DNA of 64,000 nucleotides, taken from Anaerolineae bacterium (GTDB lineage Bacteria > Chloroflexota > Anaerolineae > Aggregatilineales > Phototrophicaceae). Positions within the stretch are counted from its first letter, which is position 1. Every line of letters starts with the position of its first letter. Of this stretch, positions 1 to 64,000 are shown in pieces. Made by a program: the position numbers and the translations under genes. The stretch spans positions 1 through 64,000 of the forward strand of contig JALHNT010000031.1 in NCBI GenBank assembly GCA_022843385.1, written 5' to 3'. The notes under the pieces were generated by a model. That model did no database searches and was not told the DNA's origin. It worked only from the letters and a program-made list of their open reading frames with translations.

Positions 1-599
1 CGCTGATGACTCCCCTGCTGATTGGCGGCTGGCGCGGACGGCTGATGGCCTGGGCCGGCATCGCGGTGTTGGTGGTACTGGAGATTATGATCATCCGCAA
101 TGTCTTTCAGCCGCAGCAGTTGACCCAGCAGATCGGGCGCGACGAGGAGAGCATCAGCGGGCGTTATGAAATCTGGCAGCAGGCGGTCGGCATCATTCTG
201 GATCGCCCCCTGACCGGAGTCGGACTTAACATGTTTCGCGATGGCCGGGTGCGCGAGGAATATCAGGAGCGCTTCCCGATTGTCTCGTATTTTAACCCGG
301 TTTTGCCCCACACCCACAACGAGGCGCTGCAATTCGGTGTCGATATGGGGCTGCCGGGGCTGCTGATTTTTGCCGGTTGGATGGGCGTCATGGCCTGGAT
401 GCTGTTTCAGACCTGGCGCGGCGGCGATCATCAACTGCAAGTGGTCGCAATCAGCGTGACTGGCGGGCTGGGGGCACACGCTATCTTCGGTCTGCTGGAT
501 GCCATCCCAATCTGGGATCGATTCGCTTTCATCGGCTGGTGGCTGATGGGGCTGGGAGCCGCAGCGCATTATCTGAAACAAAAACGCCCCGTCGGTTGA
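1..599 (+). CDS. O-antigen ligase-like membrane protein, C-terminal part (5' end outside window)
   Basis: The reading frame is open to the left edge, so this is the 3' part of a longer gene. About 197 residues are visible from the ATG at 6. They contain a membrane segment near residues 15-31, a periplasmic-type loop with a GRYEIWQQA stretch and a conserved 'GVGLNMFRD' followed by 'PHTHNEALQ', then two or three more hydrophobic helices. In the Wzy_C/O-antigen ligase family this large loop carries the catalytic His and Arg residues that join a lipid-linked glycan to its acceptor; 'HTHN' fits the catalytic-His region. The stop codon lies inside a hairpin that serves the opposite-strand rpsD. The exact glycan substrate cannot be told. 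Confidence 0.75.
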   Translation, partial: LMTPLLIGGWRGRLMAWAGIAVLVVLEIMIIRNVFQPQQLTQQIGRDEESISGRYEIWQQAVGIILDRPLTGVGLNMFRDGRVREEYQERFPIVSYFNPVLPHTHNEALQFGVDMGLPGLLIFAGWMGVMAWMLFQTWRGGDHQLQVVAISVTGGLGAHAIFGLLDAIPIWDRFAFIGWWLMGLGAAAHYLKQKRPVG

Positions 600-606
600 C
601 AGGGCG
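580..606 (-). terminator. Rho-independent terminator of rpsD
   Basis: On the minus strand a 9-bp stem (CGCCCTGTC with GACGGGGCG, one G-U pair, loop AACC) is followed directly by TTTTTG. It lies 25 bp past the rpsD stop codon. The hairpin overlaps the last codons and stop of the opposite-strand O-antigen-ligase-like gene, so the two convergent genes share these bases. Confidence 0.8.
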
Positions 607-630
607 CTTGATCTTGCATAGAGCCTGATT

Positions 631-1257
631 TTAAGCCAGACGGTTGTAGAACTCGATGACCAGCGACTCGTTCACCGGCACCTGAATTTCGCCGCGTTCC
701 GGCACGCGCAGCAGCGTAGCGCTGACAGCATTGGTGTCGATGCTCAGATAGCCCGGCGCATAGACATTGCTCTCCAGCGACTCGACCACCTGCGGATTGC
801 GGCGCATCTTTTCACCCAGTGAAATCGCTTCGCCAGGACGCACCTGATACGACGGAATGTTCAGGCGTTTGCCATCGACCAGCACATGCCCATGACTGAC
901 CATCTGCCGCGCCATCCAGATGGTGGCGGCAAACCCAGCGCGATACACCAGGTTATCCAGGCGGCGTTCCAGCAGCGCGATCAGGTTGGCACCGGTGTTA
1001 CCCGGCATCTTGCGGGCGCGCATGAAGTAACGGCGCAGTTGGCCTTCACGAACATTGTAGATGAAGGCGACCTTCTGCTTCTCGTTGAGCTGCATACCGT
1101 AGTCACTGCGACGTCCCGAACGGAACTGCTTTTCCTTGCCGTGATCGCCCGGCGGGTATGAGCGCTTATCCAGGATGCGGCTGTACTTCGGGCGCGGGAT
1201 CAGAACCTCGCCGAAACGCCGCTGAATTCTTGCTTTGGGGCCATGATACGACGCCAT
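631..1257 (-). CDS. rpsD: 30S ribosomal protein S4
   Basis: Primary 16S rRNA-binding protein that nucleates 30S body assembly. The 208-residue product begins MASYHGPKARIQRRFGE, as S4 proteins do, and has the S4 RNA-binding domain at about residues 97-160 (RRLDNLVYRAGFA ... GHVLVDGKRLNIPSY). There are no cysteines, so this is the zinc-free form. I chose the ATG at 1257 rather than an in-frame start 33 bases upstream because GGTGAGG lies about 8 bases before it and the family N-terminus fits. The gene stands alone, away from the usual rpsM-rpsK-rpsD-rpoA cluster, and has its own terminator. Confidence 0.96.
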   Translation of the reverse strand: MASYHGPKARIQRRFGEVLIPRPKYSRILDKRSYPPGDHGKEKQFRSGRRSDYGMQLNEKQKVAFIYNVREGQLRRYFMRARKMPGNTGANLIALLERRLDNLVYRAGFAATIWMARQMVSHGHVLVDGKRLNIPSYQVRPGEAISLGEKMRRNPQVVESLESNVYAPGYLSIDTNAVSATLLRVPERGEIQVPVNESLVIEFYNRLA

Positions 1258-1499
1258 GAAAACAACCTCACCGAGCGGGCAACCCCGCAAAAATGCACTT
1301 TAAACGAAAGGTAGAGGATTATTCTAATGTTTTTTGATGAGATTGCTAGGGCGATTTTCCACCCTCGGCTTTCACCGATTGAATGAGGGGACCAGCGGCT
1401 CTACCATCTGCATAGCATAGTACCGTCAGACGATGGAATAGCCATTTAGGAGATGGGCCGGCAGGTTGCAGCGACCCCGTGTCATGTCCACCCCTGATT

Positions 1500-2618
1500 T
1501 CAATTCACCCACGACCAGGCCAGCCGTCCGGGATTAGCGAAGACCGTCTGTCCGGTGGGCAGGGTGATGTGGAGATAGGTGATGGCGCTGAAGGCATAGG
1601 CGTTGACGGTAGCGGTGTAGCCTTGCTCTTGTGCCAGCCCCCACCCCAGTTGATCCCGATGCTGACTCCACACCTTGCCAAAAGCATTGACCGGCGCAAA
1701 ACGGCTGGTCGGAGGCGGGTCGCTGGGGGCAGTCCAGGCGTTGTAGACGCTGGCATCATAACTTCGCAGCGTATCCATGCCGTTGTAACCGATGAAGACG
1801 TAGACCTGCCCCGTATCCTGTCGCCAGATCATGAAGCCGCCCTCGAACGACTGGTAAGCCGCCCAGGTGGTCAGGCTGCTGATGAGCGTCGCCGCCGGCG
1901 TGGGCATAGGGGGCGCGGGAGTAGGGCTTGGCACAGGCGTCCCCAGGATGCGCGGAATCGGCGTGGGGATCATCGACGGCACCCAGGCCCAGGTGGTGCT
2001 GCGGATGATAATCACCTGCCCGGAAGGATGGGTGATGGGATGGGTAAAGTAGAATCCATCGGCGGTGGTGTTGGTCAGCGCCATGTAGCTGAATTCGCTG
2101 CTGGTCGGCTGCCCCACCAGATTCAACACTTCATCAAAGTTGCCCCACACCTTGCCGATGCCGAAGAGGGGGCGGGTGGAGCTGCTGCGCGGTGGGTTGG
2201 GTCGTGGGTTATCCGGCAACCGACTGTAAACGCTGGCCGGATACGTGCGCGCCTGTCCGTCATTCGCCAGCACATAGATGGTGCTGGTATCCGCGCGCCA
2301 GATGATGACGCCGCGCTCGAATACCTGATAATTGGCGCTGACGTTTAACGGCGACGACACTGGATTGCCCCCCGTCGGGACGCGCAGCGATTGACCGGCC
2401 AGGATGCGGGTGCTGGTCAGGCAGTTGCCCTGCATCAGTGCCGCTGTGCTGATGCCATTGCGCCGAGCGATGCGGCTAAGGGTGTCGCCGCGCTGCACGG
2501 TGTAGAGCTGCCAGTCGGTGCGAACGCTGCACTGGGCGAGAGTGGGCTGTTGGCTGAGGACGAGAACGCTCCCCAACCCGATCACAAGGAGGAAGAACCA
2601 ACGGCTGATCTGGCGCAT
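1500..2618 (-). CDS. Secreted LysM-domain protein with paired propeller-like repeats
   Basis: The protein has 372 residues from the ATG at 2618, which has AGGAG about 11 bases upstream; longer in-frame extensions lack a site and are Arg/Cys-rich. A signal peptide (about residues 1-28, ending TLAQ) is followed by one LysM motif at about 38-82 (YTVQRGDTLSRIARRNG ... LRVP), which in this family binds peptidoglycan. Two homologous repeats follow, each with 'F..G..IWR.DT..(I/V)YV' and 'FGKVW' blocks, separated by a Pro/Thr linker near residues 225-250. The repeats are of unknown function. It is probably a cell-wall-attached extracellular protein and is transcribed divergently from the CLC gene. 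Confidence 0.8.
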   Translation of the reverse strand: MRQISRWFFLLVIGLGSVLVLSQQPTLAQCSVRTDWQLYTVQRGDTLSRIARRNGISTAALMQGNCLTSTRILAGQSLRVPTGGNPVSSPLNVSANYQVFERGVIIWRADTSTIYVLANDGQARTYPASVYSRLPDNPRPNPPRSSSTRPLFGIGKVWGNFDEVLNLVGQPTSSEFSYMALTNTTADGFYFTHPITHPSGQVIIIRSTTWAWVPSMIPTPIPRILGTPVPSPTPAPPMPTPAATLISSLTTWAAYQSFEGGFMIWRQDTGQVYVFIGYNGMDTLRSYDASVYNAWTAPSDPPPTSRFAPVNAFGKVWSQHRDQLGWGLAQEQGYTATVNAYAFSAITYLHITLPTGQTVFANPGRLAWSWVN

Positions 2619-2737
2619 AAATCCCTTTGCTCCTGTTGCGATGACCAACCCCCACACCACCTTATTCCATGAACGGCTGCGCCATGTTACAGGCCTCCAG
2701 GGCTGCGTATAATCAGGCGATGGGGAGAGGTGACAGC

Positions 2738-4030
2738 ATGACGTATGGATCGATAGACTGGCGCGAACGCCGCGCCTTACTCGCCTGGCTGGGCAAGGGA
2801 CTGCTGCTTGGTGGGATGATCGGCATCCTGTCGGGTACAGCATCGGCCTTGTTCCTGGCAGCGCTCGATTGGGCGACGGCGACGCGGCTGGCGACTCCGT
2901 GGCTGGTGTGGCTGCTGCCCTTCGCCGGTTTCGCTCTGGGTTGGGTCTATCATCGTTATGCCGGGGCCGCCGCGCGGGGCAGCAACCTGATTATCAAGCA
3001 GACCCATTCCAACAGCGAGGCCGTCCCGCGCCGTATGGCTCCCCTGATCCTGCTGGCGACGGTGTGGACGCACCTGTTCGGCGGATCAGCCGGGCGTGAA
3101 GGGGCGGCGGTGCAGATGGGGGCAAGTCTGGCCGATGGGCTGCGCCGCCTGCTGGGATTGAGCGGCGAGGACCGGCGGCAGATGGTGCTGGCCGGGATGG
3201 CTGGCGGTTTCGGCTCCGTGTTTGGGACGCCGCTGGCCGGGCTGGTGTTCGCGCTGGAGGTGCAGAGCTTCGGGCGCGTCCGCTACGAAGGCTTAGTCCC
3301 CTGCCTGACGGCGGCCATCGTCGGCGATTGGGTGACGCGCACCTGGGGCATCGCTCACAGTCATTATCCCCGTCTGCCGGAGCTGGCGCTCGCGCCGCTG
3401 ACGCTGCTTCAGGTGGTGCTGCTGGGGATCGCCTGTGGCTGGACAGCCCTGCTCTTCATCGAAACGCATCACGCCGTCAAGCGCATCTTCGCTCAGTGGC
3501 TTCACTGGTCGCCGCTGCGTCCACTGCTGGGTGGCGCAGTGATCGTGCTGCTGGCGCTGATCTTCGGCACGGATTATCTGGGGCTGGGGCTGCCCCTCAT
3601 TCAGCAGGCGTTGGATGGCAGCGGTGTGCCAGCCTATGCCTTTCTGCTCAAGCTGATCTTCACCGCCATCACGCTCGGCAGCGGCTTCCTCGGTGGCGAG
3701 GTAACACCCCTGTTCGTCATGGGCGCGACGCTCGGTTCGTCGCTGGCGGGTCTGTTGGGACTAGACCCGGTCACGGCGGCCTCGCTGGGGTTCGTGGCGG
3801 TGTTCGCCGGAGCGAGCAATACTCCGCTGGCCTGCACCCTGATGGGCGTCGAGCTGTTCGGCGGCGGCGGGGTGGTCTATGTCGCAGTCGCCTGTTTTGT
3901 GGCCTATCTGGCCTCCGGGCATCGCGGCATCTATGGCACACAACAGGTCGGTGCCAGCAAGAATCCGCTCGGCGAGGGGTATCAGGGTGACAGGCTGGAA
4001 ACGATCCAGCAGCGTCCGGCGGGGGATTAA
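2738..4030 (+). CDS. CLC-family anion transporter (possibly fluoride type)
   Basis: A 430-residue polytopic membrane protein of the CLC chloride channel/antiporter family. Visible hallmarks are GGSAGREGAAVQMG at about residues 115-128 (the GREG filter motif with the gating Glu) and GSGFLGGEVTPLF near residue 320. The canonical Ser-centre GSGIP motif is not present; the region reads RGSNLIIKQTH. As I recall, that 'SNLII' segment and GREGxAVQMG resemble the fluoride-exporting CLC-F branch, but I cannot confirm it without an alignment. I chose the ATG at 2738 because GGGGAGAGG precedes it at good spacing; upstream ATGs at 2669 and 2684 lack one. The end overlaps the convergent VanZ-like gene by 4 bases. 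Confidence 0.87.
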   Translation: MTYGSIDWRERRALLAWLGKGLLLGGMIGILSGTASALFLAALDWATATRLATPWLVWLLPFAGFALGWVYHRYAGAAARGSNLIIKQTHSNSEAVPRRMAPLILLATVWTHLFGGSAGREGAAVQMGASLADGLRRLLGLSGEDRRQMVLAGMAGGFGSVFGTPLAGLVFALEVQSFGRVRYEGLVPCLTAAIVGDWVTRTWGIAHSHYPRLPELALAPLTLLQVVLLGIACGWTALLFIETHHAVKRIFAQWLHWSPLRPLLGGAVIVLLALIFGTDYLGLGLPLIQQALDGSGVPAYAFLLKLIFTAITLGSGFLGGEVTPLFVMGATLGSSLAGLLGLDPVTAASLGFVAVFAGASNTPLACTLMGVELFGGGGVVYVAVACFVAYLASGHRGIYGTQQVGASKNPLGEGYQGDRLETIQQRPAGD

Positions 4031-4641
4031 ACGCTGCCCATCGACCGGCTGGCGACCTCGTGAACATAGGCAGCTAAACCGGCTGGCCGGAGGCGAAAGC
4101 GGCGCAGCAGCCACAGATACAAGCCAGCGCAGAGGCAAAACAGGCCATAGCCGATCAGGACGCCGGCTGTATTCAGCAGGGCATCATTGACATCGATCAC
4201 CCGGATGGGGTAGCGCAGCAGCAGCGAGATGAGCAGTTGTATCCCTTCAATCCCCAGCCCGATGACCAGGATCAGCCTACGAAAATCCTTCGGCTGCAAC
4301 CGCGCCACAAAGCTCACCGCAAAACCGAACGGAATCGTCAACAGGACATTCTGGGCGATCTGCATCCAGACCAGATTGGGCATTTCAGCAAAGTTGAAAT
4401 TGAACGGGATGAGATTGACAAAGCCGGCGAAACGCCGCATTTCGCGCAGGTCGTCGGCCACCACTCCGCTGATATGAATAGGGAAGAAGGCGATGTCCAG
4501 CGCGATGAGCAGATAGATGCTGAAGATGACAAAGCAGAGTGCATACAAGAAGCTGGGGTTTTTGCGCCACAGCACCAGCAGCAGGAGGGCGACGGCTACC
4601 GGCCAGACGGCAATCGTTGCGTCATCAATAATCAATTGCAT
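4027..4641 (-). CDS. VanZ-like family membrane protein
   Basis: A 204-residue integral membrane protein with about five hydrophobic helices. It carries the VanZ-family pattern: a long helix ending 'FPIH', the segment 'VNLIPFNF', then 'IAQNVLLTIPFGF' and, near residue 150, 'VIDVNDALLNTAGVLIGYGLF' (broken here into its core DVNDALLNTAGVLIGY). VanZ relatives are membrane proteins of unclear biochemical role; some confer low-level teicoplanin resistance. The ATG at 4641 is used; a TTG one codon earlier is possible. The gene is convergent with the CLC gene, and rlmB lies just upstream on the same strand. Confidence 0.8.
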   Translation of the reverse strand: MQLIIDDATIAVWPVAVALLLLVLWRKNPSFLYALCFVIFSIYLLIALDIAFFPIHISGVVADDLREMRRFAGFVNLIPFNFNFAEMPNLVWMQIAQNVLLTIPFGFAVSFVARLQPKDFRRLILVIGLGIEGIQLLISLLLRYPIRVIDVNDALLNTAGVLIGYGLFCLCAGLYLWLLRRFRLRPAGLAAYVHEVASRSMGSV

Positions 4642-4662
4642 CAAGGCTATCCGACAACGAGG

Positions 4663-5433
4663 CTACTTCCCGCCCTCGGTTTTCCAGCCCTGCCAACCAC
4701 GCGCCTGCCACGCGCTGTAAAGGGCGATGGAGCCGGCAGTTGCCACATTCAGACTGCCCAGATGACCGCGCATCGGCAGCGACAGCAGCATATCACAGGT
4801 GTCGCGCACCAAACGCCGCATCCCCTCGCCTTCGCTGCCCAGCACCAGCCCCAGCGCGATGTTGAGGTCAGTCTTGTCAATCGGTGGGATGTCGGCCCCG
4901 GCTTCCAGCCCGACGATCCAGACATCGTTCTCCTTGAGGTCTTTCATCGAATTGACCAAATTATTGACCTGCGCCACTTGCAGGTATTCCACCGCGCCCG
5001 ATGAGGCATTGACCACCGCCGGGGTGATATCCACCGCCCGCCGTTCCTGGATCAGCACACCATGCACCCCCACCGAGTCGGCCACCCGCAGCAGCGTCCC
5101 GACATTCTGCGGGTCTTTGAGCAGATCGAGGATAAGGATGAAGGGCTTTTCGTTGCGTTTCTGCGCCAGACTGAGGATGTCCTCCAGATCAGCATAGGGA
5201 TAGGGGCCAACGCGCAGCACCGTATTCTGATGATTGGCACCGTTCGCCAGATCATCCACAATGCGGCGGGCAACGCGCTGCATCCGCACCCCTTTCTCTT
5301 TCGCCAGCGCCGTGATCTGCGCCACCATGCCTTTTTCTTCGGCATTTTCGACCAGCAGCAGTTGTTCCAGGCTGCGCCGTCCCGCGCGCAGGGTTTCGTA
5401 GACTGCCCAGTGTCCGTAAATGAATTCTGCCAT
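4663..5433 (-). CDS. rlmB: TrmH/SpoU-family RNA 2'-O-methyltransferase (RlmB-like)
   Basis: A 256-residue SPOUT methyltransferase that methylates a ribose 2'-OH on rRNA using S-adenosylmethionine. An N-terminal SpoU substrate-binding domain (about 3-75, 'IYGHWAVYETLRAG') precedes the knotted catalytic domain with its three motifs: motif 1 around 103-125 (DLLKDPQNVGTLLRVADSVG), motif 2 around 197-212 (VLGSEGEGMRRLVRD) and motif 3 around 218-240 (LPMRGHLGSLNVATAGSIAL). The opening residues and length match RlmB (G2251 of 23S rRNA), but a related guanosine methyltransferase cannot be excluded. It lies 53 bases downstream of the ClbS-like pair on the same strand. Confidence 0.87.
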   Translation of the reverse strand: MAEFIYGHWAVYETLRAGRRSLEQLLLVENAEEKGMVAQITALAKEKGVRMQRVARRIVDDLANGANHQNTVLRVGPYPYADLEDILSLAQKRNEKPFILILDLLKDPQNVGTLLRVADSVGVHGVLIQERRAVDITPAVVNASSGAVEYLQVAQVNNLVNSMKDLKENDVWIVGLEAGADIPPIDKTDLNIALGLVLGSEGEGMRRLVRDTCDMLLSLPMRGHLGSLNVATAGSIALYSAWQARGWQGWKTEGGK

Positions 5434-5486
5434 ATCCGCTCAACAACCTTCGTTTATCCAGATAACGGGATCATCAGTACGCTCCA

Positions 5487-5987
5487 TCAGCCATGGGCCT
5501 GATCGCGCTGGAGCCAGACGCGAATGTGTTCGGTATGTTCCGCCCAGTGATCCGCCGTCTGTTCCGTCAACACCGCATCAGCCGCGCCACCCAAGCGCCC
5601 GGCGAAATCGCTGTCGGCGTGGAAGGCATTTTCCGGCAGCGCCCGCACCGCCGCCATCAGCATCTCATAGGTGGCACTGAAGTCACTCAGGACATGATCG
5701 ATGAACAAATCCTGATAACGCGCCACTGCCTGGGCATTGAGCGTATCGTCATCGCCTGGCTGGGGCTGCGGCTGCAATCCGACCTGGGCCGCCGCGATCT
5801 CGCTCATCTGCATCCAGTTCCAGTAGACGATGTGGGCGATGATGTCCTTGATCGACCAGTGGCCGACCACCCCGGGCAGCGATATTTCTTCCAGCGTCAG
5901 ATCATCAATCAGTTCGAGCAACTGGAAGTATTCGGCTTCGAGCCGGTAGATCAGGGCATCGCGCGGGCTGTCGGGGGCATCCGTCAT
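5487..5987 (-). CDS. ClbS/DfsB-like four-helix protein, copy 2
   Basis: A 166-residue helical protein of the DinB-like/ClbS-DfsB group. The pattern seen is an N-terminal helix 'LEAEYFQLLELIDDL', then 'GHWSIKDIIAHIVYWNWMQ' near residues 42-60 (the usual W-S-x-KD-x-xxH helix) and a C-terminal 'DHWAEHTEHIRVWL'. The family includes self-protection enzymes such as the colibactin cyclopropane hydrolase ClbS, but most members are uncharacterised. It is a tandem paralogue of the gene immediately upstream (6-bp gap), so the pair arose by local duplication and is cotranscribed. Confidence 0.72.
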   Translation of the reverse strand: MTDAPDSPRDALIYRLEAEYFQLLELIDDLTLEEISLPGVVGHWSIKDIIAHIVYWNWMQMSEIAAAQVGLQPQPQPGDDDTLNAQAVARYQDLFIDHVLSDFSATYEMLMAAVRALPENAFHADSDFAGRLGGAADAVLTEQTADHWAEHTEHIRVWLQRDQAHG

Positions 5988-5993
5988 CGTGGG

Positions 5994-6491
5994 CTACTCC
6001 TCGTTATCGCTCATCTGCTCTATCCACAGGCGAATTTGGGCTTCATGGATCGGCCAATGCTCATAGGTGTTGTTGCCAAAAGTCCCGGCGACTGTCTCAT
6101 CGAGACTCTGTTCGAGGGGATTTTCGGGTTCGAAAGCGCTCTCTGGCAGCGACTCAACCGCCGCGATAACATTGAGGAAGGAGTCTTCAAAAGCTGCCAG
6201 CACTTCATCCAGCGAACGATCAGCAAAGCGCGCCACCGTCTGGGCATTGACCACATCCGGATCATCCGGGAAGTACTCCGGTTTCTCACCGGCCAGGGCG
6301 GTCTCCAGTTCCTTCACCGGAAATTGATTCCAGTAGACCAGATGTGCCAGCACATCCTTGACCGACCACTCGCCGACGACTTCTGGCACGAGCATCTGTT
6401 CCGGTTGCAGCCGGGCGATGGTCGTCAACAAGCGGCGGTACTCCAGGTCGAGCCGATCCAGAATGGCCTGCTTGCTCAAACGGTCTTCCAT
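5994..6491 (-). CDS. ClbS/DfsB-like four-helix protein, copy 1
   Basis: A 165-residue paralogue of the downstream gene, aligning end to end: 'LDLEYRRLLTTIARLQPEQM', 'GEWSVKDVLAHLVYWNQ' (residues about 41-57), 'DDPDVVNAQTVARFADRSLDEVL' (split here as DDPDVVNAQTVARF and SLDEVLAAF) and the tail 'YEHWPIHEAQIRLWIEQM'. The family fold is a four-helix DinB-like bundle. The function in this organism is unknown; small-molecule detoxification or thiol-linked chemistry is the family-level guess. Conserved His residues sit in the KDxxAHL helix and near the C-terminus. It is transcribed just upstream of copy 2. Confidence 0.72.
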   Translation of the reverse strand: MEDRLSKQAILDRLDLEYRRLLTTIARLQPEQMLVPEVVGEWSVKDVLAHLVYWNQFPVKELETALAGEKPEYFPDDPDVVNAQTVARFADRSLDEVLAAFEDSFLNVIAAVESLPESAFEPENPLEQSLDETVAGTFGNNTYEHWPIHEAQIRLWIEQMSDNEE

Positions 6492-6567
6492 AGAGCGGGT
6501 CGCTTTCAGCCATCAGCCATCAGTCCAGTCCGAATAGCCGGGTAACAGTCGCTGGTGGGTGTCCCCG

Positions 6568-8025
6568 TCAATTCACCCGCCACACCGTGCCATCCGCCCG
6601 ATCTTCCAGCGTGACGCCTAATCGGGTGAGTTCGTTGCGGATGCGGTCACTTTCAGCGAAGTTCTTGTTCTTACGCGCCTGCGCCCGCAGTTCGATCAGC
6701 AGTTGGATCAGGCCGGCTTCGCGTGCGCCATCGACGCTGACCGACTCAGTGGTCGGAACAATGCCCAGCACCGTTCCGCCGAGTTGATTGTAGGTGGTGT
6801 TGATCGCTTCCAGCACCGGCTTGCCGATAGTTGTCCCGCTATTGAGCAGGGTATTGACTTCGCGGGTGAGTTCCTGCAAGGCCGCCAGGGCTTTGGGCGC
6901 GTTGAAGTCGTCGTCCATCACCTCATTGAACGTGCTGCGGGCTTCGTCCAGCCGCGCCTGAAAGCTGTTGCCATCATCGCTGCTGGGTGCCGTCGTCATC
7001 ATCTGCCGCGCCAGCCGCACCGCGCCATACAACCGTTCCCATCCAGCCTGGGCTGCATCGAGTGCGTCGCCACTATAGACAATCGGGCTGCTGTAGTGGG
7101 TGTTGAGCATGAAATAGCGGATGACTTCCGGGCGGTAACGCTCCAGGGCCTGCTTGACGGTGACAAAGTTGCCCAGGCTCTTGGACATCTTGACCGGGAT
7201 GCCGCTGCTATCCGGCACCATCAGGCTGCCGGTCAGCATCCAGTAGCGGGCGAAGTCGGCGTCATTGGCGCACTCGCTCTGGACGATCTCCGATTCGTTG
7301 TGCGGGAAAATGTTATCCACCCCGCCGCCGTGAATATCGAAGGTTTGCCCCAGGTACTTCATCGCCATGGCCGAGCATTCGATGTGCCAGCCGGGGAAGC
7401 CTTCGCCCCAGGGGCTCTCCCAGCGTAGGATGTGTTCCGGTTCGGCGCGCTTCCATAGGGCGAAGTCTTCAGCGTGGCGCTTTTCATCGCGCACAGCCTC
7501 GCGTGAGCCAGCTTCCTGCTTCTCGATCCTGCGGTTGGAGAGCTTGCCATAATCCGGTGCGCTGGTGACATCGAAGTACACGCTGCCTTCGGCGACATAA
7601 GCGTGTCCCTTGCGGATCAGGGTTTCGACCATCTTGATCTGTTCGGGGATGTGGGCGCTGGCGCGCGGTGAAATATCCGGGCGCTGGATGCCGAGCGCGT
7701 CCATATCCTGGAAGTAGTGGCGGGCGTAATGCTCCACCAGCTTCATCGGCTTCCATTGCAGCTCGCTGGCCTTCTTCAGGATGCGGTCATCGCCGCTATC
7801 GAGCATATGACCCACATCGGTGATGTTCTGCACATACAGCACATCCAGCCCACTGTAGCGCAGGTAGCGCACAATGACATCAAACGAAATATAGGTTTTG
7901 GCGTGTCCGATGTGGGAATAATCCTGCACCGTCGGCCCACAGACATACATATTCACTCGCCCGGCTTCAAGCGGCGTAAAATCCTGTTTCTCGCGTCCGA
8001 GCACATTGAAAATCTTCAGCGCCAT
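6568..8025 (-). CDS. cysS: Cysteinyl-tRNA synthetase
   Basis: Class I aminoacyl-tRNA synthetase that charges tRNA-Cys. The 485-residue length is typical. The signature SHIGHAKTY holds the HIGH motif at 38-41, and KMSKS is at 279-283. Probable zinc ligands are Cys29 (VCGPT), Cys217 (HIECSAM) and His242 (FPHNESE). The DALR-type anticodon-binding helical domain follows (about 350-425), with the C-terminal '[16 protein letters not shown]' helix that is usual for CysRS. The ATG at 8025 gives the canonical N-terminus. It is transcribed divergently from cdd across a 193-bp promoter region, and no T-box is recognisable there. Confidence 0.97.
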
Positions 8026-8115
8026 GCAACTCTTGTCCTGGATGGATAGACCCTTAAGAGGGTGTATTGTAGCGCAGAAGGATACCCCCGCCTATGTCCG
8101 AGTTTGACAGGGGGA

Positions 8116-8144
8116 TTGTCAGGCAGCCGAATTTTCGTTACACT
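8116..8144 (+). promoter_or_regulatory. Candidate sigma-70 promoter of cdd
   Basis: TTGTCA at 8116-8121 and TACACT at 8139-8144 are separated by exactly 17 bases, about 75 bases before the cdd start. It is a pattern match only; an alternative TTGACA at 8104 has no properly spaced -10 partner. Confidence 0.4.
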
Positions 8145-8218
8145 CATGGTATCCGTAAAAACCTGACGATCATCAACCTGTGCGCTGCGCCATCATCGTC
8201 GATTGTTGAAGGTTTATT

Positions 8219-8629
8219 GTGAGTTCCGCTGTTGACCCGGCTGTGCAATCCCTGCTTCAGCAAGCCATAGATGTTTCCCGTCATGCCTACATCCCGTATT
8301 CGCATTACCCGGTGGGGGCGGCGCTACGGGCGCGCGATGGCTCGGTCTATACCGGCTGCAATGTCGAAAACGCCGCCTATCCCGCCACCATCTGTGCCGA
8401 GCGGGCTGCGCTGGTGAAGGCTGTCAGCGAAGGACGGCGCGAATTTGACCTGATCGTGGTGGTGACGCGCAACGGCGGGTCGCCCTGCGGCACCTGTCGT
8501 CAGATGCTCTACGAGTTCGCGCCAGCGCTGCGCGTGGTCATCGCTGATCTGGCGGGTCGTATCCATGCTGACCAGCCACTCAACGAACTGCTCCCCCTCG
8601 GTTTTGGTCCCATTGAGTTAAACAAATAA
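8219..8629 (+). CDS. cdd: Cytidine deaminase
   Basis: Zinc enzyme that hydrolyses cytidine and deoxycytidine to (deoxy)uridine in pyrimidine salvage. The 136-residue size matches the homotetrameric bacterial type. The catalytic motif C-A-E lies at residues 59-61 (ATICAERAAL), with the other two zinc cysteines in PCGTCRQ (Cys90, Cys93). The substrate-pocket motif TGCNVENAAYP precedes it. The start is GTG at 8219 with GAAGG about 8 bases before it. The next gene downstream is recO, 74 bp away on the same strand. Confidence 0.95.
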   Translation: MSSAVDPAVQSLLQQAIDVSRHAYIPYSHYPVGAALRARDGSVYTGCNVENAAYPATICAERAALVKAVSEGRREFDLIVVVTRNGGSPCGTCRQMLYEFAPALRVVIADLAGRIHADQPLNELLPLGFGPIELNK

Positions 8630-8703
8630 CCGGTTATGCCATCTGCTCATCATCCATCCATCAAGCTCGTCCAGTGCGGTTGTGAGGACGGATAGCGTTC
8701 GTT

Positions 8704-9468
8704 ATGCCAACGACTGAACGGTCTTTTCGCACGCCTGCGATCATTCTGAAACGCCGTGACTTCGGTGAAGCCGACCGTCTGCTGACGATTCTGACGCCGC
8801 AGTATGGCAAGCTGGATGTGATCGCCAAAGGAGCGCGCAAACCGACCAGCGCCAAGACCGGCCATGTCGAGTTATTCACCCGCGCCGATATGCTGATCCA
8901 CAGCGGGCGCGAGCTGGGGATCGCGGTGCAGGCCGAGATGGATGCGCCCTACCTGGCGCTGCGCGAAGACCTGGCGCGGGGCGCGTATGCCAGCTATGTC
9001 GTCGAACTGCTGGATCGCTTCACCGCCGCCGCTGAGACGGATTTCCACGAGCTGTTCACCTTGCTGGATGACACGCTGGAGCGGCTGTGCAGCGAGCCGG
9101 ACCCGCGCCTGGTGACGCGCTTCTACGAAGTGCATCTGCTCGATCTCTCTGGCTTTCGCCCGGAATTGACCGATTGTGTGATTAGCCGCGACCCGGTGGA
9201 GCCGCGCGATCAGTTCTTCAGTTATGACCTGGGCGGCGTGGTCAGCCCGGCGCACGCTCATGATCGCGCCTCGCTGGCACCGATCTCGATGACCTGTCTG
9301 AAGCTGCTGCGGCATCTCCAGCGCAGCACCTTTGCCCAGGTGAAAAACCTGAAGCTCGACAGCAGCCTGCACGATGAATCCGAGCGCATCCTGTTGGGCT
9401 ACATCACCTTTTTGCTGGAGCGCAAGCTGCTTAGTGTCGATTTTATCCGGCGCATCCGCCGTCTATGA
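8704..9468 (+). CDS. recO: DNA repair protein RecO
   Basis: Recombination mediator of the RecFOR pathway, which loads RecA onto SSB-coated gaps. The 254-residue protein has the N-terminal OB fold ('AIILKRRDFGEADRLLTILT ... YGKLDVIAKGARKP', residues about 12-47) followed by the helical domain with 'LLDLSGFRPEL'. In many RecO proteins a four-cysteine zinc module follows this point; here only Cys at 'LTDCV' remains and the later 'FSYDLGGVVSPAH' has no cysteines, so the zinc site appears lost. It probably forms an operon with the long gene that starts 41 bases downstream. Confidence 0.93.
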   Translation: MPTTERSFRTPAIILKRRDFGEADRLLTILTPQYGKLDVIAKGARKPTSAKTGHVELFTRADMLIHSGRELGIAVQAEMDAPYLALREDLARGAYASYVVELLDRFTAAAETDFHELFTLLDDTLERLCSEPDPRLVTRFYEVHLLDLSGFRPELTDCVISRDPVEPRDQFFSYDLGGVVSPAHAHDRASLAPISMTCLKLLRHLQRSTFAQVKNLKLDSSLHDESERILLGYITFLLERKLLSVDFIRRIRRL

Positions 9469-9509
9469 GGATGAGCCTGTTGTCTAGAGAAGGTTAAGGG
9501 GCATCCAGA

Positions 9510-11369
9510 GTGGGGGATTTGACCTTGACGGAACATGTGCTTGACATCGCCAGCATGGGCGAGGCCGAACTGCAAGCGGCGCTGCAAAATGATGCGCCAG
9601 CCGATCAACGGCAGTCGATGGCGGTGCGCCTGCTGGAGTTAACGCTGGCGACGCGCGACGCCGAGCGCAGCCAATTCCTGGCCGATCTGATGGATCGCGA
9701 TGATGATGTCGAGATCGCCCTGGAAGCCCGGCTGAATGCCGCGCTGCACGATCAGCCGGATGCGGTCTATGCTTTCATCCGTACCCATCTGGTGGTCAAT
9801 TGCGATGCCTGCTGGATTCCGCGTTTGCAGCAGGCGGCGCTGGCCTCGCTGCGGGTGGCGCTGGAACATGGCGACGACGCCACGATGATCAACTGGCTGA
9901 CCCTGATTGCCCGTGAGCCGGCTCATTACGAACTGAGTGGCGTCCTGCACCAGATGATCCTGGAAGCGCGGCATCGGGCTTATCACAATCCGGAACTGGC
10001 GCGGGCGCTGGTATCGCTGGCGGCCAAACGCGACCCGGCCAATCTCGATACACTGCTGGGCGATGAAGCGCTGATGGCGGCGCTGCCCAACAATATCGGG
10101 GCAGTGCTGCGCGATTTCGATGGCGACCCCTTGAGTCTGCTTCAGCAAAAAGGCGTCGAGTTGTTCATGGTCGGGATGGCGCGGGCGGCAGTCGCCTGTG
10201 CCAGCAGCATGTTCACCCCGCCCAGCATCGCCGCCATCTGGGAAGTCTATGTCGGTGGGCGCTCGATTGGGACGCTGCCACCCCATTATCAGGCCGAGCA
10301 GATCATCCAGGTTTGGATGGAGCGCGGCGTGCGCTGTTTGCAATTGGAGGCGCTGGAGACGCTGGCGGTGCAGATGCTCACCGCCCGGCGCGATGATTTG
10401 TTCCTGCGGCTGCTACATCAGGATAACGGTGCCAAACTGCTGCTGCCCCGCCTGATCCCGATGCTGGAACGCAGCCAACGGACGATCACTGATGCCCAGA
10501 CCCTGATTCAACAGATGCTCAAGGCCGGTGATATGCAGCCGCAGCAGATGGCTGATGCCTACATCATGATGCTGGATGGACTGAACTGGCGCGAAGATGC
10601 CCTGGAACTGGTGGAACATCTGGTGTGGACGCTGCAAAAGTACCCCGGCATTCAGGTATCCGCCGAGGTGCTGTGGCGCTTGGTGAACATCGCTGGCGAA
10701 CAACGCGATGAAGCGATGGCGAAGGGGCTGGTCAAACGCTTCTTCACCGCGCTGGAAGCGGTGCAGGACGAGACGCAACTGGCCGACCAACTGCGCCAAC
10801 TGACGGCGGCGATACAGTGGAGCGACGCAGTCACTGAAGAACTGGAAGACTGGTGGCGCGACTTCGTGCGCGAACAGCCGATAGCCCGCCTCTCCCGGCT
10901 GGACAAGACGCTGGAGGGCAAACGTTCGCTGGAAGATGAACAAGATGCGCTGCGAACCATCAGCGCGGTGCGGCGGATGCTGGGCGGCCGGACGCTGCGC
11001 GACTTCGCCGATCAGGTCGAGTCAGCTTTCACCGTGCTGGAAGCGCTGGCCGAGTCGTTTGATCCCAACAGCAAGCGCGGCGTACACTTCGATGGCGCGG
11101 CGGCGCGCGCCGAACTGGACACACATGGCGAGGAACTCTCGCCGCAGGAACGTCAGGTGCTGGCGAACAACCTCAAGGAACTGGCGCATCTGGTGGCAGC
11201 GATGGGCGATAACCGCACCCGCGCCAACCTCATCCGCCGCAGCGATGACCTGGATCGCGACCTGATGAATGGTGAAGAAGATCCGCACAGCGCCGTTGAT
11301 GCCATGAAGTGGCTCTCCGGTTACTGGGGCGGCACCCACCCGGCTGAGGATGACGAGGACGAGGAATAG
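9510..11369 (+). CDS. Large helical protein of unknown function downstream of recO
   Basis: I do not recognise this 619-residue protein. It is almost wholly alpha-helical, rich in Ala, Leu, Asp and Gln, with repeated helical pairs that suggest a HEAT/TPR-like solenoid over residues about 20-480. There is no signal peptide or membrane segment. The C-terminus is strongly acidic (AEDDEDEE). I used the GTG at 9510. The 41-bp spacing after recO and shared strand suggest cotranscription, hence a possible intracellular role near DNA maintenance, but that is only an inference from position. Confidence 0.65.
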   Translation: MGDLTLTEHVLDIASMGEAELQAALQNDAPADQRQSMAVRLLELTLATRDAERSQFLADLMDRDDDVEIALEARLNAALHDQPDAVYAFIRTHLVVNCDACWIPRLQQAALASLRVALEHGDDATMINWLTLIAREPAHYELSGVLHQMILEARHRAYHNPELARALVSLAAKRDPANLDTLLGDEALMAALPNNIGAVLRDFDGDPLSLLQQKGVELFMVGMARAAVACASSMFTPPSIAAIWEVYVGGRSIGTLPPHYQAEQIIQVWMERGVRCLQLEALETLAVQMLTARRDDLFLRLLHQDNGAKLLLPRLIPMLERSQRTITDAQTLIQQMLKAGDMQPQQMADAYIMMLDGLNWREDALELVEHLVWTLQKYPGIQVSAEVLWRLVNIAGEQRDEAMAKGLVKRFFTALEAVQDETQLADQLRQLTAAIQWSDAVTEELEDWWRDFVREQPIARLSRLDKTLEGKRSLEDEQDALRTISAVRRMLGGRTLRDFADQVESAFTVLEALAESFDPNSKRGVHFDGAAARAELDTHGEELSPQERQVLANNLKELAHLVAAMGDNRTRANLIRRSDDLDRDLMNGEEDPHSAVDAMKWLSGYWGGTHPAEDDEDEE

Positions 11370-11413
11370 CGGCGACAAGGTGTGTCCGCTGTGGAGGGGG
11401 CATACAGCCAGGC

Positions 11414-11476
11414 GGACACCCCGTTGGGTGTCCCTACGAATGCCCGATGGGTGTAGGGACGTGCCATGGCACGTCC
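11414..11476. repeat. Palindromic intergenic repeat (REP-like)
   Basis: Two inverted repeats lie between convergent genes. The first is an 8-bp stem (GGACACCC / GGGTGTCC) at 11414-11433 with loop CGTT. The second is a perfect 20-bp palindrome at 11457-11476, GGACGTGCCATGGCACGTCC, preceded by GTAG. The arrangement resembles dispersed palindromic elements common in large environmental genomes. It could form a cruciform or an RNA hairpin that acts as a bidirectional transcription stop, although no T-tract follows. Confidence 0.6.
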
Positions 11477-11552
11477 GCCCACCTGAACATTATCTGATTA
11501 CATCCTTAACCTGCCTCATCCCTGCAAACATCAGCCACTTGCCGTTTGATGC

Positions 11553-12698
11553 TTATCGCAGACCAGCGGGGGCCAGTTCGCCGATAGAACTTTCCAGCTC
11601 ATCCGGCGTATCCGTCCGTATCTCTTTAGCAGTGGGTGGCAGCGGCGTATCAAACTGGTAGCTGGGATCGATTTTTTGTTTCTGCCAGGTTTCGCGCATT
11701 TCACGCCAGGCACCGATCAGGGTGCGCGGCTGGGGCATATCATCGGCGATTTCGTGATACAGCTTCTTGAGGTTGTAACAGGGAACCCCAGCATACATAT
11801 GATGTTCAGCGTGCCAATTCATACGCCAGTAGAGAAATTCAAGCAGCGGAGGCAGCGTCATCGAGCGCACGCACTTGCGAAAATCCGCTACATTGTCGCG
11901 CAGACCGCAGTGCTGGGGCAGACCGACGAAGTAGGCCAGCCAGTTGCCGATGAAGGGGAAGGCACTCAGCAGCAGCGGCAGAACCCACTGCCCCGTCACA
12001 ATCCCAATCAGGAGGATCGATCCATGAAAGGCCAGCAGCAGGCGCGACCACCAGATCGACTTGCGATGCTCATCCGGTTGGTCGTCGTGCAGCATCTCAA
12101 TCCACTCGGTGACCGGCGCTTCCGGCGAACCGGTCTTGCCGAAAGCCCCTTTAATCGTGACGAGGATGGTCGAGATCAAGCCGCCCTTGCCGAAGGTGCG
12201 TCCCTGCTGGGTGAACAGATTGATGGTGAACATTTGCAGCAGGAAGGTTGAGCCGACCGTCGGTTCCAGCGGCAGCAGCACTTCACGATCCCCTTCCGGA
12301 TGCAGCGTATAACGATGATGATAGGTATGGCTGCTGGCGTAATCGAAGGGGTCCCACCAGCTCAGGAGACTGAAGACATAGGTGAAGAATTTGTTCAGCC
12401 ACTTGGTGCGAAAGACCGAGCCATGTCCCAGTTCGTGCGGGGCAATGCCGACGAAGAAGCTGCCCACCGTCCCATGCAGGAACAATGCGATCAGGAATCC
12501 CAGCCAGAGCTGCTGTGACCAGAAGGCATAGGTCACGACGCCGGTTATGGCAAACAGCAGCAGGTGGCCGCCGGCCTGAAACCATCCTTGAAGGTCGCTG
12601 CGTTTGGAAAGCTCGCGCAGCTTCGCCCCTTCAATCGGGCTGCGATACCACTCAACCCGAAGCGTTTTCCGTACCTCAGCCAGCGGTTTAAGGCTCAT
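11553..12698 (-). CDS. Membrane fatty acid desaturase family protein
   Basis: A 381-residue membrane di-iron enzyme of the fatty acid desaturase/hydroxylase superfamily, which uses O2 to introduce a double bond (or hydroxyl) into an acyl or related lipid chain. The three histidine boxes are visible: HELGH near residue 89, HTYHH near residue 124 and HAEHH near residue 316, plus QHCG near residue 287. Hydrophobic helices flank the boxes at about 45-80 and 215-265. GAGGAG precedes the ATG at good spacing. The substrate is not predictable, and a carotene or sterol-type oxygenase role remains possible. Confidence 0.85.
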   Translation of the reverse strand: MSLKPLAEVRKTLRVEWYRSPIEGAKLRELSKRSDLQGWFQAGGHLLLFAITGVVTYAFWSQQLWLGFLIALFLHGTVGSFFVGIAPHELGHGSVFRTKWLNKFFTYVFSLLSWWDPFDYASSHTYHHRYTLHPEGDREVLLPLEPTVGSTFLLQMFTINLFTQQGRTFGKGGLISTILVTIKGAFGKTGSPEAPVTEWIEMLHDDQPDEHRKSIWWSRLLLAFHGSILLIGIVTGQWVLPLLLSAFPFIGNWLAYFVGLPQHCGLRDNVADFRKCVRSMTLPPLLEFLYWRMNWHAEHHMYAGVPCYNLKKLYHEIADDMPQPRTLIGAWREMRETWQKQKIDPSYQFDTPLPPTAKEIRTDTPDELESSIGELAPAGLR

Positions 12699-12792
12699 CC
12701 TGATTGCTCCTCGTGTTACGCGCCATCAACACTCACCATCAACAGATAGCGCGGGATGAGATTACTGCAAACTTTTCAGCATCGCCAGTGAC

Positions 12793-14130
12793 TCAGTTCC
12801 TCGACCGCAGTGCCAACAGCCGCTCGGCATGACCATTCAACGCGTGGGCGGCGCGGGCATAATCCAGCGTCGTCCACTTACGTCCGCGCAGCAGCCAGGC
12901 ACCGCCGACCATGACTTCGCTCACCTGCAAGCCATTGACGCTGTAGACCAGGGCGGTGAACGGATTGTTGCTGATGCTCGGCGTCCAGCCAATGCCGCCC
13001 TTGTCCAGCACAATCAGGTCAGCCTGTTTGCCCGGCGTCAGATCGCCAATCTGATCGTCCAGTCCCAGAGCTTTGGCACCACCGGCCGTCGCCATCTCCA
13101 GCGCTTCACGCGCCGTGAGCGCACCGGGGCGCTGTTCGCGGAAACTGGCGAGCTTCGCCAGCGTTCGCATCTCCTGAAACAGATCGTAGTCGTTGTTGTT
13201 GCAGACATTATCGGTGCCGAGCGCGACGTTGATGCCCGCCGCCCGCATCCCGACCACCGGCGCTGCGGCGGCTCCGGCGCGCATCCCGGCGCTGGGGCAG
13301 ACCACCGCGCTGAAAGGACTGGCAGCCAGCACCGGCCAATCGGCGGGCGGAATGGTGATGGAATGGGCGGCGATCAGGCGGCGCTGGAGCATCCCCATCT
13401 GCTGCATCTGGGCGACGGCGCTGGTGCCAAAGTGCTGCTGACAGTGATCGTCCTCTTCCGAATTGGTCGAGAGGTGGATGTGCAGGCCGGTCTGATATTT
13501 CTCAGCCAACTGACGTTCGCGTTCCATCAGTTCGGGCGAGTTATCGACGAAGAAGGCGTGCGGGCCGACCCAGCCCTGCAAGCGTCCTGTCGCATCATTC
13601 CCCATTTCTTCGAGAAAGCCATCCAGCCGCATTAACTCGCGTTCACGCGCCGCCGGGTCGCCCAGTTCGACCACGCCATAGGCCAGCGCCGCCCGCATCC
13701 CGCTGCGCCGCGCCACCGGGATCACCTGATCCATGTAGAAATACTGGTCGGCGTAAGTGGTGGTGCCGGTGCGGATCATCTCGGCACAGGCGACTTCGAC
13801 CGCGGCTGGCACCATATCGGCAGTCATCACCAGCTCGACGGTGCGGATGGTGTTGTACCAGCCGTCCATCGTGAACAGCGACACGCCCTCGGCCAGTCCG
13901 CGAAACAACGTCATCGGTGTGTGGGTATGGGCATTGACCAGCCCCGGCATCACCAGCCGGCCAGAGCAGTCGATCACTTCAGCATAAGCGCGCTTCACCG
14001 GCAGATCGGTCATCGCCCCGACAGCCGCGATGCGGTCGTCTTCGATCAGCACATAACCTCGGTCAATGACGCGATCAGCCTGCCCCAGCGTGATGATGTG
14101 GGCGTCATGCAGCAGGATGGCGCGGGTCAT
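12793..14130 (-). CDS. Amidohydrolase of the TRZ/ATZ (MTA/SAH deaminase-like) family
   Basis: A 445-residue metal-dependent deaminase/hydrolase. Metal ligands are visible in NAHTH (His68, His70), in 'LHIHLS' near residue 218, in 'IAAHS' near residue 253 and in 'ALGTDN' near residue 307. The composite domain closes with the usual 'GDLTPGKQADLIVLD'. Relatives deaminate methylthioadenosine, S-adenosylhomocysteine, guanine or s-triazines. Its start codon overlaps the stop of the nucleoside hydrolase by 4 bp, so the two are translationally coupled and probably act in sequence in nucleoside or nucleobase salvage. The precise substrate is undetermined. Confidence 0.85.
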   Translation of the reverse strand: MTRAILLHDAHIITLGQADRVIDRGYVLIEDDRIAAVGAMTDLPVKRAYAEVIDCSGRLVMPGLVNAHTHTPMTLFRGLAEGVSLFTMDGWYNTIRTVELVMTADMVPAAVEVACAEMIRTGTTTYADQYFYMDQVIPVARRSGMRAALAYGVVELGDPAARERELMRLDGFLEEMGNDATGRLQGWVGPHAFFVDNSPELMERERQLAEKYQTGLHIHLSTNSEEDDHCQQHFGTSAVAQMQQMGMLQRRLIAAHSITIPPADWPVLAASPFSAVVCPSAGMRAGAAAAPVVGMRAAGINVALGTDNVCNNNDYDLFQEMRTLAKLASFREQRPGALTAREALEMATAGGAKALGLDDQIGDLTPGKQADLIVLDKGGIGWTPSISNNPFTALVYSVNGLQVSEVMVGGAWLLRGRKWTTLDYARAAHALNGHAERLLALRSRN

Positions 14131-15038
14131 CGGGCGGCGCGCTCGACGAAGAAGGCTTCGAAGCGCGGGATGTCGACCTCAACCGCCAGATGAATCGTCG
14201 GCGTCTCATCCGGGCGCGGCTGGCGCATCCAGGTCGCCCCGGCGCTCCAGTGACCGCCCGTTTCCACATCCATATGGATGAGCTGGGTTTTGACCAGTGA
14301 CGGATCAATGATGACAGCGGCAGCCAACGGGTCGTGCAACGCGGTGTAGCCCTGCACCTGGAACCAGGGGTAACGCGCCAACTGGTCGGCCACCGCCTGA
14401 TGATAGGCTGTGCCAGCCGCCTGAATCTGTTCCAGGCCAGCCTGACGCACGTGAACGCGGGTGGTCAGATCCAGCGGGACGAGCGTGGTCGGTGCGCCGC
14501 TGGCGAAGACCACCTGTGCCGCTTCCGGGTCACACTTGATGTTATGCTCGGCGTAGGGCAGACCCAGCCGGTCGATGCCACGCACCACGCCGCCCATGAT
14601 GGTCAGGTGCGCCAGGTTTTGTGCCAGGCGTGGTTCTTTAGCGAAGGCCAACGCCACATTGGTCAGCGGGCCGATGGCGAGCAGATGAATCTGACCAGGG
14701 TTTTCCATGACGGTGCGGATGATGAAATCCGGGGCGAACTCGTTGATCGGGGCCGGCAGCGTTTCGCCCTCTTCCAGCAACCCTTTGCCTTCATGACCTT
14801 CCCAGTAGATCGGCTTCATCCCCAGCAGCGGCTTGCGGGCACCGACCGCCACCGGCACACCGGTGACGCCGCGCAGCTTGAGCAATTTCTGCACCATGCG
14901 GGCGCGCAGATCGACATCGGCATACACACAGGTGATGCCGGCCAGTTCCAGTTCCGGCGACCCCAGAATCAGGGCCAGCGCCAGGCAATCATCAACATCG
15001 GTTCCAATATCAGTATCAAGGAGGATGCGAGTCGGCAT
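14127..15038 (-). CDS. Inosine-uridine-preferring nucleoside hydrolase family protein
   Basis: A 303-residue enzyme that cleaves the N-glycosidic bond of ribonucleosides to give base plus ribose. The calcium-binding motif DTDIGTDVDD is at residues 8-17. Also visible are 'LLAIGPLTNVALA' near residue 119, 'IMGGVVRG' and 'EHNIKCDPEAA', then the late 'HDPLAAAVIID', all family landmarks. The ATG at 15038 is chosen over one nine codons upstream because AAAGGA lies about 10 bases before it and the protein then starts MPTRILLDTD. It is the first gene of the pair with the amidohydrolase. Confidence 0.91.
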   Translation of the reverse strand: MPTRILLDTDIGTDVDDCLALALILGSPELELAGITCVYADVDLRARMVQKLLKLRGVTGVPVAVGARKPLLGMKPIYWEGHEGKGLLEEGETLPAPINEFAPDFIIRTVMENPGQIHLLAIGPLTNVALAFAKEPRLAQNLAHLTIMGGVVRGIDRLGLPYAEHNIKCDPEAAQVVFASGAPTTLVPLDLTTRVHVRQAGLEQIQAAGTAYHQAVADQLARYPWFQVQGYTALHDPLAAAVIIDPSLVKTQLIHMDVETGGHWSAGATWMRQPRPDETPTIHLAVEVDIPRFEAFFVERAAR

Positions 15039-15123
15039 GAGTATGAATCCTTTTGGTGACAGCACCGCTCAATCATAACCCTCGCCTGCGTCCCCTGCCA
15101 GACCAGCCCGTACCACCAGCCTG

Positions 15124-16623
15124 CTACGGCACCCAGCGCGGGAGCATGGCGTCCAATGCCACCTGGGTCAACTGTCCGGTGGTCATATCCAGCGTCCAAA
15201 CTTCTGGGATGCCGAGGTTGGTGGGGTCATTCATCGCCACTGGGTCGGGGAAACGTTGGATGACGAGTTGAGTGCCAGTCGGATCCATCGAGAAAAACCC
15301 GTTCTGATAACGCGGATCCTGCAGCAGTTCAACCACGCTGCCATCATCCGGATTCATGCGGAACAACGACCGGCTGCGTCCGCCATCCAGCTTGCGCCCG
15401 ATCACCAGGAAGGAGCCATCCGGCGACCAGATGCCGATGTCATCGTCCACCGTCCCCGGCTCAGCCAGCGGACGGGTCTCGCGCCCGGCAATATCGACCA
15501 GATTCAGATAGGCCGTCGCCTGACTTTCGTTGAGGAGGATTTCCGGGAAGATCACCCGATTGCCATCCGGCGAGAGTTCCCCCGGATTGCCATACAGGCT
15601 GGGGATGATGATCGACTGCTGGGTGCCGAAGTTGTAGACCAGGATGCCCTGGCTGGCGTAGTCGAACAGGGAAACAATCTGCCCATCTTTGGACCAGCGC
15701 AGGCCGTAACCCAGGATCTGCGAGTCATCGAACAGTGGACGGGTGGTGGCCGGGCGAGTGCTGAGGTCGATCAGCCAGATGCGCGACGGGCTAGCCCCCA
15801 GCGATTGCGATAGATTGCTGTTCAGGTCAATGCGTTCATAAGCGATCACCTGACCATCGGGACGCCAGCTTGGGGTGCGGCACACGCTGTCCACACAATT
15901 CGTCACCTGTTCAATTGCGCCCGTTTCCACTGTCACCAGCTTGATGTCCATCGTGCCGGTGCTGCTGTTGGCTTCAGAGAAGGCGATCCGCTCCCCATCC
16001 GGGCTGATGCTGAAGTCATAGATTTCACCGGGCGTGAACGTCAACTGCCGGGCAGTGGCGAGGTCATCCGGGTTGGCAATCCAGATATTACGCGGCACAT
16101 TGGTCGAGGGTGCCAGATACGCCACATACGGGCGGCGCACGGTGAAGCTGTAGCGGTATTCCGAAAGCACTTCGCGTCCGGACTCGCTGGTAGCTCCCTG
16201 CGCCAGCATGACCTGATAGGTCGCGCCAGGTTGCAGCGCGGCATCTGGACGGAAGGTATAGGTTGATCCATTCCAGGTACCGCTGCCACTGATCTCGGCC
16301 AGCGCTTCAATCGGGTCTTGCCCGGCATCTTCTGACCGGATCTGGATCAGCCGCACCCGCGATGGCACCGTGTCGCGGTTCATGCTCTCGCTGAATTGGA
16401 GGACGACGGGGCTGGTGCTGCGGGCTGTCCCCAACGGCCCAACCCGTTCCAGCGTCACGCCCACCCGATCACCAGAGGCGATCGTCAGGCCGATGGCGCT
16501 GAGGAAGAGGGCCAGGATGATGGCGACGCTGCGATCAAACCGCGACCAGCGACGGGGTAAGCCTGCTGGGGCCGGAACTGGGCGAAATGCGGAAGGGGTC
16601 ACGTCTTTGGAAGATTGGTCCAT
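15124..16623 (-). CDS. Membrane-anchored Ig-like plus beta-propeller protein
   Basis: About 499 residues from the ATG at 16623 (AAGAG upstream); an ATG 33 bases earlier lacks a site. A single membrane anchor lies near residues 32-52 ('SVAIILALFLSAIGLTIASG'). An Ig-like domain of the SbsA/Big_5 type follows ('SPVVLQFSESMNRDTVP ... YTFRPDAALQPGATYQVML'), then a TolB/WD40-like propeller with repeated 'SPDG' motifs (FSISPDGERIAFSE, SWRPDGQVIAYER, LSPDGNRVIFPE, WSPDGSFLVIGR). It is probably an extracellular or cell-surface sensing or scaffold protein; the ligand is unknown. It lies 45 bases downstream of the DUF348/3D gene. Confidence 0.78.
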   Translation of the reverse strand: MDQSSKDVTPSAFRPVPAPAGLPRRWSRFDRSVAIILALFLSAIGLTIASGDRVGVTLERVGPLGTARSTSPVVLQFSESMNRDTVPSRVRLIQIRSEDAGQDPIEALAEISGSGTWNGSTYTFRPDAALQPGATYQVMLAQGATSESGREVLSEYRYSFTVRRPYVAYLAPSTNVPRNIWIANPDDLATARQLTFTPGEIYDFSISPDGERIAFSEANSSTGTMDIKLVTVETGAIEQVTNCVDSVCRTPSWRPDGQVIAYERIDLNSNLSQSLGASPSRIWLIDLSTRPATTRPLFDDSQILGYGLRWSKDGQIVSLFDYASQGILVYNFGTQQSIIIPSLYGNPGELSPDGNRVIFPEILLNESQATAYLNLVDIAGRETRPLAEPGTVDDDIGIWSPDGSFLVIGRKLDGGRSRSLFRMNPDDGSVVELLQDPRYQNGFFSMDPTGTQLVIQRFPDPVAMNDPTNLGIPEVWTLDMTTGQLTQVALDAMLPRWVP

Positions 16624-16668
16624 AACGCTCTTGTAAAATGCCAATGTCGCCTGCATCGTACCACAGGA

Positions 16669-18093
16669 TTATTCCGGCAGGACATAGACAATGTTCGGGG
16701 GAATCGGCGTCAGCCAGTAAACATTCTGCCACTTCGACCAACCGACAAAGTTCGCATCGTCATAACCCAGGTCAACCCACAGCTTGATGCGACGTGGCCC
16801 GCCGGTATCGGCTGCCAGCCCCACGCCGTAGCCATCGACATAAATCTGGCTGCCATACGGGATCAGCTTAGGGTCAACGCCGACGATGCCTTTGGTCAGC
16901 ACCCGTCCGGTTGCCGTGATGTTGTCGCCACCCAGCGCCGCCGGATGATAACTAGTGATATACATGCGCACCACTCGCCAGTATTCGCGTGGGCCGTCGG
17001 GTGTATCGATGGTGCGCAGAACGATTTTTGTGCCATAACCGATCACCCGGTTGACCGGTGCTGCCGCCACGACTGGCGCTTCCGGCTGGCGGCTGACTTC
17101 CACGCCATTCTCATACCGTATCCGGACGTTGGCCTGGCTGATGCCGTTCTGCCCTTCCTGCATCACACGCCGCTGGTCGAGTTCCAATTCAGCATCAGCC
17201 TGCCACACCACCTCGAAAGGGATCGTGGTCTGCTCAACCTCGACCTGCTCGGTCACGCGGATAACGCGAATGGTCATCCCGGGCTGTACTGAGCTGTTCT
17301 CATCTGGGATAGAGTAATCCAGCCCCATCAGCGCCACACCAGCGCTCGCCAGCGCCTCATTCACCAGATTTCCCTGGGTGCGCGTCTCCAACGTCACATC
17401 ATCAGCAATGATCGTGATGGGCTGCGATCGTTCGATATTCACCTGAAGATCAGCCGTAATCGGCGTATTGACATCCGGCGTCACCGCATCCGCCAGATAG
17501 AGAGTCACGCCAGCTTCATATAATGCTTCGCCGATGGTCGCCGCGGTCGTCTCGATCGTCAACGCCTGCGCTCCATCCTGTATCGTCACCGTCAACGCCC
17601 GCTGAATCGTGATGCTCGACACCGGCACCGGCCACAGCAGCAGATCCTCGGCTGTGGTTAGCGTGCCATCCAGCATGATCTGGTCTTTTGAGCCTAGCTC
17701 AATGCCAGCGCTGCGCAGAATATCGAGTGGGTTGGTGAAACGGGTGAAGACTGTCTGCGCCACATCATCGACCACCAGTGTTACCGCCCGCGCCCGCTCC
17801 AGCCGCACCACCGCGCCCGGGCTGAGGGTACTTTCCAAGGGAGGATAGACCAGATCGCTGCTATTCATCGCCTGATGATTTTCCGCTAGCAGGTCGCCAA
17901 CCGTCTGCGCCTGGGTCTCGATCTGTTGACCCACGCCACCCACGATCAGCGTCACCCGCTGTGGCGGTTCGCGCAAGGTCAGCGCCCAGGCCCCGGCACA
18001 CAGGATAGCACAGGTCATCATGCTTAGACCGCCCACCAGACCAATCAGGAGGGCGCGGAACAGAGTACGGTTGTTGGGCAGGGTATCGTTCAT
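16669..18093 (-). CDS. DUF348/G5/3D-domain cell-wall protein (YabE/Rpf-like architecture)
   Basis: The protein has 474 residues. A membrane anchor or uncleaved signal (about 15-38) is followed by four consecutive ubiquitin-like DUF348 repeats (about 46-101, 102-160, 161-222 and 223-280). A G5 domain (about 281-335, 'TEQVEVEQTTIPFEVVW') and a C-terminal 3D domain (about 375-455) complete it. The 3D core shows TATGRVLTKGIVGVDP, IPYGSQIYV and AADTGG with the conserved Asp residues. In YabE- and Rpf-type proteins this architecture belongs to secreted peptidoglycan-active factors. The catalytic domain here would be the 3D (MltA-like) barrel. It is probably exported and active on the cell wall. Confidence 0.87.
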   Translation of the reverse strand: MNDTLPNNRTLFRALLIGLVGGLSMMTCAILCAGAWALTLREPPQRVTLIVGGVGQQIETQAQTVGDLLAENHQAMNSSDLVYPPLESTLSPGAVVRLERARAVTLVVDDVAQTVFTRFTNPLDILRSAGIELGSKDQIMLDGTLTTAEDLLLWPVPVSSITIQRALTVTIQDGAQALTIETTAATIGEALYEAGVTLYLADAVTPDVNTPITADLQVNIERSQPITIIADDVTLETRTQGNLVNEALASAGVALMGLDYSIPDENSSVQPGMTIRVIRVTEQVEVEQTTIPFEVVWQADAELELDQRRVMQEGQNGISQANVRIRYENGVEVSRQPEAPVVAAAPVNRVIGYGTKIVLRTIDTPDGPREYWRVVRMYITSYHPAALGGDNITATGRVLTKGIVGVDPKLIPYGSQIYVDGYGVGLAADTGGPRRIKLWVDLGYDDANFVGWSKWQNVYWLTPIPPNIVYVLPE

Positions 18094-18162
18094 TACAGGC
18101 TGATGATGGGCTTTATGAACGGATGAATGGTGAAAGTGGGATGTGATGGCTGCGGAAAAAAA

Positions 18163-18303
18163 CGAGGTTGTTGTCGCTGCGATCAGGCTGGGTTGCTTGC
18201 AACACCCAGGAGAGACTCCTTAGTGCTGCTCCCTTCCGGTCCTGACACGGTTCGAAGGTCCTGCCGTGCAAGACCCAGTCTGACCGTACCGACAACAACC
18301 TCG
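18163..18303 (-). ncRNA. ffs: Signal recognition particle RNA (4.5S type)
   Basis: On the minus strand the conserved domain IV tip reads GTCAGGACCGGAAGGGAGCA, the GGAA tetraloop and the asymmetric loop that bind Ffh. The ends pair over 14 bp (CGAGGTTGTTGTCG with its complement), giving one long hairpin of about 141 nt with no Alu domain. A run of T's follows the 3' stem at once, so the terminal helix doubles as the transcription terminator. The ends are inferred from base pairing. Confidence 0.93.
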
Positions 18304-18436
18304 CGGGCAAAAAGTTTTTCAAATAACCGATGGAAATATTCTCAGAAGATTAACTTGAGAGTATTGTAGCCCTCCCCAACCACCCTGTCAACCGCCGTCA
18401 GATTAGTGAACCTTTTCACACGTCGCCTGGGCAAAC

Positions 18437-18465
18437 AAAAACCCCACCGGGTGACGATGGGGTTT
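18437..18465 (-). terminator. Rho-independent terminator of tmRNA
   Basis: Minus-strand hairpin AAACCCCA/TGGGGTTT (8 bp) followed by a T-rich tract (TTTTTGTTT). It begins five bases beyond the mature 3' end of the tmRNA. Confidence 0.8.
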
Positions 18466-18469
18466 CGAG

Positions 18470-18849
18470 TGGAGGTGACCGGAATTGCACCGGTGTCCAA
18501 AGGAATCGAGGACGCGCTTCTACAGGTTTATCCAGTCCTTTGCTTTCACCGCCGGTAGCCCTGACTGGCGAGGTATGCCGACGACTAGCCGATGTCTCTT
18601 TAGCCTATCTTATCGGCGTGGACAGACTGCACGCGATCATTGGTGACGCCCGCCAATCCAACCGGATCGCGACGATTGGGGCGGACGCCTGACCCCGCAG
18701 GGTCAGGTGCTCACCCATGCGCCTTAGGCGGCGACGGGCAGAGCATAAGTGTTATTGTTGGCAGTTAATGCCTTGCCTGTTTTAACGTGGACAGACTCCA
18801 CGACCTGCGACGCGGACTCAGCCTCCCCTGTCGAGCCTGATACACCCCC
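18470..18849 (-). ncRNA. ssrA: tmRNA (transfer-messenger RNA)
   Basis: A tRNA-like acceptor is formed by 5' GGGGGUG and 3' CACCUCC plus discriminator A; CCA is not encoded. The 5' end shows GGGGGTGTATCAGGCTCGAC and the T-arm GGTGCAATTCC, both classic for tmRNA. The internal reading frame GCC AAC AAT AAC ACT TAT GCT CTG CCC GTC GCC GCC TAA gives the tag (A)ANNNTYALPVAA, whose hydrophobic Ala-Ala end is the expected protease degron. The RNA rescues stalled ribosomes with SmpB. It has its own promoter and terminator and is transcribed divergently from greA. Confidence 0.96.
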
Positions 18850-18861
18850 GCATCTGTGTAC

Positions 18862-18890
18862 AGTATAACAGAGATTACAAACTGTGTAAA
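18862..18890 (-). promoter_or_regulatory. Promoter of ssrA
   Basis: On the minus strand TTTACA (18885-18890) and TATACT (18862-18867) are exactly 17 bases apart, and the -10 ends 12 bases before the mature 5' end of tmRNA. Confidence 0.7.
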
Positions 18891-18907
18891 TCCTTTCCGC
18901 CGCTATC

Positions 18908-18936
18908 TTTACACGGAAATCCTTCTATGCTATATT
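18908..18936 (+). promoter_or_regulatory. Promoter of greA
   Basis: TTTACA at 18908-18913 and TATATT at 18931-18936 with a 17-base spacer. The predicted transcription start leaves a leader of about 115 bases before the greA ATG. It is divergent from the ssrA promoter only 18 bases away. Confidence 0.65.
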
Positions 18937-19060
18937 ACGTTCACGTTTCGCGGAACATGTGTCTCAATCTGGTACCCAACCGAGCGGATGATTCCCCTGA
19001 CACAGCTCAAGCTGTGTTTTTACGTTTATATAGGCAGTCGTAATCTGGAGAGGCGGCCAC

Positions 19061-19531
19061 ATGAGTGATGTCCAATACCTGACGCCGGAGGGTTTGACCG
19101 AAATCGAGAGTCGTTTGAAATATCTGACCGATGTTCGCCGTGCCGAAGTGGCTGAACGTCTGCGTCTTGCGCTGGAAGAAGGCGGCGATCTGAGCGAGAA
19201 CGCCGAGTACGAAGATGCCAAGAATGAACAGGCCTTTGTCGAGGGCGAAATCAGCCGTCTCGAAGCCATCCTGAGCAGCGCCCAGATCATCGAAGCGCCG
19301 GCGCGCCGCGATGTTGTCGCCATCGGCTCGACTATCACCGTGGTCGAGAAGGGCAGCAAAGAGAAGGAAATCTACCAGTTGGTCGGTTCAGCCGAGGCCA
19401 ACCCGGCTGAAGGCAAGATCTCGCTGGAAAGCCCGCTGGGCAAAGCCCTGCTGGGTGCCAAAGTCGGTCAGGAAGTGAAGTTCAAAGCCCCGGCCGGCGA
19501 GATGATCTTCGTCATCAAGTCCATCCATTAA
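19061..19531 (+). CDS. greA: Transcription elongation factor GreA
   Basis: The 156-residue protein rescues backtracked RNA polymerase by stimulating transcript cleavage. The N-terminal antiparallel coiled coil (about 1-75) carries the tip motif GDLSENAEYEDAKNEQ, whose acidic Asp/Glu residues reach the polymerase active site. The C-terminal FKBP-like domain includes 'GSTITVVEKGS' and 'ISLESPLGKALLGAKVG'. GGAGAGG precedes the ATG. The length and both domains match the family. It has its own promoter, and a GNAT gene follows 43 bases downstream. Confidence 0.97.
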   Translation: MSDVQYLTPEGLTEIESRLKYLTDVRRAEVAERLRLALEEGGDLSENAEYEDAKNEQAFVEGEISRLEAILSSAQIIEAPARRDVVAIGSTITVVEKGSKEKEIYQLVGSAEANPAEGKISLESPLGKALLGAKVGQEVKFKAPAGEMIFVIKSIH

Positions 19532-19574
19532 TATCCCGATCAGGCTGTCGCTCTGGCAGCCTGACTTCTATCTT

Positions 19575-20219
19575 ATGTCCATCATCATCCGCCCCATGCA
19601 GCCCGCCGACTGCGCTGACTGTGAAACCCTGTTTCGTTTGATCTTCGATCCGCTCGCACCGCGTGAAGACTGCGACGAATGCCTTCTGACAGAGCATTTT
19701 CAGGCTCATATCGAACGCTTCCCGGAAGGCCAGTTTGTCGCGATTGATAACCAGAACGGCACGCTGGTCGGTGCTTCGACCACCCTGCGCAAGACATTTG
19801 ATCTGGCGCATCCCCACCTCGATAAATGGTGGCACAGCATCGGCGAAGGCTGGCTGACCACCCACCAACCCCAGGGGGATTGGCTCTATGGCGTCGAGTC
19901 CTTCGTCCAGGCCGACTATCGCGGCAGAGGTATCGGGCGTGACTTGATGAATGCCCGCAAGGCGCTGGCACGGCGGCTGAACCTGCGCGGCATCTTCGCT
20001 GGCAGCATGCCAATTGGATTTCACCAAACGCCCGAAAGCACACCGATTGAGGCGTATCTGAAGGCGGTGGTGGCCGGGGAACGCTGGGATGATAACCTGA
20101 GCAAGCAGCTTCGCATGGGCTTTCGCCCCTACCACGCCATCCCCAACTACGTGACCGACCGTGAGCCGCGCGGCTATGGTGTCGTCATCGTCTGGGAAAA
20201 CCCAGACTTTGTGGGTTGA
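19575..20219 (+). CDS. GNAT-family N-acetyltransferase
   Basis: A 214-residue protein with the GNAT fold. The N-terminal 'IRPMQPADCADCETLFRLIF' is typical, and the acetyl-CoA pyrophosphate-binding loop is seen as 'VQADYRGRGIGRDLMNARKAL' near residues 111-131 (core QADYRGRGIGRDLM). A C-terminal part with 'QLRMGFRPYHAIPNYV' suits the larger GNATs. The substrate is unknown. It lies downstream of greA on the same strand and ends 50 bases before the tRNA-Thr gene, with the tRNA promoter in the gap. Confidence 0.82.
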   Translation: MSIIIRPMQPADCADCETLFRLIFDPLAPREDCDECLLTEHFQAHIERFPEGQFVAIDNQNGTLVGASTTLRKTFDLAHPHLDKWWHSIGEGWLTTHQPQGDWLYGVESFVQADYRGRGIGRDLMNARKALARRLNLRGIFAGSMPIGFHQTPESTPIEAYLKAVVAGERWDDNLSKQLRMGFRPYHAIPNYVTDREPRGYGVVIVWENPDFVG

Positions 20220-20228
20220 AATTCCAAC

Positions 20229-20257
20229 TTGACCATAACCAGACTGATGCGGATAAT
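20229..20257 (+). promoter_or_regulatory. Promoter of the tRNA-rpmG-secE-nusG operon
   Basis: TTGACC (20229-20234) and GATAAT (20252-20257) with a 17-base spacer, ending 12 bases before the first tRNA. It is probably the main promoter for the stable-RNA and translocation/transcription factor operon that follows. Confidence 0.65.
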
Positions 20258-20269
20258 GATACCGCACTG

Positions 20270-20341
20270 GCCTCAGTAGCTCAGCGGCAGAGCATCCGCC
20301 TTGTAAGCGGGTGGCCGTGGGTTCAAATCCCACCTGAGGCT
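20270..20341 (+). tRNA. tRNA-Thr (anticodon UGU)
   Basis: A 72-nt cloverleaf. The acceptor GCCTCAG pairs with CTGAGGC, and the T-loop is TTCAAAT. The anticodon loop CTTGTAA gives UGU. No CCA is encoded. It is first in a run of four tRNA genes. Confidence 0.96.
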
Positions 20342-20421
20342 CTGTGGTAGCGCGGTGTTGCAGTCGGCAAAACTTCACCCTGCCCAACTGGACAACACTT
20401 TGCTACAATCACAATCAATAT

Positions 20422-20504
20422 GGGTCGGTGTCCCGAGCGGCAAAGGGGGCGGACTGTAAATTCGCTGGCAAACGCCTTCGCAGGTTCGAGTCCTGCCCGG
20501 CCCA
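20422..20504 (+). tRNA. tRNA-Tyr (anticodon GUA)
   Basis: An 83-nt class II tRNA with a long variable arm. The acceptor GGGTCGG pairs with CCGGCCC (one T-G pair). The anticodon loop CTGTAAA gives GUA, and the T-arm is AGGTTCGAGTCCT. CCA is not encoded. Confidence 0.95.
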
Positions 20505-20510
20505 CCTGAC

Positions 20511-20583
20511 GCCTTCGTAGCTCAGTCGGTAGAGCACACCCTTGGTAAGGGTGAGGTCACGAGTTCAAATCTCGTCGAAGGCT
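20511..20583 (+). tRNA. tRNA-Thr (anticodon GGU)
   Basis: A 73-nt cloverleaf with acceptor GCCTTCG/CGAAGGC, D-arm GCTC/GAGC and anticodon loop TTGGTAA giving GGU. It is the second Thr isoacceptor of the operon, 26 bases before rpmG. Confidence 0.96.
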
Positions 20584-20609
20584 CTGGTATGGATGAGGAG
20601 TGGTAAGAG

Positions 20610-20771
20610 ATGGCGAAAAAAGGCAATCGTACCTGGATCAAGCTCAAGAGCACCGAGAGCGGTCACATGTACTATACCGAGAAGAACAAGCGTAACGACA
20701 GTGGGCGTCTTGAATTGAAGAAGTACGACCCTCTGGTACGGAAGCACGTGATCTACCGCGAGACCAAGTAA
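20610..20771 (+). CDS. rpmG: 50S ribosomal protein L33
   Basis: A 53-residue protein, [20 protein letters not shown]..., with the L33 features '[21 protein letters not shown]' (core TEKNKRND and LELKKYDP) and '[10 protein letters not shown]' at the end. There are no cysteines, so this is the zinc-independent (C-minus) form. GAGGAG lies about 11 bases before the ATG. It sits between tRNA-Thr and tRNA-Trp, in the classical position upstream of secE-nusG. Confidence 0.96.
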
Positions 20772-20785
20772 CGGTTCGCGCACAT

Positions 20786-20858
20786 AGGGGAGTAGCTCAA
20801 CTGGCAGAGCAACGGCCTCCAAATCCGTAGGTTCAGGGTTCAAGTCCTTGCTCCCCTG
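20786..20858 (+). tRNA. tRNA-Trp (anticodon CCA)
   Basis: A 73-nt cloverleaf with acceptor AGGGGAG/CTCCCCT, D-arm GCTC/GAGC and anticodon loop CTCCAAA giving CCA. The anticodon stem ACGGC/TCCGT has a C-U mismatch at the loop-closing (31-39) pair. It lies 14 bases after rpmG. Confidence 0.93.
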
Positions 20859-20868
20859 CTTCGTAGTC

Positions 20869-20896
20869 AAGACACCGTCCCTTCAGGCGGTGTCTT
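20869..20896 (+). terminator. Intra-operon hairpin between tRNA-Trp and secE
   Basis: A 9-bp perfect stem, AAGACACCG/CGGTGTCTT, with a 10-base loop. The following bases (GCATATTAGG) are not T-rich, so this is more likely an attenuator, a processing signal or a 3' end stabiliser than a full terminator, and secE-nusG can still be read through. Confidence 0.5.
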
Positions 20897-20935
20897 GCAT
20901 ATTAGGACCAGTTGTTGTTTGAGGAGACATAAAAG

Positions 20936-21445
20936 ATGTCCGCCGAAGAAAGATTAGAAGAAAAAAGACGCCAGCGCGCGCTTCGGCGGCAGCAGCAGGC
21001 TGAGACTGAAGCGGAAGAAGCTGCTGAAGAAGTTGATGATGAATCGGATGAGGACGATGATTCGTCTTCAGCCATTTCTATCACTGAGCGCAAGGGACGT
21101 GCCACACCCGGACGCCGCACTCAGGAAGTCGAGCTGACCAAAGCCGAAGGCAATTTCTTCACTCGTCGTCTGCGCGGTCTGCGCGAGTATTACCTGGGTG
21201 TCCGTGACGAAATCAACAAGGTGGTTTGGCCCACCCGCGAAGAAGCTATCCGCCTGACCCAGATTGTGCTGGTTGTGACGATCATCGCCTCGATTGTGCT
21301 GGGCGCGATCAGTCTGGCTTTTAATGCTCTGATCGCCGCCGGCTTGAATAACCCGCTGGTGGTGTTCGGTGGTGTGTTCGTGTTCGCGGTGGCTGCATTC
21401 GGTTACTATTTGTTCCGTGTCAATCGCCGTGGCAGCAGTTACTAG
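20936..21445 (+). CDS. secE: Preprotein translocase subunit SecE (extended)
   Basis: The 169-residue protein is longer than the minimal 60-residue SecE. Residues 1-70 are a highly charged, low-complexity extension (an Arg/Gln-rich helix, then an Asp/Glu/Ser run). The SecE core is at about 75-130: 'YYLGVRDEINKVVWPTREEA', then the membrane helix 'LTQIVLVVTIIASIVLGAI'. A second hydrophobic helix follows at about 141-160, which minimal SecE lacks. SecE clamps SecY in the Sec channel. GAGGAG precedes the ATG. nusG follows directly, as in most bacteria. Confidence 0.93.
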   Translation: MSAEERLEEKRRQRALRRQQQAETEAEEAAEEVDDESDEDDDSSSAISITERKGRATPGRRTQEVELTKAEGNFFTRRLRGLREYYLGVRDEINKVVWPTREEAIRLTQIVLVVTIIASIVLGAISLAFNALIAAGLNNPLVVFGGVFVFAVAAFGYYLFRVNRRGSSY

Positions 21446-21460
21446 ATGAAGGAACGATCC

Positions 21461-22093
21461 ATGCTCGATGACGATCAGCGCGATTACGACCCGGAGCCGG
21501 TAGTTATCGACAGTGACAACGACGAAGGGCTGCCGTCGCTGCTGGATGACATCGTCAAAGGTGGCGAGACCGGCAAGCTGTGGTATGTCATCCACTGTTA
21601 TTCCGGCTACGAGAACAAGGTCAGCCATGCCATTCAGCAGCGCATCGAAACCATGGGGATGCGCGACAAAATCTTCGATGTGATCGTGCCGACCCAGGAA
21701 GAAACTGAAGTCAAGGATGGCAAGCGCCGCACTGTCGAGCGCCGCGTCTTCCCCGGTTATATCCTGGTTGAGATGAAGCTCGATGAAGATTCATGGTACG
21801 TCGTGCGCAACACTCCTGGTGTCACCGGCTTCGTCGGCATGGGCAACGAACCCACCCCGCTGCGCCCGGAAGAAGTGAAGGCCATCATCGACCGGATGGA
21901 AGCACAGTCGCCAGTGTTCAAGGTCGATTACAAGGTCGGTCAGAAAGTGCGCATCATTGACGGGCCGTTCAACGATTTCATCGGCATGGTCTCGGCCATC
22001 GACACCGATAAATCCAAAGTGCGCGTCATGGTCAACTTCTTTGGCCGCGATACTCCAGTCGAACTCGATTTCCACCAGGTTGAAAAGACCTAA
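21461..22093 (+). CDS. nusG: Transcription termination/antitermination factor NusG
   Basis: A 210-residue protein that binds the RNA polymerase clamp and couples it to Rho or ribosomes. An acidic N-terminal extension (about 1-37) precedes the NGN domain (about 38-145: 'WYVIHCYSGYENKVSHAI', 'RRVFPGYILVEM', 'NTPGVTGFVG'). The KOW domain is near 155-190 ('GQKVRIIDGPFNDFIGMV'). I preferred the ATG at 21461 because AAGGAA lies 8 bases upstream; an in-frame ATG at 21446 abuts the secE stop. The usual rplK is not found downstream. Confidence 0.95.
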   Translation: MLDDDQRDYDPEPVVIDSDNDEGLPSLLDDIVKGGETGKLWYVIHCYSGYENKVSHAIQQRIETMGMRDKIFDVIVPTQEETEVKDGKRRTVERRVFPGYILVEMKLDEDSWYVVRNTPGVTGFVGMGNEPTPLRPEEVKAIIDRMEAQSPVFKVDYKVGQKVRIIDGPFNDFIGMVSAIDTDKSKVRVMVNFFGRDTPVELDFHQVEKT

Positions 22094-22280
22094 TCCTCAG
22101 GGCTTGCGCACCTCGCCCGTTTCAATGGCGTATGCGTAAGTCCTGATCGGCTGTATCCCATCTTCTAATTCAACAGCCCTTCCCTGCAAAACATCACATG
22201 TCCGTTCACAAACCGCCACAGGATCGTCGCGGTTTTGTTGGCGTTGGCTGCTTTGCGATCAAATTATCCGTAAAAGGTAC
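22094..22280. other. Gap after nusG without a recognisable gene
   Basis: There is no ribosomal protein gene or clear RNA here. The minus-strand reading around 22160-22265 gives a plausible but startless peptide containing 'WRFVNGHVMF', which stops at a TAG and may be a remnant of a degraded gene. I see nothing firm. Confidence 0.3.
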
Positions 22281-22309
22281 TTGACAAAATGTATACTTTG
22301 TTTTACATT
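22281..22309 (+). promoter_or_regulatory. Promoter with overlapping dyad operator for the membrane protein-XRE pair
   Basis: TTGACA (22281-22286) and TACATT (22304-22309) are 17 bases apart, so the core promoter is near-consensus. A perfect inverted repeat, AATGTA-N10-TACATT (22288-22309), covers the spacer and the -10. A repressor bound there would block polymerase; the XRE protein encoded by the second gene is the obvious candidate. Confidence 0.6.
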
Positions 22310-22362
22310 AGGTATGTTGAAGTTTACCTTTTGTCGTCTATCACATACAAAGAGAGCAGACC

Positions 22363-22809
22363 ATGTCCTATCAGGAACGACGCGCCGTCGTCGGTATCCT
22401 CGGTACTGTTTTGATTAGTGGCGGATACCTGGCTTACATGCTGCCGCGCCAACCGGTTGCGGATGCCTATTCGCCGGAGATCTTCCGCTTCTGGGGGACG
22501 TTCTTCCTCATCCTGATCGGGGTGTCGATCATCGTCCGCATCCTAATCACCATCGTGTTCAGCATTCTCAACGCCATTGCCACCCGTGAACGGGACACTG
22601 GATTGACCGATGAACGCGACAAACTGATCGAACTGAAGGCATCGCGCAACGGCTTCTACATGTTCGTGGCCGGCTTTGTCCTGGCGATGATCGCTGTCGT
22701 GATGGACATGCCGCCCTCCACCATGTTTATGATCCTGATGATCGGCGGCGTCGCCTCAGAACTGGTCAGTGATATGTCTGAGTTCTGGTTCTATCGCTGG
22801 GGTATCTGA
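22363..22809 (+). CDS. Four-helix membrane protein paired with an XRE regulator
   Basis: A 148-residue protein with about four hydrophobic helices (near 8-26, 43-70, 98-114 and 118-135) and a short cytosolic stretch 'RERDTGLTDERDKLIELKA' in the middle. It resembles the DUF2178-type membrane proteins that are found next to small YozG-like XRE regulators, but I name only the similarity. The next gene begins 1 base after its stop. AGAGAG precedes the ATG. The role is unknown; such pairs may form a membrane-tethered sensor and regulator unit. Confidence 0.7.
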   Translation: MSYQERRAVVGILGTVLISGGYLAYMLPRQPVADAYSPEIFRFWGTFFLILIGVSIIVRILITIVFSILNAIATRERDTGLTDERDKLIELKASRNGFYMFVAGFVLAMIAVVMDMPPSTMFMILMIGGVASELVSDMSEFWFYRWGI

Positions 22810-22810
22810 C

Positions 22811-23032
22811 ATGGAAAAGCTCCACATCAGCAATAACGTCCGCAAGCTGCGCTTTCATCACAATGAGATGACACAGCAGCAGCTCGCTGAACAGGTGGGC
22901 GTGACGCGGCAGACCATCGTCGCCATCGAGCAGAACAAGTACACGCCGTCGCTGGAGCTGGCCTTCCGCATCGCGGTGACCTTCCAGGTGCCGCTGGAAG
23001 AAGTCTTCTTCCTCAGCGACCCGCCGCCATAA
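22811..23032 (+). CDS. Small XRE-family transcriptional regulator
   Basis: The 73-residue protein is a single helix-turn-helix domain: 'NNVRKLRFHHNEMTQQQLAEQVGVTRQTI' (core TQQQLAEQVGVTRQTIVAIE) followed by 'NKYTPSLELAFRIAVTFQVPLEEVF', the exact pattern of the YozG/Cro-type regulators. The ATG at 22811 follows the upstream stop by one base, so translation is coupled. It has no ligand domain, so regulation may come through the adjacent membrane protein. It is likely to act on the dyad operator at 22288-22309. Confidence 0.9.
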   Translation: MEKLHISNNVRKLRFHHNEMTQQQLAEQVGVTRQTIVAIEQNKYTPSLELAFRIAVTFQVPLEEVFFLSDPPP

Positions 23033-23146
23033 CGCGCAATTCATTCACGGTTCTGGCAAATCCATCGTTTATTCACCCGGATGAAAGCTGTTTTCGTCCG
23101 GAGGTTTCACACACGCTGAAACCGGCTCTATCTGAAAGGAAACATC

Positions 23147-24145
23147 ATGAAAGCGATTGTCTACCACGAATACGGTTCACCGGATGTCCTGCATCTGGCA
23201 GAAGTCGATAAACCCACTCCGAAAGCGAATGAGGTGCTGGTGAAAGTCAAGGCTGTTGGCATCGGCTATGGCGATGTGGCCGCCCGTACCTTTGGCAATA
23301 TGCCTCCGAGCGAGTTCAATATGATATTCCCCTTCTGGCTGTTTGCCCGCCTGAGCTTTGGCTGGCGCAAACCGAAAAACCCGATCCTGGGGGGTGAATT
23401 CGCCGGCGTCGTCGAAGCTATCGGCCAGGAGGTGACCACCTTCAAACCCGGCGATGCCGTCTTCGGTTATCGCGGGCAGAGCATGGGCTGTTATGTCGAG
23501 TACCTGTGTATGCCAGCCGATGGCTTCATTGCCCACAAACCCGGCAACCTGAGCGATGCCGAAGCCGCAACGATACCCTATGGCGGGCTGACCGCGCTCA
23601 CGCTGCTGCGTCGCCTGAACATTCAGCCCGGTCAGCGCGTCCTCATTAACGGTGCATCGGGTCGCATTGGGTCATTCGCGCTGCAACTGGCGAAACAGAC
23701 CGGCGCTCATGTGACCGGCGTCTGCGGCACCGCCCGCGTCGAGTCTGTGAAAGCGCTGGGAGCAGACCGCGTCATAGATTACACCCGTGAGGATTTCACC
23801 CGCAGCGGCGAGACATATGACCTGATCGTCGATGTGCTGGGGCGGAGTTCCTTCGACGCTTGCAAACCCGTCCTCAAGCCACAGGGGGTGTATTTCCCCG
23901 TCAGCTTTAAGTTCAACGTGATTCGCCAGGCGCTCTGGACTGCGCGTTCCAGTGGCAAGCGTGTGAGGATTGGCCTGTCGGATGAGAAGCCCGCCGACAT
24001 GAACACGCTCCGGGAGCTGATTGAGGCCGGGGCGCTGAAGTCCGGTGTGGACCGGTGTTTTCCGCTGGAACAAACCGCCGCTGCCCATCGCTACTACGAA
24101 TCGGCGAACAAGGCAGGGAATGTAGTCGTCATCCCGGCCGGTTAG
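23147..24145 (+). CDS. NAD(P)-dependent MDR-family oxidoreductase (quinone-reductase-like)
   Basis: A 332-residue member of the medium-chain dehydrogenase/reductase superfamily. The N-terminal GroES-like domain runs to about residue 125 ('PTPKANEVLVKVKAVGIGYGD' core, 'ILGGEFAGVVEAIG'). The Rossmann domain starts near 165 with 'VLINGASGRIGSFALQLAK', a GxxGxxG nucleotide-binding loop, then 'DRVIDYTREDF' and 'YDLIVDVLG'. The catalytic-zinc Cys/His pattern is absent, so it is more like zinc-free quinone oxidoreductases. AAAGGA lies before the ATG. A terminator follows 50 bases after the stop. Confidence 0.88.
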   Translation: MKAIVYHEYGSPDVLHLAEVDKPTPKANEVLVKVKAVGIGYGDVAARTFGNMPPSEFNMIFPFWLFARLSFGWRKPKNPILGGEFAGVVEAIGQEVTTFKPGDAVFGYRGQSMGCYVEYLCMPADGFIAHKPGNLSDAEAATIPYGGLTALTLLRRLNIQPGQRVLINGASGRIGSFALQLAKQTGAHVTGVCGTARVESVKALGADRVIDYTREDFTRSGETYDLIVDVLGRSSFDACKPVLKPQGVYFPVSFKFNVIRQALWTARSSGKRVRIGLSDEKPADMNTLRELIEAGALKSGVDRCFPLEQTAAAHRYYESANKAGNVVVIPAG

Positions 24146-24195
24146 CACGCTTGCAACCTCGCCTGACTGGCGAGTGATTAACTTCGTCCCATATG

Positions 24196-24219
24196 AAAAC
24201 CCCGCTCGACGGGGTTTTT
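24196..24219 (+). terminator. Rho-independent terminator after the MDR gene
   Basis: The stem AAAACCCCG/CGGGGTTTT has loop CTCGA and is followed by a T-run. A matching A-run on the other side means it could act in both directions. Confidence 0.85.
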
Positions 24220-24296
24220 CGATTCGACAAAAGCGAGGGATACGGCATAATTGCCATTTTTATGCGTCTGTAGCCTGAAGACAGGGGAGCGCTCTC

Positions 24297-24830
24297 GTGG
24301 CCGACACCGAATACTTCTCAGCCCGTCTGGAAGTGCGTCCGTTTCCGGAGAAGGGTCATTTTGGCATCTTCGCCCGCGAATTCGTCCCAGCCGGTGAAGT
24401 CCTGGTGGTGTGGTCAGGGCGCATTGTGGCAGCCCACCTGCTACCCACGATTGATCCGCTGCTGGTCAGTCGCAGCGTCCAGGTCGAAGAAGATCTCTAT
24501 CTGGTGCCGTATCAGAGCGAAGCGGCCGATTACATCAATCATTCCTGCAATCCCAATGCCGGCCTGAGCGGACAGATCACGCTGATGGCGCTGCGCGCGA
24601 TTCAACCAGGCGAGGAAATCTGCTATGACTATGCCATGACCGACGGCAGTCCTTATGATGAGTTCGAGTGCCAGTGCCTACAACCCAATTGTCGTCATCG
24701 CATCACCGGCAACGACTGGCAGCTCCCGGAATTACAGCGGCGCTACGCCGGCCATTTCTCCCCATACTTGCAGCGCCGGATCGAGCGCCTTCGTCTGGCC
24801 GAGCATCAGGCTCAGGCAGCCAGCCAATGA
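24297..24830 (+). CDS. SET-domain protein (protein-lysine methyltransferase family)
   Basis: A 177-residue SET-domain protein starting at GTG 24297. The SET core covers about 5-118: 'GIFAREFVPAGEVLVVWSGR', the pseudoknot strand NHSCNPNAG at 81-89 and 'GEEICYDYAMTD' with the catalytic-type Tyr112. A post-SET-like cysteine cluster follows (FECQCLQPNCR, near 123-133). SET enzymes transfer methyl groups from S-adenosylmethionine to lysines. Stand-alone bacterial SET proteins are scattered and their targets are mostly unknown. It is followed 9 bases later by a small unknown gene, so the two are probably cotranscribed. Confidence 0.87.
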   Translation: MADTEYFSARLEVRPFPEKGHFGIFAREFVPAGEVLVVWSGRIVAAHLLPTIDPLLVSRSVQVEEDLYLVPYQSEAADYINHSCNPNAGLSGQITLMALRAIQPGEEICYDYAMTDGSPYDEFECQCLQPNCRHRITGNDWQLPELQRRYAGHFSPYLQRRIERLRLAEHQAQAASQ

Positions 24831-24839
24831 GGTGTTTCT

Positions 24840-25376
24840 ATGCTGCCCGATGACCGTGCCCAGACTTTTGCCGGGGCCCCATTTGAGGATCTGATCGGTG
24901 TGCTGCTGCGTCAGCTACGTCGTCCACTAGCGACGCATGGCGTTAAACTGACTGATACCCAGGCAGTACAACTAGCGCGGGATTGGGTCGCACAGCAGCA
25001 ACCACAGCCCGATCTGGTCGCAGCGCTAAGAGCCATCACCGCCGAAAGTATGGCGCTGTTGAACACGATGAACCTGACCTTCCAACAGTCATTACAGACG
25101 GACATGAACGCGCTCGGCGGCTGGGAGACGACAGCAGAATTCCTCGAACGCGCTAACGAAAAAGCCAATGCCGAACTGCGCATCACCCTGGCCTCAGCCC
25201 TGACCTATCTGTTCGGGCAGGATGCCGATGTCCTGCCGGATTTGCTCTTCATCGCTGCCGGTGAGTACGACGAAGAAACCGTCATCGTCCGGCGGGTGCT
25301 GGCGCATGTCAGCGGCATCCCCCTCGATACACCCGACTGGCTGACACAGGTACGAAACAAGCTCTCATCAGTGTGA
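24840..25376 (+). CDS. Helical protein of unknown function downstream of the SET gene
   Basis: I do not recognise this 178-residue soluble protein. It is predicted to be mainly helical, without signal peptide, membrane segment or known motif. The middle part (about 75-130) is rich in Asn, Thr, Ala and Glu ('FLERANEKANAELRITLASAL'). The 9-bp gap after the SET gene and GAGGTG near the ATG suggest an operon, so it could be a partner or substrate of the methyltransferase; that is inference only. Confidence 0.65.
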   Translation: MLPDDRAQTFAGAPFEDLIGVLLRQLRRPLATHGVKLTDTQAVQLARDWVAQQQPQPDLVAALRAITAESMALLNTMNLTFQQSLQTDMNALGGWETTAEFLERANEKANAELRITLASALTYLFGQDADVLPDLLFIAAGEYDEETVIVRRVLAHVSGIPLDTPDWLTQVRNKLSSV

Positions 25377-25505
25377 TCGATCAATAATGGGGATAGAAGT
25401 TACAATTTACGTTCCAAACATTAACCCCCCATAGTGACAACAGGCTTTATAATCGATACAGGCATTGCGGGTGCCTTTCTGCCGCTCATAAGGAGGACTC
25501 ATAAG

Positions 25506-25922
25506 ATGGGGGTATCAGCCGCTTGGACAGATGACTCGCATAGGATTTTTCAGTTTGTCTTCGAACACCCCTGGACATGGGAAGAATACTACGCCCTGCT
25601 GGAGTGGGCGCTGCCGGAGATCAAAGCTGCCGGGCATCCCGTCGCCACCATCCTCGAAGTCTCAAAGATGCGCAGCTTCCCGCCCGGCAATGTGGTGACG
25701 CATCTCACCGGCATAGGCAGACGCATGCCATCCAATATCTTCACCTCGGTGATCGTCAGCCCACCCCAAATCGCCACTCTCTTCATGGATATTCTGACCA
25801 AGATCAACCCGGATTTTGAACGGTTTAACCATTTCGACCGGTCCCTTGAAGGCGCCCATCGTTATATCAGTGAGCAGTACCAGATTCAATTTCAGAATGG
25901 TTCTGACCAAAGCAGCGTATAG
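25506..25922 (+). CDS. Conserved-looking small protein of unknown function
   Basis: A 138-residue protein. I chose the ATG at 25506 because AAGGAGGACTC lies at ideal distance; an in-frame start 72 bases upstream lacks one. It begins 'GVSAAWTDDSHRIFQFVFEHPWTWEEYYALLEWA' (core HPWTWEEYYALLEW) and has alternating strands and helices ('ATILEVSKMRSFPPGNVVTHL', 'NIFTSVIVSPPQIATLF'). That layout recalls STAS/SpoIIAA-like folds, but I do not recognise the family. It has no membrane segments. It stands alone between the SET operon and the convergent argJ. Confidence 0.65.
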   Translation: MGVSAAWTDDSHRIFQFVFEHPWTWEEYYALLEWALPEIKAAGHPVATILEVSKMRSFPPGNVVTHLTGIGRRMPSNIFTSVIVSPPQIATLFMDILTKINPDFERFNHFDRSLEGAHRYISEQYQIQFQNGSDQSSV

Positions 25923-26008
25923 ACGGCGGCGAAGTGACAGCCGGAGGAGCACCTGCTTTGGCGCTCCTCACTAACTCGTATTGATCCAGGCATCCACCTG
26001 AGCCGAGG

Positions 26009-27241
26009 CTACGAGCGATAACTCCCGTTGACCGAAACATAATCGTGGCTCAGGTCACACGTCCAGACCACTGATGAACCCTCACCCATGCCGCAGTCGA
26101 GGAACACCGTCACCGCTGCCTCGCTGACGATGGTAGTTGCCATACCTTCGTTGTAATCGGTGGGGATGCCGTTGTCGAATAATTGCAGCGCGATCCCGCC
26201 CAGTTCCATTGCCTCACCCGGCATGATCCACAACTTGCAGCGTTCAGGTTCCAGCAGCACACCAGAACGTCCGGCCGCCGCCATGATGCGCCCCCAGTTG
26301 GCGTCGTTGCCATAGAAAGCAGTCTTGACCAGGGGCGAGGTGGCGATGGTGTTGGCGATCTGATGCGCCGCAGCATCGTCCGGCGCGCCGGTGACATGGA
26401 TGGTGATGAACTTGGTCGCGCCTTCGCCATCGCGCACGATGTCCTGTGCCAGCTTGCGGCAGACAGCGTGCAGCCCTTCGAGGAACTCAGCGTATTCGCC
26501 CGCCGTATCGATGACCACACCGCTTTCGCCGTTGGCGAGCAGCAGCAGTGTGTCGTTGGTGCTCATATCCCCATCCACCACCACCCGGTTGAAGGTGGTC
26601 TGGGTGACAGCCGAGAGCGCCTTCTGCGCCAGCGGGACGTTGATGGCCGCGTCCGTGACAACCACCGCCAGCATGGTCGCCATGTTGGGAGCGATCATTC
26701 CGGCACCTTTGGCGATGCCGGCGATCTCGTAACGTCCGCCATCCGGTCGCGCGATCGTGACCGAAGCCAGCTTGGGACGAGTGTCGGTGGTCATGATGGC
26801 TGCTGCTGCTGCATACCATTCGCGTCCCAGCGATTTGGCCGCCAGATCAACCCCGTGTTCAATCTTGTCGAGCGGGAGCTGGGTGCCGATCACGCCGGTC
26901 GAAAGCACCAGCACCTCGTTCTCATTCAAACTCAGAGCGTCGGCGCTCAGTTTCGCCATCGCCTTTGCCCGGCGCACCCCTTCTTCGCCGGTGCTGGCAT
27001 TGGCGCAGCGGGTGTTGATGGCGATGGCGCGAAGGCCGGTCGGGTTGGCGGCTAACCGTTCCATATCCAGCAGCACCGGCGCAGCCTTGAAGCGGTTGGT
27101 GGTGAAGACGCCAGCCGTCACACACGGCGTATCGCTCACCACCAGCGCGAAGTCCAGCCGGCCATCCTTCTTCAGCCCGGCGTGGACGCCCGCCACGCGA
27201 AAGCCATCCACATGTTCAATCGAAGGTCGAACGTCAGTCAC
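26009..27241 (-). CDS. argJ: Bifunctional ornithine acetyltransferase/N-acetylglutamate synthase
   Basis: A 410-residue self-cleaving arginine-biosynthesis enzyme that moves acetyl from N-acetylornithine to glutamate and may also make N-acetylglutamate from acetyl-CoA. The autoprocessing site is in KGAGMIAPNMATM at about 178-190, where Thr189 becomes the N-terminal nucleophile of the beta chain. The oxyanion motif 'STGVIGTQLPL' is near 114, and 'GNDANWGRIMAAAGRSG' is near 316. I chose GTG at 27241 (AGGAGACATTC just upstream) over the longer frame. No other arg genes lie in the window. Confidence 0.95.
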   Translation of the reverse strand: MTDVRPSIEHVDGFRVAGVHAGLKKDGRLDFALVVSDTPCVTAGVFTTNRFKAAPVLLDMERLAANPTGLRAIAINTRCANASTGEEGVRRAKAMAKLSADALSLNENEVLVLSTGVIGTQLPLDKIEHGVDLAAKSLGREWYAAAAAIMTTDTRPKLASVTIARPDGGRYEIAGIAKGAGMIAPNMATMLAVVVTDAAINVPLAQKALSAVTQTTFNRVVVDGDMSTNDTLLLLANGESGVVIDTAGEYAEFLEGLHAVCRKLAQDIVRDGEGATKFITIHVTGAPDDAAAHQIANTIATSPLVKTAFYGNDANWGRIMAAAGRSGVLLEPERCKLWIMPGEAMELGGIALQLFDNGIPTDYNEGMATTIVSEAAVTVFLDCGMGEGSSVVWTCDLSHDYVSVNGSYRS

Positions 27242-27266
27242 GAATGTCTCCTGTTGTTGGGGTATC

Positions 27267-28286
27267 CTATAAAGGCCGTTCTTTGCCAGGGTCGCGGAAT
27301 TGAATCCAGTAGCCCTGCGGCCCACCTTCAGCAAACCAGCCGGTCACATCCGGGCGCGAGAGAATGCGAATCTGCCACCAGTTGTAGCCGCCAGCACACA
27401 CCGAGCCGCCGATGATCTCGAAGCCGATGCCATCGATCAGCGTTGCCACAATCTCGGCATTTGTATCGGGGGCGACGCGCATATTCTTGGGGCTCTCGCC
27501 GGTGGGGTAATTGACATAACCGCGCATCCCCACGCTCAGGGGCAGCGGGAAATCACAAACGCCGGGGGTCGGGATCGCCGGATCGACCAGCAGCGACTGG
27601 CCTTCACCGAAATCAGCCATCCACCCCTCATAAATGATCCCCAACACCTCAACCCGCACCCGCCACCAGTTATAGCCTTCCTGACAGCGCGGGCCATCCA
27701 GCACGGAGGCCACCGCGTTGGCCGGAGCCACCGTCAACACCAGCGCCCGCAGTCCCGGCTCCTGCCGCACCCGCACATCAAAGCGCAGCGTCGTCTGCCC
27801 GCCGATGGTCAGCGTGGCCGGTGCCGAGCAGGTCGTGCCTTCGGGTGCTTCGCCGGCCCGCATCCAGTAATTGCCCGGTTTACCTTCCGCCACCCAGCCA
27901 TCATTGCCTGGCCCGCGCACCTGCCACCAGTTGAGGAACGTCCCGCTTTCGCAGATCGGCCCGCCGATGACGCGCACTTCCACCGCTTCGGCATAATAAT
28001 TGACAAAGGGGCTGGAGGCCGTCGGCTGCGTGCGCACATACACCCCACCACTGACATAGGCCGTGCCACCGATGACGATCCCCAGAGGTGGCGCACAGCC
28101 CGGCGTCGGCGAGAGCTGCGGTGTGCCAATGAAGAACACGGTCGGGCCAAGCGTGGGTGCCGGCGTCGAGGTAAAAATCAGCGTGGGCGTCGCTGTCGGG
28201 AATTGTGCCTGAGTATCGCGCGGCATCAGACCAACAGCCAATCCAAGCAGGACGAATAGCAACCATAAGAGCGAACGTCTGGACAT
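27267..28286 (-). CDS. Secreted protein with SH3-like repeats
   Basis: A 339-residue exported protein. A signal peptide (about 1-28, ending TQAQ) is followed by a Thr/Pro linker ('PTATPTLIFTSTPAPTLGPT' core) to about residue 63. Three repeats of bacterial SH3-like type follow (about 70-145, 155-235 and 245-330), each with 'R..P......V', a 'GGP.C' or 'GP.C' loop and 'NWWQVR' or 'NWWRVR' ending 'GW.AEG'. Each repeat also carries a pair of cysteines that could form a disulfide. Such repeats bind peptidoglycan or other ligands outside the cell. AAGGAG precedes the ATG. Confidence 0.82.
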   Translation of the reverse strand: MSRRSLLWLLFVLLGLAVGLMPRDTQAQFPTATPTLIFTSTPAPTLGPTVFFIGTPQLSPTPGCAPPLGIVIGGTAYVSGGVYVRTQPTASSPFVNYYAEAVEVRVIGGPICESGTFLNWWQVRGPGNDGWVAEGKPGNYWMRAGEAPEGTTCSAPATLTIGGQTTLRFDVRVRQEPGLRALVLTVAPANAVASVLDGPRCQEGYNWWRVRVEVLGIIYEGWMADFGEGQSLLVDPAIPTPGVCDFPLPLSVGMRGYVNYPTGESPKNMRVAPDTNAEIVATLIDGIGFEIIGGSVCAGGYNWWQIRILSRPDVTGWFAEGGPQGYWIQFRDPGKERPL

Positions 28287-28322
28287 TGGATGTCTCCTTC
28301 CTCGCTCTTATTGTAGCCGATT

Positions 28323-31304
28323 TTAGACGGTATGCCCTTTCAGGGTGGAACGGATTTGTGCCACCAGACTCTCACGGCTGAACCGGCTCTTCTGTAGAAC
28401 CTGGCTCACCTGTTCTCCCAACTGGCGCACCGGCGCGCTGGTCACATCCATCGCCGTTAGAATGATGACTGGAATGGCGCGGGTTGCTGGATTTTCACGC
28501 AGCACAGTCAACACCTGTGCCCCGGACATCTCCGGCAGCATCAGGTCAAGCAGGATGAGCGGCGTCTCATGGGTTTCCAGATAGGCCAGTGCCTGCCGTC
28601 CATCTTCCACTTCGACGGTAGCGAAGCCCGCGTGGTTGAGGAATTTGTGCAGCAATCGCCGCATCTGCGGTTCATCATCGACGATCAGGATCGGGTCGCC
28701 GGAGCCGCCTGCCATGATCTGGTTGACCTGTTCCAGCAGCGCGCTGCGATCAACCGGCTTGCTGAGGTAGTGAGCTGCGGCCTCAGCCGCATTGGCTTCC
28801 AGCGCATCGGGCGAGAGCAGGATGACGGGGATGTCCATCGTATCCGGTTCGCACCGCAGCAGCACCAGCATCTCCGGGCCAGTCATGGTCGGCATCATGT
28901 AATCCGTCACGATCAGCGCCGGGTGCAGCCGTTGCGCGATCTCCAACGCTTGCTCCGGACTGGTGGTGGTAATCACCTCAAAGCCTTGCGCCATCAGATA
29001 CTCATCAATCAGTCTGAGCGCTGTCGGATCGTCATCCACCACCAGCACCAGCGGCTGATCGCTGCTTGCCAGTGGGATCGCTGGCATGGCGGGCATTTCG
29101 ATCTGCTGGCGGAAAGGCAGCAGGATGACAAAATGACTCCCCTTGCCCGGCTCACTATCGACCCAGATGAATCCCTTGTGCAGCCGCACCAGGCGATACG
29201 TGATCGCCAGTCCCAGGCCGGTGCCTTCCCGTTCGCGGATGCTGGAGCCATCCACCTGACGGAAAGGATCGAAGATGTACGACAGGGCGCTGGCCGGGAT
29301 GCCAACTCCGGTATCGCGCACGGTGATCGACAGCCAGTTGCCATCCGGCACCTGAATCGTGGGCGGGATCAATTGTCCAAACTGGGATCGTCCGCCGCGC
29401 ACCGAAGTGAAATCGACTCCCACGTTGATCTCACCAACTTCGGTGAATTTGATGGCGTTATCCAGCAGCGCCATCAGGATCTGGCGCAGCCGTTCGGCAT
29501 CAGCCTGTATCCGCGGCAAATCAGGTTGAAGGCGCATGTGGAATTGCAGATCTTTGTCCTGGGCGCGGGGTTGAAATTCACCCACAACATCCAAAAGCAA
29601 ATCGCTGATCGAGAAGGTGTGCAGGTTCAGTTGAATCTCGCCGGCTTCAATGCGCGCCAGATCAAGCATCGAATCGACTAACAGCATGAGCTGTTTGCTG
29701 CTGGTCACCACCCGCGCCACCCGGTCATACTGCCGGGCATTCAGTTCACCATAGACCTGATTGAGGAGCAGATCGGTGTAGCCGACAATGGTGTTGAGCG
29801 GCGTCCGCAATTCGTGGCTGACATTCGCCAGGAATTCACTTTTCAGCCGGTTGATCTCCAGCGCCGCTTCATGCAACCGGGCATTTTCCGCTGCCAGCGC
29901 TGCCTGCCGAGCCAGCCCGTACGCCAGATCAAGATCATCAACCGTGTAGGGATGGCTCAGATCGCGTTCCATGACGATCAGCCCAATCGACTGGTCGCGC
30001 GCGATCAGCGGCACCCCCAGCCATGAAACCCGGTTATCCACTGTTTCGATCAATGGATGACCGGAAAGGTATACCTGCCGCGCCGGGCTATTTTCCTTCC
30101 AGTACATTTCCGACTGCTGGGCGGTCTGCTGCTGACCACGCGCTGCCATCACCCGCATCCGGCTGCCATCCACAATCCGCGGTGCTGGCAGCATCAGCCA
30201 GGCGCGGTCATAGCGTGTCAGACGTTCCATCTGAACCAGAATGCGGTCAAACACTTCCTGGGTATCGAGGCTGGCGGTCATCGTCTGGCTGACATCCAGC
30301 AGCGTCCCGGCCAATTGTCGCTGGCGCTGCTCGGTCTGGATTAGCCGCTGCATCTCCAGCGCCTGCCCTAACTGCCCGGCCAGCAGCAGCAGCAGTGCAA
30401 AATCCGCATCGTTGTAAGCATGAGGCCGTACATCGTGGACGACAATCAACCCAACCACCTGCTGCTGCGGATCGCGCAGCGGCGCACCCATCCACGAACG
30501 GGTGCTGCCATCGACATCAGTCTCATCCGGCGCGACTCGCAGCAGCTTCAGGCGCGATTGTTCGCCCGGTAAATCGCGGAACAGCAGCGGCAGCCCTTTC
30601 TGGACGACCACGCGCGGCAGACCGGTGATAGCAGCCGGCGGCAGGCTGAGGCGTTGACCATGCTGCACAAAAAGCTTCCGGTAAATCCAGCGTTCCTGCG
30701 GCTGATACAGCCCGACGAAGAAATCCGAATGCTCAAAGATCAGCTTGAGTTGGGCGTGCAGCGCATCCCACCATTCGGCGCTGTCGGCAGGCTGGTTCAA
30801 CACCTGGTTGAACTCATACAGGTTGGCGCTCAGGTTGTGCCAGTTGGCATGATTTTCAATCGCCTGGATGCGCTCTGCCAGCAGCCCGGTCAGCAGCAGC
30901 GCAATCTCAGTGGTATCCGCCGCCAACGACTCGATCCCGGCGAGCCACACCATGCCGCGCGTTTTGCCATCACAGCGCAGCGGGATGAGCAGGCCGGGTT
31001 CGTAATAGGCCAGTCCAGAAATCAGACGGGAAGTAGAAATCAGATGGGGTTCGCGCCAGGTCTGCCATCCCTGCCAGACATCGCTCTGACGCATCCAATC
31101 CTGCACCGGACGGGGAATGGCTTGTGCCGGTAACAGCGCCTGTATGCGCGTAAGCTGCGGGTTCAGCAGCGCCAGACCACAGGTGCCGATGCGCTGCCCC
31201 AGGTAAGTCGTGACCTGTTCAACGGCGGCTTCGATGGTTTCGACATGGTGGAGCTGCTCAATAAAAACATGTATAGGCTCAGCAACGAGCAGTGAAAAAG
31301 CCAT
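28323..31304 (-). CDS. Hybrid sensor histidine kinase with GAF domains and two receivers
   Basis: A 993-residue cytosolic kinase with no clear membrane helix. There are three N-terminal GAF-like modules (about 10-150, 165-325 and 330-475). The dimerisation domain has the phospho-His in 'FLANVSHELRTPLNTIVGY' near 497. The ATPase domain follows, with the N box 'LLDNAIKF', G1 'DTGVGIP' and G2 'GTGLGLAI'. Two receiver domains come last (about 735-850, 'TDYMMP', and 865-985, 'LDLMLPE' with the phospho-Asp in DLMLP). It senses a cytoplasmic signal and passes phosphate to internal or separate receivers. AGGAAC precedes the ATG. Confidence 0.93.
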   Translation of the reverse strand: MAFSLLVAEPIHVFIEQLHHVETIEAAVEQVTTYLGQRIGTCGLALLNPQLTRIQALLPAQAIPRPVQDWMRQSDVWQGWQTWREPHLISTSRLISGLAYYEPGLLIPLRCDGKTRGMVWLAGIESLAADTTEIALLLTGLLAERIQAIENHANWHNLSANLYEFNQVLNQPADSAEWWDALHAQLKLIFEHSDFFVGLYQPQERWIYRKLFVQHGQRLSLPPAAITGLPRVVVQKGLPLLFRDLPGEQSRLKLLRVAPDETDVDGSTRSWMGAPLRDPQQQVVGLIVVHDVRPHAYNDADFALLLLLAGQLGQALEMQRLIQTEQRQRQLAGTLLDVSQTMTASLDTQEVFDRILVQMERLTRYDRAWLMLPAPRIVDGSRMRVMAARGQQQTAQQSEMYWKENSPARQVYLSGHPLIETVDNRVSWLGVPLIARDQSIGLIVMERDLSHPYTVDDLDLAYGLARQAALAAENARLHEAALEINRLKSEFLANVSHELRTPLNTIVGYTDLLLNQVYGELNARQYDRVARVVTSSKQLMLLVDSMLDLARIEAGEIQLNLHTFSISDLLLDVVGEFQPRAQDKDLQFHMRLQPDLPRIQADAERLRQILMALLDNAIKFTEVGEINVGVDFTSVRGGRSQFGQLIPPTIQVPDGNWLSITVRDTGVGIPASALSYIFDPFRQVDGSSIREREGTGLGLAITYRLVRLHKGFIWVDSEPGKGSHFVILLPFRQQIEMPAMPAIPLASSDQPLVLVVDDDPTALRLIDEYLMAQGFEVITTTSPEQALEIAQRLHPALIVTDYMMPTMTGPEMLVLLRCEPDTMDIPVILLSPDALEANAAEAAAHYLSKPVDRSALLEQVNQIMAGGSGDPILIVDDEPQMRRLLHKFLNHAGFATVEVEDGRQALAYLETHETPLILLDLMLPEMSGAQVLTVLRENPATRAIPVIILTAMDVTSAPVRQLGEQVSQVLQKSRFSRESLVAQIRSTLKGHTV

Positions 31305-31428
31305 TATGTTCCTGGGTTGACAAAAATTTTCACCATTATGCCATTAAATGTGCCTGACTGCCCTAACAGATTCCATAGAGATTCCGACCTATTTGTGAAA
31401 ACTGTAAACGTTTTCTTCCTTCATGGGA

Positions 31429-33672
31429 TTAGCGACGTCTGCCAACCACCACCCACACGCCCATCACCAGCAGCCAACCGAGCGCCGAGACCGCCACCCC
31501 TAGCACGAGCGATAGCGGGCGGTAATCGAAACGCACCGTATGCTCACCTGGGGGGACGCACACGGCGCGAAAGGCGGTGAAAGCCCGCAGCGTCTCCACC
31601 GGCTGACCATCGAGCGTCGCCTGCCAGCCGGGATAATATTGGTCGCTCAACACCAGCACCCCGCCCGCGCCGGCGGTCTGAATGACGACGCTGTTCGGCT
31701 GATACTCGCTGATAGTGGCTTCACCGGCTGTCCCCGCCGGGCAATCGACCGCGCGATCCAGAATGGCGTTGCCCCGCAGCGCCTCGACATCCGTCTTGAT
31801 CCGTTCCAGCGCCGCCGCGTCATCCGGCTGGACGATGACTGTGCTGGCGATCCAGGCACGCGGGAACGGGTCAGTGCGGCGGTAGTAGATGCCGCCGGGG
31901 GCGATGCCAATCAGTTCCATGTTAGGCCGGTCATAGGGTTCTTTTGTCAGCGCGTACTGCACCCCCAGCAGCGTATTGGCGGCTCCCAACGGATCATGCA
32001 TATCGGTCAGGTTTTGCAGCCGGTCAAAGGTCGCTATCGTCAGCGGATCGTAGCCGATGACGTGCAGGTGACCGGTGTTGTAGCTGCCGTTATAAGGGCT
32101 GTCCGTCGGAATCTGGACGACGCGGGCATCAGCTCCGGTCGGCACATTGATCGCCGCTCCCTGCCACAGCGCATCGCGCCAGCCATCCGTTGTTGTAATC
32201 AGTTGAACCGGCAGTCGCCAGGCATCCAGGATGACCAGCGCCATCGTCGCCAGCAGCAGCCACGTCGCCGCCTGGCCCTCACCGACCTTCGTCCAGCCCC
32301 ACAGGATCAGCCACGCGCCGCACGAAATCAGCCCGACCATGCCGAGCGCCCCGGCCAGCGCGAACGCCCGGTACGGCATCGGCTCGACATGGCTGGCGCT
32401 GGCGTACCAGCCGGAAAAGATCAGCGACCCCAGGAAGGCCACCCCGATCAGGAGTGGCAGCCCGCGCTCGACCAGCGGACGCAGCCACTCGCCGCGCAGT
32501 GGATGAGCCGACTGCTGAAGCTGTGTCACCAGCAGCGCCAGCATCCCCGATAAACCGAACATCACGAAGAACAGCGCTCGTCCCGGTGCGCGGAAGAACG
32601 AGAACCCCGGCACCCAGCGCACCAGCAGCGGCAGCAGCGCCCCCTGAAGCCCCAGGCTCATCACCAGCCCGAAAGCGATCAGCAGCAGGAAAAAGACATG
32701 CTCGCGCTTGAACGTGCGCCAGGCCAGCGGCAGCGCCAGCAGCGGCAGCAAACCGACATACGGGCTGAATTCCTCATAAAAGTCGGCACCCCAGTAGCGG
32801 GCTGGCGGCTGCGTCGGCAGGCCGAACAATCCCGGCACCGCCACGGCCAGCAGTTGCGCCGGCGGCAGGGCGAAGGAGTTGATGAAGTCCAGTTCATTGG
32901 CGCTGCGAACCGAAAGCCGCGTCAATTCTAAAGCCGGGACAATCAGCGCCGCCCCCAGCAGCAGGCCGCCGATCACGATCAGCAGCAGCGGTTGAGCGGT
33001 CTGGCGGATGACGCCCCAGGTGAACGCGGCTGCCGTCACCACCTGATAAACCGCCAGCAGCCCCAGCGTCAGCAGCAGATAGAACAGCATCGGTGGATGC
33101 CCGGCCAGCGTCGCCGCGCCCACCGCCATCATCCCCGGCAGCGCCGACCGCCATGTCCCCCGCGCCAGCGCATGACGATACGCCGCCGCTGCCCAGGGTA
33201 TCCAGGCGAAAACGAACAGCAGCGTGTAATGACCGGCGTAGAAGCGCGCCCCAACCCACTCGCTCATGGCGAAGACCACCCCGGCCAGCAGACTCGCCAC
33301 CGGCGTGGCACCGTAGCTGCGCGTCAGCCGCGCCATCCCCCAGGCTGCCCACCACACATGGAAGGCCAGCGCCCAGCCCAGCCCACGATCTGCCCCTACC
33401 AGCGCGATGAGCCAGGTGGCCGGGTAAAACAGGGCGCTGTGCGGGTTGCCGATCAACGGATGACCGATGAAGGTATAGGGATTCCACAGCGGCAGATGAC
33501 CGGCCTGCACCAGATCGTGCAGCAGCGTCGTCAGCGGGTAGAACATGGCGCGGAAATCATTGGCGTTCAGCACGCCGTCGCCCCAGATGGCCGGGCGCAG
33601 CAACACCACCGTCAGCGCCGCCAGCAGCAGCGGCACCAGCCAGGGACGACGTTCCAGAAGCGAGGCGGTCAT
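31429..33672 (-). CDS. YfhO-family polytopic membrane protein
   Basis: A 747-residue protein with about twelve hydrophobic helices. A hydrophilic extracytoplasmic C-terminal domain follows (about 480-715), then a last membrane helix and an Arg-rich tail. The early 'NANDFRAMFYPLTTLLHDLVQAGHLPLWNPYTFIGHPL' region (core LPLWNPYTFIG) and the late 'VLSDQYYPGWQATLDGQPV' (core YYPGWQATLDG) are diagnostic of YfhO and related GT-C-type membrane glycosyltransferases. Known members glycosylate lipoteichoic acid or other surface polymers. The acceptor here is unknown. The gene is separated from the kinase gene by 124 bases. Confidence 0.84.
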   Translation of the reverse strand: MTASLLERRPWLVPLLLAALTVVLLRPAIWGDGVLNANDFRAMFYPLTTLLHDLVQAGHLPLWNPYTFIGHPLIGNPHSALFYPATWLIALVGADRGLGWALAFHVWWAAWGMARLTRSYGATPVASLLAGVVFAMSEWVGARFYAGHYTLLFVFAWIPWAAAAYRHALARGTWRSALPGMMAVGAATLAGHPPMLFYLLLTLGLLAVYQVVTAAAFTWGVIRQTAQPLLLIVIGGLLLGAALIVPALELTRLSVRSANELDFINSFALPPAQLLAVAVPGLFGLPTQPPARYWGADFYEEFSPYVGLLPLLALPLAWRTFKREHVFFLLLIAFGLVMSLGLQGALLPLLVRWVPGFSFFRAPGRALFFVMFGLSGMLALLVTQLQQSAHPLRGEWLRPLVERGLPLLIGVAFLGSLIFSGWYASASHVEPMPYRAFALAGALGMVGLISCGAWLILWGWTKVGEGQAATWLLLATMALVILDAWRLPVQLITTTDGWRDALWQGAAINVPTGADARVVQIPTDSPYNGSYNTGHLHVIGYDPLTIATFDRLQNLTDMHDPLGAANTLLGVQYALTKEPYDRPNMELIGIAPGGIYYRRTDPFPRAWIASTVIVQPDDAAALERIKTDVEALRGNAILDRAVDCPAGTAGEATISEYQPNSVVIQTAGAGGVLVLSDQYYPGWQATLDGQPVETLRAFTAFRAVCVPPGEHTVRFDYRPLSLVLGVAVSALGWLLVMGVWVVVGRRR

Positions 33673-33689
33673 GAACCTATCCCGGTTAT

Positions 33690-33720
33690 AAAAAAGGGCA
33701 AACCCCGCTGGGCTGCCCTT
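33690..33720 (-). terminator. Rho-independent terminator downstream of the SUMF1-like gene
   Basis: The minus-strand stem AAGGGCA/TGCCCTT has an inner G/C-rich loop and is followed by TTTTTTATA. It lies 35 bases past the stop of the preceding minus-strand gene. Confidence 0.8.
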
Positions 33721-33754
33721 GTGCGATTAAACAACTATCCGAGCTAACCCCGTC

Positions 33755-35221
33755 TTACCCCCCCGATGGAGGAGGTGGCAACGTCGGTTGGGCATTGCCG
33801 GAGGTATCTTCTTCATTCGTCCCTGATGTGTTCACTGCCGGAGCCGCGGCGGGCGGCTGCGGCTGGGTGTTTGTCGTGCCACCAGCACCGGGCGTGGTCG
33901 CATCCAGATTGGCAGCGCAGCGGAAACCGATCCACAGCGCGGGCGAGATCGGGTCGCGGCTCTGGCGGTGGACGCTGCGCGAGAAGAATGGCACCGCATC
34001 CCATGATCCGCCGCGTACCACTTTCTCCGTCCCAACTGTCGGTCCGGTCGGGTCAACCGCGTTGGTTGTCGCTTGCTGGGTGTAATAGGTCGCGCCGTAC
34101 CAATCGCCGACCCATTCCGCCACATTCCCCGCCATATCGTACAGGCCGCCCGACGAGTTATACGACTCGACCGGACGCGCCCCGATCAGCGCGGCATTCT
34201 CCTCGCGCGGACGGCTGGTACGCGCCAGAGTCACATCGAAGGCATCCCCCCAGGGATAAAGCGTGTTGGCAGGGCCGCGCGCCCCGCGTTCCCATTCCGC
34301 TTCGGTCGGCAGGCGGCGACCAATCGCCTGGCAGTAGGCCTGCGCCCCATACCACGTGATCCCAGCCACCGGGAAATCCAGGATGGCTTCGTTGACGCGA
34401 TAATTCACGCTGTCGAACTGGACGTTGCTGGCTTCGGACTCGCTGCGCGTCTCCATGCAGAGCTGCCCCAGGCAGCCGGTGCGATGACCATTCGGCCCCA
34501 GCGAATTCAGGAAGGCGATGTACTGACGGTAGGTGACTTCGTGCCGTTCCATAAAAAATGGGCTGACCGTGACCGGATGCGACGGGACTGAATCGGTACC
34601 CCAGTTGATGTCACAGGTCGAGTCGTACAGATCAGCGCACTGCTGGGCGGCCTGTGCCACTTCCTGCGGCGATGTCCCCATCTGGAACGTCCCGCCATCC
34701 ACCCGTTGCAGCGGCGTCAGGATGCCCTGCATCAGCGCCGGGATGGAACTCACCGCGCTGGTGTTATTCTGTGGCGCGACGGCCTGCCCGGAGGTTGGCG
34801 CTGTCGGTTGTGACGCGGTATCCGGCGGCAGGGTGGGGATGAGCGGCGGCTGTGTCGCTGGCGTCAAAGGCGGCACCAGCGGTGTGGTTGGAGTAGCAGG
34901 CACCGACGTGGCCGACGGTTGGATGATGACCGCCTGCTGTGATGTGGCAGTCGGCAGGATCAACGGCGTCTCAGTGGGTGGCAGAGTCGGCGTGGCTGGC
35001 AGCGCTGTATTGGTGATGATGAAGGGCGTCTGTGTTGGCCCCAACGCCACTCCCGGCAGCGTGATCAGGTTGGTAGCGCTGCCGATGAACAGCCCCAGAC
35101 CGATGATGGCGGCACAGCCGAAGCCGAACACGAACCCGATCACCAGCCATTGCCAGGCTCCCCCGCCACTGCGACGTCCCCGATTGCCCCCGCCGAGGGT
35201 GCCGTAATTCGCTCGCGTCAT
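33755..35221 (-). CDS. Membrane-anchored SUMF1/EgtB-type (formylglycine-generating-like) domain protein
   Basis: A 488-residue protein from the ATG at 35221 (GGGAGTGAG upstream). A Gly/Arg-rich start, one membrane helix (about 25-48) and a long Thr/Pro linker (to about 155) display a SUMF1-like domain outside the cell. Domain landmarks are 'GGTFQMGTSP', 'HPVTVSPFFMERHEVTYRQY' (core ERHEVTYRQY), 'GRRLPTEAEWERGARG', 'NVAEWVGDWY' and 'VVRGGSWD'. The catalytic cysteine pair of true formylglycine-generating enzyme is missing (VRGGSWDAVPFFSRSVHRQS). It is therefore more likely a non-catalytic or differently acting relative. Confidence 0.86.
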   Translation of the reverse strand: MTRANYGTLGGGNRGRRSGGGAWQWLVIGFVFGFGCAAIIGLGLFIGSATNLITLPGVALGPTQTPFIITNTALPATPTLPPTETPLILPTATSQQAVIIQPSATSVPATPTTPLVPPLTPATQPPLIPTLPPDTASQPTAPTSGQAVAPQNNTSAVSSIPALMQGILTPLQRVDGGTFQMGTSPQEVAQAAQQCADLYDSTCDINWGTDSVPSHPVTVSPFFMERHEVTYRQYIAFLNSLGPNGHRTGCLGQLCMETRSESEASNVQFDSVNYRVNEAILDFPVAGITWYGAQAYCQAIGRRLPTEAEWERGARGPANTLYPWGDAFDVTLARTSRPREENAALIGARPVESYNSSGGLYDMAGNVAEWVGDWYGATYYTQQATTNAVDPTGPTVGTEKVVRGGSWDAVPFFSRSVHRQSRDPISPALWIGFRCAANLDATTPGAGGTTNTQPQPPAAAPAVNTSGTNEEDTSGNAQPTLPPPPSGG

Positions 35222-35357
35222 AAGTCTCACTCCCTATCCAACGCCGTCGCGACAGGTCGCGACACTGCTTTGCGCGTATCGTAACGGCGTACAATCATAG
35301 CGTTTCCAACGGGCTTCTCCAACGGCGGATTTACCAGCGTTGGGGAAACGGCGGTTA

Positions 35358-36269
35358 TTATAGCAGGGGTTGTGGACGAGGCAGGATGTCCATTTGCTTA
35401 AGCGCGGTCACGCACACCACACCCGATATATTGAAGGCCAGCCGTCCCTTATCGTCGATCACCAGCGAACCCGGTGCCGCGCTGAACGGCGGCAGATCGG
35501 CCAGCAGTTGCAGTTGCGGCGCATCCTGTAGCAGGTCAATCGCATGGCGCTGATGGCTGGGCATCAGGTCTTCGCCTTCATAAACCCGGATGACACCGGT
35601 CTCGTTATCGCTGGTCGCCAGCAGTTTGCCATTAGAGGAGCAGGCCAGCCGGCTGACGAAGTAGTGCAGCGCCAGCCGCTTCTGCACCTTGCCACCGCTA
35701 TCCAGCCGCACGATCTCGTGTCCGTTCGAGACAAAGATCGACGCGCCCGCATTAGCGACCACCAGCAGCGGCTGCGACTCGTCATCAAAAGCCAGCTTGG
35801 TATCGAAGGCACCGACGGTGATATGCTGCTGGAACAGATGCAGCTTGCCCTTGCTATCCAGCACTGCCACCATCCCCATCAGCCGATCCAGCGCCAGACT
35901 CAACAGGCTGGCTTTGGTCTTCGGCTCCAGTTTCACTTCCTTGCCATCGACTTCCAGCAGCAGCTCGTTGCCTGGCATCCAGTACAGCCGCAGCTTGCCA
36001 TCATCGGTGGTGTACATCATCGACTGCGCCGTGCGCACAAACGGCAGAAACGCCTGGTTGGGGGCAACCAGGCTGGCGAGAAAGTCTGACCACTTCTCGC
36101 TCTGGCGGCTGACCGCCTTGTGTTGATGTTCGCCCACTTCCGCGCCCGTCTCCAGGTCGAAGTAGCTGGCGCGATCCCGCTGCGTCCAGGCCGCCAGCAG
36201 CGTCGGCTTGCCCGGCAGGATATGCAGATATTGAATCGCCTGATTGGTGAGATGAATGCGCCAGGCCAT
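35358..36269 (-). CDS. Predicted beta-propeller protein of unknown function
   Basis: A 303-residue soluble protein with repeated strands of the WD40/YVTN type: 'PTLLAAWTQRDRASYFDLETG', 'SMMYTTDDGKLRLYWMPG', 'GMVAVLDSKGKLHLF' and 'RLACSSNGKLLATSDNETGVIRVYEG' (cores quoted in part: DDGKLRLYWM, NGKLLATSDNETGV). No signal peptide is apparent. The last part ('IDDKGRLAFNISGVVCVTAL') completes a probable six- or seven-bladed propeller. It is likely an interaction scaffold; the partner is unknown. It is separated from the SUMF1-like gene by 136 bases and from the receiver gene by a terminator. Confidence 0.65.
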   Translation of the reverse strand: MAWRIHLTNQAIQYLHILPGKPTLLAAWTQRDRASYFDLETGAEVGEHQHKAVSRQSEKWSDFLASLVAPNQAFLPFVRTAQSMMYTTDDGKLRLYWMPGNELLLEVDGKEVKLEPKTKASLLSLALDRLMGMVAVLDSKGKLHLFQQHITVGAFDTKLAFDDESQPLLVVANAGASIFVSNGHEIVRLDSGGKVQKRLALHYFVSRLACSSNGKLLATSDNETGVIRVYEGEDLMPSHQRHAIDLLQDAPQLQLLADLPPFSAAPGSLVIDDKGRLAFNISGVVCVTALKQMDILPRPQPLL

Positions 36270-36342
36270 GATGCCCTCCCAGACATGTGTCGTGGTTGGC
36301 TTTCAGTGTAGCGGTTGGGAGAGAGCTTGACAAGCAAATAAA

Positions 36343-36367
36343 AAAAGCGAGCCATCAGCCCGCTTTT
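36343..36367 (-). terminator. Rho-independent terminator of the receiver-domain gene
   Basis: The minus-strand stem AAAAGCGGGC/GCTCGCTTTT (10 bp, one G-T pair, loop TGATG) runs into a T-rich tract (TTTTTTTATT). It lies 22 bases past the stop codon. Confidence 0.85.
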
Positions 36368-36389
36368 CGTTCATCATCCCTATCCTGGT

Positions 36390-36776
36390 CTATTGATGCT
36401 GGTGCGCCGCCGCCGATTGCTTGAGGAACAGCGCGACCGTGTTCAGCAGTTCGTTCTTCATCACCGGCTTCGCCAGGTAGCCATCGCAGCCCGCCGCCAG
36501 ACAATTCTCCCGATCCCCGTGCATGGCGTTGGCCGTCAGCGCGATGATCGGTATCCACGAGACGCTCGAGGCTTTCAGGCGCGATGCCGCTTCCAGCCCG
36601 TTGATGTCCGGCAGGTTGACATCCATCAGAATCAGATCCGGCAGCTCATTGGTCGCCATCGTGATCCCGCTGATGCCATTGGGTGCCTCAAGGACATCAT
36701 ATCCCGCTGCGTTCAGAATCTTGCGCACCAGACGCATATTTTGCGGATTGTCTTCAACGTACAGAATCTTTGCCAT
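36390..36776 (-). CDS. Single-domain response regulator (CheY/DivK-like receiver)
   Basis: The 128-residue protein is one receiver domain. Acidic residues sit in 'YVEDNPQN', the phospho-Asp in 'LILMDVNLPD' near residue 52, the conserved Thr in 'IIALTANAM' near residue 80 and the Lys in 'GYLAKPV' near residue 103. There is no output domain, so it relays phosphate or acts by protein contact, as DivK and CheY do. Its last residues (HQHQ) are unstructured. The hybrid kinase at 28323-31304 is a possible phosphodonor, but it is five genes away. Confidence 0.93.
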   Translation of the reverse strand: MAKILYVEDNPQNMRLVRKILNAAGYDVLEAPNGISGITMATNELPDLILMDVNLPDINGLEAASRLKASSVSWIPIIALTANAMHGDRENCLAAGCDGYLAKPVMKNELLNTVALFLKQSAAAHQHQ

Positions 36777-36909
36777 CCCGCGAGGCTCCCAGAGTTACAT
36801 CTCACTGTAATTCCATTATCGACTATCCCCCGACTTCCGTCAAGCAAAGCAGGCTTAAGATTTGCCCATGCCGCATTCGTCAGGAACGCAACATGACTTA
36901 TTTCTCATC

Positions 36910-37380
36910 TCAACCCGCCGCCGCTAACGTGCGCTGAATCTGGTCGATGTGCCCGTCGCAGTGGGCGCTGTACCCCGTCAACAGATCCTCCGCCGTCATC
37001 CGGCCATTGACCGGGTGCAGGCAGGCACGCCCCCACTGCTCCTCGCTCAGGCTGGCGAACAGCGCCGTCCAGCGCGTGTGCAGCGCCCGCAGGAAGCCCA
37101 GCGACACCGTGATTGACAGGTCGTAATCCGCCGTCACTGCCCAGGCATCCTGGTCATACGGCTTGATGGTCGGCTCCTCTTCGGTCAGCAGCAGCTTGAG
37201 CCGGATGAAGGAGTTGAGGTGCGAATCTGCCAGGTGATGCACATTCTGCGCCACCGACCACTCCCCCGCCAGGAAATGCCCGCGCAGCCGCGCCTCATCC
37301 AGCCCGCTCACCAGCGCCTCCAGTTCATCCGGGAAGCGCCGCAGTCGTTCAATGTGGTGTTCGCGTTCCGCTGTCTTCAT
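36910..37380 (-). CDS. DinB/YfiT-like family protein
   Basis: A 156-residue four-helix DinB-superfamily protein. The metal-binding pattern of this family is three histidines: one in 'QNVHHLADSHLNSF' near residue 50 and a C-terminal 'SAHCDGHIDQI' near residue 141. 'GEWSVAQNVHH' matches the YfiT/BstA motif. Some members are thiol (bacillithiol or mycothiol) transferases; most are unassigned. I preferred the ATG at 37380 because AAAGGAACG lies properly upstream and the longer frame gives an Arg-rich non-family N-terminus. It is the last ordinary gene before the atypical islet. Confidence 0.8.
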   Translation of the reverse strand: MKTAEREHHIERLRRFPDELEALVSGLDEARLRGHFLAGEWSVAQNVHHLADSHLNSFIRLKLLLTEEEPTIKPYDQDAWAVTADYDLSITVSLGFLRALHTRWTALFASLSEEQWGRACLHPVNGRMTAEDLLTGYSAHCDGHIDQIQRTLAAAG

Positions 37381-37554
37381 CGTGCGTTCCTTTCCAGTTC
37401 GCTCGGCAATGCGTCTCAGCATAGTGGAAAGCCGTCTCCGTCTGCATAACCGCCTGAGTCCATTGCTGGGGTTCATGTCTAAATTGAGGAGTATTGACAA
37501 ATTCGGGTAGGCATCTGTATTTCGCAGAAGTCAACCATAGAAAGGAGTAAGATA

Positions 37555-37695
37555 ATGAAGCGGAATCAGCTCCTTAACTTCAAGATGGAGATGTTAAAAG
37601 TACCTACCATGACAGGAAATAGCCGAGCATTGAAATATTTCTGCAGTCAAGGAATCTTGGGATTCGATAGAATTGCCCATTCTCCGACTCCGTGA
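37555..37695 (+). CDS. Small orphan gene with strong ribosome site
   Basis: A 46-residue peptide, starting MKRNQLLNFKMEMLKVPTMT and ending in HSPTP. AAAGGAGTAAGATA gives a near-ideal Shine-Dalgarno at correct spacing, and the codons are AT-rich compared with the neighbours. I do not recognise it. It is followed 45 bases later by another strongly initiated gene. It may be a real small protein, a leader, or the truncated end of a lost toxin gene. Confidence 0.45.
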   Translation: MKRNQLLNFKMEMLKVPTMTGNSRALKYFCSQGILGFDRIAHSPTP

Positions 37696-37740
37696 AAAAT
37701 TGTTTAGATATCATGCCTTTAACAAGGAGGAGATGTATTG

Positions 37741-38040
37741 ATGGAAAACGAAAATCTTGTACCAGATTACTTGCACGATACATATCAACTTCTAAAATGC
37801 GCTTTCCCACAAGGAATAAGTCAGGCTGACTACTGGCCCACTATGGCAATTCTGCATGAAGTAATGTCCTTTTGGACTATAGCGGATGTCCTGTCGGTGT
37901 TAGCTCATAAAGATCGATTTGAAGTGTACAATGATGCTTCAGGCTTCGGGCTAGATCCACTACCGAGTGAAGAGGATATAACTAGGGTAAAAAGCAAATT
38001 AGAATCATGCGGTTACGAGGAGTGGTTGAAAAAAGAGTAG
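37741..38040 (+). CDS. DUF3349-like small protein (candidate immunity gene)
   Basis: A 99-residue acidic helical protein from the ATG at 37741, with AAGGAGGAGAT at good distance. The pattern 'AFPQGISQADYWPTMAILHE ... FWTIADVLSVL ... PSEEDITRVKSKLESCGYEEW' (cores AFPQGISQADYWPTMAIL and PSEEDITRVKSKLES) resembles the DUF3349 family of small helical proteins. The gene is AT-richer than the surrounding genome and sits beside an RHS-repeat fragment. Small acidic proteins next to RHS C-termini are commonly immunity proteins; that role here is inference. Codon use suggests horizontal arrival. Confidence 0.6.
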   Translation: MENENLVPDYLHDTYQLLKCAFPQGISQADYWPTMAILHEVMSFWTIADVLSVLAHKDRFEVYNDASGFGLDPLPSEEDITRVKSKLESCGYEEWLKKE

Positions 38041-38059
38041 AGCTAATGGAGGGTTGAGA

Positions 38060-38197
38060 TTGAACTCAGATGATCTTTTGGTCAACAGCCATAAAGGTTA
38101 TTTGGATTTTGTTTCTTTCCTCTATAAGCACACATTTGTAAATGTTCTTTGTTCTCATAAACGCTATCCCCTCTTCGTTAATGAAGAGGGGATATGA
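38060..38197 (+). CDS. Possible truncated small gene ending inside a hairpin
   Basis: A TTG-initiated frame of 45 residues (MNSDDLLVNSHKGYLDFVSF ... PLFVNEEGI) with GGAGG about 7 bases before the start. The sequence looks protein-like (balanced, AT-rich codons). Its last codons form one arm of a 12-bp perfect hairpin, so the C-terminus may be artificial: a second orphan immunity-type gene cut off by rearrangement. I do not recognise a family. Confidence 0.35.
   Translation: MNSDDLLVNSHKGYLDFVSFLYKHTFVNVLCSHKRYPLFVNEEGI
38165..38194. repeat. 12-bp perfect inverted repeat
   Basis: TATCCCCTCTTC, loop GTTAAT, GAAGAGGGGATA. The stem is very stable, but no T-tract follows on either strand, so it is either a weak terminator or a scar at the junction between the AT-rich genes and the RHS fragment. 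Confidence 0.7.
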
Positions 38198-38268
38198 CCT
38201 TACCTCGATTCAACGGAAGGTGAGAATGTCAAAATGGGGCAAGCTGCTACATTGCATTAGGCGAGATA

Positions 38269-38391
38269 TACTGGGTTTGAACGTCACTACCTGGGATCGC
38301 GCCAACCTTATGCTGTCGAGGGCTGGAGCGAGTCACAAGTACGACAGCGCAGGTCGCCGAGTGCAGCAGCCCATCGGCACGACCGTAACCC
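38269..38391 (+). pseudogene. RHS/YD-repeat protein fragment
   Basis: The plus-strand frame reads LGLNVTTWDRANLMLSRAG, then ASHKYDSAGRRVQQPIGTTVT. 'TWDRANxxLS', 'YKYDxxGRRVQQ' and 'xGTTVTxY' are successive blocks of an RHS/YD repeat. Only about 40 residues survive, with no upstream core or downstream toxin tip, and the flanking frame is not RHS-like. It is a remnant of a polymorphic toxin gene or of an orphan rhs-CT cassette. Confidence 0.7.
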
Positions 38392-38652
38392 CATCTGCCC
38401 GAATCGCGCTCCCTCAACCCCGATTTTTCCCAACCCTTTTCTAACCCCACGGCGACAACCTTAACCCTCGCCCTCCCGCAAAATGGTTAGCACTGACTCG
38501 CCTTAAGTCGTACCAAAAAGTTTACCAAAAGTTCACCCGTAAGCGGTGAAATGGGCTTATGCTTCTCGTAGGGGTCGTTCGCAAACCACCCGCGCAATCC
38601 GTTCGTCCCGCTGGTTCTGAATCAGGGTTGAGGGAAATGTTCACAAAATGCA

Positions 38653-38690
38653 CTTTTGACTTTGACGAATTTGACGAATTTGACGAATTT
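38653..38690 (+). repeat. 9-bp tandem repeat (TTTGACGAA)n
   Basis: Three full units of TTTGACGAA (38661-38687) flanked by partial units (CTTTTGAC before and TTT after). Confidence 0.85.
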
Positions 38691-38770
38691 TATGCAGTTT
38701 TGCTCTGTTTTCACTCTGTGTTCTCTGTATCCTCTGTGTTGGTTTTTATGTCTTTGTGTCTTTGTCTGTC

Positions 38771-38789
38771 CGACGACGACGACGACGAC
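38771..38789 (+). repeat. Trinucleotide repeat (CGA)6
   Basis: CGA repeated six times plus one C, a microsatellite likely to be length-variable. Confidence 0.9.
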
Positions 38790-38882
38790 ACAAAACGCAG
38801 TTGCATAAGACGGGTCGAATGCAGTTGCAACACTTGAGGGAAAACAGTTGCACAAGATTCGCGAATTGAAATATGGAGTGAT

Positions 38883-38917
38883 GCGAATCTGACGAATCTG
38901 ACGAATCGTGTGAATCA
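38883..38917 (+). repeat. 9-bp tandem repeat (CGAATCTGA)n
   Basis: Two full units of CGAATCTGA (38884-38901) followed by degenerate units CGAATCGTG and TGAATC. The unit is a variant of the one at 38653 (shared GACGAAT core), so both arrays probably have one origin. Confidence 0.8.
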
Positions 38918-39003
38918 ACGCTGGGATTACTGGCCTGCCCTCGGCTTAGAACCGCTGGCTACCCGGCACCATATGAATGCCGAGCAACCAGCCCGCGCCT
39001 GAA

Positions 39004-40398
39004 CTACGACGCGCCGACAGTCGTCCATTCGCCGCTGCTCAGGTGGGCGTCACGCCGGGTGCGTCGCGTCACCCAGGTGTGCCAGAACACCCGCGCCGCC
39101 ATCGTCGGGCGCAGCATCGACTTACCCGAACGCAGCATCGTCATGGCCTCGAAGAAGTCTTTGGTGATGGCCGCGCTGTAAGGCATAGCCCGCGCCACCT
39201 GATCGAAATAGGCGTGACCGATGCGGTTGACCAGCCCGGGTTTCTGGCCTTCGACGCCGGGGAAACGCATATCCTCGCCCGTCGCCATCATCCAGGCATC
39301 TTCCAGAATGGCTGCGCTGCGCTTCTGGAAGCGTCCGGCGAAACCGCGCAACTGACGCAGATCGCGCCCGTTGAGCATCTGCCCCAGCGCTTCGGCTTCC
39401 AGCGCCGCTTTGGTCATCCCCTGTCCATAGACCGGGTTGAGCGCGGCTGCTGCATCGCCCATGACGATGAAGTTCTCTGGGCGGTGCGCCACTCGTTCAT
39501 AATGCCGGCGGCGGTTTTCCAGCCGGCGGTATCCGGTGATGGGCGAGACCGGTTTCAGATCCTTGATGATGTCATAGATCGCCGGGTTCGCCAGCGTCCG
39601 GGCATATTCCAGGAACCCGGCTTCATCGGTGGGTGGGTAATCCTCCGCGCCGCCTATCAGGGTGACAACCACCTGGTTGCCTTCCACCGGCATCAGCCCA
39701 CCGCCACGCATCAGGCCCTCGCTGGGCCGCGCCTGGATGGCGATGACATGGTTGGGCATATCCGCCGGACGCTCATACCAGCGGGTGGCATAACCACAAT
39801 GGGCGTTGATGACGGTCTCAGCCGGCGCGGGAAACCCAATCGCGGTCAGCCACTCCGGCGCTTTCGAGTTACGCCCGCTGGCATCCACCACCAGCTCGGC
39901 GTACAGGTTGTGATGACCGTGATCGACCCGCGACTCGGTGCGGACGCCGATGATTGATTGACCATCGTCACTGGGGATCAGCCCCAGCATATCGGTCTCG
40001 GTGACGAAGTGGATGTTGGCGATCTGGCCCACGCGCTGGCGCACCAGCCATTCCAGCTCGGCGCGCCCCAGGATGTGGCTGCGGTAGCCGCTGTCGAAGT
40101 GTGGCGTCCAGCCGCCAGTGGTATAGAAGCTGTTGTCCAGTCCCCAACGGGCCAGCAGCGCCCCCGCCCCTTCCAGGTCGCGCTCGAAGCCGGGGAACAG
40201 CCGGTTCAAGACCTGCTCGCCACGAATGAGCAGGGTATGCAGGTGACGCGCCTGGGGTGCACCGGCGCGGTAGTCGCCCTTATGCGGCAGGCGATCCCGT
40301 TCGATGATGGTGACATCATCAGCAAAATCGCTCAGTACACGCGCCGCCAGCAGTCCGGCGATGCTGCCGCCAATGACGATGGCGTGGGTGGGTTTCAT
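39004..40398 (-). CDS. FAD-dependent monooxygenase (UbiH/geranylgeranyl reductase-like)
   Basis: A 464-residue flavoprotein of the aromatic-hydroxylase/oxidoreductase class. The N-terminal ADP-binding motif is 'AIVIGGSIAGLLAARVLSD' (GxGxxG variant with Ser). An Arg-containing stretch follows ('RAELEWLVRQRV'), and the FAD motif 'FIVMGDAAAALNPVYGQGM' near residue 313 has the conserved GD and 'NPxxGQG'. Relatives modify polyketides, quinones, isoprenoids or antibiotics such as tetracycline. The substrate is unknown. GAGGAG precedes the ATG. It is divergent from a PadR regulator, which suggests inducible expression by its substrate. Confidence 0.86.
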   Translation of the reverse strand: MKPTHAIVIGGSIAGLLAARVLSDFADDVTIIERDRLPHKGDYRAGAPQARHLHTLLIRGEQVLNRLFPGFERDLEGAGALLARWGLDNSFYTTGGWTPHFDSGYRSHILGRAELEWLVRQRVGQIANIHFVTETDMLGLIPSDDGQSIIGVRTESRVDHGHHNLYAELVVDASGRNSKAPEWLTAIGFPAPAETVINAHCGYATRWYERPADMPNHVIAIQARPSEGLMRGGGLMPVEGNQVVVTLIGGAEDYPPTDEAGFLEYARTLANPAIYDIIKDLKPVSPITGYRRLENRRRHYERVAHRPENFIVMGDAAAALNPVYGQGMTKAALEAEALGQMLNGRDLRQLRGFAGRFQKRSAAILEDAWMMATGEDMRFPGVEGQKPGLVNRIGHAYFDQVARAMPYSAAITKDFFEAMTMLRSGKSMLRPTMAARVFWHTWVTRRTRRDAHLSSGEWTTVGAS

Positions 40399-40701
40399 GT
40401 TAATTGCTCCTCCGTGAAGCGCCGATGCGAGATCGGATCCGTTACGCTTCGTGTTATTACGTTTCGTAACTCAAGATATTACGTTTCGGAATATCCGTCA
40501 ACTGGTACTAAAGTCCTGTATACGAGTACCTGTTGGCTCAATCCGCCGAAAGTCGGATCAGCACATTGGGCGTTAGAATGACAGATAACCGTCGTTCCTG
40601 TGCCGCTTTCTTCCGCGCGACACGATTGCATTATACGTCCCAATCTGCCATAATGGTTTCACAGTCGTAATATATCGAAGCGTTATGATAAAGGGATGGC
40701 G
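40399..40701. promoter_or_regulatory. Divergent promoter region with repeated TTACGTTTCG motifs
   Basis: Between the monooxygenase and padR genes lie GTTACGCTTCG (40440-40450), ATTACGTTTCG (40455-40465) and ATTACGTTTCG (40477-40487). The last two are 22 bases apart, two helical turns. A fourth, inverted and inexact copy (CGAAGCGTTAT) lies just before padR, near 40675. The repeats are candidate PadR operators controlling both directions. No gene is visible in the 303 bases. Confidence 0.55.
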
Positions 40702-41316
40702 ATGTCCGGCAAACAAACGCGCGAACTGACGACGCTGGAATATGTCGTGCTGGGTCTCATCAGCCTGCAACCGCAATCCGGCTACAGCATCATCAACTTC
40801 TTCTCGCCGCGCGCCCTGTATACCTGGAATGTCAGCCCCGGCACCATCTACCCTATCCTCAAGCGGCTGGAACAACAGGGCATCATCGACGGTCAGCTTG
40901 AGATGGAACATGAAACCCGTCAGCGCAAAACTTACACCCTCTCGACCAGTGGCGAGGCGCTGCTGAACGAGTGGCTGCGGCAGCCGCCGGAAATCCATCC
41001 GTATTACGAGCAGCGCGAGATCGCCATGTGGCGTTTCATGTTCATGGAAGACCGGCTGCCCAAAGCCGATGTTGTGGCCTGGCTGGATGCCTGTCTGGAT
41101 CGGCTGCGGATTTTTGATGCCGGGCAGCGCTTCTGGCGCGATGGCGCGGTGGCGCAGATGAACCAGATGGAGAACCCGTCGATCCACCGCCAGCTCATCA
41201 TGGAGGGGTCGCTGATGGAGATCAACACCTATCGCACCTGGCTGGAGATGGCGCGTTCGCGGTTGACGGCGCTGGCGATCCAGACCGGCGAGTTTCGGGC
41301 GGCGGATAAATCATGA
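40702..41316 (+). CDS. PadR-family transcriptional regulator
   Basis: A 204-residue protein with an N-terminal winged helix (about 8-85): 'LEYVVLGLISLQPQSGYSI', 'VSPGTIYPILKRLEQQGII' and the wing 'RQRKTYTLSTSGEALL'. These are diagnostic of PadR. A helical C-terminal dimerisation domain with a coiled segment follows. PadR proteins repress detoxification or efflux genes until they bind small phenolics or drugs. I chose the ATG at 40702 because AAAGGG sits 6 bases before it, while an ATG at 40696 abuts that site. The stop overlaps the ABC ATPase start by 4 bases. Confidence 0.9.
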   Translation: MSGKQTRELTTLEYVVLGLISLQPQSGYSIINFFSPRALYTWNVSPGTIYPILKRLEQQGIIDGQLEMEHETRQRKTYTLSTSGEALLNEWLRQPPEIHPYYEQREIAMWRFMFMEDRLPKADVVAWLDACLDRLRIFDAGQRFWRDGAVAQMNQMENPSIHRQLIMEGSLMEINTYRTWLEMARSRLTALAIQTGEFRAADKS

Positions 41317-42392
41317 CCAGCATCACTCTGGAACACGTCAGCAAAGCATTTGAAGCGCCGTTCGGCTCGGATAAGCCGATCCCGGCGGTGCAGAATGTCT
41401 CGCTCAAGGTCACGTCGGGTGATATTCTCGGCATCCTGGGGCCATCCGGCTGTGGCAAATCGACGCTGCTGCGCCTGATCGCCGGGCTGCACGCGCCGGA
41501 TAGCGGACGGGTGCTGTACGATGACGTTGATTTGAAGGATGTGCCGCTGCGCGAACGCGGCGTCGGCATGGTGTTTCAGGAAGGCGCACTCATCCCCCAC
41601 TGGGAGTCGCGCAAGAGCGTCGGCTTTTTCCTCAGCCTGCGCAAACGCGATGTCGAAATCCCGGAGAAGCTCAAGCGCATCTCGAAGATCACCGGCATCG
41701 GACTCAATCAACTGCTGGAGCGCAAACCGCGTCAGCTTTCCGGCGGCGAACAGCAGCGGGTGAGCATCGCCCGCGCCCTGGCACGCGACCTGAAAATCCT
41801 GCTCTTCGACGAACCGTTCTCCAACCTCGACGCCAAGTATCGTCACGAAGCGCGGGTCGAGCTGAAGCGGTTGCTGAACGAATTCCCGGTCACCTCGGTC
41901 TATGTCACCCACGATCAGGTCGAGGCCGTTGCCCTGTCGCACCGCATCGCCATCATGCGCGAGGGTCAGATCGAACAGGTCGGCACCTATCACCAGCTCT
42001 ATACCAGCCCGCATAATCTGTTTGTGGCGACCTTCCTCGGTCAGCAGCCGATCAACCTGTTCCAGGGTTTCGTCATCGATGCCCATTGGCGCGGGGTGAA
42101 CTTCGCCGGCTTCCCTATGCGGCGCGATCTGGAGGAAGGCAGCAAGGTCACCCTGGGGATTCGGCCTGAGCATGTCCGTCTGGATGAAGGCGGGGTGGAG
42201 TGCAAGGTCGATGAGGTCGTGCCATATCTGGCCGAGCGCTACCAGCATGTGACGGTTCACGCTCCCGGCGAACGCTTCACGCTGCATGTGCCGCTCGATC
42301 ATCCGGTGAAGCGCGGCGATACCCTGCGCTGTTCCCTCGACCCGGATGAAATCCTGCTGTTCGATGCCAGCGCTGGCACCCGCATCGGATGA
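41313..42392 (+). CDS. ABC transporter ATP-binding protein (MalK/UgpC/PotA type)
   Basis: A 359-residue ATPase subunit. Walker A is GPSGCGKST at 43-51, and the Q-loop is in 'MVFQEGALIP'. The signature is 'LSGGEQQRVSIARAL', Walker B is 'ILLFDEPFSNLD' and the H-loop is 'VTHDQVEA'. A TOBE-like regulatory C-terminus (about 245-350, 'GIRPEHVRL') places it with importers of sugars or polyols. Its ATG overlaps the padR stop (ATGA). The matching binding protein and permeases start 1.2 kb further on, after a TIR gene and acpS, so it probably energises that importer. Confidence 0.93.
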   Translation: MTSITLEHVSKAFEAPFGSDKPIPAVQNVSLKVTSGDILGILGPSGCGKSTLLRLIAGLHAPDSGRVLYDDVDLKDVPLRERGVGMVFQEGALIPHWESRKSVGFFLSLRKRDVEIPEKLKRISKITGIGLNQLLERKPRQLSGGEQQRVSIARALARDLKILLFDEPFSNLDAKYRHEARVELKRLLNEFPVTSVYVTHDQVEAVALSHRIAIMREGQIEQVGTYHQLYTSPHNLFVATFLGQQPINLFQGFVIDAHWRGVNFAGFPMRRDLEEGSKVTLGIRPEHVRLDEGGVECKVDEVVPYLAERYQHVTVHAPGERFTLHVPLDHPVKRGDTLRCSLDPDEILLFDASAGTRIG

Positions 42393-42438
42393 ATGCCGCG
42401 TATAATGAGTGCGATGGATGAGATTGAGGATGGTCAGC

Positions 42439-42963
42439 ATGTCCCATGTGTTCATCAGTTACGCCAGCACGGATGATGCCATTGCCCGGCGCATCGATAT
42501 GGCGTTGGAGGACGCTGGCATCACCGCTTGGATGGATACCGATATTGAGTTAGATGATAACTGGAATGAAGCGATTGATGCTGCGCTGCGTGAAGCATCC
42601 AGCCTGGTCGTTTTGTTGTCGCCAGCATCGCTTAACTCATCACAGGTCACGGCTGAATACTGGAGCATGTTCACCCAGAACCGGCGCGTCTATCTGATGA
42701 TGGTCGAGCCAGTTGACCGCGAAGCGCTGCCGACGCGGTTGGCGCGCCTGACGTGTATTGATGCCAGCCAGGATTTTGAGCAGGGAATGCAGACCTTAAT
42801 CGAAGCGATTGATTCGGCTCAACCGCCGTCTGCGTCGCAGTCTTCTCAGGTACGGCTGCGCTTCAGCATTGATCGCCACCAACTGGCACAGGTGACGGAA
42901 AAACTGGCCGAAGCCGGTGTGTATGCCTTTGAAGTAGACCCTGCTGACAGCCCGGATCAATAG
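42439..42963 (+). CDS. TIR-domain protein
   Basis: A 174-residue protein from the ATG at 42439, with GAGG about 9 bases upstream; a longer frame from 42409 lacks a site. The TIR fold covers about 1-130: box 1 'HVFISYASTDDAIARRI', 'GITAWMDTDIELDDNWNEAID' (core AWMDTDIELDDNW) and 'VVLLSPASLNSSQVTAEYW', whose Glu73 fits the catalytic Glu of TIR NAD-degrading enzymes. A short C-terminal strand/helix part follows (130-174). It could be an NADase, a signal-nucleotide synthase or an adaptor. No other defence gene lies beside it; its neighbours are transporter genes and acpS. Confidence 0.87.
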   Translation: MSHVFISYASTDDAIARRIDMALEDAGITAWMDTDIELDDNWNEAIDAALREASSLVVLLSPASLNSSQVTAEYWSMFTQNRRVYLMMVEPVDREALPTRLARLTCIDASQDFEQGMQTLIEAIDSAQPPSASQSSQVRLRFSIDRHQLAQVTEKLAEAGVYAFEVDPADSPDQ

Positions 42964-43028
42964 GACAACACAGATGGGCCAGCTCATGACAACTTCCCGT
43001 CCATTGTTTCCCGTAGGGACTAGCAACC

Positions 43029-43391
43029 ATGCTGCGCTGTGGCATTGACATGATCGAAAACCGGCGGATCGAGGAGGGCATCGCCCGGCTGGGCGAACGC
43101 TTCCTCAAGCGCTTCTTCACCGAGGGCGAACGGGCTGATACCGGCGAAAAACCGCACCGGCTGGCGGCGCGGCTGGCAGGCAAGGAAGCTGTCGGCAAGG
43201 CGCTTGGCACCGGCATCGGCGACGTCAGTTGGGTTGAGATCGAAATTCGTTGTGATGAACGAGGGCGTCCGGTGCTGCACCTGCATGGCGCGGCGGCGAA
43301 GCTGGCGGCTGAGATGGGGCTGACCCAGTGGGACATCAGCCTGACACACACCGATGACTACGCGGCGGCGATGGTGGTCGCCAGCAGTTAA
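43029..43391 (+). CDS. acpS: Holo-[acyl-carrier-protein] synthase
   Basis: A 120-residue phosphopantetheinyl transferase that attaches the 4'-phosphopantetheine arm of CoA to acyl carrier protein. The magnesium-binding start 'GIDMIENRRIEEGI', the 'FFTEGER' stretch, the core 'RLAARLAGKEAVGKALGTG' near 44-62 with the catalytic Glu and Lys, and the closing 'ISLTHTDDYAAAMVVA' are all typical. AGGGA lies 10 bases before the ATG. It is the only lipid-synthesis gene here, and its place between the TIR gene and a transporter is incidental or unexplained. Confidence 0.94.
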   Translation: MLRCGIDMIENRRIEEGIARLGERFLKRFFTEGERADTGEKPHRLAARLAGKEAVGKALGTGIGDVSWVEIEIRCDERGRPVLHLHGAAAKLAAEMGLTQWDISLTHTDDYAAAMVVASS

Positions 43392-43625
43392 AGATCTGCT
43401 CAGAATTTAGCCACAGGCATGAGTATCCGCTAAAGATGAGTGGAAATGGACAGCCAGGTTGTGATAAGTTGATGACGCAGCGGTTGATATTCTGTGCATT
43501 CTGATGATTGCCAGCCACCCGGTGCGGAAGGTACAAATGAACCTGCCCCAGCCGATGGAGAAAATGACCACTGCATTTGCTCCGCCTTTCGGTTTTCCAA
43601 TCTGAACCAATCTAAGGGAGTCAAT

Positions 43626-44915
43626 ATGTCAAAAGCCTTGCGTTTAGTTGTATTCCTGGCGTTGTTCTCGGCGCTGGCCTTGAGCCTCAGCACCACCTTC
43701 GCCCAGGACAGCCTGACCATTTGGACCAAATACAACTCCGCCAGCCCACAGAATGTGCAGGATGAGTGGATGGCCGCGCTGATCGCCGAGTATCAGGCTG
43801 ACCAGGGCGTCGCCATCAACAACGTTACCCGCCCCTTCGATACCATCAATGTTGATCTGAACCTGGCGCTCCTGGCCGGCGGTGATGTACCGGATCTGTC
43901 GTATGTCGATGCCAACCAGCTCAGCCCCTTCGCCATCAATGGCACGCTGATGGATCTGACCGAGTTCGTCAACAGCGCCCCCTGGAAGGATGATCTCAGC
44001 CCATCGGCCCTGGCGGCCTGCACCGCGCCCGATGGACAAATTCTCTGCATTCCGACCGTCACTCAGGGTACGCTGATGTACTACTGGACAGCGGCCTTCC
44101 CGGAGGGTTTCGACGGCAGCCTGCAAGGACTGGCGGCCAACACCAGCACCGAATACTGGTTCACCGCCAAGAACTCCGAACTCTTTGGTTTCGATGTGTT
44201 CATTTACCCGCTGCTGAGCAGCTTTGGCGTCACCTTCGCCAATGAAGATGGCACCGCTAACTGGGCCACGCCGGAAGCCGTTGCCGCTATCGAGGCGATT
44301 CGCCAGCTTCATGCCGATAACCGCCTGCCGGAGACTTCGCTCGGCACCGGCTTTGATTTCGAGAATGCCTTCAAGGATGGCACGGCGGGTGCTTTCGTGG
44401 CCGGCTCATGGTCGTATGTCTTCCTGAACCCGATTACGTCGCCCGATGGCACCGAGTTCCCGGCTGATTCGACAGCAGTCGCTACGGCGCTGGAAGCTGG
44501 TGCGCTGGCCTTTGCCCCGCCGCTGCACAATGAAGGCGGCACACCGCGCAGCTATATTAACGTTAATGGCTGGGCTATCCCGCTGGATTCACCCAATGCG
44601 GATGCGGCGATGGCCTTCATCAACTGGCACATGACCACCGCCCGCAATGTGACCTATGCTGCTTCTTATGGTGGTCTGCCCACGCTGAACTCGGGTCTGG
44701 AAGCAGAGGAGTTCAAGACGCCCTACTGGGAAGGTGTCTCGGCCATCCTGAATGAATACGGCGCAGCCACCCCACCCTTCTTCGATTACAACTCGGCGGC
44801 GCGCAAGTTCGCTGATGTGGTGGTTGATCTGATCCAGAACCCGGATAAGGATATTCTGGAAGCACTCACGGCGGCCCAGGAAGAATACAACGCCGAGGTC
44901 GCAGCGGCGCGTTAA
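43626..44915 (+). CDS. ABC transporter substrate-binding protein (sugar type)
   Basis: A 429-residue exported binding protein of the family 1 (maltose/glycerol-phosphate) type. A signal peptide (about 1-26, ending TTFAQ) has no lipobox cysteine, so it is probably secreted or held by another anchor. The mature part begins 'DSLTIWTKYNSASPQN' and has the hallmarks 'LLAGGDVPDLSYVDANQ', 'GTAGAFVAGSWSY' and the late 'NGWAIPLDSPNADAAMAFI' (core NGWAIPLDSPN). The start is fixed by AAGGGAG before the ATG at 43626. The permease genes follow; the sugar is unknown. Confidence 0.92.
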   Translation: MSKALRLVVFLALFSALALSLSTTFAQDSLTIWTKYNSASPQNVQDEWMAALIAEYQADQGVAINNVTRPFDTINVDLNLALLAGGDVPDLSYVDANQLSPFAINGTLMDLTEFVNSAPWKDDLSPSALAACTAPDGQILCIPTVTQGTLMYYWTAAFPEGFDGSLQGLAANTSTEYWFTAKNSELFGFDVFIYPLLSSFGVTFANEDGTANWATPEAVAAIEAIRQLHADNRLPETSLGTGFDFENAFKDGTAGAFVAGSWSYVFLNPITSPDGTEFPADSTAVATALEAGALAFAPPLHNEGGTPRSYINVNGWAIPLDSPNADAAMAFINWHMTTARNVTYAASYGGLPTLNSGLEAEEFKTPYWEGVSAILNEYGAATPPFFDYNSAARKFADVVVDLIQNPDKDILEALTAAQEEYNAEVAAAR

Positions 44916-45045
44916 CCATTCATTCTCCACAGGGGTGATGCCCCATCACCTCATTGCATGATGCGTGACATAAGGGCGCGGCAGGTCTGCGCCCTTGCGT
45001 TATAATCCCGTCATACAGACGGTCGGTCGTCAGGGAAATCCCACT

Positions 45046-45969
45046 ATGACAAGCACCCAAACCTTACTGGCAGCCCGCAACCGCCCCTGGGCCAGTCGCT
45101 TCAACCTGTTCTCAAGTCGTTTCATCCCGCTGTGGTTTCTACTGCCAGCCATGCTGGTGCTGCTGGTGTTACAGGTCTATCCAACCCTGTTCGCCTTCTA
45201 CCTGAGTCTGACGCGACAGCGGCGCGGCGCGTTTGAATTCGTCGGACTGGTCAACTTCGAGCTGCTGATCGGCAACAGCACCTTCGACGAAAGTCTGATC
45301 CGCACCCTGATCTTTGCCGGTTGGTATCTGGTGCTGACGGTCGGGCTGGGTTTACTGATCGCGCTGCTCATCAACCGCCGCGTCAGGTTTTCAGGCTGGT
45401 ATCTGGTGGTGATCTTCATCCCCTGGGTGCTGTCGGATGTGGTGGCCGGGACGATGTGGCGCTGGATGTTCCTGGAAGACTACGGCCTGCTGCAAGAATG
45501 GCTGCGCCCGATCCTCGGCGACTCGATCTATATCAGTCCATCCGGCGCGATGGGTATCGTCATCGTGGCTTCGGTCTGGCGGGCGGTGGCTTTCACCGTC
45601 GTCCTGTTCCTGGGCGCGTTGCAAACGGTGCCAAAAGAGGTCGAGGAAAGCGCAGCACTGGATGGCGCCAACCGGCTGCAAAACTTCCTCTACATCATTT
45701 TCCCCCTCATCCGTCAGACGTTTCTGGTGGCGGTGCTGCTGACCAGCATTCGCAGCATCAACAGCGTCGGCCTGATCCTGGCGACGACACGCGGCGGGCC
45801 AGGCTTCTCGACCACTACCGCTTCGGTCTTTCTCTATCGGGTAGCCTGGGGCGATGCCAACTTCGCGCGTGGGGCAGCCGTCTCGGTGCTGCTGTTCATC
45901 GTCAACGTCATCATCACCATCGTTTACCTGCGCCTGATTACCGGGCGGAATGAGGAGAAAACCACATGA
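45046..45969 (+). CDS. ABC transporter permease, MalF/UgpA type
   Basis: A 307-residue inner membrane protein with six predicted helices. The binding-protein-dependent transport signature lies at about 200-222 ('EESAALDGANRLQNFLYIIFP', the EAA loop that contacts the ATPase). 'FYLSLTRQRRGAFEFVGL' and 'GTMWRWMFLEDYGLLQEWL' are typical of the UgpA branch (cores quoted partially). AGGGAAATCCC precedes the ATG at 45046, and a TATAAT box lies near 45000, so a promoter before this gene is possible. It is coupled to the next permease by a 4-bp overlap. Confidence 0.92.
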   Translation: MTSTQTLLAARNRPWASRFNLFSSRFIPLWFLLPAMLVLLVLQVYPTLFAFYLSLTRQRRGAFEFVGLVNFELLIGNSTFDESLIRTLIFAGWYLVLTVGLGLLIALLINRRVRFSGWYLVVIFIPWVLSDVVAGTMWRWMFLEDYGLLQEWLRPILGDSIYISPSGAMGIVIVASVWRAVAFTVVLFLGALQTVPKEVEESAALDGANRLQNFLYIIFPLIRQTFLVAVLLTSIRSINSVGLILATTRGGPGFSTTTASVFLYRVAWGDANFARGAAVSVLLFIVNVIITIVYLRLITGRNEEKTT

Positions 45970-46817
45970 CCAGCACGATGGTGCGTAGCAAAACCGAAAA
46001 ACGCCTGGAATTCCTCAGCACCCACGCCATTCTCTTGTGCATTGCGCTGGTCTTCATCTTCCCGGTCTTCTATACGCTGATGACCTCGCTTAAGTCCAAG
46101 GGCGATGTCCTGACCAGTCCGCCTACAATTCTGCCGCGCGAGTGGTCATTAGAAGCCTATGATACCGTCATCAACGGCAGCAACATGGTGCGAGTATATC
46201 TGCCCAATTCGTTCATCAACTCGTTCTTCTCGTCGCTGCTCATCATGCCGCTGGCCGGGCTGGCGGCCTATACCTTCTCGCGCTACAAGTTTCGCGGCAG
46301 CCGCCTGTTGGAAATCTTCATCCTGGGGCTGATGATGATCCCCGGCCTGACCAACCTGATTCCGCTGTACCGCATGGCGAGCGACTGGGATCTGCTCAAC
46401 ACCAACCAGATCATGATTATGGTCTACACCGCCGGCGGCCTACCCTTCAGCATCTGGATTGTGCGCGCCTTTTTCGACTCGATCCCGCGCGAACTGGAAG
46501 AAGCCGCGCTGATCGATGGCTGTTCCCCATTCGGGGCATTGTGGCGGGTTATCGTGCCGTTGGCCGCGCCCGGCTTGCTGGCAGCCTTCCTGCTCAACTT
46601 CGTCGATACCTGGAATGAATTCCTGGCAGCCGTCGTGCTGGCGGTGCAAGACAAGACAGCGACAGTAGGCTTATACGATTTCCAATCTTCATTCGAGATC
46701 GCCTATAACGTCTGGGCTGCCGCATCCATCGTGATCGTCATCCCGGTGCTGGTGGTCTTCCTGGCGCTGCGGAATACCTTCTTCAACGCCATGCTGGAAG
46801 GTGCGCTCAAGGGGTGA
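45966..46817 (+). CDS. ABC transporter permease, MalG/UgpE type
   Basis: A 283-residue partner permease with six helices. The EAA loop is 'EEAALIDGCSPFGALWRVIVP' near 177-197, with the usual 'PRELEEAALIDG' start, and 'LMMIPGLTNLIPLYRMAS' is typical. Its ATG overlaps the stop of the first permease (ATGA), so the two are translated together and form the heterodimeric channel. It is the last gene of the importer cluster; a 107-base gap follows before the SDR gene. Confidence 0.93.
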   Translation: MTSTMVRSKTEKRLEFLSTHAILLCIALVFIFPVFYTLMTSLKSKGDVLTSPPTILPREWSLEAYDTVINGSNMVRVYLPNSFINSFFSSLLIMPLAGLAAYTFSRYKFRGSRLLEIFILGLMMIPGLTNLIPLYRMASDWDLLNTNQIMIMVYTAGGLPFSIWIVRAFFDSIPRELEEAALIDGCSPFGALWRVIVPLAAPGLLAAFLLNFVDTWNEFLAAVVLAVQDKTATVGLYDFQSSFEIAYNVWAAASIVIVIPVLVVFLALRNTFFNAMLEGALKG

Positions 46818-46924
46818 AACCCGGCTGTACCGCTGCTCGGTATATCCATCGCATTTGTGAGGCACAAGCATCCGATGTTACCTTTACTTCACTTATACCA
46901 TAATCGGGCTGACAGGAGGCTGGG

Positions 46925-47707
46925 ATGGAGTTAGGGTTGAAGGGCAAAGTGGCGCTGGTATCCGCAGGGAGTAAAGGGCTGGGTTTTGGCGTGGCACGGG
47001 CGCTGGCGGCTGATGGGGCACGAGTGTCCATATGTAGCCGCGGCAGTGCGAATGTGGACGCAGCGGTACAGAAACTCATCGCTGAGACAGGGGCAGAAGT
47101 GATCGGCACAGCCTGTGATGTCACCCAGGCCGAGGCAATCCAGGGATGGGTAGATCAGACCGCCACCCGCTGGGGCGCGATTGATGCGCTGCTGGTGAAT
47201 GCTGGCGGCCCTCCCGGTGGGTTGGCACTCGATATGACGGATGCCCAATGGCAGGCAGCCTTCGAACTAACGCTTCTGAGTTCAGTCCGCATGATCCGGG
47301 CCACTGTGCCACACATGACCAATGGTGGGTCAATTCTGACGATCACGTCTTCCTCTATCCGCGAGCCAATTGAACGACTCGGACTTTCTACGGTCATGCG
47401 ATCGGGGGTGGCCGGGCTGGTCAAGACGCTGGCTGATGAGCTAGCTGGAAAATCGATCCGGGTCAACAATCTGATCCCAGGTCGCATTGAAACCGAACGT
47501 GTGGCACAGTTGGATCAGGCAGCGGCAACACGCAGCGGTAAATCGGTCGAAGAAGTGCGGGCACAGAGCATCGCCAAGATTCCACTGGGAAGGCTGGGGA
47601 CGATAGACGATTTTGGTGCGGCCGGCGCATTCCTGCTTTCCCCGGCAGCGGCCTATATCACTGGCGCGACCCTGCGGGTGGATGGTGGGATGATGCGCTC
47701 GATCTGA
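46925..47707 (+). CDS. Short-chain dehydrogenase/reductase with divergent active site
   Basis: A 260-residue Rossmann-fold protein. The cofactor motif is 'VALVSAGSKGLGFGVARAL' (GxxxGxG), and 'LLVNAGGPPGG' replaces the usual NNAG. The catalytic Ser region is 'ILTITSSSIREPIERLGLS', but the Tyr-x-x-x-Lys pair is missing: 'LSTVMRSGVAGLVKTLADE' stands there instead. The C-terminal 'YITGATLRVDGGMM' is normal. Similar SDRs lacking Tyr/Lys exist and may use another residue or be non-catalytic. AGGAGG precedes the ATG. Confidence 0.87.
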   Translation: MELGLKGKVALVSAGSKGLGFGVARALAADGARVSICSRGSANVDAAVQKLIAETGAEVIGTACDVTQAEAIQGWVDQTATRWGAIDALLVNAGGPPGGLALDMTDAQWQAAFELTLLSSVRMIRATVPHMTNGGSILTITSSSIREPIERLGLSTVMRSGVAGLVKTLADELAGKSIRVNNLIPGRIETERVAQLDQAAATRSGKSVEEVRAQSIAKIPLGRLGTIDDFGAAGAFLLSPAAAYITGATLRVDGGMMRSI

Positions 47708-47727
47708 TACAACGTCTGAACCTCATC

Positions 47728-47760
47728 GTGCAGGGGCAACCTGTCGGGTTAACCCTGCAC
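47728..47760. repeat. Intergenic hairpin after the SDR gene
   Basis: GTGCAGGG at 47728-47735 pairs with CCCTGCAC at 47753-47760, and inner AACC/GGTT bases extend the stem. No T-tract follows, so it may be a 3' stabiliser, a factor-dependent stop or a dispersed palindromic element. Confidence 0.5.
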
Positions 47761-47841
47761 AAACGCCATCAACTGCCCATTGCGCGTCCGAGCGATTTCG
47801 GATAACGTGTAGGCTCTTCCGATCAAGCAGGAGCCCTGATC

Positions 47842-49257
47842 TTGAACCGTCTATCGCTTTTCTCTGTTTTGCTGCTGAGCCTCATCTTCAGTGCCTGCAG
47901 TGGCGCACCGAATGCCGCGACCATGGTCGCTGAAACCCAGTCAGCCGGCCTCAGCATATCGCAAACCCAGACCGCCGCCCCCACCCCCACCCCCCTGCCC
48001 ACGCTCGCCCCCGGCGTCTCCAGCCCCGGCGAACCCGCTGCCGCGGCTCAGTCCGCTGCTGCCGGTACGGTCGCTGCCGATGCCCAGACCGCAGCAGAGC
48101 TTTGTGATGCTGCGCCGGCAGCAGAACCCACTACCCGCACCTACACCCAGGCCGAACAGGTGTTGCAGCCAGATGCCGATTATTACGCCATCTTCTGCAC
48201 CGCCGCCGGGCCGGTCTATGTCGACTTGCTGGAAGACGAGACACCGATCACTGTCAATAACCTGGTGTTCCTGGCGGAGAACGATTACTACAACAACACT
48301 ACCTTCCATCGCGTCCTCAAGAACCCGCCCTTCATGGCACAGGGCGGCGACCCGGAGGGCACCGGCATGGGTGGCCCTGGCTATACCTTCGCCGATGAAT
48401 TCGTGCCGACGCTGAACTTCGACCGTCCCGGTTTGCTGGCGATGGCGAACAGCGGCCCAGCCACCAACGGAAGCCAGTTCTTCATCACCTATGTGCCGAC
48501 GACGCATCTGAACCAGCGTCACACCATCTTTGGTCGGGTGCTGGAAGGTATGACCAATCTCAACAACTTAACGGAACGCGATCCGCAGTTGAGCCCAACC
48601 GAGCCGGGTCCGGCGCTCAAGACCATCCTTATCCTCACCGACCCATCCCAGGTGCGCCTGAGCGAGAAGACACCACCTGCTCGTGAAGCGGTGGTACAGG
48701 CGCTGGATGGGGTTGATGCGCTGATTGGGCCGGAAGTCACGGCGCTGCTGACCAATCAGAAGGCCAATTACACCACTGAAGAGGCCGTCGCAGCCGCGCC
48801 GGAAACTGCCCGCGAAACGCTGCGAACCCTGTTCACCACTCATAACCACCAGTACGAAGTCAGCAGCCGTCTGGAAAACACCGGCTGCGACCGAGAAACG
48901 ATTGGCTTCCTGGCTGCCGGCTACACCCTTGACCTGTATGCCTCTCCTGCTGATGCCAGTGCTGCCATCGCTGATCCGGCTATGGCTCAGTTTCAGACCG
49001 AACGCGGCTATGACCAGTCCGTCACCTCGACGTTGTTGCCCGCTCCCGTGTTCTTCCGCGAAGTTACCGTGTGTGATGCGCCAGCCATCAATGCCGTCAG
49101 CTACTGGCAGCGTGGCGCCTTTGTGGCAACCGCCGAAGTAACGCTGCCGCGCAACAGCAACGGCGTCGATAGCCTGGATCGCGTCCTGCTGGAATTCACC
49201 GGCGGTCAGATTTATGAGCCGCTGCTGGCCGACATCTTCTATTGGGATATTCAGTAA
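47842..49257 (+). CDS. Cyclophilin-type peptidyl-prolyl isomerase lipoprotein
   Basis: The protein has 471 residues, starting at TTG 47842 with AGGAG upstream. A lipoprotein signal ends in the lipobox 'LIFSAC' (Cys19). A Thr/Pro/Ala linker runs to about residue 95. The cyclophilin domain covers about 115-270: 'YVDLLEDETPITVNNLVFLA', 'TTFHRVLKNPPFMAQGGDP' with the catalytic Arg, 'GLLAMANSGPATNGSQFFIT' (core ANSGPATNGSQFFIT) and 'HTIFGRVLEGM'. A C-terminal domain of unknown type (about 285-471, four cysteines) follows. It is an extracytoplasmic foldase; the C-terminal domain may select clients. Confidence 0.9.
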   Translation: MNRLSLFSVLLLSLIFSACSGAPNAATMVAETQSAGLSISQTQTAAPTPTPLPTLAPGVSSPGEPAAAAQSAAAGTVAADAQTAAELCDAAPAAEPTTRTYTQAEQVLQPDADYYAIFCTAAGPVYVDLLEDETPITVNNLVFLAENDYYNNTTFHRVLKNPPFMAQGGDPEGTGMGGPGYTFADEFVPTLNFDRPGLLAMANSGPATNGSQFFITYVPTTHLNQRHTIFGRVLEGMTNLNNLTERDPQLSPTEPGPALKTILILTDPSQVRLSEKTPPAREAVVQALDGVDALIGPEVTALLTNQKANYTTEEAVAAAPETARETLRTLFTTHNHQYEVSSRLENTGCDRETIGFLAAGYTLDLYASPADASAAIADPAMAQFQTERGYDQSVTSTLLPAPVFFREVTVCDAPAINAVSYWQRGAFVATAEVTLPRNSNGVDSLDRVLLEFTGGQIYEPLLADIFYWDIQ

Positions 49258-49425
49258 CCGGTTCCTCTCTAAGTTATCTCCAGTCCCCGCCTGCTCTGGG
49301 CGGGGATTGAGCATTTCAGCTCTGCCGCCTGCCCCAATCATTTCTTACGCTTTGGCTTGACGAAATTCATATATGATGAGGAAAGGAAGGGACGGATCGA
49401 CTCCCGTTATTAGGTATGCAAGCGT

Positions 49426-51699
49426 ATGATGCCTGATCTATTTAAACTGATCGAACGACAGAGCACCGCCAGCGCGGAATTGAGCGGCTGTGAGACTTTC
49501 CCCCAGATCGCTGAGGTGGCAGCGCGCTACCTGCTCAGCGCCAGCAACCAGTTCATCACGCTCAGTCTGGCTGATTATCATCCCGATGGTCGGCTGGCAC
49601 GGCTGCAGGTAGTCGCCAGCGCCAACCGCGAACGCGTCTTCCTGGCCGACGGGATGGTCGAGGTTCAGGCCGCTGACCTACCCATCTTTGAAGCGGTCAT
49701 TAATCGTGCTGAACCTCGGCTGATTGCTGATGTCTCTCACGAGGCTGACCTGCCGGACACGCTGCGCCAGTGGTTCGCAACCTTCAAAATCCAGTCGCTG
49801 GCACTGCTTCCAATGTGCTTCCAGGGACATGTTATTGGGCTGTTGGGCATCAACAGTACTGATCAGCCAGTGACGATGAGCAAGGCCGAAAGCCAGTTAT
49901 TCCAGGGGTTTGTCGCCCAGGTCAGCGCCCAGGTACAGGCGGCTAATCTGATCCAGCAGCCCTATCGTCAACCACTGGAACAGCAGGTCAGCAACCTCAA
50001 GGCTATCAGCCAGATCACCGAAATAATTATCAGCGCCCATGATGAGCAGACGCTGCTCGACCAGGTGAGTGAGTCGCTGGTACGTCTGCTGCCTATCGAT
50101 CACTGTGGCATCCTGCTGGCGACCGCAGGCGATGAATTTGGAGTCGTCGCCAGCGAATACCCCGATCACCAGGCACGCGGCGTCAAAATACCGGTGAAGG
50201 ACAATCCAGCCTGGAACGCGATCGTCGCCAATGACTTTCAACCGTTGGTGCTTCATGACTTACAGAAAGATGAGCGCGTCGAACCCGCTACCCGCGAAAC
50301 CTCGCAGCGGCTTGGAATTCACGCGATGGCAATCCTGCCCATTGTGGTGGAGCGCCAGATTGTGGGCGGCGTCGGTCTGGACATTTACAGCCCTGATCGT
50401 TCAATCACGCCTGATATGGTTGAAGTTGCACAAATCATTACCGCTCAGTTGAATGTCAGCCTGCGCAACCTGCGCCTGCTGAAGGAAGTTCAGTACAGTG
50501 CGGAACAATTAACCGGACAGGTTGACCTGCTCAAACAGCTCAATCAGATGGTGGCTGAATTGAACACCATGCCGGATCGTGATCAATTGCTACGCGAGAG
50601 CTGTCAAAAACTATGCCAACTCCTCCAGGCCGATCATGTCGGTGTGGTGCTGGCAGATGAACCCAACGGCACCTGGGGGACAGTGGTCAGCGAATACCCC
50701 AATCGCCAGACAGTAGGTGAACGGTTGAATCTGACTGAAAATCCGGTACATCGGCATAACCTCCGACACCCACATCAGCCCTTCGTCATCAATCACATCA
50801 GCCAGAATGCTGATTTCGGCCCAGACATCAAAGGATTACTGGAACGAATCAGCGTCCATTCTATCGCTATCCTGCCGCTGATGCTGGGCGATACGATACT
50901 GGGGTCGGTCGGGGTCGATATGTATAACGACGAGCGCGTCTTCACTCCGGATATGGTGGAAGTTGCACAGTCTTTCACCAATCAGATCGCGATTGTGATG
51001 GAGAATCTCCGGCTGCTGCACGAGGCCGAACGACGTGCTCAACAGCTCCAGCATGTCAACACCTTCAGCCAATCAGTTCAGTCAACCTTCGATCTGGGTC
51101 ATATCCTTCAAGCAATGTTGACTGAAAGCCAGGCCATGCTGCCCAACAACCAGATCAGCATCCTGCTTCATGATCCAGTTGAAGGTCAGCTTAGAACCGT
51201 CGCACAAGCCAGCGACAACGAAATTCGGCTGTCGCTCACAAACCGCGAAACGGTGCCAATGGATGGTCCGCTCGCACGCGTCTGGAAGGATCTACAACCA
51301 GTCTACTTGCCTGATCTGCGTGAGGTTGCAGCCGGATTAGATGCCGGCATCACAATGCGTTCGTGGCTGCTGGTACCGTTGGTGGCACGTGGACGTCCTC
51401 TAGGGGTAGTGAGTGTAGGTGCAGATCGTCCCCATGCCTATTCGCCAGTGGACATCAGTGTGTTTTCGCAGATGGCTAATCAATTGGCGAGCATCATTGA
51501 AAGTGTGGATGTGTATCAGCAGAGTGTCCGTGTGGCCCGCAATGAATCGCTGGTGAACGAGATTTCCAGCCAGCTTCAGCGCCAGATGGACATCAATAGC
51601 ATGATGCAGATCACAGCCGAAGAGCTAGGCAAGGCGCTGGGAGCACGGCGAGCACGCATTCGCTTAGGCGTCAGTCCGCAGCAGGATGAGGAAGTTTAA
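49426..51699 (+). CDS. Multi-GAF sensory protein without output domain (array gene 1)
   Basis: A 757-residue soluble protein made of four GAF modules: about 20-165, 190-350 ('LLPIDHCGILLATAGDEFG'), 365-535 (a near copy of the second: 'LLQADHVGVVLADEPNGTWG') and 545-700. Modules two and three share the end pattern 'DMVEVAQ.....I....NLRLL.E'. The last 50 residues ('NESLVNEISSQLQRQMDINS ... LGARRARIRLG') form a GAF beginning that stops after the first strands. There is no kinase, GGDEF or DNA-binding domain. The start may be at 49426 or the adjacent ATG at 49429. It is first of a six-gene same-strand cluster. Confidence 0.85.
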   Translation: MMPDLFKLIERQSTASAELSGCETFPQIAEVAARYLLSASNQFITLSLADYHPDGRLARLQVVASANRERVFLADGMVEVQAADLPIFEAVINRAEPRLIADVSHEADLPDTLRQWFATFKIQSLALLPMCFQGHVIGLLGINSTDQPVTMSKAESQLFQGFVAQVSAQVQAANLIQQPYRQPLEQQVSNLKAISQITEIIISAHDEQTLLDQVSESLVRLLPIDHCGILLATAGDEFGVVASEYPDHQARGVKIPVKDNPAWNAIVANDFQPLVLHDLQKDERVEPATRETSQRLGIHAMAILPIVVERQIVGGVGLDIYSPDRSITPDMVEVAQIITAQLNVSLRNLRLLKEVQYSAEQLTGQVDLLKQLNQMVAELNTMPDRDQLLRESCQKLCQLLQADHVGVVLADEPNGTWGTVVSEYPNRQTVGERLNLTENPVHRHNLRHPHQPFVINHISQNADFGPDIKGLLERISVHSIAILPLMLGDTILGSVGVDMYNDERVFTPDMVEVAQSFTNQIAIVMENLRLLHEAERRAQQLQHVNTFSQSVQSTFDLGHILQAMLTESQAMLPNNQISILLHDPVEGQLRTVAQASDNEIRLSLTNRETVPMDGPLARVWKDLQPVYLPDLREVAAGLDAGITMRSWLLVPLVARGRPLGVVSVGADRPHAYSPVDISVFSQMANQLASIIESVDVYQQSVRVARNESLVNEISSQLQRQMDINSMMQITAEELGKALGARRARIRLGVSPQQDEEV

Positions 51700-51703
51700 C
51701 AAT

Positions 51704-53398
51704 ATGGTACAAAAGCGACTCAATCGCCTGTTAAAGCTCGATCAGTACGAACAGGAATCAGATCGGCTGCGCGCTGCCCTGGTGTTAAGCTCATCTATTC
51801 TAATTCTAGTTCTGGCAACTATCGTGTTTCTGGTCGCACGCAATGAAACGCAGCAGAATATGTTCCAGCGAATGGCTGAGAACTGGCGCTCAACAGCGAC
51901 CGTGTTTGCCATCTATGCTGGCTCTTTGTTCAGTCTGATCCTGCTGCGGCTAGGAAAATTCGAATGGGCCAGCGGCAGCCTCATTCTGGGTGGCTCTGCT
52001 GCTATCTTTTTTGAAGTCGTGCTAGATGGCCTTTATTCATCCTCGCATCCGGTATTTCTGGCGCTCATCATTCTGATATCTGTTGTCTTGCTCGGGCAGC
52101 GCGGATTATTGTTTGGAACCATTATGGTGAGCGTGATGACGCTCATCGGCTTTGATGCCCGCCAAACATTGCCAGCCCCAGAGACAGTCAATAACGTGTC
52201 ATCCGGGATCATTACCTGGTTAATGCTGATGCTGGTTGCTGCGGTTAGCTGGCTTTTCATCCGCTTTAACCGCATCAGTCGGCAGGAAGGCGCGGCGGGG
52301 GCGCGTGGCGAACAGGCCAAACAGGCTGAGATTATCAGCCAGATTGCCCAACGCATCTCGGGACGTTCCTCGCTGGACGAGGTATTGAACAATGCGATTG
52401 AACAGGTACGTCTGAATTATCCAGATATTTATCACGCTCAGATCTATCTGATTGACGAAACCGTAGCCCGCCTGGTCGCCAGCACCGGCGAAGTCGGTAA
52501 GAAATTGCTGGAACGTCAACACGCCCTTGCTGTCGGCAGCCAGAGCGTTATCGGTACTGTAAGTGCCGTCAATCGTGCCATCGTCGCCCGATCCGGCGAC
52601 TCAGTTCATCATCGCAACGAATTTCTCCCCAATACACGCACCGAAGCGGCATTCCCATTACGGCGCGGCACCGTTGTGATTGGTGTGCTAGATGTGCAGA
52701 GCAAACAGGAAAATGCCTTCATCGAAGACAGTTTGCCCCTCTTTCAGGCATTGGCTGATCATATCGCCATCGCCATTGATAACGCTCAATTGTTCGAAGC
52801 GACGCAGCGACAGCTCGGCGAGAATCAGTCGCTGCTCGATCAATTGAGTCGTAACATGACTGAGCTGAACCGCCTGAACCGGCGGCTGACCGGTCAGTTC
52901 TGGCAGGACTACCTAAATCAACAGAGCAATCAACTTGGCGTTGAAATTGATCTGGACGAGAACGTGAGCGTCCGCCATCTGTCACTGACGCCCGGCATTC
53001 AGGAAGCGATCCGCTTTAATCAATCGGTACAGAATCGCCAGGCAGGCAAACACCAGATCGCTGTCCCGCTGCGCGTACGCGGCGAAGTCATTGGCGCTAT
53101 GGAATTTGAACTGGATGAAGGGGCTTCATTGGCACCAGAGGATATTGTTTTGTTGGAAGAAGTCAGCGAACAGTTGGGTTTAGCTGCCGAAAGCAACCGC
53201 CTGTTCGAAGTCAGCCAGCGAATGGCACAGCGTGAGGCGTTGGTGAACGAAATCAGCTCCCGCCTACAGACGACTAGCAGTGTCGAGATGACCCTGAGTG
53301 CTGCTGCCCGCAGCCTGAAGGAAACGCTGCGGCTGGATCGGGTTTCGATCCGGCTGGGGACGCCGCCGGTCAATGGGGCTAAGGAGGAAGTGCAATGA
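51704..53398 (+). CDS. Membrane GAF sensory protein (array gene 2)
   Basis: A 564-residue protein with five or six membrane helices in residues about 20-195. A GAF domain follows at about 215-365 ('LNYPDIYHAQIYLIDETVAR', 'VIGVLDVQSKQENAF'). A linker contains 'FWQDYLNQQ' near 400, then a degenerate GAF half ('IAVPLRVRGEVIGAMEFELD', about 450-500) and the shared C-terminal tail ('EALVNEISSRLQTTS ... RVSIRLG'). I chose the ATG at 51704, which has GAGGAAG 9 bases before it; an ATG at 51686 overlaps the previous gene. It has no output domain. Its stop overlaps the next start (ATGA). Confidence 0.85.
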   Translation: MVQKRLNRLLKLDQYEQESDRLRAALVLSSSILILVLATIVFLVARNETQQNMFQRMAENWRSTATVFAIYAGSLFSLILLRLGKFEWASGSLILGGSAAIFFEVVLDGLYSSSHPVFLALIILISVVLLGQRGLLFGTIMVSVMTLIGFDARQTLPAPETVNNVSSGIITWLMLMLVAAVSWLFIRFNRISRQEGAAGARGEQAKQAEIISQIAQRISGRSSLDEVLNNAIEQVRLNYPDIYHAQIYLIDETVARLVASTGEVGKKLLERQHALAVGSQSVIGTVSAVNRAIVARSGDSVHHRNEFLPNTRTEAAFPLRRGTVVIGVLDVQSKQENAFIEDSLPLFQALADHIAIAIDNAQLFEATQRQLGENQSLLDQLSRNMTELNRLNRRLTGQFWQDYLNQQSNQLGVEIDLDENVSVRHLSLTPGIQEAIRFNQSVQNRQAGKHQIAVPLRVRGEVIGAMEFELDEGASLAPEDIVLLEEVSEQLGLAAESNRLFEVSQRMAQREALVNEISSRLQTTSSVEMTLSAAARSLKETLRLDRVSIRLGTPPVNGAKEEVQ

Positions 53399-54969
53399 CT
53401 CAGACACCTCAATGGGATGATTTTCGTGCCTTGCGCGTGCGCTTCATCTACATAATCGGCATCTATTCGCTGATTGTTTCGATACTGGGTATCGGCAGCG
53501 CTATTGCCGTTGAAGGATTTGATACCGATGGATTGCTGGCATCCTTCACTTTTGTCATCATGGCGCTGGTTGCTATTGGGCTAGCGTATCGCCGCCAGAT
53601 CGTTCCAGCGGGTATGTTGCTGGTCGCGAGCTATGTCCTATCGACATTGACTATCCCTATTGCATTTTTGCTCAATGGTACCTTTGCCATCATCGGTGCT
53701 GCCTTGTTAACTCCACCGGTGATCTACTGGCTCACTAACGGGTTAATGTTCGCAGTTGGGCTGCTGCGCATCATGCAGACTGCACAAAGCAGCGATGGGT
53801 TCAGCTTTGACTCGGTGACTTATCTACTAGTGTTTATTGGTATCAGCCTGACTCTACGCTACCTGGTCAATCGTTTCGAGAAATCAGCACAACGAGCCAG
53901 TCAGACGGCGTCCTATCTGCGCGAGACTGCCGCGATCAGCCAAGCACTGAGCAACGTGCTTAATGTAAATGATCTGCTCATCAAAGCCGCCAGCGAAGTA
54001 CAGCAGCGCTTTGATGTGAACCAGGTTCAGATCTTCCTGATGGATAACAATGGCAAGAAAGCGCAATTGGCCGCCAGCACGGTTGCTTCCAGCCAGCGCC
54101 TGTTCGAACAGCGCTATGCCCTTGAAGCCAGTGCCGCCAGCCATATCGGGCAGGTCATCAAGCTGCGCCAACCGATCAACCTCAACCAGATCGGTAGTAC
54201 GGCTCCGGACATCCTGGCGAATACGCGCTCCGCGCTGGCTCTCCCCATCTTTGATGGTGAACGTCTGATGGGAGTGCTGGACGTGCAGAGCCGCTTCATC
54301 AACGCCTTTGGCAGCGATCTTTCCCAGACCTTACAAATCGTTGCCAACCAGATCGGTGCGGCTATCCGTAATGCCCAACTCTTCGACGCTCAGGAACACA
54401 GCAGCCGAGACAGCAAACGCCTGATGCTCGATGCCCAGACCAATCTGCGTGAGATTCAACGTCTGAACCAGGAACTCACCCGTGCCGGCTGGCAGGAGTA
54501 TCTGACAACCCGCCAGGCCACCCGCGGCATCAGCTTGAGTGATCAGGACATCAGTATTCAGCATGAATGGACGCCGGATCAAATTGCAGCCACTCAGGCG
54601 CGCAAGCCAGTTGTGCGGAGCGAGAATGGACAGCAGATTGTGGCGCTGCCACTGATGCTTGGATCAGAAATCATTGGAGCGATGGAGATAGAAGCACGCC
54701 ACGAAATGGGTGACGTTGAATTGCAGGAATTGGTCAGTCTGATCGCGCAGCGCCTGGCGACAAACCTGGATAAAGCACGTCTGTTCGAAGAATCGCAAGA
54801 AGCAGCGGCGCGCGAACAGCGCATCAACGAAATTGTCGCTCAATACCAGTCAATCAATAATGTGGATGATTTGCTGCGCGTCACTGTTAAAGAGCTAAGT
54901 GAGATGCTTGGCGCAAAACAGGCCAGCATTCATCTCAACCCGATGATCCGCGAGGAGGCGCAGGCATGA
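53395..54969 (+). CDS. Membrane GAF sensory protein (array gene 3)
   Basis: A 524-residue paralogue of the gene before it. About six membrane helices lie in residues 15-160, and a coiled linker leads to a GAF at about 180-330 ('QQRFDVNQVQIFLMDNNGKK', 'ALPIFDGERLMGVLDVQS'). The 'GWQEYLTTRQ' linker (near 365), a degenerate second GAF half ('IVALPLMLGSEIIGAMEIEA') and the tail 'RINEIVAQYQSINNVDDLLR ... LGAKQASIHL' complete it. No output domain is present. It is coupled to both neighbours by 4-bp overlaps, which suggests fixed stoichiometry among the products. Confidence 0.85.
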   Translation: MTQTPQWDDFRALRVRFIYIIGIYSLIVSILGIGSAIAVEGFDTDGLLASFTFVIMALVAIGLAYRRQIVPAGMLLVASYVLSTLTIPIAFLLNGTFAIIGAALLTPPVIYWLTNGLMFAVGLLRIMQTAQSSDGFSFDSVTYLLVFIGISLTLRYLVNRFEKSAQRASQTASYLRETAAISQALSNVLNVNDLLIKAASEVQQRFDVNQVQIFLMDNNGKKAQLAASTVASSQRLFEQRYALEASAASHIGQVIKLRQPINLNQIGSTAPDILANTRSALALPIFDGERLMGVLDVQSRFINAFGSDLSQTLQIVANQIGAAIRNAQLFDAQEHSSRDSKRLMLDAQTNLREIQRLNQELTRAGWQEYLTTRQATRGISLSDQDISIQHEWTPDQIAATQARKPVVRSENGQQIVALPLMLGSEIIGAMEIEARHEMGDVELQELVSLIAQRLATNLDKARLFEESQEAAAREQRINEIVAQYQSINNVDDLLRVTVKELSEMLGAKQASIHLNPMIREEAQA

Positions 54970-56645
54970 ATCTGCTGCTGGGGTTTTTCCGCGTCCAGTT
55001 TACCTATAGCAACCGGCTGGAAGCACGGCTGGCAAGCCTGCTGCTGTATAGCAGCATGGCCTTTTTTCTGGCAGCCGGAATTTATTCCGTCATATCCGTC
55101 ATTCCCTGGATCATCGAGAATAACACGATTGATCTGCTCACTCTCGTAGTTCCGTTAGTTGCTATCGCCAGCATCGGCGTCTATATCCTCATCCAGGGTG
55201 GGCAACTGACGGCAGCTCGTGCCCTGTTCATCGGGTCAATCACCCTGGCTGCCCTCTCGATCCTGTTCCAGTGGCCGCGTGAATTGCCGAATCTAGGCGA
55301 CATTGACAACGTGGTACTGTTGATACCCGTGATTGCCAGCGGCCTGATTCTGGGTCGACGAGGCCTGTTAACAGTGACACTGATTACGATAATTGCGCTG
55401 CTGCTGGCTGCGCTGGGGCAAACCACCAATACAGCACAAATTATCACGGTACCCGCCAACGAAGCCCTTTATCAACTAATGGTGCTGCTGATCGTGGTTG
55501 TGGTGTTGGCAGGAATGCTGTTGGCATTTGCCAGTGGAATAGAGCGAATTGCCAGCGAGGCATTGCGGATCAATCAGCGGCGTGACTGGATTCATCGATT
55601 GAATCAAGGCCTACAGGATATTGAAGGCAACGAACGCGATGTGCTAAAGGCTGCGCTCAACCGCATCAACAGTGAAATGCCTGGCATCCAGACTGAAATT
55701 TATCTTATGGATGAAGCTGGCAACCTGTTTCGTGGAATTGCAGCGGTGAATATGCAACGCGATCGAGTTTTGCTAAGCGACGGTAGCCACATCAGCGAAG
55801 CCGTGCGTAATCGGGCAGGTTATCTTGTGACCCGGAACGATGTTACTGATTTGCGCCGTTATCTCAATCAAGCTTCAAGTGAAGGAGTGGCGCTGCCGCT
55901 GCTGGAGGGACAACAGATTCTGGGCGTCATAGATTTTCAAAAGGCCGATGCTTTTGAGCGTGATCAGATGGAAACACTGGCACTGCTGGCTGAGCAAGTG
56001 GCACTCTCCTATCGCCAAAGCCGCGACCGTAATCGTATGACGCAACAGTTACGTGAACAAAACGTCACGCTGGATAACTTGCGTGAACAATTGGCAACTT
56101 TTGTGAAACAGGAGCAGCAGCGCACTGTAGGTGTATGGCAACAATATGTTCAGGGTCGCGGACGCAAGATTATCGGATTCGACATGGAGGCGGGCAGTGC
56201 ACAGCCAGTACCTTCAGTTTGGGTACCGGGTGGGGTAGCTGAAGCAGTGCGTACAGGAGCGATGCAGACTGAGCAGCGCGATGGTGAACAGGTGGTCAGC
56301 ATTCCGATCCGCTTCCGTGATCAGTCGCTCGGTGCCATGTCCTTCACTCTGCCATCCGAGCGTCCTGTCAGTCAACAACAACTTGAAGTAGCTAAGGTAG
56401 TTTCGGAACGGTTGGCACTGGCACTGGAAAACAGTCGGTTGTTTGAACAAAGCCAGGCACAAGCTCACCGCGAACGGCGCGTGAATGATATCAACGCCTT
56501 GCTGATTGGCTCGACTGATGTTCAGGCCGTGCTTAATCTGGCAGCAGAAAACTTTAATGAGGCTCTGGGTGCGATCAATACCCGTATTTATATCCAGCCC
56601 CAAGCGCTGGAAGAACCACGCGCCCAGCAGGAGGCGGATCGATGA
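54966..56645 (+). CDS. Membrane GAF sensory protein (array gene 4)
   Basis: A 559-residue protein with the same plan: about six membrane helices in residues 20-195, a GAF at about 215-355 ('INSEMPGIQTEIYLMDEAGN', 'GVALPLLEGQQILGVIDFQK'), then the linker with 'VWQQYVQGRG' near 390. A degenerate GAF half with 'VVSIPIRFRDQSLGAMSFTL' follows, and the tail 'RRVNDINALLIGSTDVQAVL ... LGAINTRIYIQP'. Its GAF is more diverged than those of genes 2 and 3. No catalytic domain is seen. It overlaps both neighbours by 4 bp. Confidence 0.85.
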   Translation: MNLLLGFFRVQFTYSNRLEARLASLLLYSSMAFFLAAGIYSVISVIPWIIENNTIDLLTLVVPLVAIASIGVYILIQGGQLTAARALFIGSITLAALSILFQWPRELPNLGDIDNVVLLIPVIASGLILGRRGLLTVTLITIIALLLAALGQTTNTAQIITVPANEALYQLMVLLIVVVVLAGMLLAFASGIERIASEALRINQRRDWIHRLNQGLQDIEGNERDVLKAALNRINSEMPGIQTEIYLMDEAGNLFRGIAAVNMQRDRVLLSDGSHISEAVRNRAGYLVTRNDVTDLRRYLNQASSEGVALPLLEGQQILGVIDFQKADAFERDQMETLALLAEQVALSYRQSRDRNRMTQQLREQNVTLDNLREQLATFVKQEQQRTVGVWQQYVQGRGRKIIGFDMEAGSAQPVPSVWVPGGVAEAVRTGAMQTEQRDGEQVVSIPIRFRDQSLGAMSFTLPSERPVSQQQLEVAKVVSERLALALENSRLFEQSQAQAHRERRVNDINALLIGSTDVQAVLNLAAENFNEALGAINTRIYIQPQALEEPRAQQEADR

Positions 56646-58870
56646 AATCTTTGTTGAGAGCGCTTAATCCGCTGAACTGGTCGCTATGGATCAAGTTTAC
56701 ATTTGGCTTCGTCACGGCGATTCTGATCCCGTTGATGCTGATAGGCGCAACCGGGTTGCTGGTGCTGAATGGAATCTATTTTCAGGATGTCGGGAAATTT
56801 CTGGATCAGATCGTCCAGAACCAGCAGCAAGTCATCAGCAACAATCTGGTCGCCGCACAAACTTCCCTCGAATCATTAACCACGCAGCGTGAGTTGAATG
56901 AACACTTTCAACCACTATTGACAGAAGATGTGATTGCACGCGAGGATATAGAGAACCTATCGTCACATCTGCAAAGCATTATCCTCACCTCGCCCTATTT
57001 CGAAGATATGCGCCTGCTGCGCAATGATGGTCTGCTGGTCGCACGGGCAACAGCATTCTCGACAATCAGCAGCACTCGAACGGATTCTGGTTCGTTAGCC
57101 TTTCAACAGGCCAGCAGCGGCTTGCTGCAAAATCGCTATCGTCTCACCATCGTCCACGACAGCGCACGGGTGCTGCGCGTCGAGTTGACGCTGGCAATCC
57201 GTGATGAGAATGGTCAGACTTTAGGCTTCATGGTGGCTGCACTGAATACAGCAAATGTATTTCTGAGCAATCTTGCGCTACCTGCCAATGATTATGGTGC
57301 GCGCCTGTATCTTGTTCCGGTCAGCCAGACCATCTGGGTCAGTCAGGATCGTGTGAGTACCTTTAGTGATGCCACACCATTAAATCGACCGGTCATCTCA
57401 GCAGCAGTAGAAGGTACTGCCGTCAATCAGACAGTGGCAAGCGACGCTGGCAGCATTCTGAGTTATGGTGTCCCGATTTTTGATCCAGTAAATAGTAACA
57501 GAATCCTGTTTGCGCTCCTGATTGAAACCAGCCCCATCAGTGCCGTCAATTTCACCCTTGATCAATTGGGAACCACACGTCTCTTCGTTATTGTTATCGG
57601 TTTGGGATTGGTGATGCTGGCACTGACAGTAGCATTCCATCAGGTCATCACCGTTCCGCTTAAGGGTCTGCGCCAGTCCATTCAGGCCATCACACGAGGC
57701 GACTTCAAGCAACCTGTCCCAACCGCAGCGCGATTGGACGAAATCGGGGAAATTGGTGCAGCCTTCGTTGATATGCGCCAATATGTCCGGAATTTATTGG
57801 ACGATCTCGAGTCGCGCATTGCCTTACGTGCACGTGACATCAACGCCACCCAGGAAGTCAGCCGGTTCGCTGCTACTCAGCGCGACCTGCAAACGCTGAT
57901 GGAACAGGTTGTAGAGCTGATTGTCGAGAAGTTCCCCAGCATTTATCACAGCCAGATCTTCCTGGTCGATAACGCACGTCAGTTCACTGTACTGCGTGCC
58001 AGTACCGGCGAAGTCGGCCGACTGCTGCTGGAACGAGGGCATCGTCTGGCCGTTGGCAGCTCCAGCCTGGTGGGACAAGCGAGTGCTGTCAGCCGACCGT
58101 TCATCGCCCGTGACACAGCCGCGAGCAATATTCATCGTCCCAATGTGCTTCTGCCAGAAACATTGGCTGAACTGGCAGTCCCCCTGCGTGTAGGTAATCA
58201 GGTTATCGGTGTGCTGGATGTACAAAGCAAATTCCGCAATGCTTTCAACCCAGATGAAATCGGTATTCTGGAAACCCTGGCGGATCAGGTAGCGGTCGCG
58301 ATTGAGAACGCTCGCCTATACCAGGAATCATTGCGCCGTCTGGAAGAATTGGAACGAGCCAATCGTAAAGCCACCCTTCAGGCATGGCAGGAATACCTCT
58401 ATGCCCAGCGCGAACGTCAGATGACTAGTATGTCGGGAATGCAGACCTCCACTGATACATCGGAACTGCGGCAGCGTGCGATACAAACCGGTGAAATCGC
58501 AGTAGGAATGTTAACCCCCCAACAGACGGTTCCCATCGCAGTGCCAATCCGCCTGCGCGATCAGATTATTGGTGCGGTGGAATGGGAAGTGCGAGACCAG
58601 GACATGAGTGACGATAAGTTGCAACTGGCGCAAGAGCTTGCGAGCCGTCTAGCGGTGAGTCTGGATAATGCCCGCTTGTTCCAGGAAAGCCAGCGCGCAG
58701 CCGAACGCGAACGTGTGGTGAACATGATCGCCGCGAAGCTGACACCGCAGACTCAGATTAACGATATTCTGCAAACGGCTGTACGTGAAGTCGGGCAAGC
58801 ATTACGCTCACCCCAGGTGAGCATCCGCTTGCAGCGGCCACTCAACGGAAATCACAACGGTCAGGGCTAA
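56642..58870 (+). CDS. Membrane GAF sensory protein with extracytoplasmic sensor and HAMP (array gene 5)
   Basis: A 742-residue protein. Membrane helix 1 is at about 15-38, an extracytoplasmic Cache-like sensor domain at about 40-305 ('YFEDMRLLRNDGLLVARATA') and helix 2 at about 312-335. A HAMP linker follows (about 336-390, 'TVPLKGLRQSIQAITRGDFK'), then a GAF at about 415-560 ('SIYHSQIFLVDNARQFTVLR'). The 'AWQEYLYAQRE' segment is near 582, then a degenerate GAF half and the shared tail 'RVVNMIAAKLTPQTQINDIL ... VSIRLQ'. There is no kinase. It looks like a methyl-accepting or kinase sensor whose output was removed. It ends 73 bases before the giant gene. Confidence 0.87.
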   Translation: MKSLLRALNPLNWSLWIKFTFGFVTAILIPLMLIGATGLLVLNGIYFQDVGKFLDQIVQNQQQVISNNLVAAQTSLESLTTQRELNEHFQPLLTEDVIAREDIENLSSHLQSIILTSPYFEDMRLLRNDGLLVARATAFSTISSTRTDSGSLAFQQASSGLLQNRYRLTIVHDSARVLRVELTLAIRDENGQTLGFMVAALNTANVFLSNLALPANDYGARLYLVPVSQTIWVSQDRVSTFSDATPLNRPVISAAVEGTAVNQTVASDAGSILSYGVPIFDPVNSNRILFALLIETSPISAVNFTLDQLGTTRLFVIVIGLGLVMLALTVAFHQVITVPLKGLRQSIQAITRGDFKQPVPTAARLDEIGEIGAAFVDMRQYVRNLLDDLESRIALRARDINATQEVSRFAATQRDLQTLMEQVVELIVEKFPSIYHSQIFLVDNARQFTVLRASTGEVGRLLLERGHRLAVGSSSLVGQASAVSRPFIARDTAASNIHRPNVLLPETLAELAVPLRVGNQVIGVLDVQSKFRNAFNPDEIGILETLADQVAVAIENARLYQESLRRLEELERANRKATLQAWQEYLYAQRERQMTSMSGMQTSTDTSELRQRAIQTGEIAVGMLTPQQTVPIAVPIRLRDQIIGAVEWEVRDQDMSDDKLQLAQELASRLAVSLDNARLFQESQRAAERERVVNMIAAKLTPQTQINDILQTAVREVGQALRSPQVSIRLQRPLNGNHNGQG

Positions 58871-58943
58871 ACCTTTGATCGTATACTGGTTAAGGAAGTT
58901 CGGGACGTGTCCGTCCGATTGCGCGAGCGAATAGGTAAGAAAT

Positions 58944-61900
58944 ATGGTGTCTTCAAATCAGCGCAGCTTACATCAGCAGGTCATCCGCCAATCGATACCT
59001 ATTGCGGTTGGTGTGCTTATCGTCCTCATCATTATGCTCCTGGTGGTCAGCTTTGAACGGGTGACCAATGAAGTGGAAAATGCACAGCGTGCAACACTCA
59101 TCATTCAAGCAAGTGTTCTGCAACGCGCCATCGACGAATTAACGAATGATGTTACCCTGTTGTCCCGTACCGACGAAGCGCTCCACTTCGGTGAATTGCT
59201 GCTAGAGACCGACACACAACGCACTGATGAATTCAATCAGGCGCAGCGACGGCTGACACAAGGTTTTCTGACGATCATCAATCAAACCAGTTATGCCCGC
59301 GTTCGTTTTCTGACGACGGCGGGTCAGGTCTATACCCAGGTCGAACTGAACAACAATATTCCCTTCTCCGATCTGCTGTTGCAAACGACGCCGATTAGCG
59401 ATTCGCTCCACTGGCAGCGAAGTCGTGATAATCTGCAAACGGTCATCGCGCCAATTAGCCCGCATAGCAGTCTTTCCGGTCGGCGTCTGTGGATTCGTGC
59501 TTTTGCGCCAGTGACAGACTCGGCCAACGAAAATCGATTTCTGGGGACAATTGAACTGGCGCTTGATGTGACAGCCCTCGTTCAGCCGACTCAACCCGAG
59601 GGTGCTCGATGGCTCATCATCAATCGTGATAACCAGGTCGTCAATCTTCTGAATGACTTGCCGCAACCTTTGGCTGAAGTCGATCCCTTGTTGGTTGATA
59701 GCTACGTCAATTTGAGCGCAGATTATCACGATGGGCAGATTGCATCCAGCGTCAGCGTTGATCTATCTTACGTTGAGGATGCGCCGTGGACCCTGGTGCT
59801 GCTCGAACCGGGTGCCCCAATCATACTCGGTTGGGTCGTCCGCGCCGTACTGGCGATCATAGTCATCACGACCATCGTTGGATTGGCGTGCTACCTGTTC
59901 TATCGCATCCTGCAGGCTCGCCTGACCCCGCTCACAACCACCAGCGAGATGGCTGTCAAACTAGCAATGGGCGAGATGACTGATACCTTACCAATCATTC
60001 CGTCGACAGACGAAATCGGCCAGTTGAATGATGCCTTCAAACGGATTTCGCACCGGGTCAATGAACTAAGTGCAGAACTTGGTGAAAATGTGCAGCAGAA
60101 CCAACAGCAGTTGGAGACTGCGCTGCGAATTAGCCACGAAATAAACGCTTCCCAACACATCAATAACCTGTTTGATCGGGCAATTGAACAGGTCTGTCGG
60201 GAGTTCAATCTGTATCAGGCACAGGCATTCCTAGTCGATGATGTGGCCTTGAACCTCGTATTGCATTACAGCTATGGCGAACACGCAGCTCACCTAATTG
60301 AACAACGTCCCCAGATCCTGATCGGTTCACCGACTCTTATTGGCAGCGTTGCCGCGTCTGGAGATGTGATTTTCGTCGACAATACCCGACGCGGGAGCAG
60401 TTATCAGCCGGACCTGCAATTGCCACAGACCGCCTCGCGAATCGCATTACCGCTGCTGGTGGAAGGACATGTGATCGGGGTACTGGATCTGCACAGCAAA
60501 ATTGCCCGACACTTCAAGGCCAATGAGATCGCCATCCTGCGACTATTGGCCGGCCACATCGCAATGGCCGTGCACAAAGCCAAGCTAATCAGCGACTTCG
60601 AGGTTCGATTAGCAGACGACACCCGTGTCAGCCAACCGTCCACACAAAAGATGGCAGATGCTTTGTCTGACTCGTTGGGACAGGAAAATGGCTATCGCTA
60701 CGATCTGAGCAACGTACAGGCGTTTTCAGACGTCGTAGACGACGAAAGTATTGCTGCCTTTAGTGCACCCATCAGTATTCGCGGTCAGGTGATTGGCACG
60801 ATCACAGCCGCCGCACCAGAAGGCCTATCCTTTGCTGAAGGCGACCACGCTATTCTCCGCGCAGTGGCGGATCGTGTTGGCCTGGCAGTGGAGAGCGCTC
60901 GATTGTTCCAGGAAACGCAGTCCAGCCTCGCAACAACATCCGCGCTCTATGAACTCAGCCGCCAGCTCAGTGAGGCCAATGGGCTGGATCAGGTTGTGCG
61001 GGCGGTATTGAACACATTTGTTCCTCAGGCTCGTAGCGGACAGATCTGGCTCTCAGATGATGATCGCACCCTGCGGTTGGCGGGACACTGGGATCAGGAA
61101 ATTGAAAGCGGTGAACGCGCCGAAGATGTGCGCTTCTCGACCGAACGGGTTGCACTGCTGCGCGACATGAGCGATCAGAAACTTAAGCTGATACAGGATG
61201 TCGCCCTGGATAATCGGCTCGATGCAACCCTACGCGAGTTGCTGCAGGGCTTTGGCGCTGCCGCTGCGGTTTTCATCCCTTTCGGCGGGCGCGGGCAATC
61301 ACACGGGCAATTTGGCTTGTTGTTTGATGCCCCGCGTCAATTCAGTGAAGCTGAAGGCCGACTATATAACACGTTGATCGATCAGGTCATGGTGGCTATC
61401 GACAACCGCTTGCTGACACAACGTACCGAAATGACTTTGCGACAGATTGAAAGCCTGTATGCCGCCAGCCGCCTCATCAATACCGCTGAGACGCCACAAC
61501 AGTTGATCATGGCACTGATGGCTGCATCCGAACAGCCCTACGAATTCGAGATTGGCCTGCTCGAAGGCAAGCTGGATGTAGAGGGTCTTCCGACACAGGT
61601 ACATATCATGGCTGGTACTGAGGGAGGCGGTGTTGCGGAACGCGATCTTGTCCTGCCGCTGACAGACAAATTGAATGCATTGCCAGCACTGCCAGGTGTA
61701 CCGGTCGAGGATGGGTTCCGTATGCCCTTCCCGCTTTACAGTGGCAATCAACCGCTTGCCGTCCTGTTCATATTCAGTACGGTCGATCATCCTCTCCATC
61801 TGGCTGATTATGATGTCTACCAAACGCTCGCCTCGCAAATCAGTACTGTGCTGCAAAACCAGCGCTTGCTCCTGCAAACATCCCAGGCACTCGATGAAAC

Positions 61901-64000
61901 GCGCCGCCTGTATACGGCCAGCCGCGACATCGCCAGCGCCCAGGACTCGGGCAGCGTATATGCCGCAACAGGTGACCATTTGGCACAGGCCGAAGCAGCA
62001 GTTAGCCGAATTTCTATCTTCCTGGCAGGCCCGAAACCAGAAGCAACCGCAGCTCATTATGATGTAGCGTATACCTGGGAACGAACACCGCGTTCTGATA
62101 GTCCGCTCAGAATTGGCGACCAGTTCACCAGCCAGGTTGCACCATTTGGCGCTCTGATGGGCGGTAAACCCGATCCGCTATACTTCGACTCGCTGGGCGT
62201 CCAGGTCTCAGTCCTCAATCGCCTGCCACTCCTCCTGGGAAGTTGGGGCGCGCGCAGTGCGGTGATCGCGCCACTGCGTACCCAGCGTGCCTGGTTCGGC
62301 GTGCTGATCTGCGAATCGGGAGAGGAAAAAGCCTTTACTGAAGCATACATTCGTTTTGTGCGCGCTATTGCCGATCAGGTGGCGACTGCAGTTGAAAATC
62401 GCTTCCTGTTTGATGAAGCCCAGACCGAAGCCCAACGCGCACTCGCACTGGCTGAGGCGGGTCAGTTCGCAGCACAAATTGGTTCGGATTTTGAGCGAAA
62501 CATTAGCCAGGTGTTTGAGCGGGTGGCGCAGCCGGCCAGCTATGACCGCTGGCTGCTGGCACTGATTGATGAGAAGGATGCGAACCGCTTACAAGCAGTC
62601 ACGATGCGAACCCCAGCACTTGAGGAAGATGTGGGCAATTTCGCTTTTGATCTGCTATCAACCTCACACTCGATTGTGGACTGCGTTCGCTTAAATCGGC
62701 TGTTGGTCATCAATGACCCGGGACGCTATCCAGCCTTCAGTGATACCCCCGCGGCATTATTGGCGGACGTCGGCAAACATATTACTGTTCCAGTTTATTC
62801 GGGTTCGAATATCATCGGTGCACTTATGATTGGGCGTGACCTTCGTGCAGCCGATCTCGACGAACGTGATGAGCAATTGGTGCGAACCCTGGCCGCTCAG
62901 GTCGCCGTAGCAGTAGAAAACCGGCGGCTGTTTGAAGCGGCCGAACGCGAACGGCAGAATCTACGCTCGATCCTGGAGACAGTCCCCACGGGAATTGTGG
63001 TGTTGGATGCCCGTACGCTGGTGCCCATTCAGGCTAATCAGCAATCGGAAGAACTGTTGGGTAAGCCGATTGACCATACCCGGCCTTTTAATGTAGCCGA
63101 CTACAATCTGATCCGTACCGGTACCAATGTGCATTATCCCGAAGATGAATTACCAATCACGCTGGTACAGCGTGGGCGTGATAGTGCCTTCAGCGATGAC
63201 GTAGCCGCGGTGCGCGATGAGAATGACCAGACAGATCTGCTGTTGAACGCCGCACCAATTTACGATGGGCGGGGCAATGTGACGGCTATCGTCGCTGCTT
63301 TCCAGAACATCAGCAACCTGCGCGGCCTGGAAAACACGCTGCAAAACAGCCTGCGTGAGCAAATCGCGCTCTATGAAGCGACGCGCTCCCTCTCTGAAGC
63401 CTCAAACGTCGATGAAGCGCTGGATGCAGCACTGGCACAGTTGATGATGCTGGAGCCGATGGATGCCTATATCCTGCTCTTGGACGAGCAAAGCGGGAAC
63501 CTACAGGTAGCGCGTGGATTGCTCTCGCCTGACACCTTCAATCTGCCATCGGAGATCTTCCAAAGCAATCCGCTGCTGGTCTCTAACATTGAAGACTCAT
63601 ATGCCATTGATGACACAGTCAGGGCAGCAATTGCAGCTCTGGGTGCTCAAGCATTCGCCAGTGTGCCGATGCGCACGCGCGAAGTGATACAGGGCTGGTT
63701 GGCAGTACTCTACGATCATCCGTTGGCACCTGGTGCAGATAACGAACGATTCCTGACGACCCTGGCCGATAACGCTGGAATTGCGATTGACAATCGCAAT
63801 CTGCAACGCCGTACTGAATTGGCCTTCCAGGAAGCCTCAGTGTTGTACGAGACCAACCGCGCGCTAACCAGTGTCAACACGCCCGATGAGATCGTCAATG
63901 CGGTCGTGAATCATATGAAAGGTGACCATATCATCCAGGTCTTCATGGCTGTTCCCACCGATCAGACCGAAGGTGCGGACATGGTCGTACTGGCGAACTG
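58944..64000 (+). CDS. Giant membrane multi-GAF/PAS sensor (array gene 6, 3' end outside window)
   Basis: The frame is open from ATG 58944 to the window end, more than 1,680 residues; an in-frame TAG lies just upstream. TM1 is at about 19-38, an extracytoplasmic sensor at about 40-290, TM2 at about 292-322 and HAMP to about 375. Several GAF modules follow (first at about 390-550, a degenerate half near 585-650, others near 665-830, 835-985, 990-1160 and 1165-1325). A PAS domain starts near 1338 ('ILETVPTGIVVLDARTLVPI') and at least two more GAF modules come after. The expected histidine kinase or cyclase end is beyond the window, so the output is unknown. Confidence 0.88.
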   Translation, partial: MVSSNQRSLHQQVIRQSIPIAVGVLIVLIIMLLVVSFERVTNEVENAQRATLIIQASVLQRAIDELTNDVTLLSRTDEALHFGELLLETDTQRTDEFNQAQRRLTQGFLTIINQTSYARVRFLTTAGQVYTQVELNNNIPFSDLLLQTTPISDSLHWQRSRDNLQTVIAPISPHSSLSGRRLWIRAFAPVTDSANENRFLGTIELALDVTALVQPTQPEGARWLIINRDNQVVNLLNDLPQPLAEVDPLLVDSYVNLSADYHDGQIASSVSVDLSYVEDAPWTLVLLEPGAPIILGWVVRAVLAIIVITTIVGLACYLFYRILQARLTPLTTTSEMAVKLAMGEMTDTLPIIPSTDEIGQLNDAFKRISHRVNELSAELGENVQQNQQQLETALRISHEINASQHINNLFDRAIEQVCREFNLYQAQAFLVDDVALNLVLHYSYGEHAAHLIEQRPQILIGSPTLIGSVAASGDVIFVDNTRRGSSYQPDLQLPQTASRIALPLLVEGHVIGVLDLHSKIARHFKANEIAILRLLAGHIAMAVHKAKLISDFEVRLADDTRVSQPSTQKMADALSDSLGQENGYRYDLSNVQAFSDVVDDESIAAFSAPISIRGQVIGTITAAAPEGLSFAEGDHAILRAVADRVGLAVESARLFQETQSSLATTSALYELSRQLSEANGLDQVVRAVLNTFVPQARSGQIWLSDDDRTLRLAGHWDQEIESGERAEDVRFSTERVALLRDMSDQKLKLIQDVALDNRLDATLRELLQGFGAAAAVFIPFGGRGQSHGQFGLLFDAPRQFSEAEGRLYNTLIDQVMVAIDNRLLTQRTEMTLRQIESLYAASRLINTAETPQQLIMALMAASEQPYEFEIGLLEGKLDVEGLPTQVHIMAGTEGGGVAERDLVLPLTDKLNALPALPGVPVEDGFRMPFPLYSGNQPLAVLFIFSTVDHPLHLADYDVYQTLASQISTVLQNQRLLLQTSQALDETRRLYTASRDIASAQDSGSVYAATGDHLAQAEAAVSRISIFLAGPKPEATAAHYDVAYTWERTPRSDSPLRIGDQFTSQVAPFGALMGGKPDPLYFDSLGVQVSVLNRLPLLLGSWGARSAVIAPLRTQRAWFGVLICESGEEKAFTEAYIRFVRAIADQVATAVENRFLFDEAQTEAQRALALAEAGQFAAQIGSDFERNISQVFERVAQPASYDRWLLALIDEKDANRLQAVTMRTPALEEDVGNFAFDLLSTSHSIVDCVRLNRLLVINDPGRYPAFSDTPAALLADVGKHITVPVYSGSNIIGALMIGRDLRAADLDERDEQLVRTLAAQVAVAVENRRLFEAAERERQNLRSILETVPTGIVVLDARTLVPIQANQQSEELLGKPIDHTRPFNVADYNLIRTGTNVHYPEDELPITLVQRGRDSAFSDDVAAVRDENDQTDLLLNAAPIYDGRGNVTAIVAAFQNISNLRGLENTLQNSLREQIALYEATRSLSEASNVDEALDAALAQLMMLEPMDAYILLLDEQSGNLQVARGLLSPDTFNLPSEIFQSNPLLVSNIEDSYAIDDTVRAAIAALGAQAFASVPMRTREVIQGWLAVLYDHPLAPGADNERFLTTLADNAGIAIDNRNLQRRTELAFQEASVLYETNRALTSVNTPDEIVNAVVNHMKGDHIIQVFMAVPTDQTEGADMVVLAN

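Follow-up and report, generated by a model that had tools for sequence, protein, structure and literature searches.

Several described systems share features with the locus reported here, and each of them departs from it in some respect. Hybrid histidine kinase phosphorelays are similar in that gene 6 of our locus carries HisKA, HATPase and two receiver (REC) domains, and in that separate REC genes lie upstream in 43 of the 78 named loci obtained from the best 80 of 458 relatives (two or more such genes in 27 of them); unlike in those phosphorelays, however, many input domains here belong to separate proteins without a kinase, and a REC-fused PLP enzyme is among the partners. MCP-CheW-CheA arrays are comparable because many kinase-less receptors here also appear to serve one kinase, but this kinase is of the HisKA type and not CheA, and Pfam finds in genes 1-7 neither the methyl-accepting domain nor the CheW of a chemoreceptor array. 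The arrays of Vibrio depend on ParC, a ParA-like ATPase, to be placed at the pole (PMC5090175), and a ParA-like gene is likewise present in some relatives of our locus. The plant ethylene receptors, as GAF-bearing membrane receptors, are a distant parallel, described in PMC2799528 as members of high-mass complexes whose mass is partly tied to the GAF region. The ethylene receptors have output motifs in their C-terminal half, whereas the receptors here end in half a GAF domain. Response regulators with enzymatic output, such as CheB and PleD, resemble gene 7, in which REC is joined to an enzyme; to our knowledge, no PLP enzyme is known as the output of a response regulator. Within the titles and abstract starts of the literature covered, no REC-fused PLP enzyme or fusion of a threonine-synthase-like enzyme with REC (ThrS-REC) is found, nor, with few subscription journals included, any description of a locus of this kind. 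We file the locus under two-component signalling, as a variant which, as far as these titles and abstract starts go, has not been described before.

The window, meaning the whole stretch of DNA analysed, consists of bases 1-64000 of contig C31 (92,889 bases) in a genome of 7.85 Mb. The preliminary description had reported six consecutive plus-strand genes for GAF proteins with 4-bp overlaps at the junctions 2/3, 3/4 and 4/5, and the ORF coordinates and Pfam confirm this: the overlap is exactly 4 bp at these three junctions, 14 bp between genes 1 and 2, and a gap of 73 bp separates genes 5 and 6. Gene 1 (49426..51699, +; 757 aa) encodes a kinase-less receptor with four GAF domains and a C-terminal tail, probably soluble by hydropathy. 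Genes 2 (51686..53398, +; 570 aa), 3 (53395..54969, +; 524 aa) and 4 (54966..56645, +; 559 aa) encode kinase-less membrane receptors, each with N-terminal transmembrane (TM) helices (5, 5 and 6 candidates respectively by hydropathy), two GAF domains and the tail. Gene 5 (56642..58870, +; 742 aa) has the order TM-Cache-TM-HAMP-GAF-GAF-tail, with TM-loop-TM seen by hydropathy and the Cache match below the cut-off. At a Pfam threshold of E<=1, GAF families alone are above the cut-off in genes 1-4, and GAF and HAMP in gene 5, while NCBIfam gives no match above its cut-offs in any of the five. The claim that the first five genes are without an output domain in cis is thus upheld, and a hidden output domain in them, tried as a candidate, is rejected by the same two scans.

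Gene 6 begins at 58944 (+), has its first 5057 bp in the window (58944..64000) and, once the sequence is extended past 64000 as the preliminary description had proposed, is seen to end at C31:67055 as a complete hybrid histidine kinase of 2703 aa. Its domain order is HAMP, GAF repeats, a weak PAS, GAF repeats, HisKA (2156-2223), HATPase_c (2269-2385) and REC twice; the HAMP and PAS matches fall just short of the Pfam cut-off. The GAF repeats are counted as 8 stretches by GAF_2 and as ten regions by a custom GAF model; of these the first covers 404-544, the second extends to 650 and the third to 821. In an alignment of the own protein with 47 relatives the kinase boxes are conserved and the H-box FLANMSHELRTPLNS is kept, and of the two RECs the first looks degenerate and the second intact, so that the sequence has the HisKA with phospho-His, the HATPase and the REC of a hybrid histidine kinase. 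The number of receptors and the length of the kinase show a Spearman correlation of -0.46 over 33 loci, which are not phylogenetically independent and include one broken kinase (L149), and we draw no conclusion from it.

Beyond the window, gene 7 (C31:67200-68897; 565 aa) encodes a PLP enzyme that resembles threonine synthase and carries REC at its C-terminus. The suggestion that the output would lie in the sixth protein or beyond therefore proves right both ways, with the hybrid histidine kinase in gene 6 and the REC-fused PLP enzyme in gene 7. The latter is like ThrC in scoring 180 bits against the NCBIfam profile TIGR00260 (cut-off 167) and in that, among solved chains, those nearest to it in sequence are threonine synthases such as 2zsj; it is unlike ThrC in its REC fusion, in its replaced pocket motifs, and in that two plain threonine-synthase-family proteins are present in the genome besides. 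Of 29 ThrS-RECs, the 24 near-complete ones were aligned and the incomplete ones left out. The PLP lysine K118 (L112 numbering) that goes with the ThrC profile, the PLP pocket motifs, and D446, D490 and K542 of REC (same numbering) are invariant in all 24, and gene 7 has the acidic pocket, phospho-Asp and Lys of REC that are expected in an enzyme-output response regulator. In canonical ThrC, the NS..NP.R segment binds the phosphohomoserine substrate and the GNxGN loop binds the PLP phosphate. Both are replaced in the four ThrS-RECs aligned with the own-genome ThrC (NSVNPFRLEGQK becoming LDRGIKSVAAIEAMKT, and the loop GGNLGN becoming SGGMGP), and for this reason we name gene 7 ThrS-like. On C19 the own genome encodes a ThrC that passes the cut-off, adjoining a homoserine kinase that does so too, and on C14 another threonine-synthase-family protein over the cut-off; ThrS-REC is hence not needed for threonine, and the idea that it is the only threonine synthase of the genome is rejected. 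A LysM protein directly follows gene 7, and no ParA-like and no EamA gene is found among genes 1-7 of the own locus.

At their C-termini, all five receptors have in common some 50 residues that no Pfam model covers. This tail lies on the plus strand at 51514..51672 in gene 1 (by profile and structure-chain match, an N-terminal piece of a GAF domain), 53204..53365 in gene 2 (profile, structure-chain match and AlphaFold2 model), 54784..54942 in gene 3 and 56442..56603 in gene 4 (profile), and 58679..58840 in gene 5 (profile and the alignment of genes 5 and 6). Compared with the PDB, the tail profile matches sensor kinase and related chains, mostly near the chain start, the best being 8w26 (E=4.9e-9), 6oap (1e-6) and 2lb5 (2e-5), in which we take the matched regions to be GAF domains of the cyanobacteriochrome kind; by profile comparison the tail maps to the start of the GAF alignment. 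Residues 314-726 of gene 5 align along residues 302-701 of gene 6, and this alignment together with the GAF positions of gene 6 places the tail where the kinase starts its third GAF. When gene 2 is modelled by AlphaFold2 (36 sequences, pLDDT 85.4, pTM 0.50), the chain ends with helices 484-528 and 533-548 and shows no further sheet. By profiles, then, the tail is the start of a GAF only, and with no extra sheet in the gene 2 model it is not a complete alpha/beta GAF fold.

A tail model trained on the six tails of the own genome and run on the 78 named loci (best 80 of 458 relatives) detects a C-terminal copy in 350 out of 364 GAF ORFs that are longer than 300 aa and lack a kinase, and in none of the GAF-kinase ORFs, which number 60. 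Among the 14 kinase-less ORFs without it, 11 run off the available sequence. Six clear copies are present in the 7.85 Mb of the own genome, five at the window locus and one at a second locus, the next match having E=0.011. The tail can serve as a sequence mark for finding receptors of this type.

The order of these genes is kept in many relatives. The best 80 of 458 relatives in a scan with gene 5 give the 78 named loci, nearly all labelled Chloroflexota and mostly from MAGs. Among them, the full order 1-6 is present in 28 and the order 2-6 in 33, with many contigs ending early, and where matched genes succeed one another, the junction is exactly -4 in 138 cases out of 396. In 56 of the 78 the receptors are followed by a GAF-kinase, many contigs ending before the kinase; in all 42 loci that reach a ThrS-like gene, no other module gene comes between it and the preceding GAF-kinase, and REC is also found by model in 29 of these 42, within the sequence available. 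A tree of slots 2-5, built from the C-terminal 360 residues of 18 of the 28 full-order loci and the own genome (76 rows), shows each slot as one clade with support of 99-100, the slot labels being assigned by best match and position and hence not wholly independent of sequence. The preliminary description had looked to synteny in other Chloroflexota, and on the order 1-6 and the single clade of each slot this synteny is strong. In a separate search, gene 2 or its relatives are found in 57 of 61 genomes; of these 57, all but G055, which is 80% complete, also have ThrS-REC-type matches (56 genomes; best E<=6.4e-155), whereas none of the four genomes without a gene 2 match (G017, G027, G032, G034) does. 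As Thermanaerothrix daxensis GNS-1 (L180) is a carrier with a strain name and not a MAG label, the idea can be tested. Two records labelled otherwise, L137 (Pleurocapsa minor) and L119 (Bacteroidetes), carry the Chloroflexota-type cluster and are probably mis-binned or contaminated. We also note that the REC pair of the relatives lies upstream of gene 1, and that the own pair is at G000:C5:33870-34654, with 75% identity for the first REC.

On the whole, the tail is found in 82 and a ThrS-REC match in 81 of 249 sampled genomes of the class, G162 and G188 being matched in the PLP part only. Both are present in 67 class genomes, ThrS-REC only in 14, the tail only in 15 and neither in 153; for 301 genomes of the phylum the corresponding numbers are 25, 9, 10 and 257, and the odds of co-occurrence are inflated because relatives share ancestry, for which reason we attach no importance to p values. 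The tail and ThrS-REC extend over much of a class about which little is known. Among 16 genomes chosen by hand, nine have 67 tail copies (G009 6, G024 5, G031 5, G042 5, G086 11, G263 9, G272 10, G281 7 and G186 9), and in seven of the nine all 57 copies are in runs beside ThrS-REC, the sixth copy of G009 adjoining a second ThrS-REC. G031 has ThrS-REC on other contigs than the tailed receptors, and G042 has a ThrS-REC on a separate contig and a further one at some 0.8 Mb from them. Three chosen genomes have ThrS-REC and no tail (G070, G096 and G393, the last with ThrS-REC and kinase but no tailed receptor), and four have neither (G027, G034, G451, G301).

The loci also vary in composition. The second locus of the own genome (L062, G000:C41, 4642-15121) is smaller and of the same kind, with a PilJ_N-GAF-tail receptor, an NMT1-like binding protein joined by a 4-bp overlap, a REC-less kinase of 1859 aa with the architecture Cache-HAMP-GAF-PAS, and a ThrS-REC-REC protein. 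Outside the order, arrays have as many as 12 tailed genes in the stretch read, namely in G086. A ParA-like gene stands between receptors and kinase in five of the 78 named loci (L170, L173, L176, L178, L180; best 80 of 458 relatives) and, judged by sequence look, also occurs in G086, G263 and G119. The gene after ThrS-REC, seen in 17 named loci (same relatives), is an EamA-like exporter in six (L166, L168, L170, L176, L178, L180; Pfam on four), REC or REC-kinase in seven and another gene in four; by look, an exporter also follows ThrS-REC in G086 and G263 and stands one gene further in G305. Binding proteins are found within the arrays of G119 and G305, and G305 in addition has a 494-aa tail-less GAF protein after ThrS-REC.

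Four inspected genomes, G129, G189, G237 and G294, have no ThrS-REC at the threshold used, and their tailed receptors still adjoin one kinase. In three of them (G129:C54, G237:C9, G294:C74), tailed receptors of up to 2586 aa lie beside a REC-GAF-kinase-REC protein, the GAF receptor that immediately precedes this kinase, itself kinase-less, is without the C-terminal tail, and the neighbours are HMG-CoA reductase, a synthase-like protein and thiolase, of mevalonate type (Pfam on G129 proteins only). On account of these tailed receptors with kinase and mevalonate-type genes, ThrS-REC as an obligatory partner of the tail is rejected. In G189 the array is beside a GAF-kinase and a binding-protein-like gene. 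From the varied loci read, the receptors and one kinase are the constant part, while the possible output neighbours vary. Some giant receptors have internal tail-like matches, and tail-like pieces within a kinase of G360 are probably ordinary GAF starts. By sequence look, methyltransferase-like genes are located between the giant receptors of G237 and G294.

The conserved row beside one kinase suggests many separate sensors plugged into one shared kinase. With moderate confidence, we propose that the receptors feed this kinase in trans and that the PLP enzyme is a phospho-controlled output. The operon would then be one signalling unit with its inputs in trans. Genes 1-5 would read different cues, one of them being probably soluble, three having several membrane helices and one a Cache-HAMP arrangement. 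Their signalling helices would end in the same half-GAF tail, which normally would be the entry to the next GAF of a kinase, and the tail may act as a common plug by which the receptors couple, singly or in mixed clusters, to gene 6, whose N-terminal half is built on the same plan as the receptors. Phosphate from gene 6 would pass to its own intact second REC, to the separate REC proteins and to the REC of gene 7, the phosphorylation of which would switch the threonine-synthase-like PLP enzyme. We infer the tail-mediated contact, the trans-regulation, the phosphate route and the regulation and product of the enzyme from the domains, order, tail, conservation and co-occurrence observed in the sequences. 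The products may also form one physical complex, which is favoured by the shared tail, the fixed order and the ParA-like gene in the loci of a few distant relatives; a ParA-like partner would suit a large cluster that needs placement, as ParC does. Further, and only as a tentative possibility, the locus could be a CheA-independent array in which GAF receptors with an interchangeable half-GAF plug cluster on one hybrid kinase, positioned in some lineages by the ParA-like protein, with a phospho-switched PLP enzyme as direct output making an exported amino-acid-like product. If true, bacteria would have, besides chemoreceptor arrays, a second means of connecting one kinase with many receptors that can be exchanged, and a PLP enzyme would be under direct receiver-domain control, linking two-component signalling to amino-acid chemistry.

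Several observations count against the shared-kinase reading, namely the tail-less receptor before the kinase in G129, G237 and G294, the tail-less GAF protein of G305, the internal tail-like matches, the distance between ThrS-REC and the tailed receptors in G031 and G042, the own REC pair on another contig, the 15 tail-only and 14 ThrS-REC-only genomes among the 249 of the class, and the own locus having no ParA-like or EamA gene; the tail could also be no more than a stable way of ending such proteins. Two of the observations, the distance in G031 and G042 and the tail-less kinase-adjacent receptors, would fit receptors that never touch the kinase, buffering ligands independently or signalling to unlinked kinases, and are co-expressed only. 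We consider such independence quite unlikely, since it leaves the common tail and the long-kept order unexplained, and both the GAF-kinase that follows the receptors in 56 of the 78 named loci (best 80 of 458 relatives, many contigs ending before it) and the one adjacent kinase in the four inspected genomes without ThrS-REC speak against it. That recent duplicates came to stand in a row by chance, with no function in common, is very improbable. The receptors are indeed mutually homologous, and the local identities among genes 2-5 (25-36%) are only a little below the orthologue medians of about 30-40%, but slots 2-5 by the tree diverged once, before the sampled loci separated, and a chance run is excluded by 28 of the 78 named loci (best 80 of 458 relatives) showing this order again. 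As judged from order and tree, the layout is old and not a run of recent duplicates.

The role of the ThrS-like enzyme can be read in another direction, as a metabolite-reading input in which the PLP pocket reports an amino acid and REC is a phosphate sink or relay. The altered pocket motifs would agree with this, and so would the separate ThrC by the homoserine kinase gene, with which ThrS-REC is not needed for threonine; however, neither the PLP lysine nor the pocket motifs vary among the 24 proteins aligned, as expected of a catalyst, and the EamA exporter after ThrS-REC in six of 17 named loci (best 80 of 458 relatives) fits production and export, though the other 11 do not. An input of this kind is on balance unlikely, and we keep the phospho-controlled output as the preferred role of gene 7.

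A role of the locus in anti-phage defence is rejected, the REC regions giving weak matches only to PADLOC models. Elsewhere in the own genome, L063 (G000:C1, 8831-17050) includes a giant kinase-bearing GAF protein of 2739 aa with REC genes on its flanks and no tail nearby at E<0.01. The window itself has a separate hybrid kinase on the minus strand (28323-31304), with the order GAF-GAF-HisKA-HATPase-REC-REC, and on the plus strand (42409-42963) a small protein which, by sequence look, has a TIR-like start (HVFISYASTDD...).
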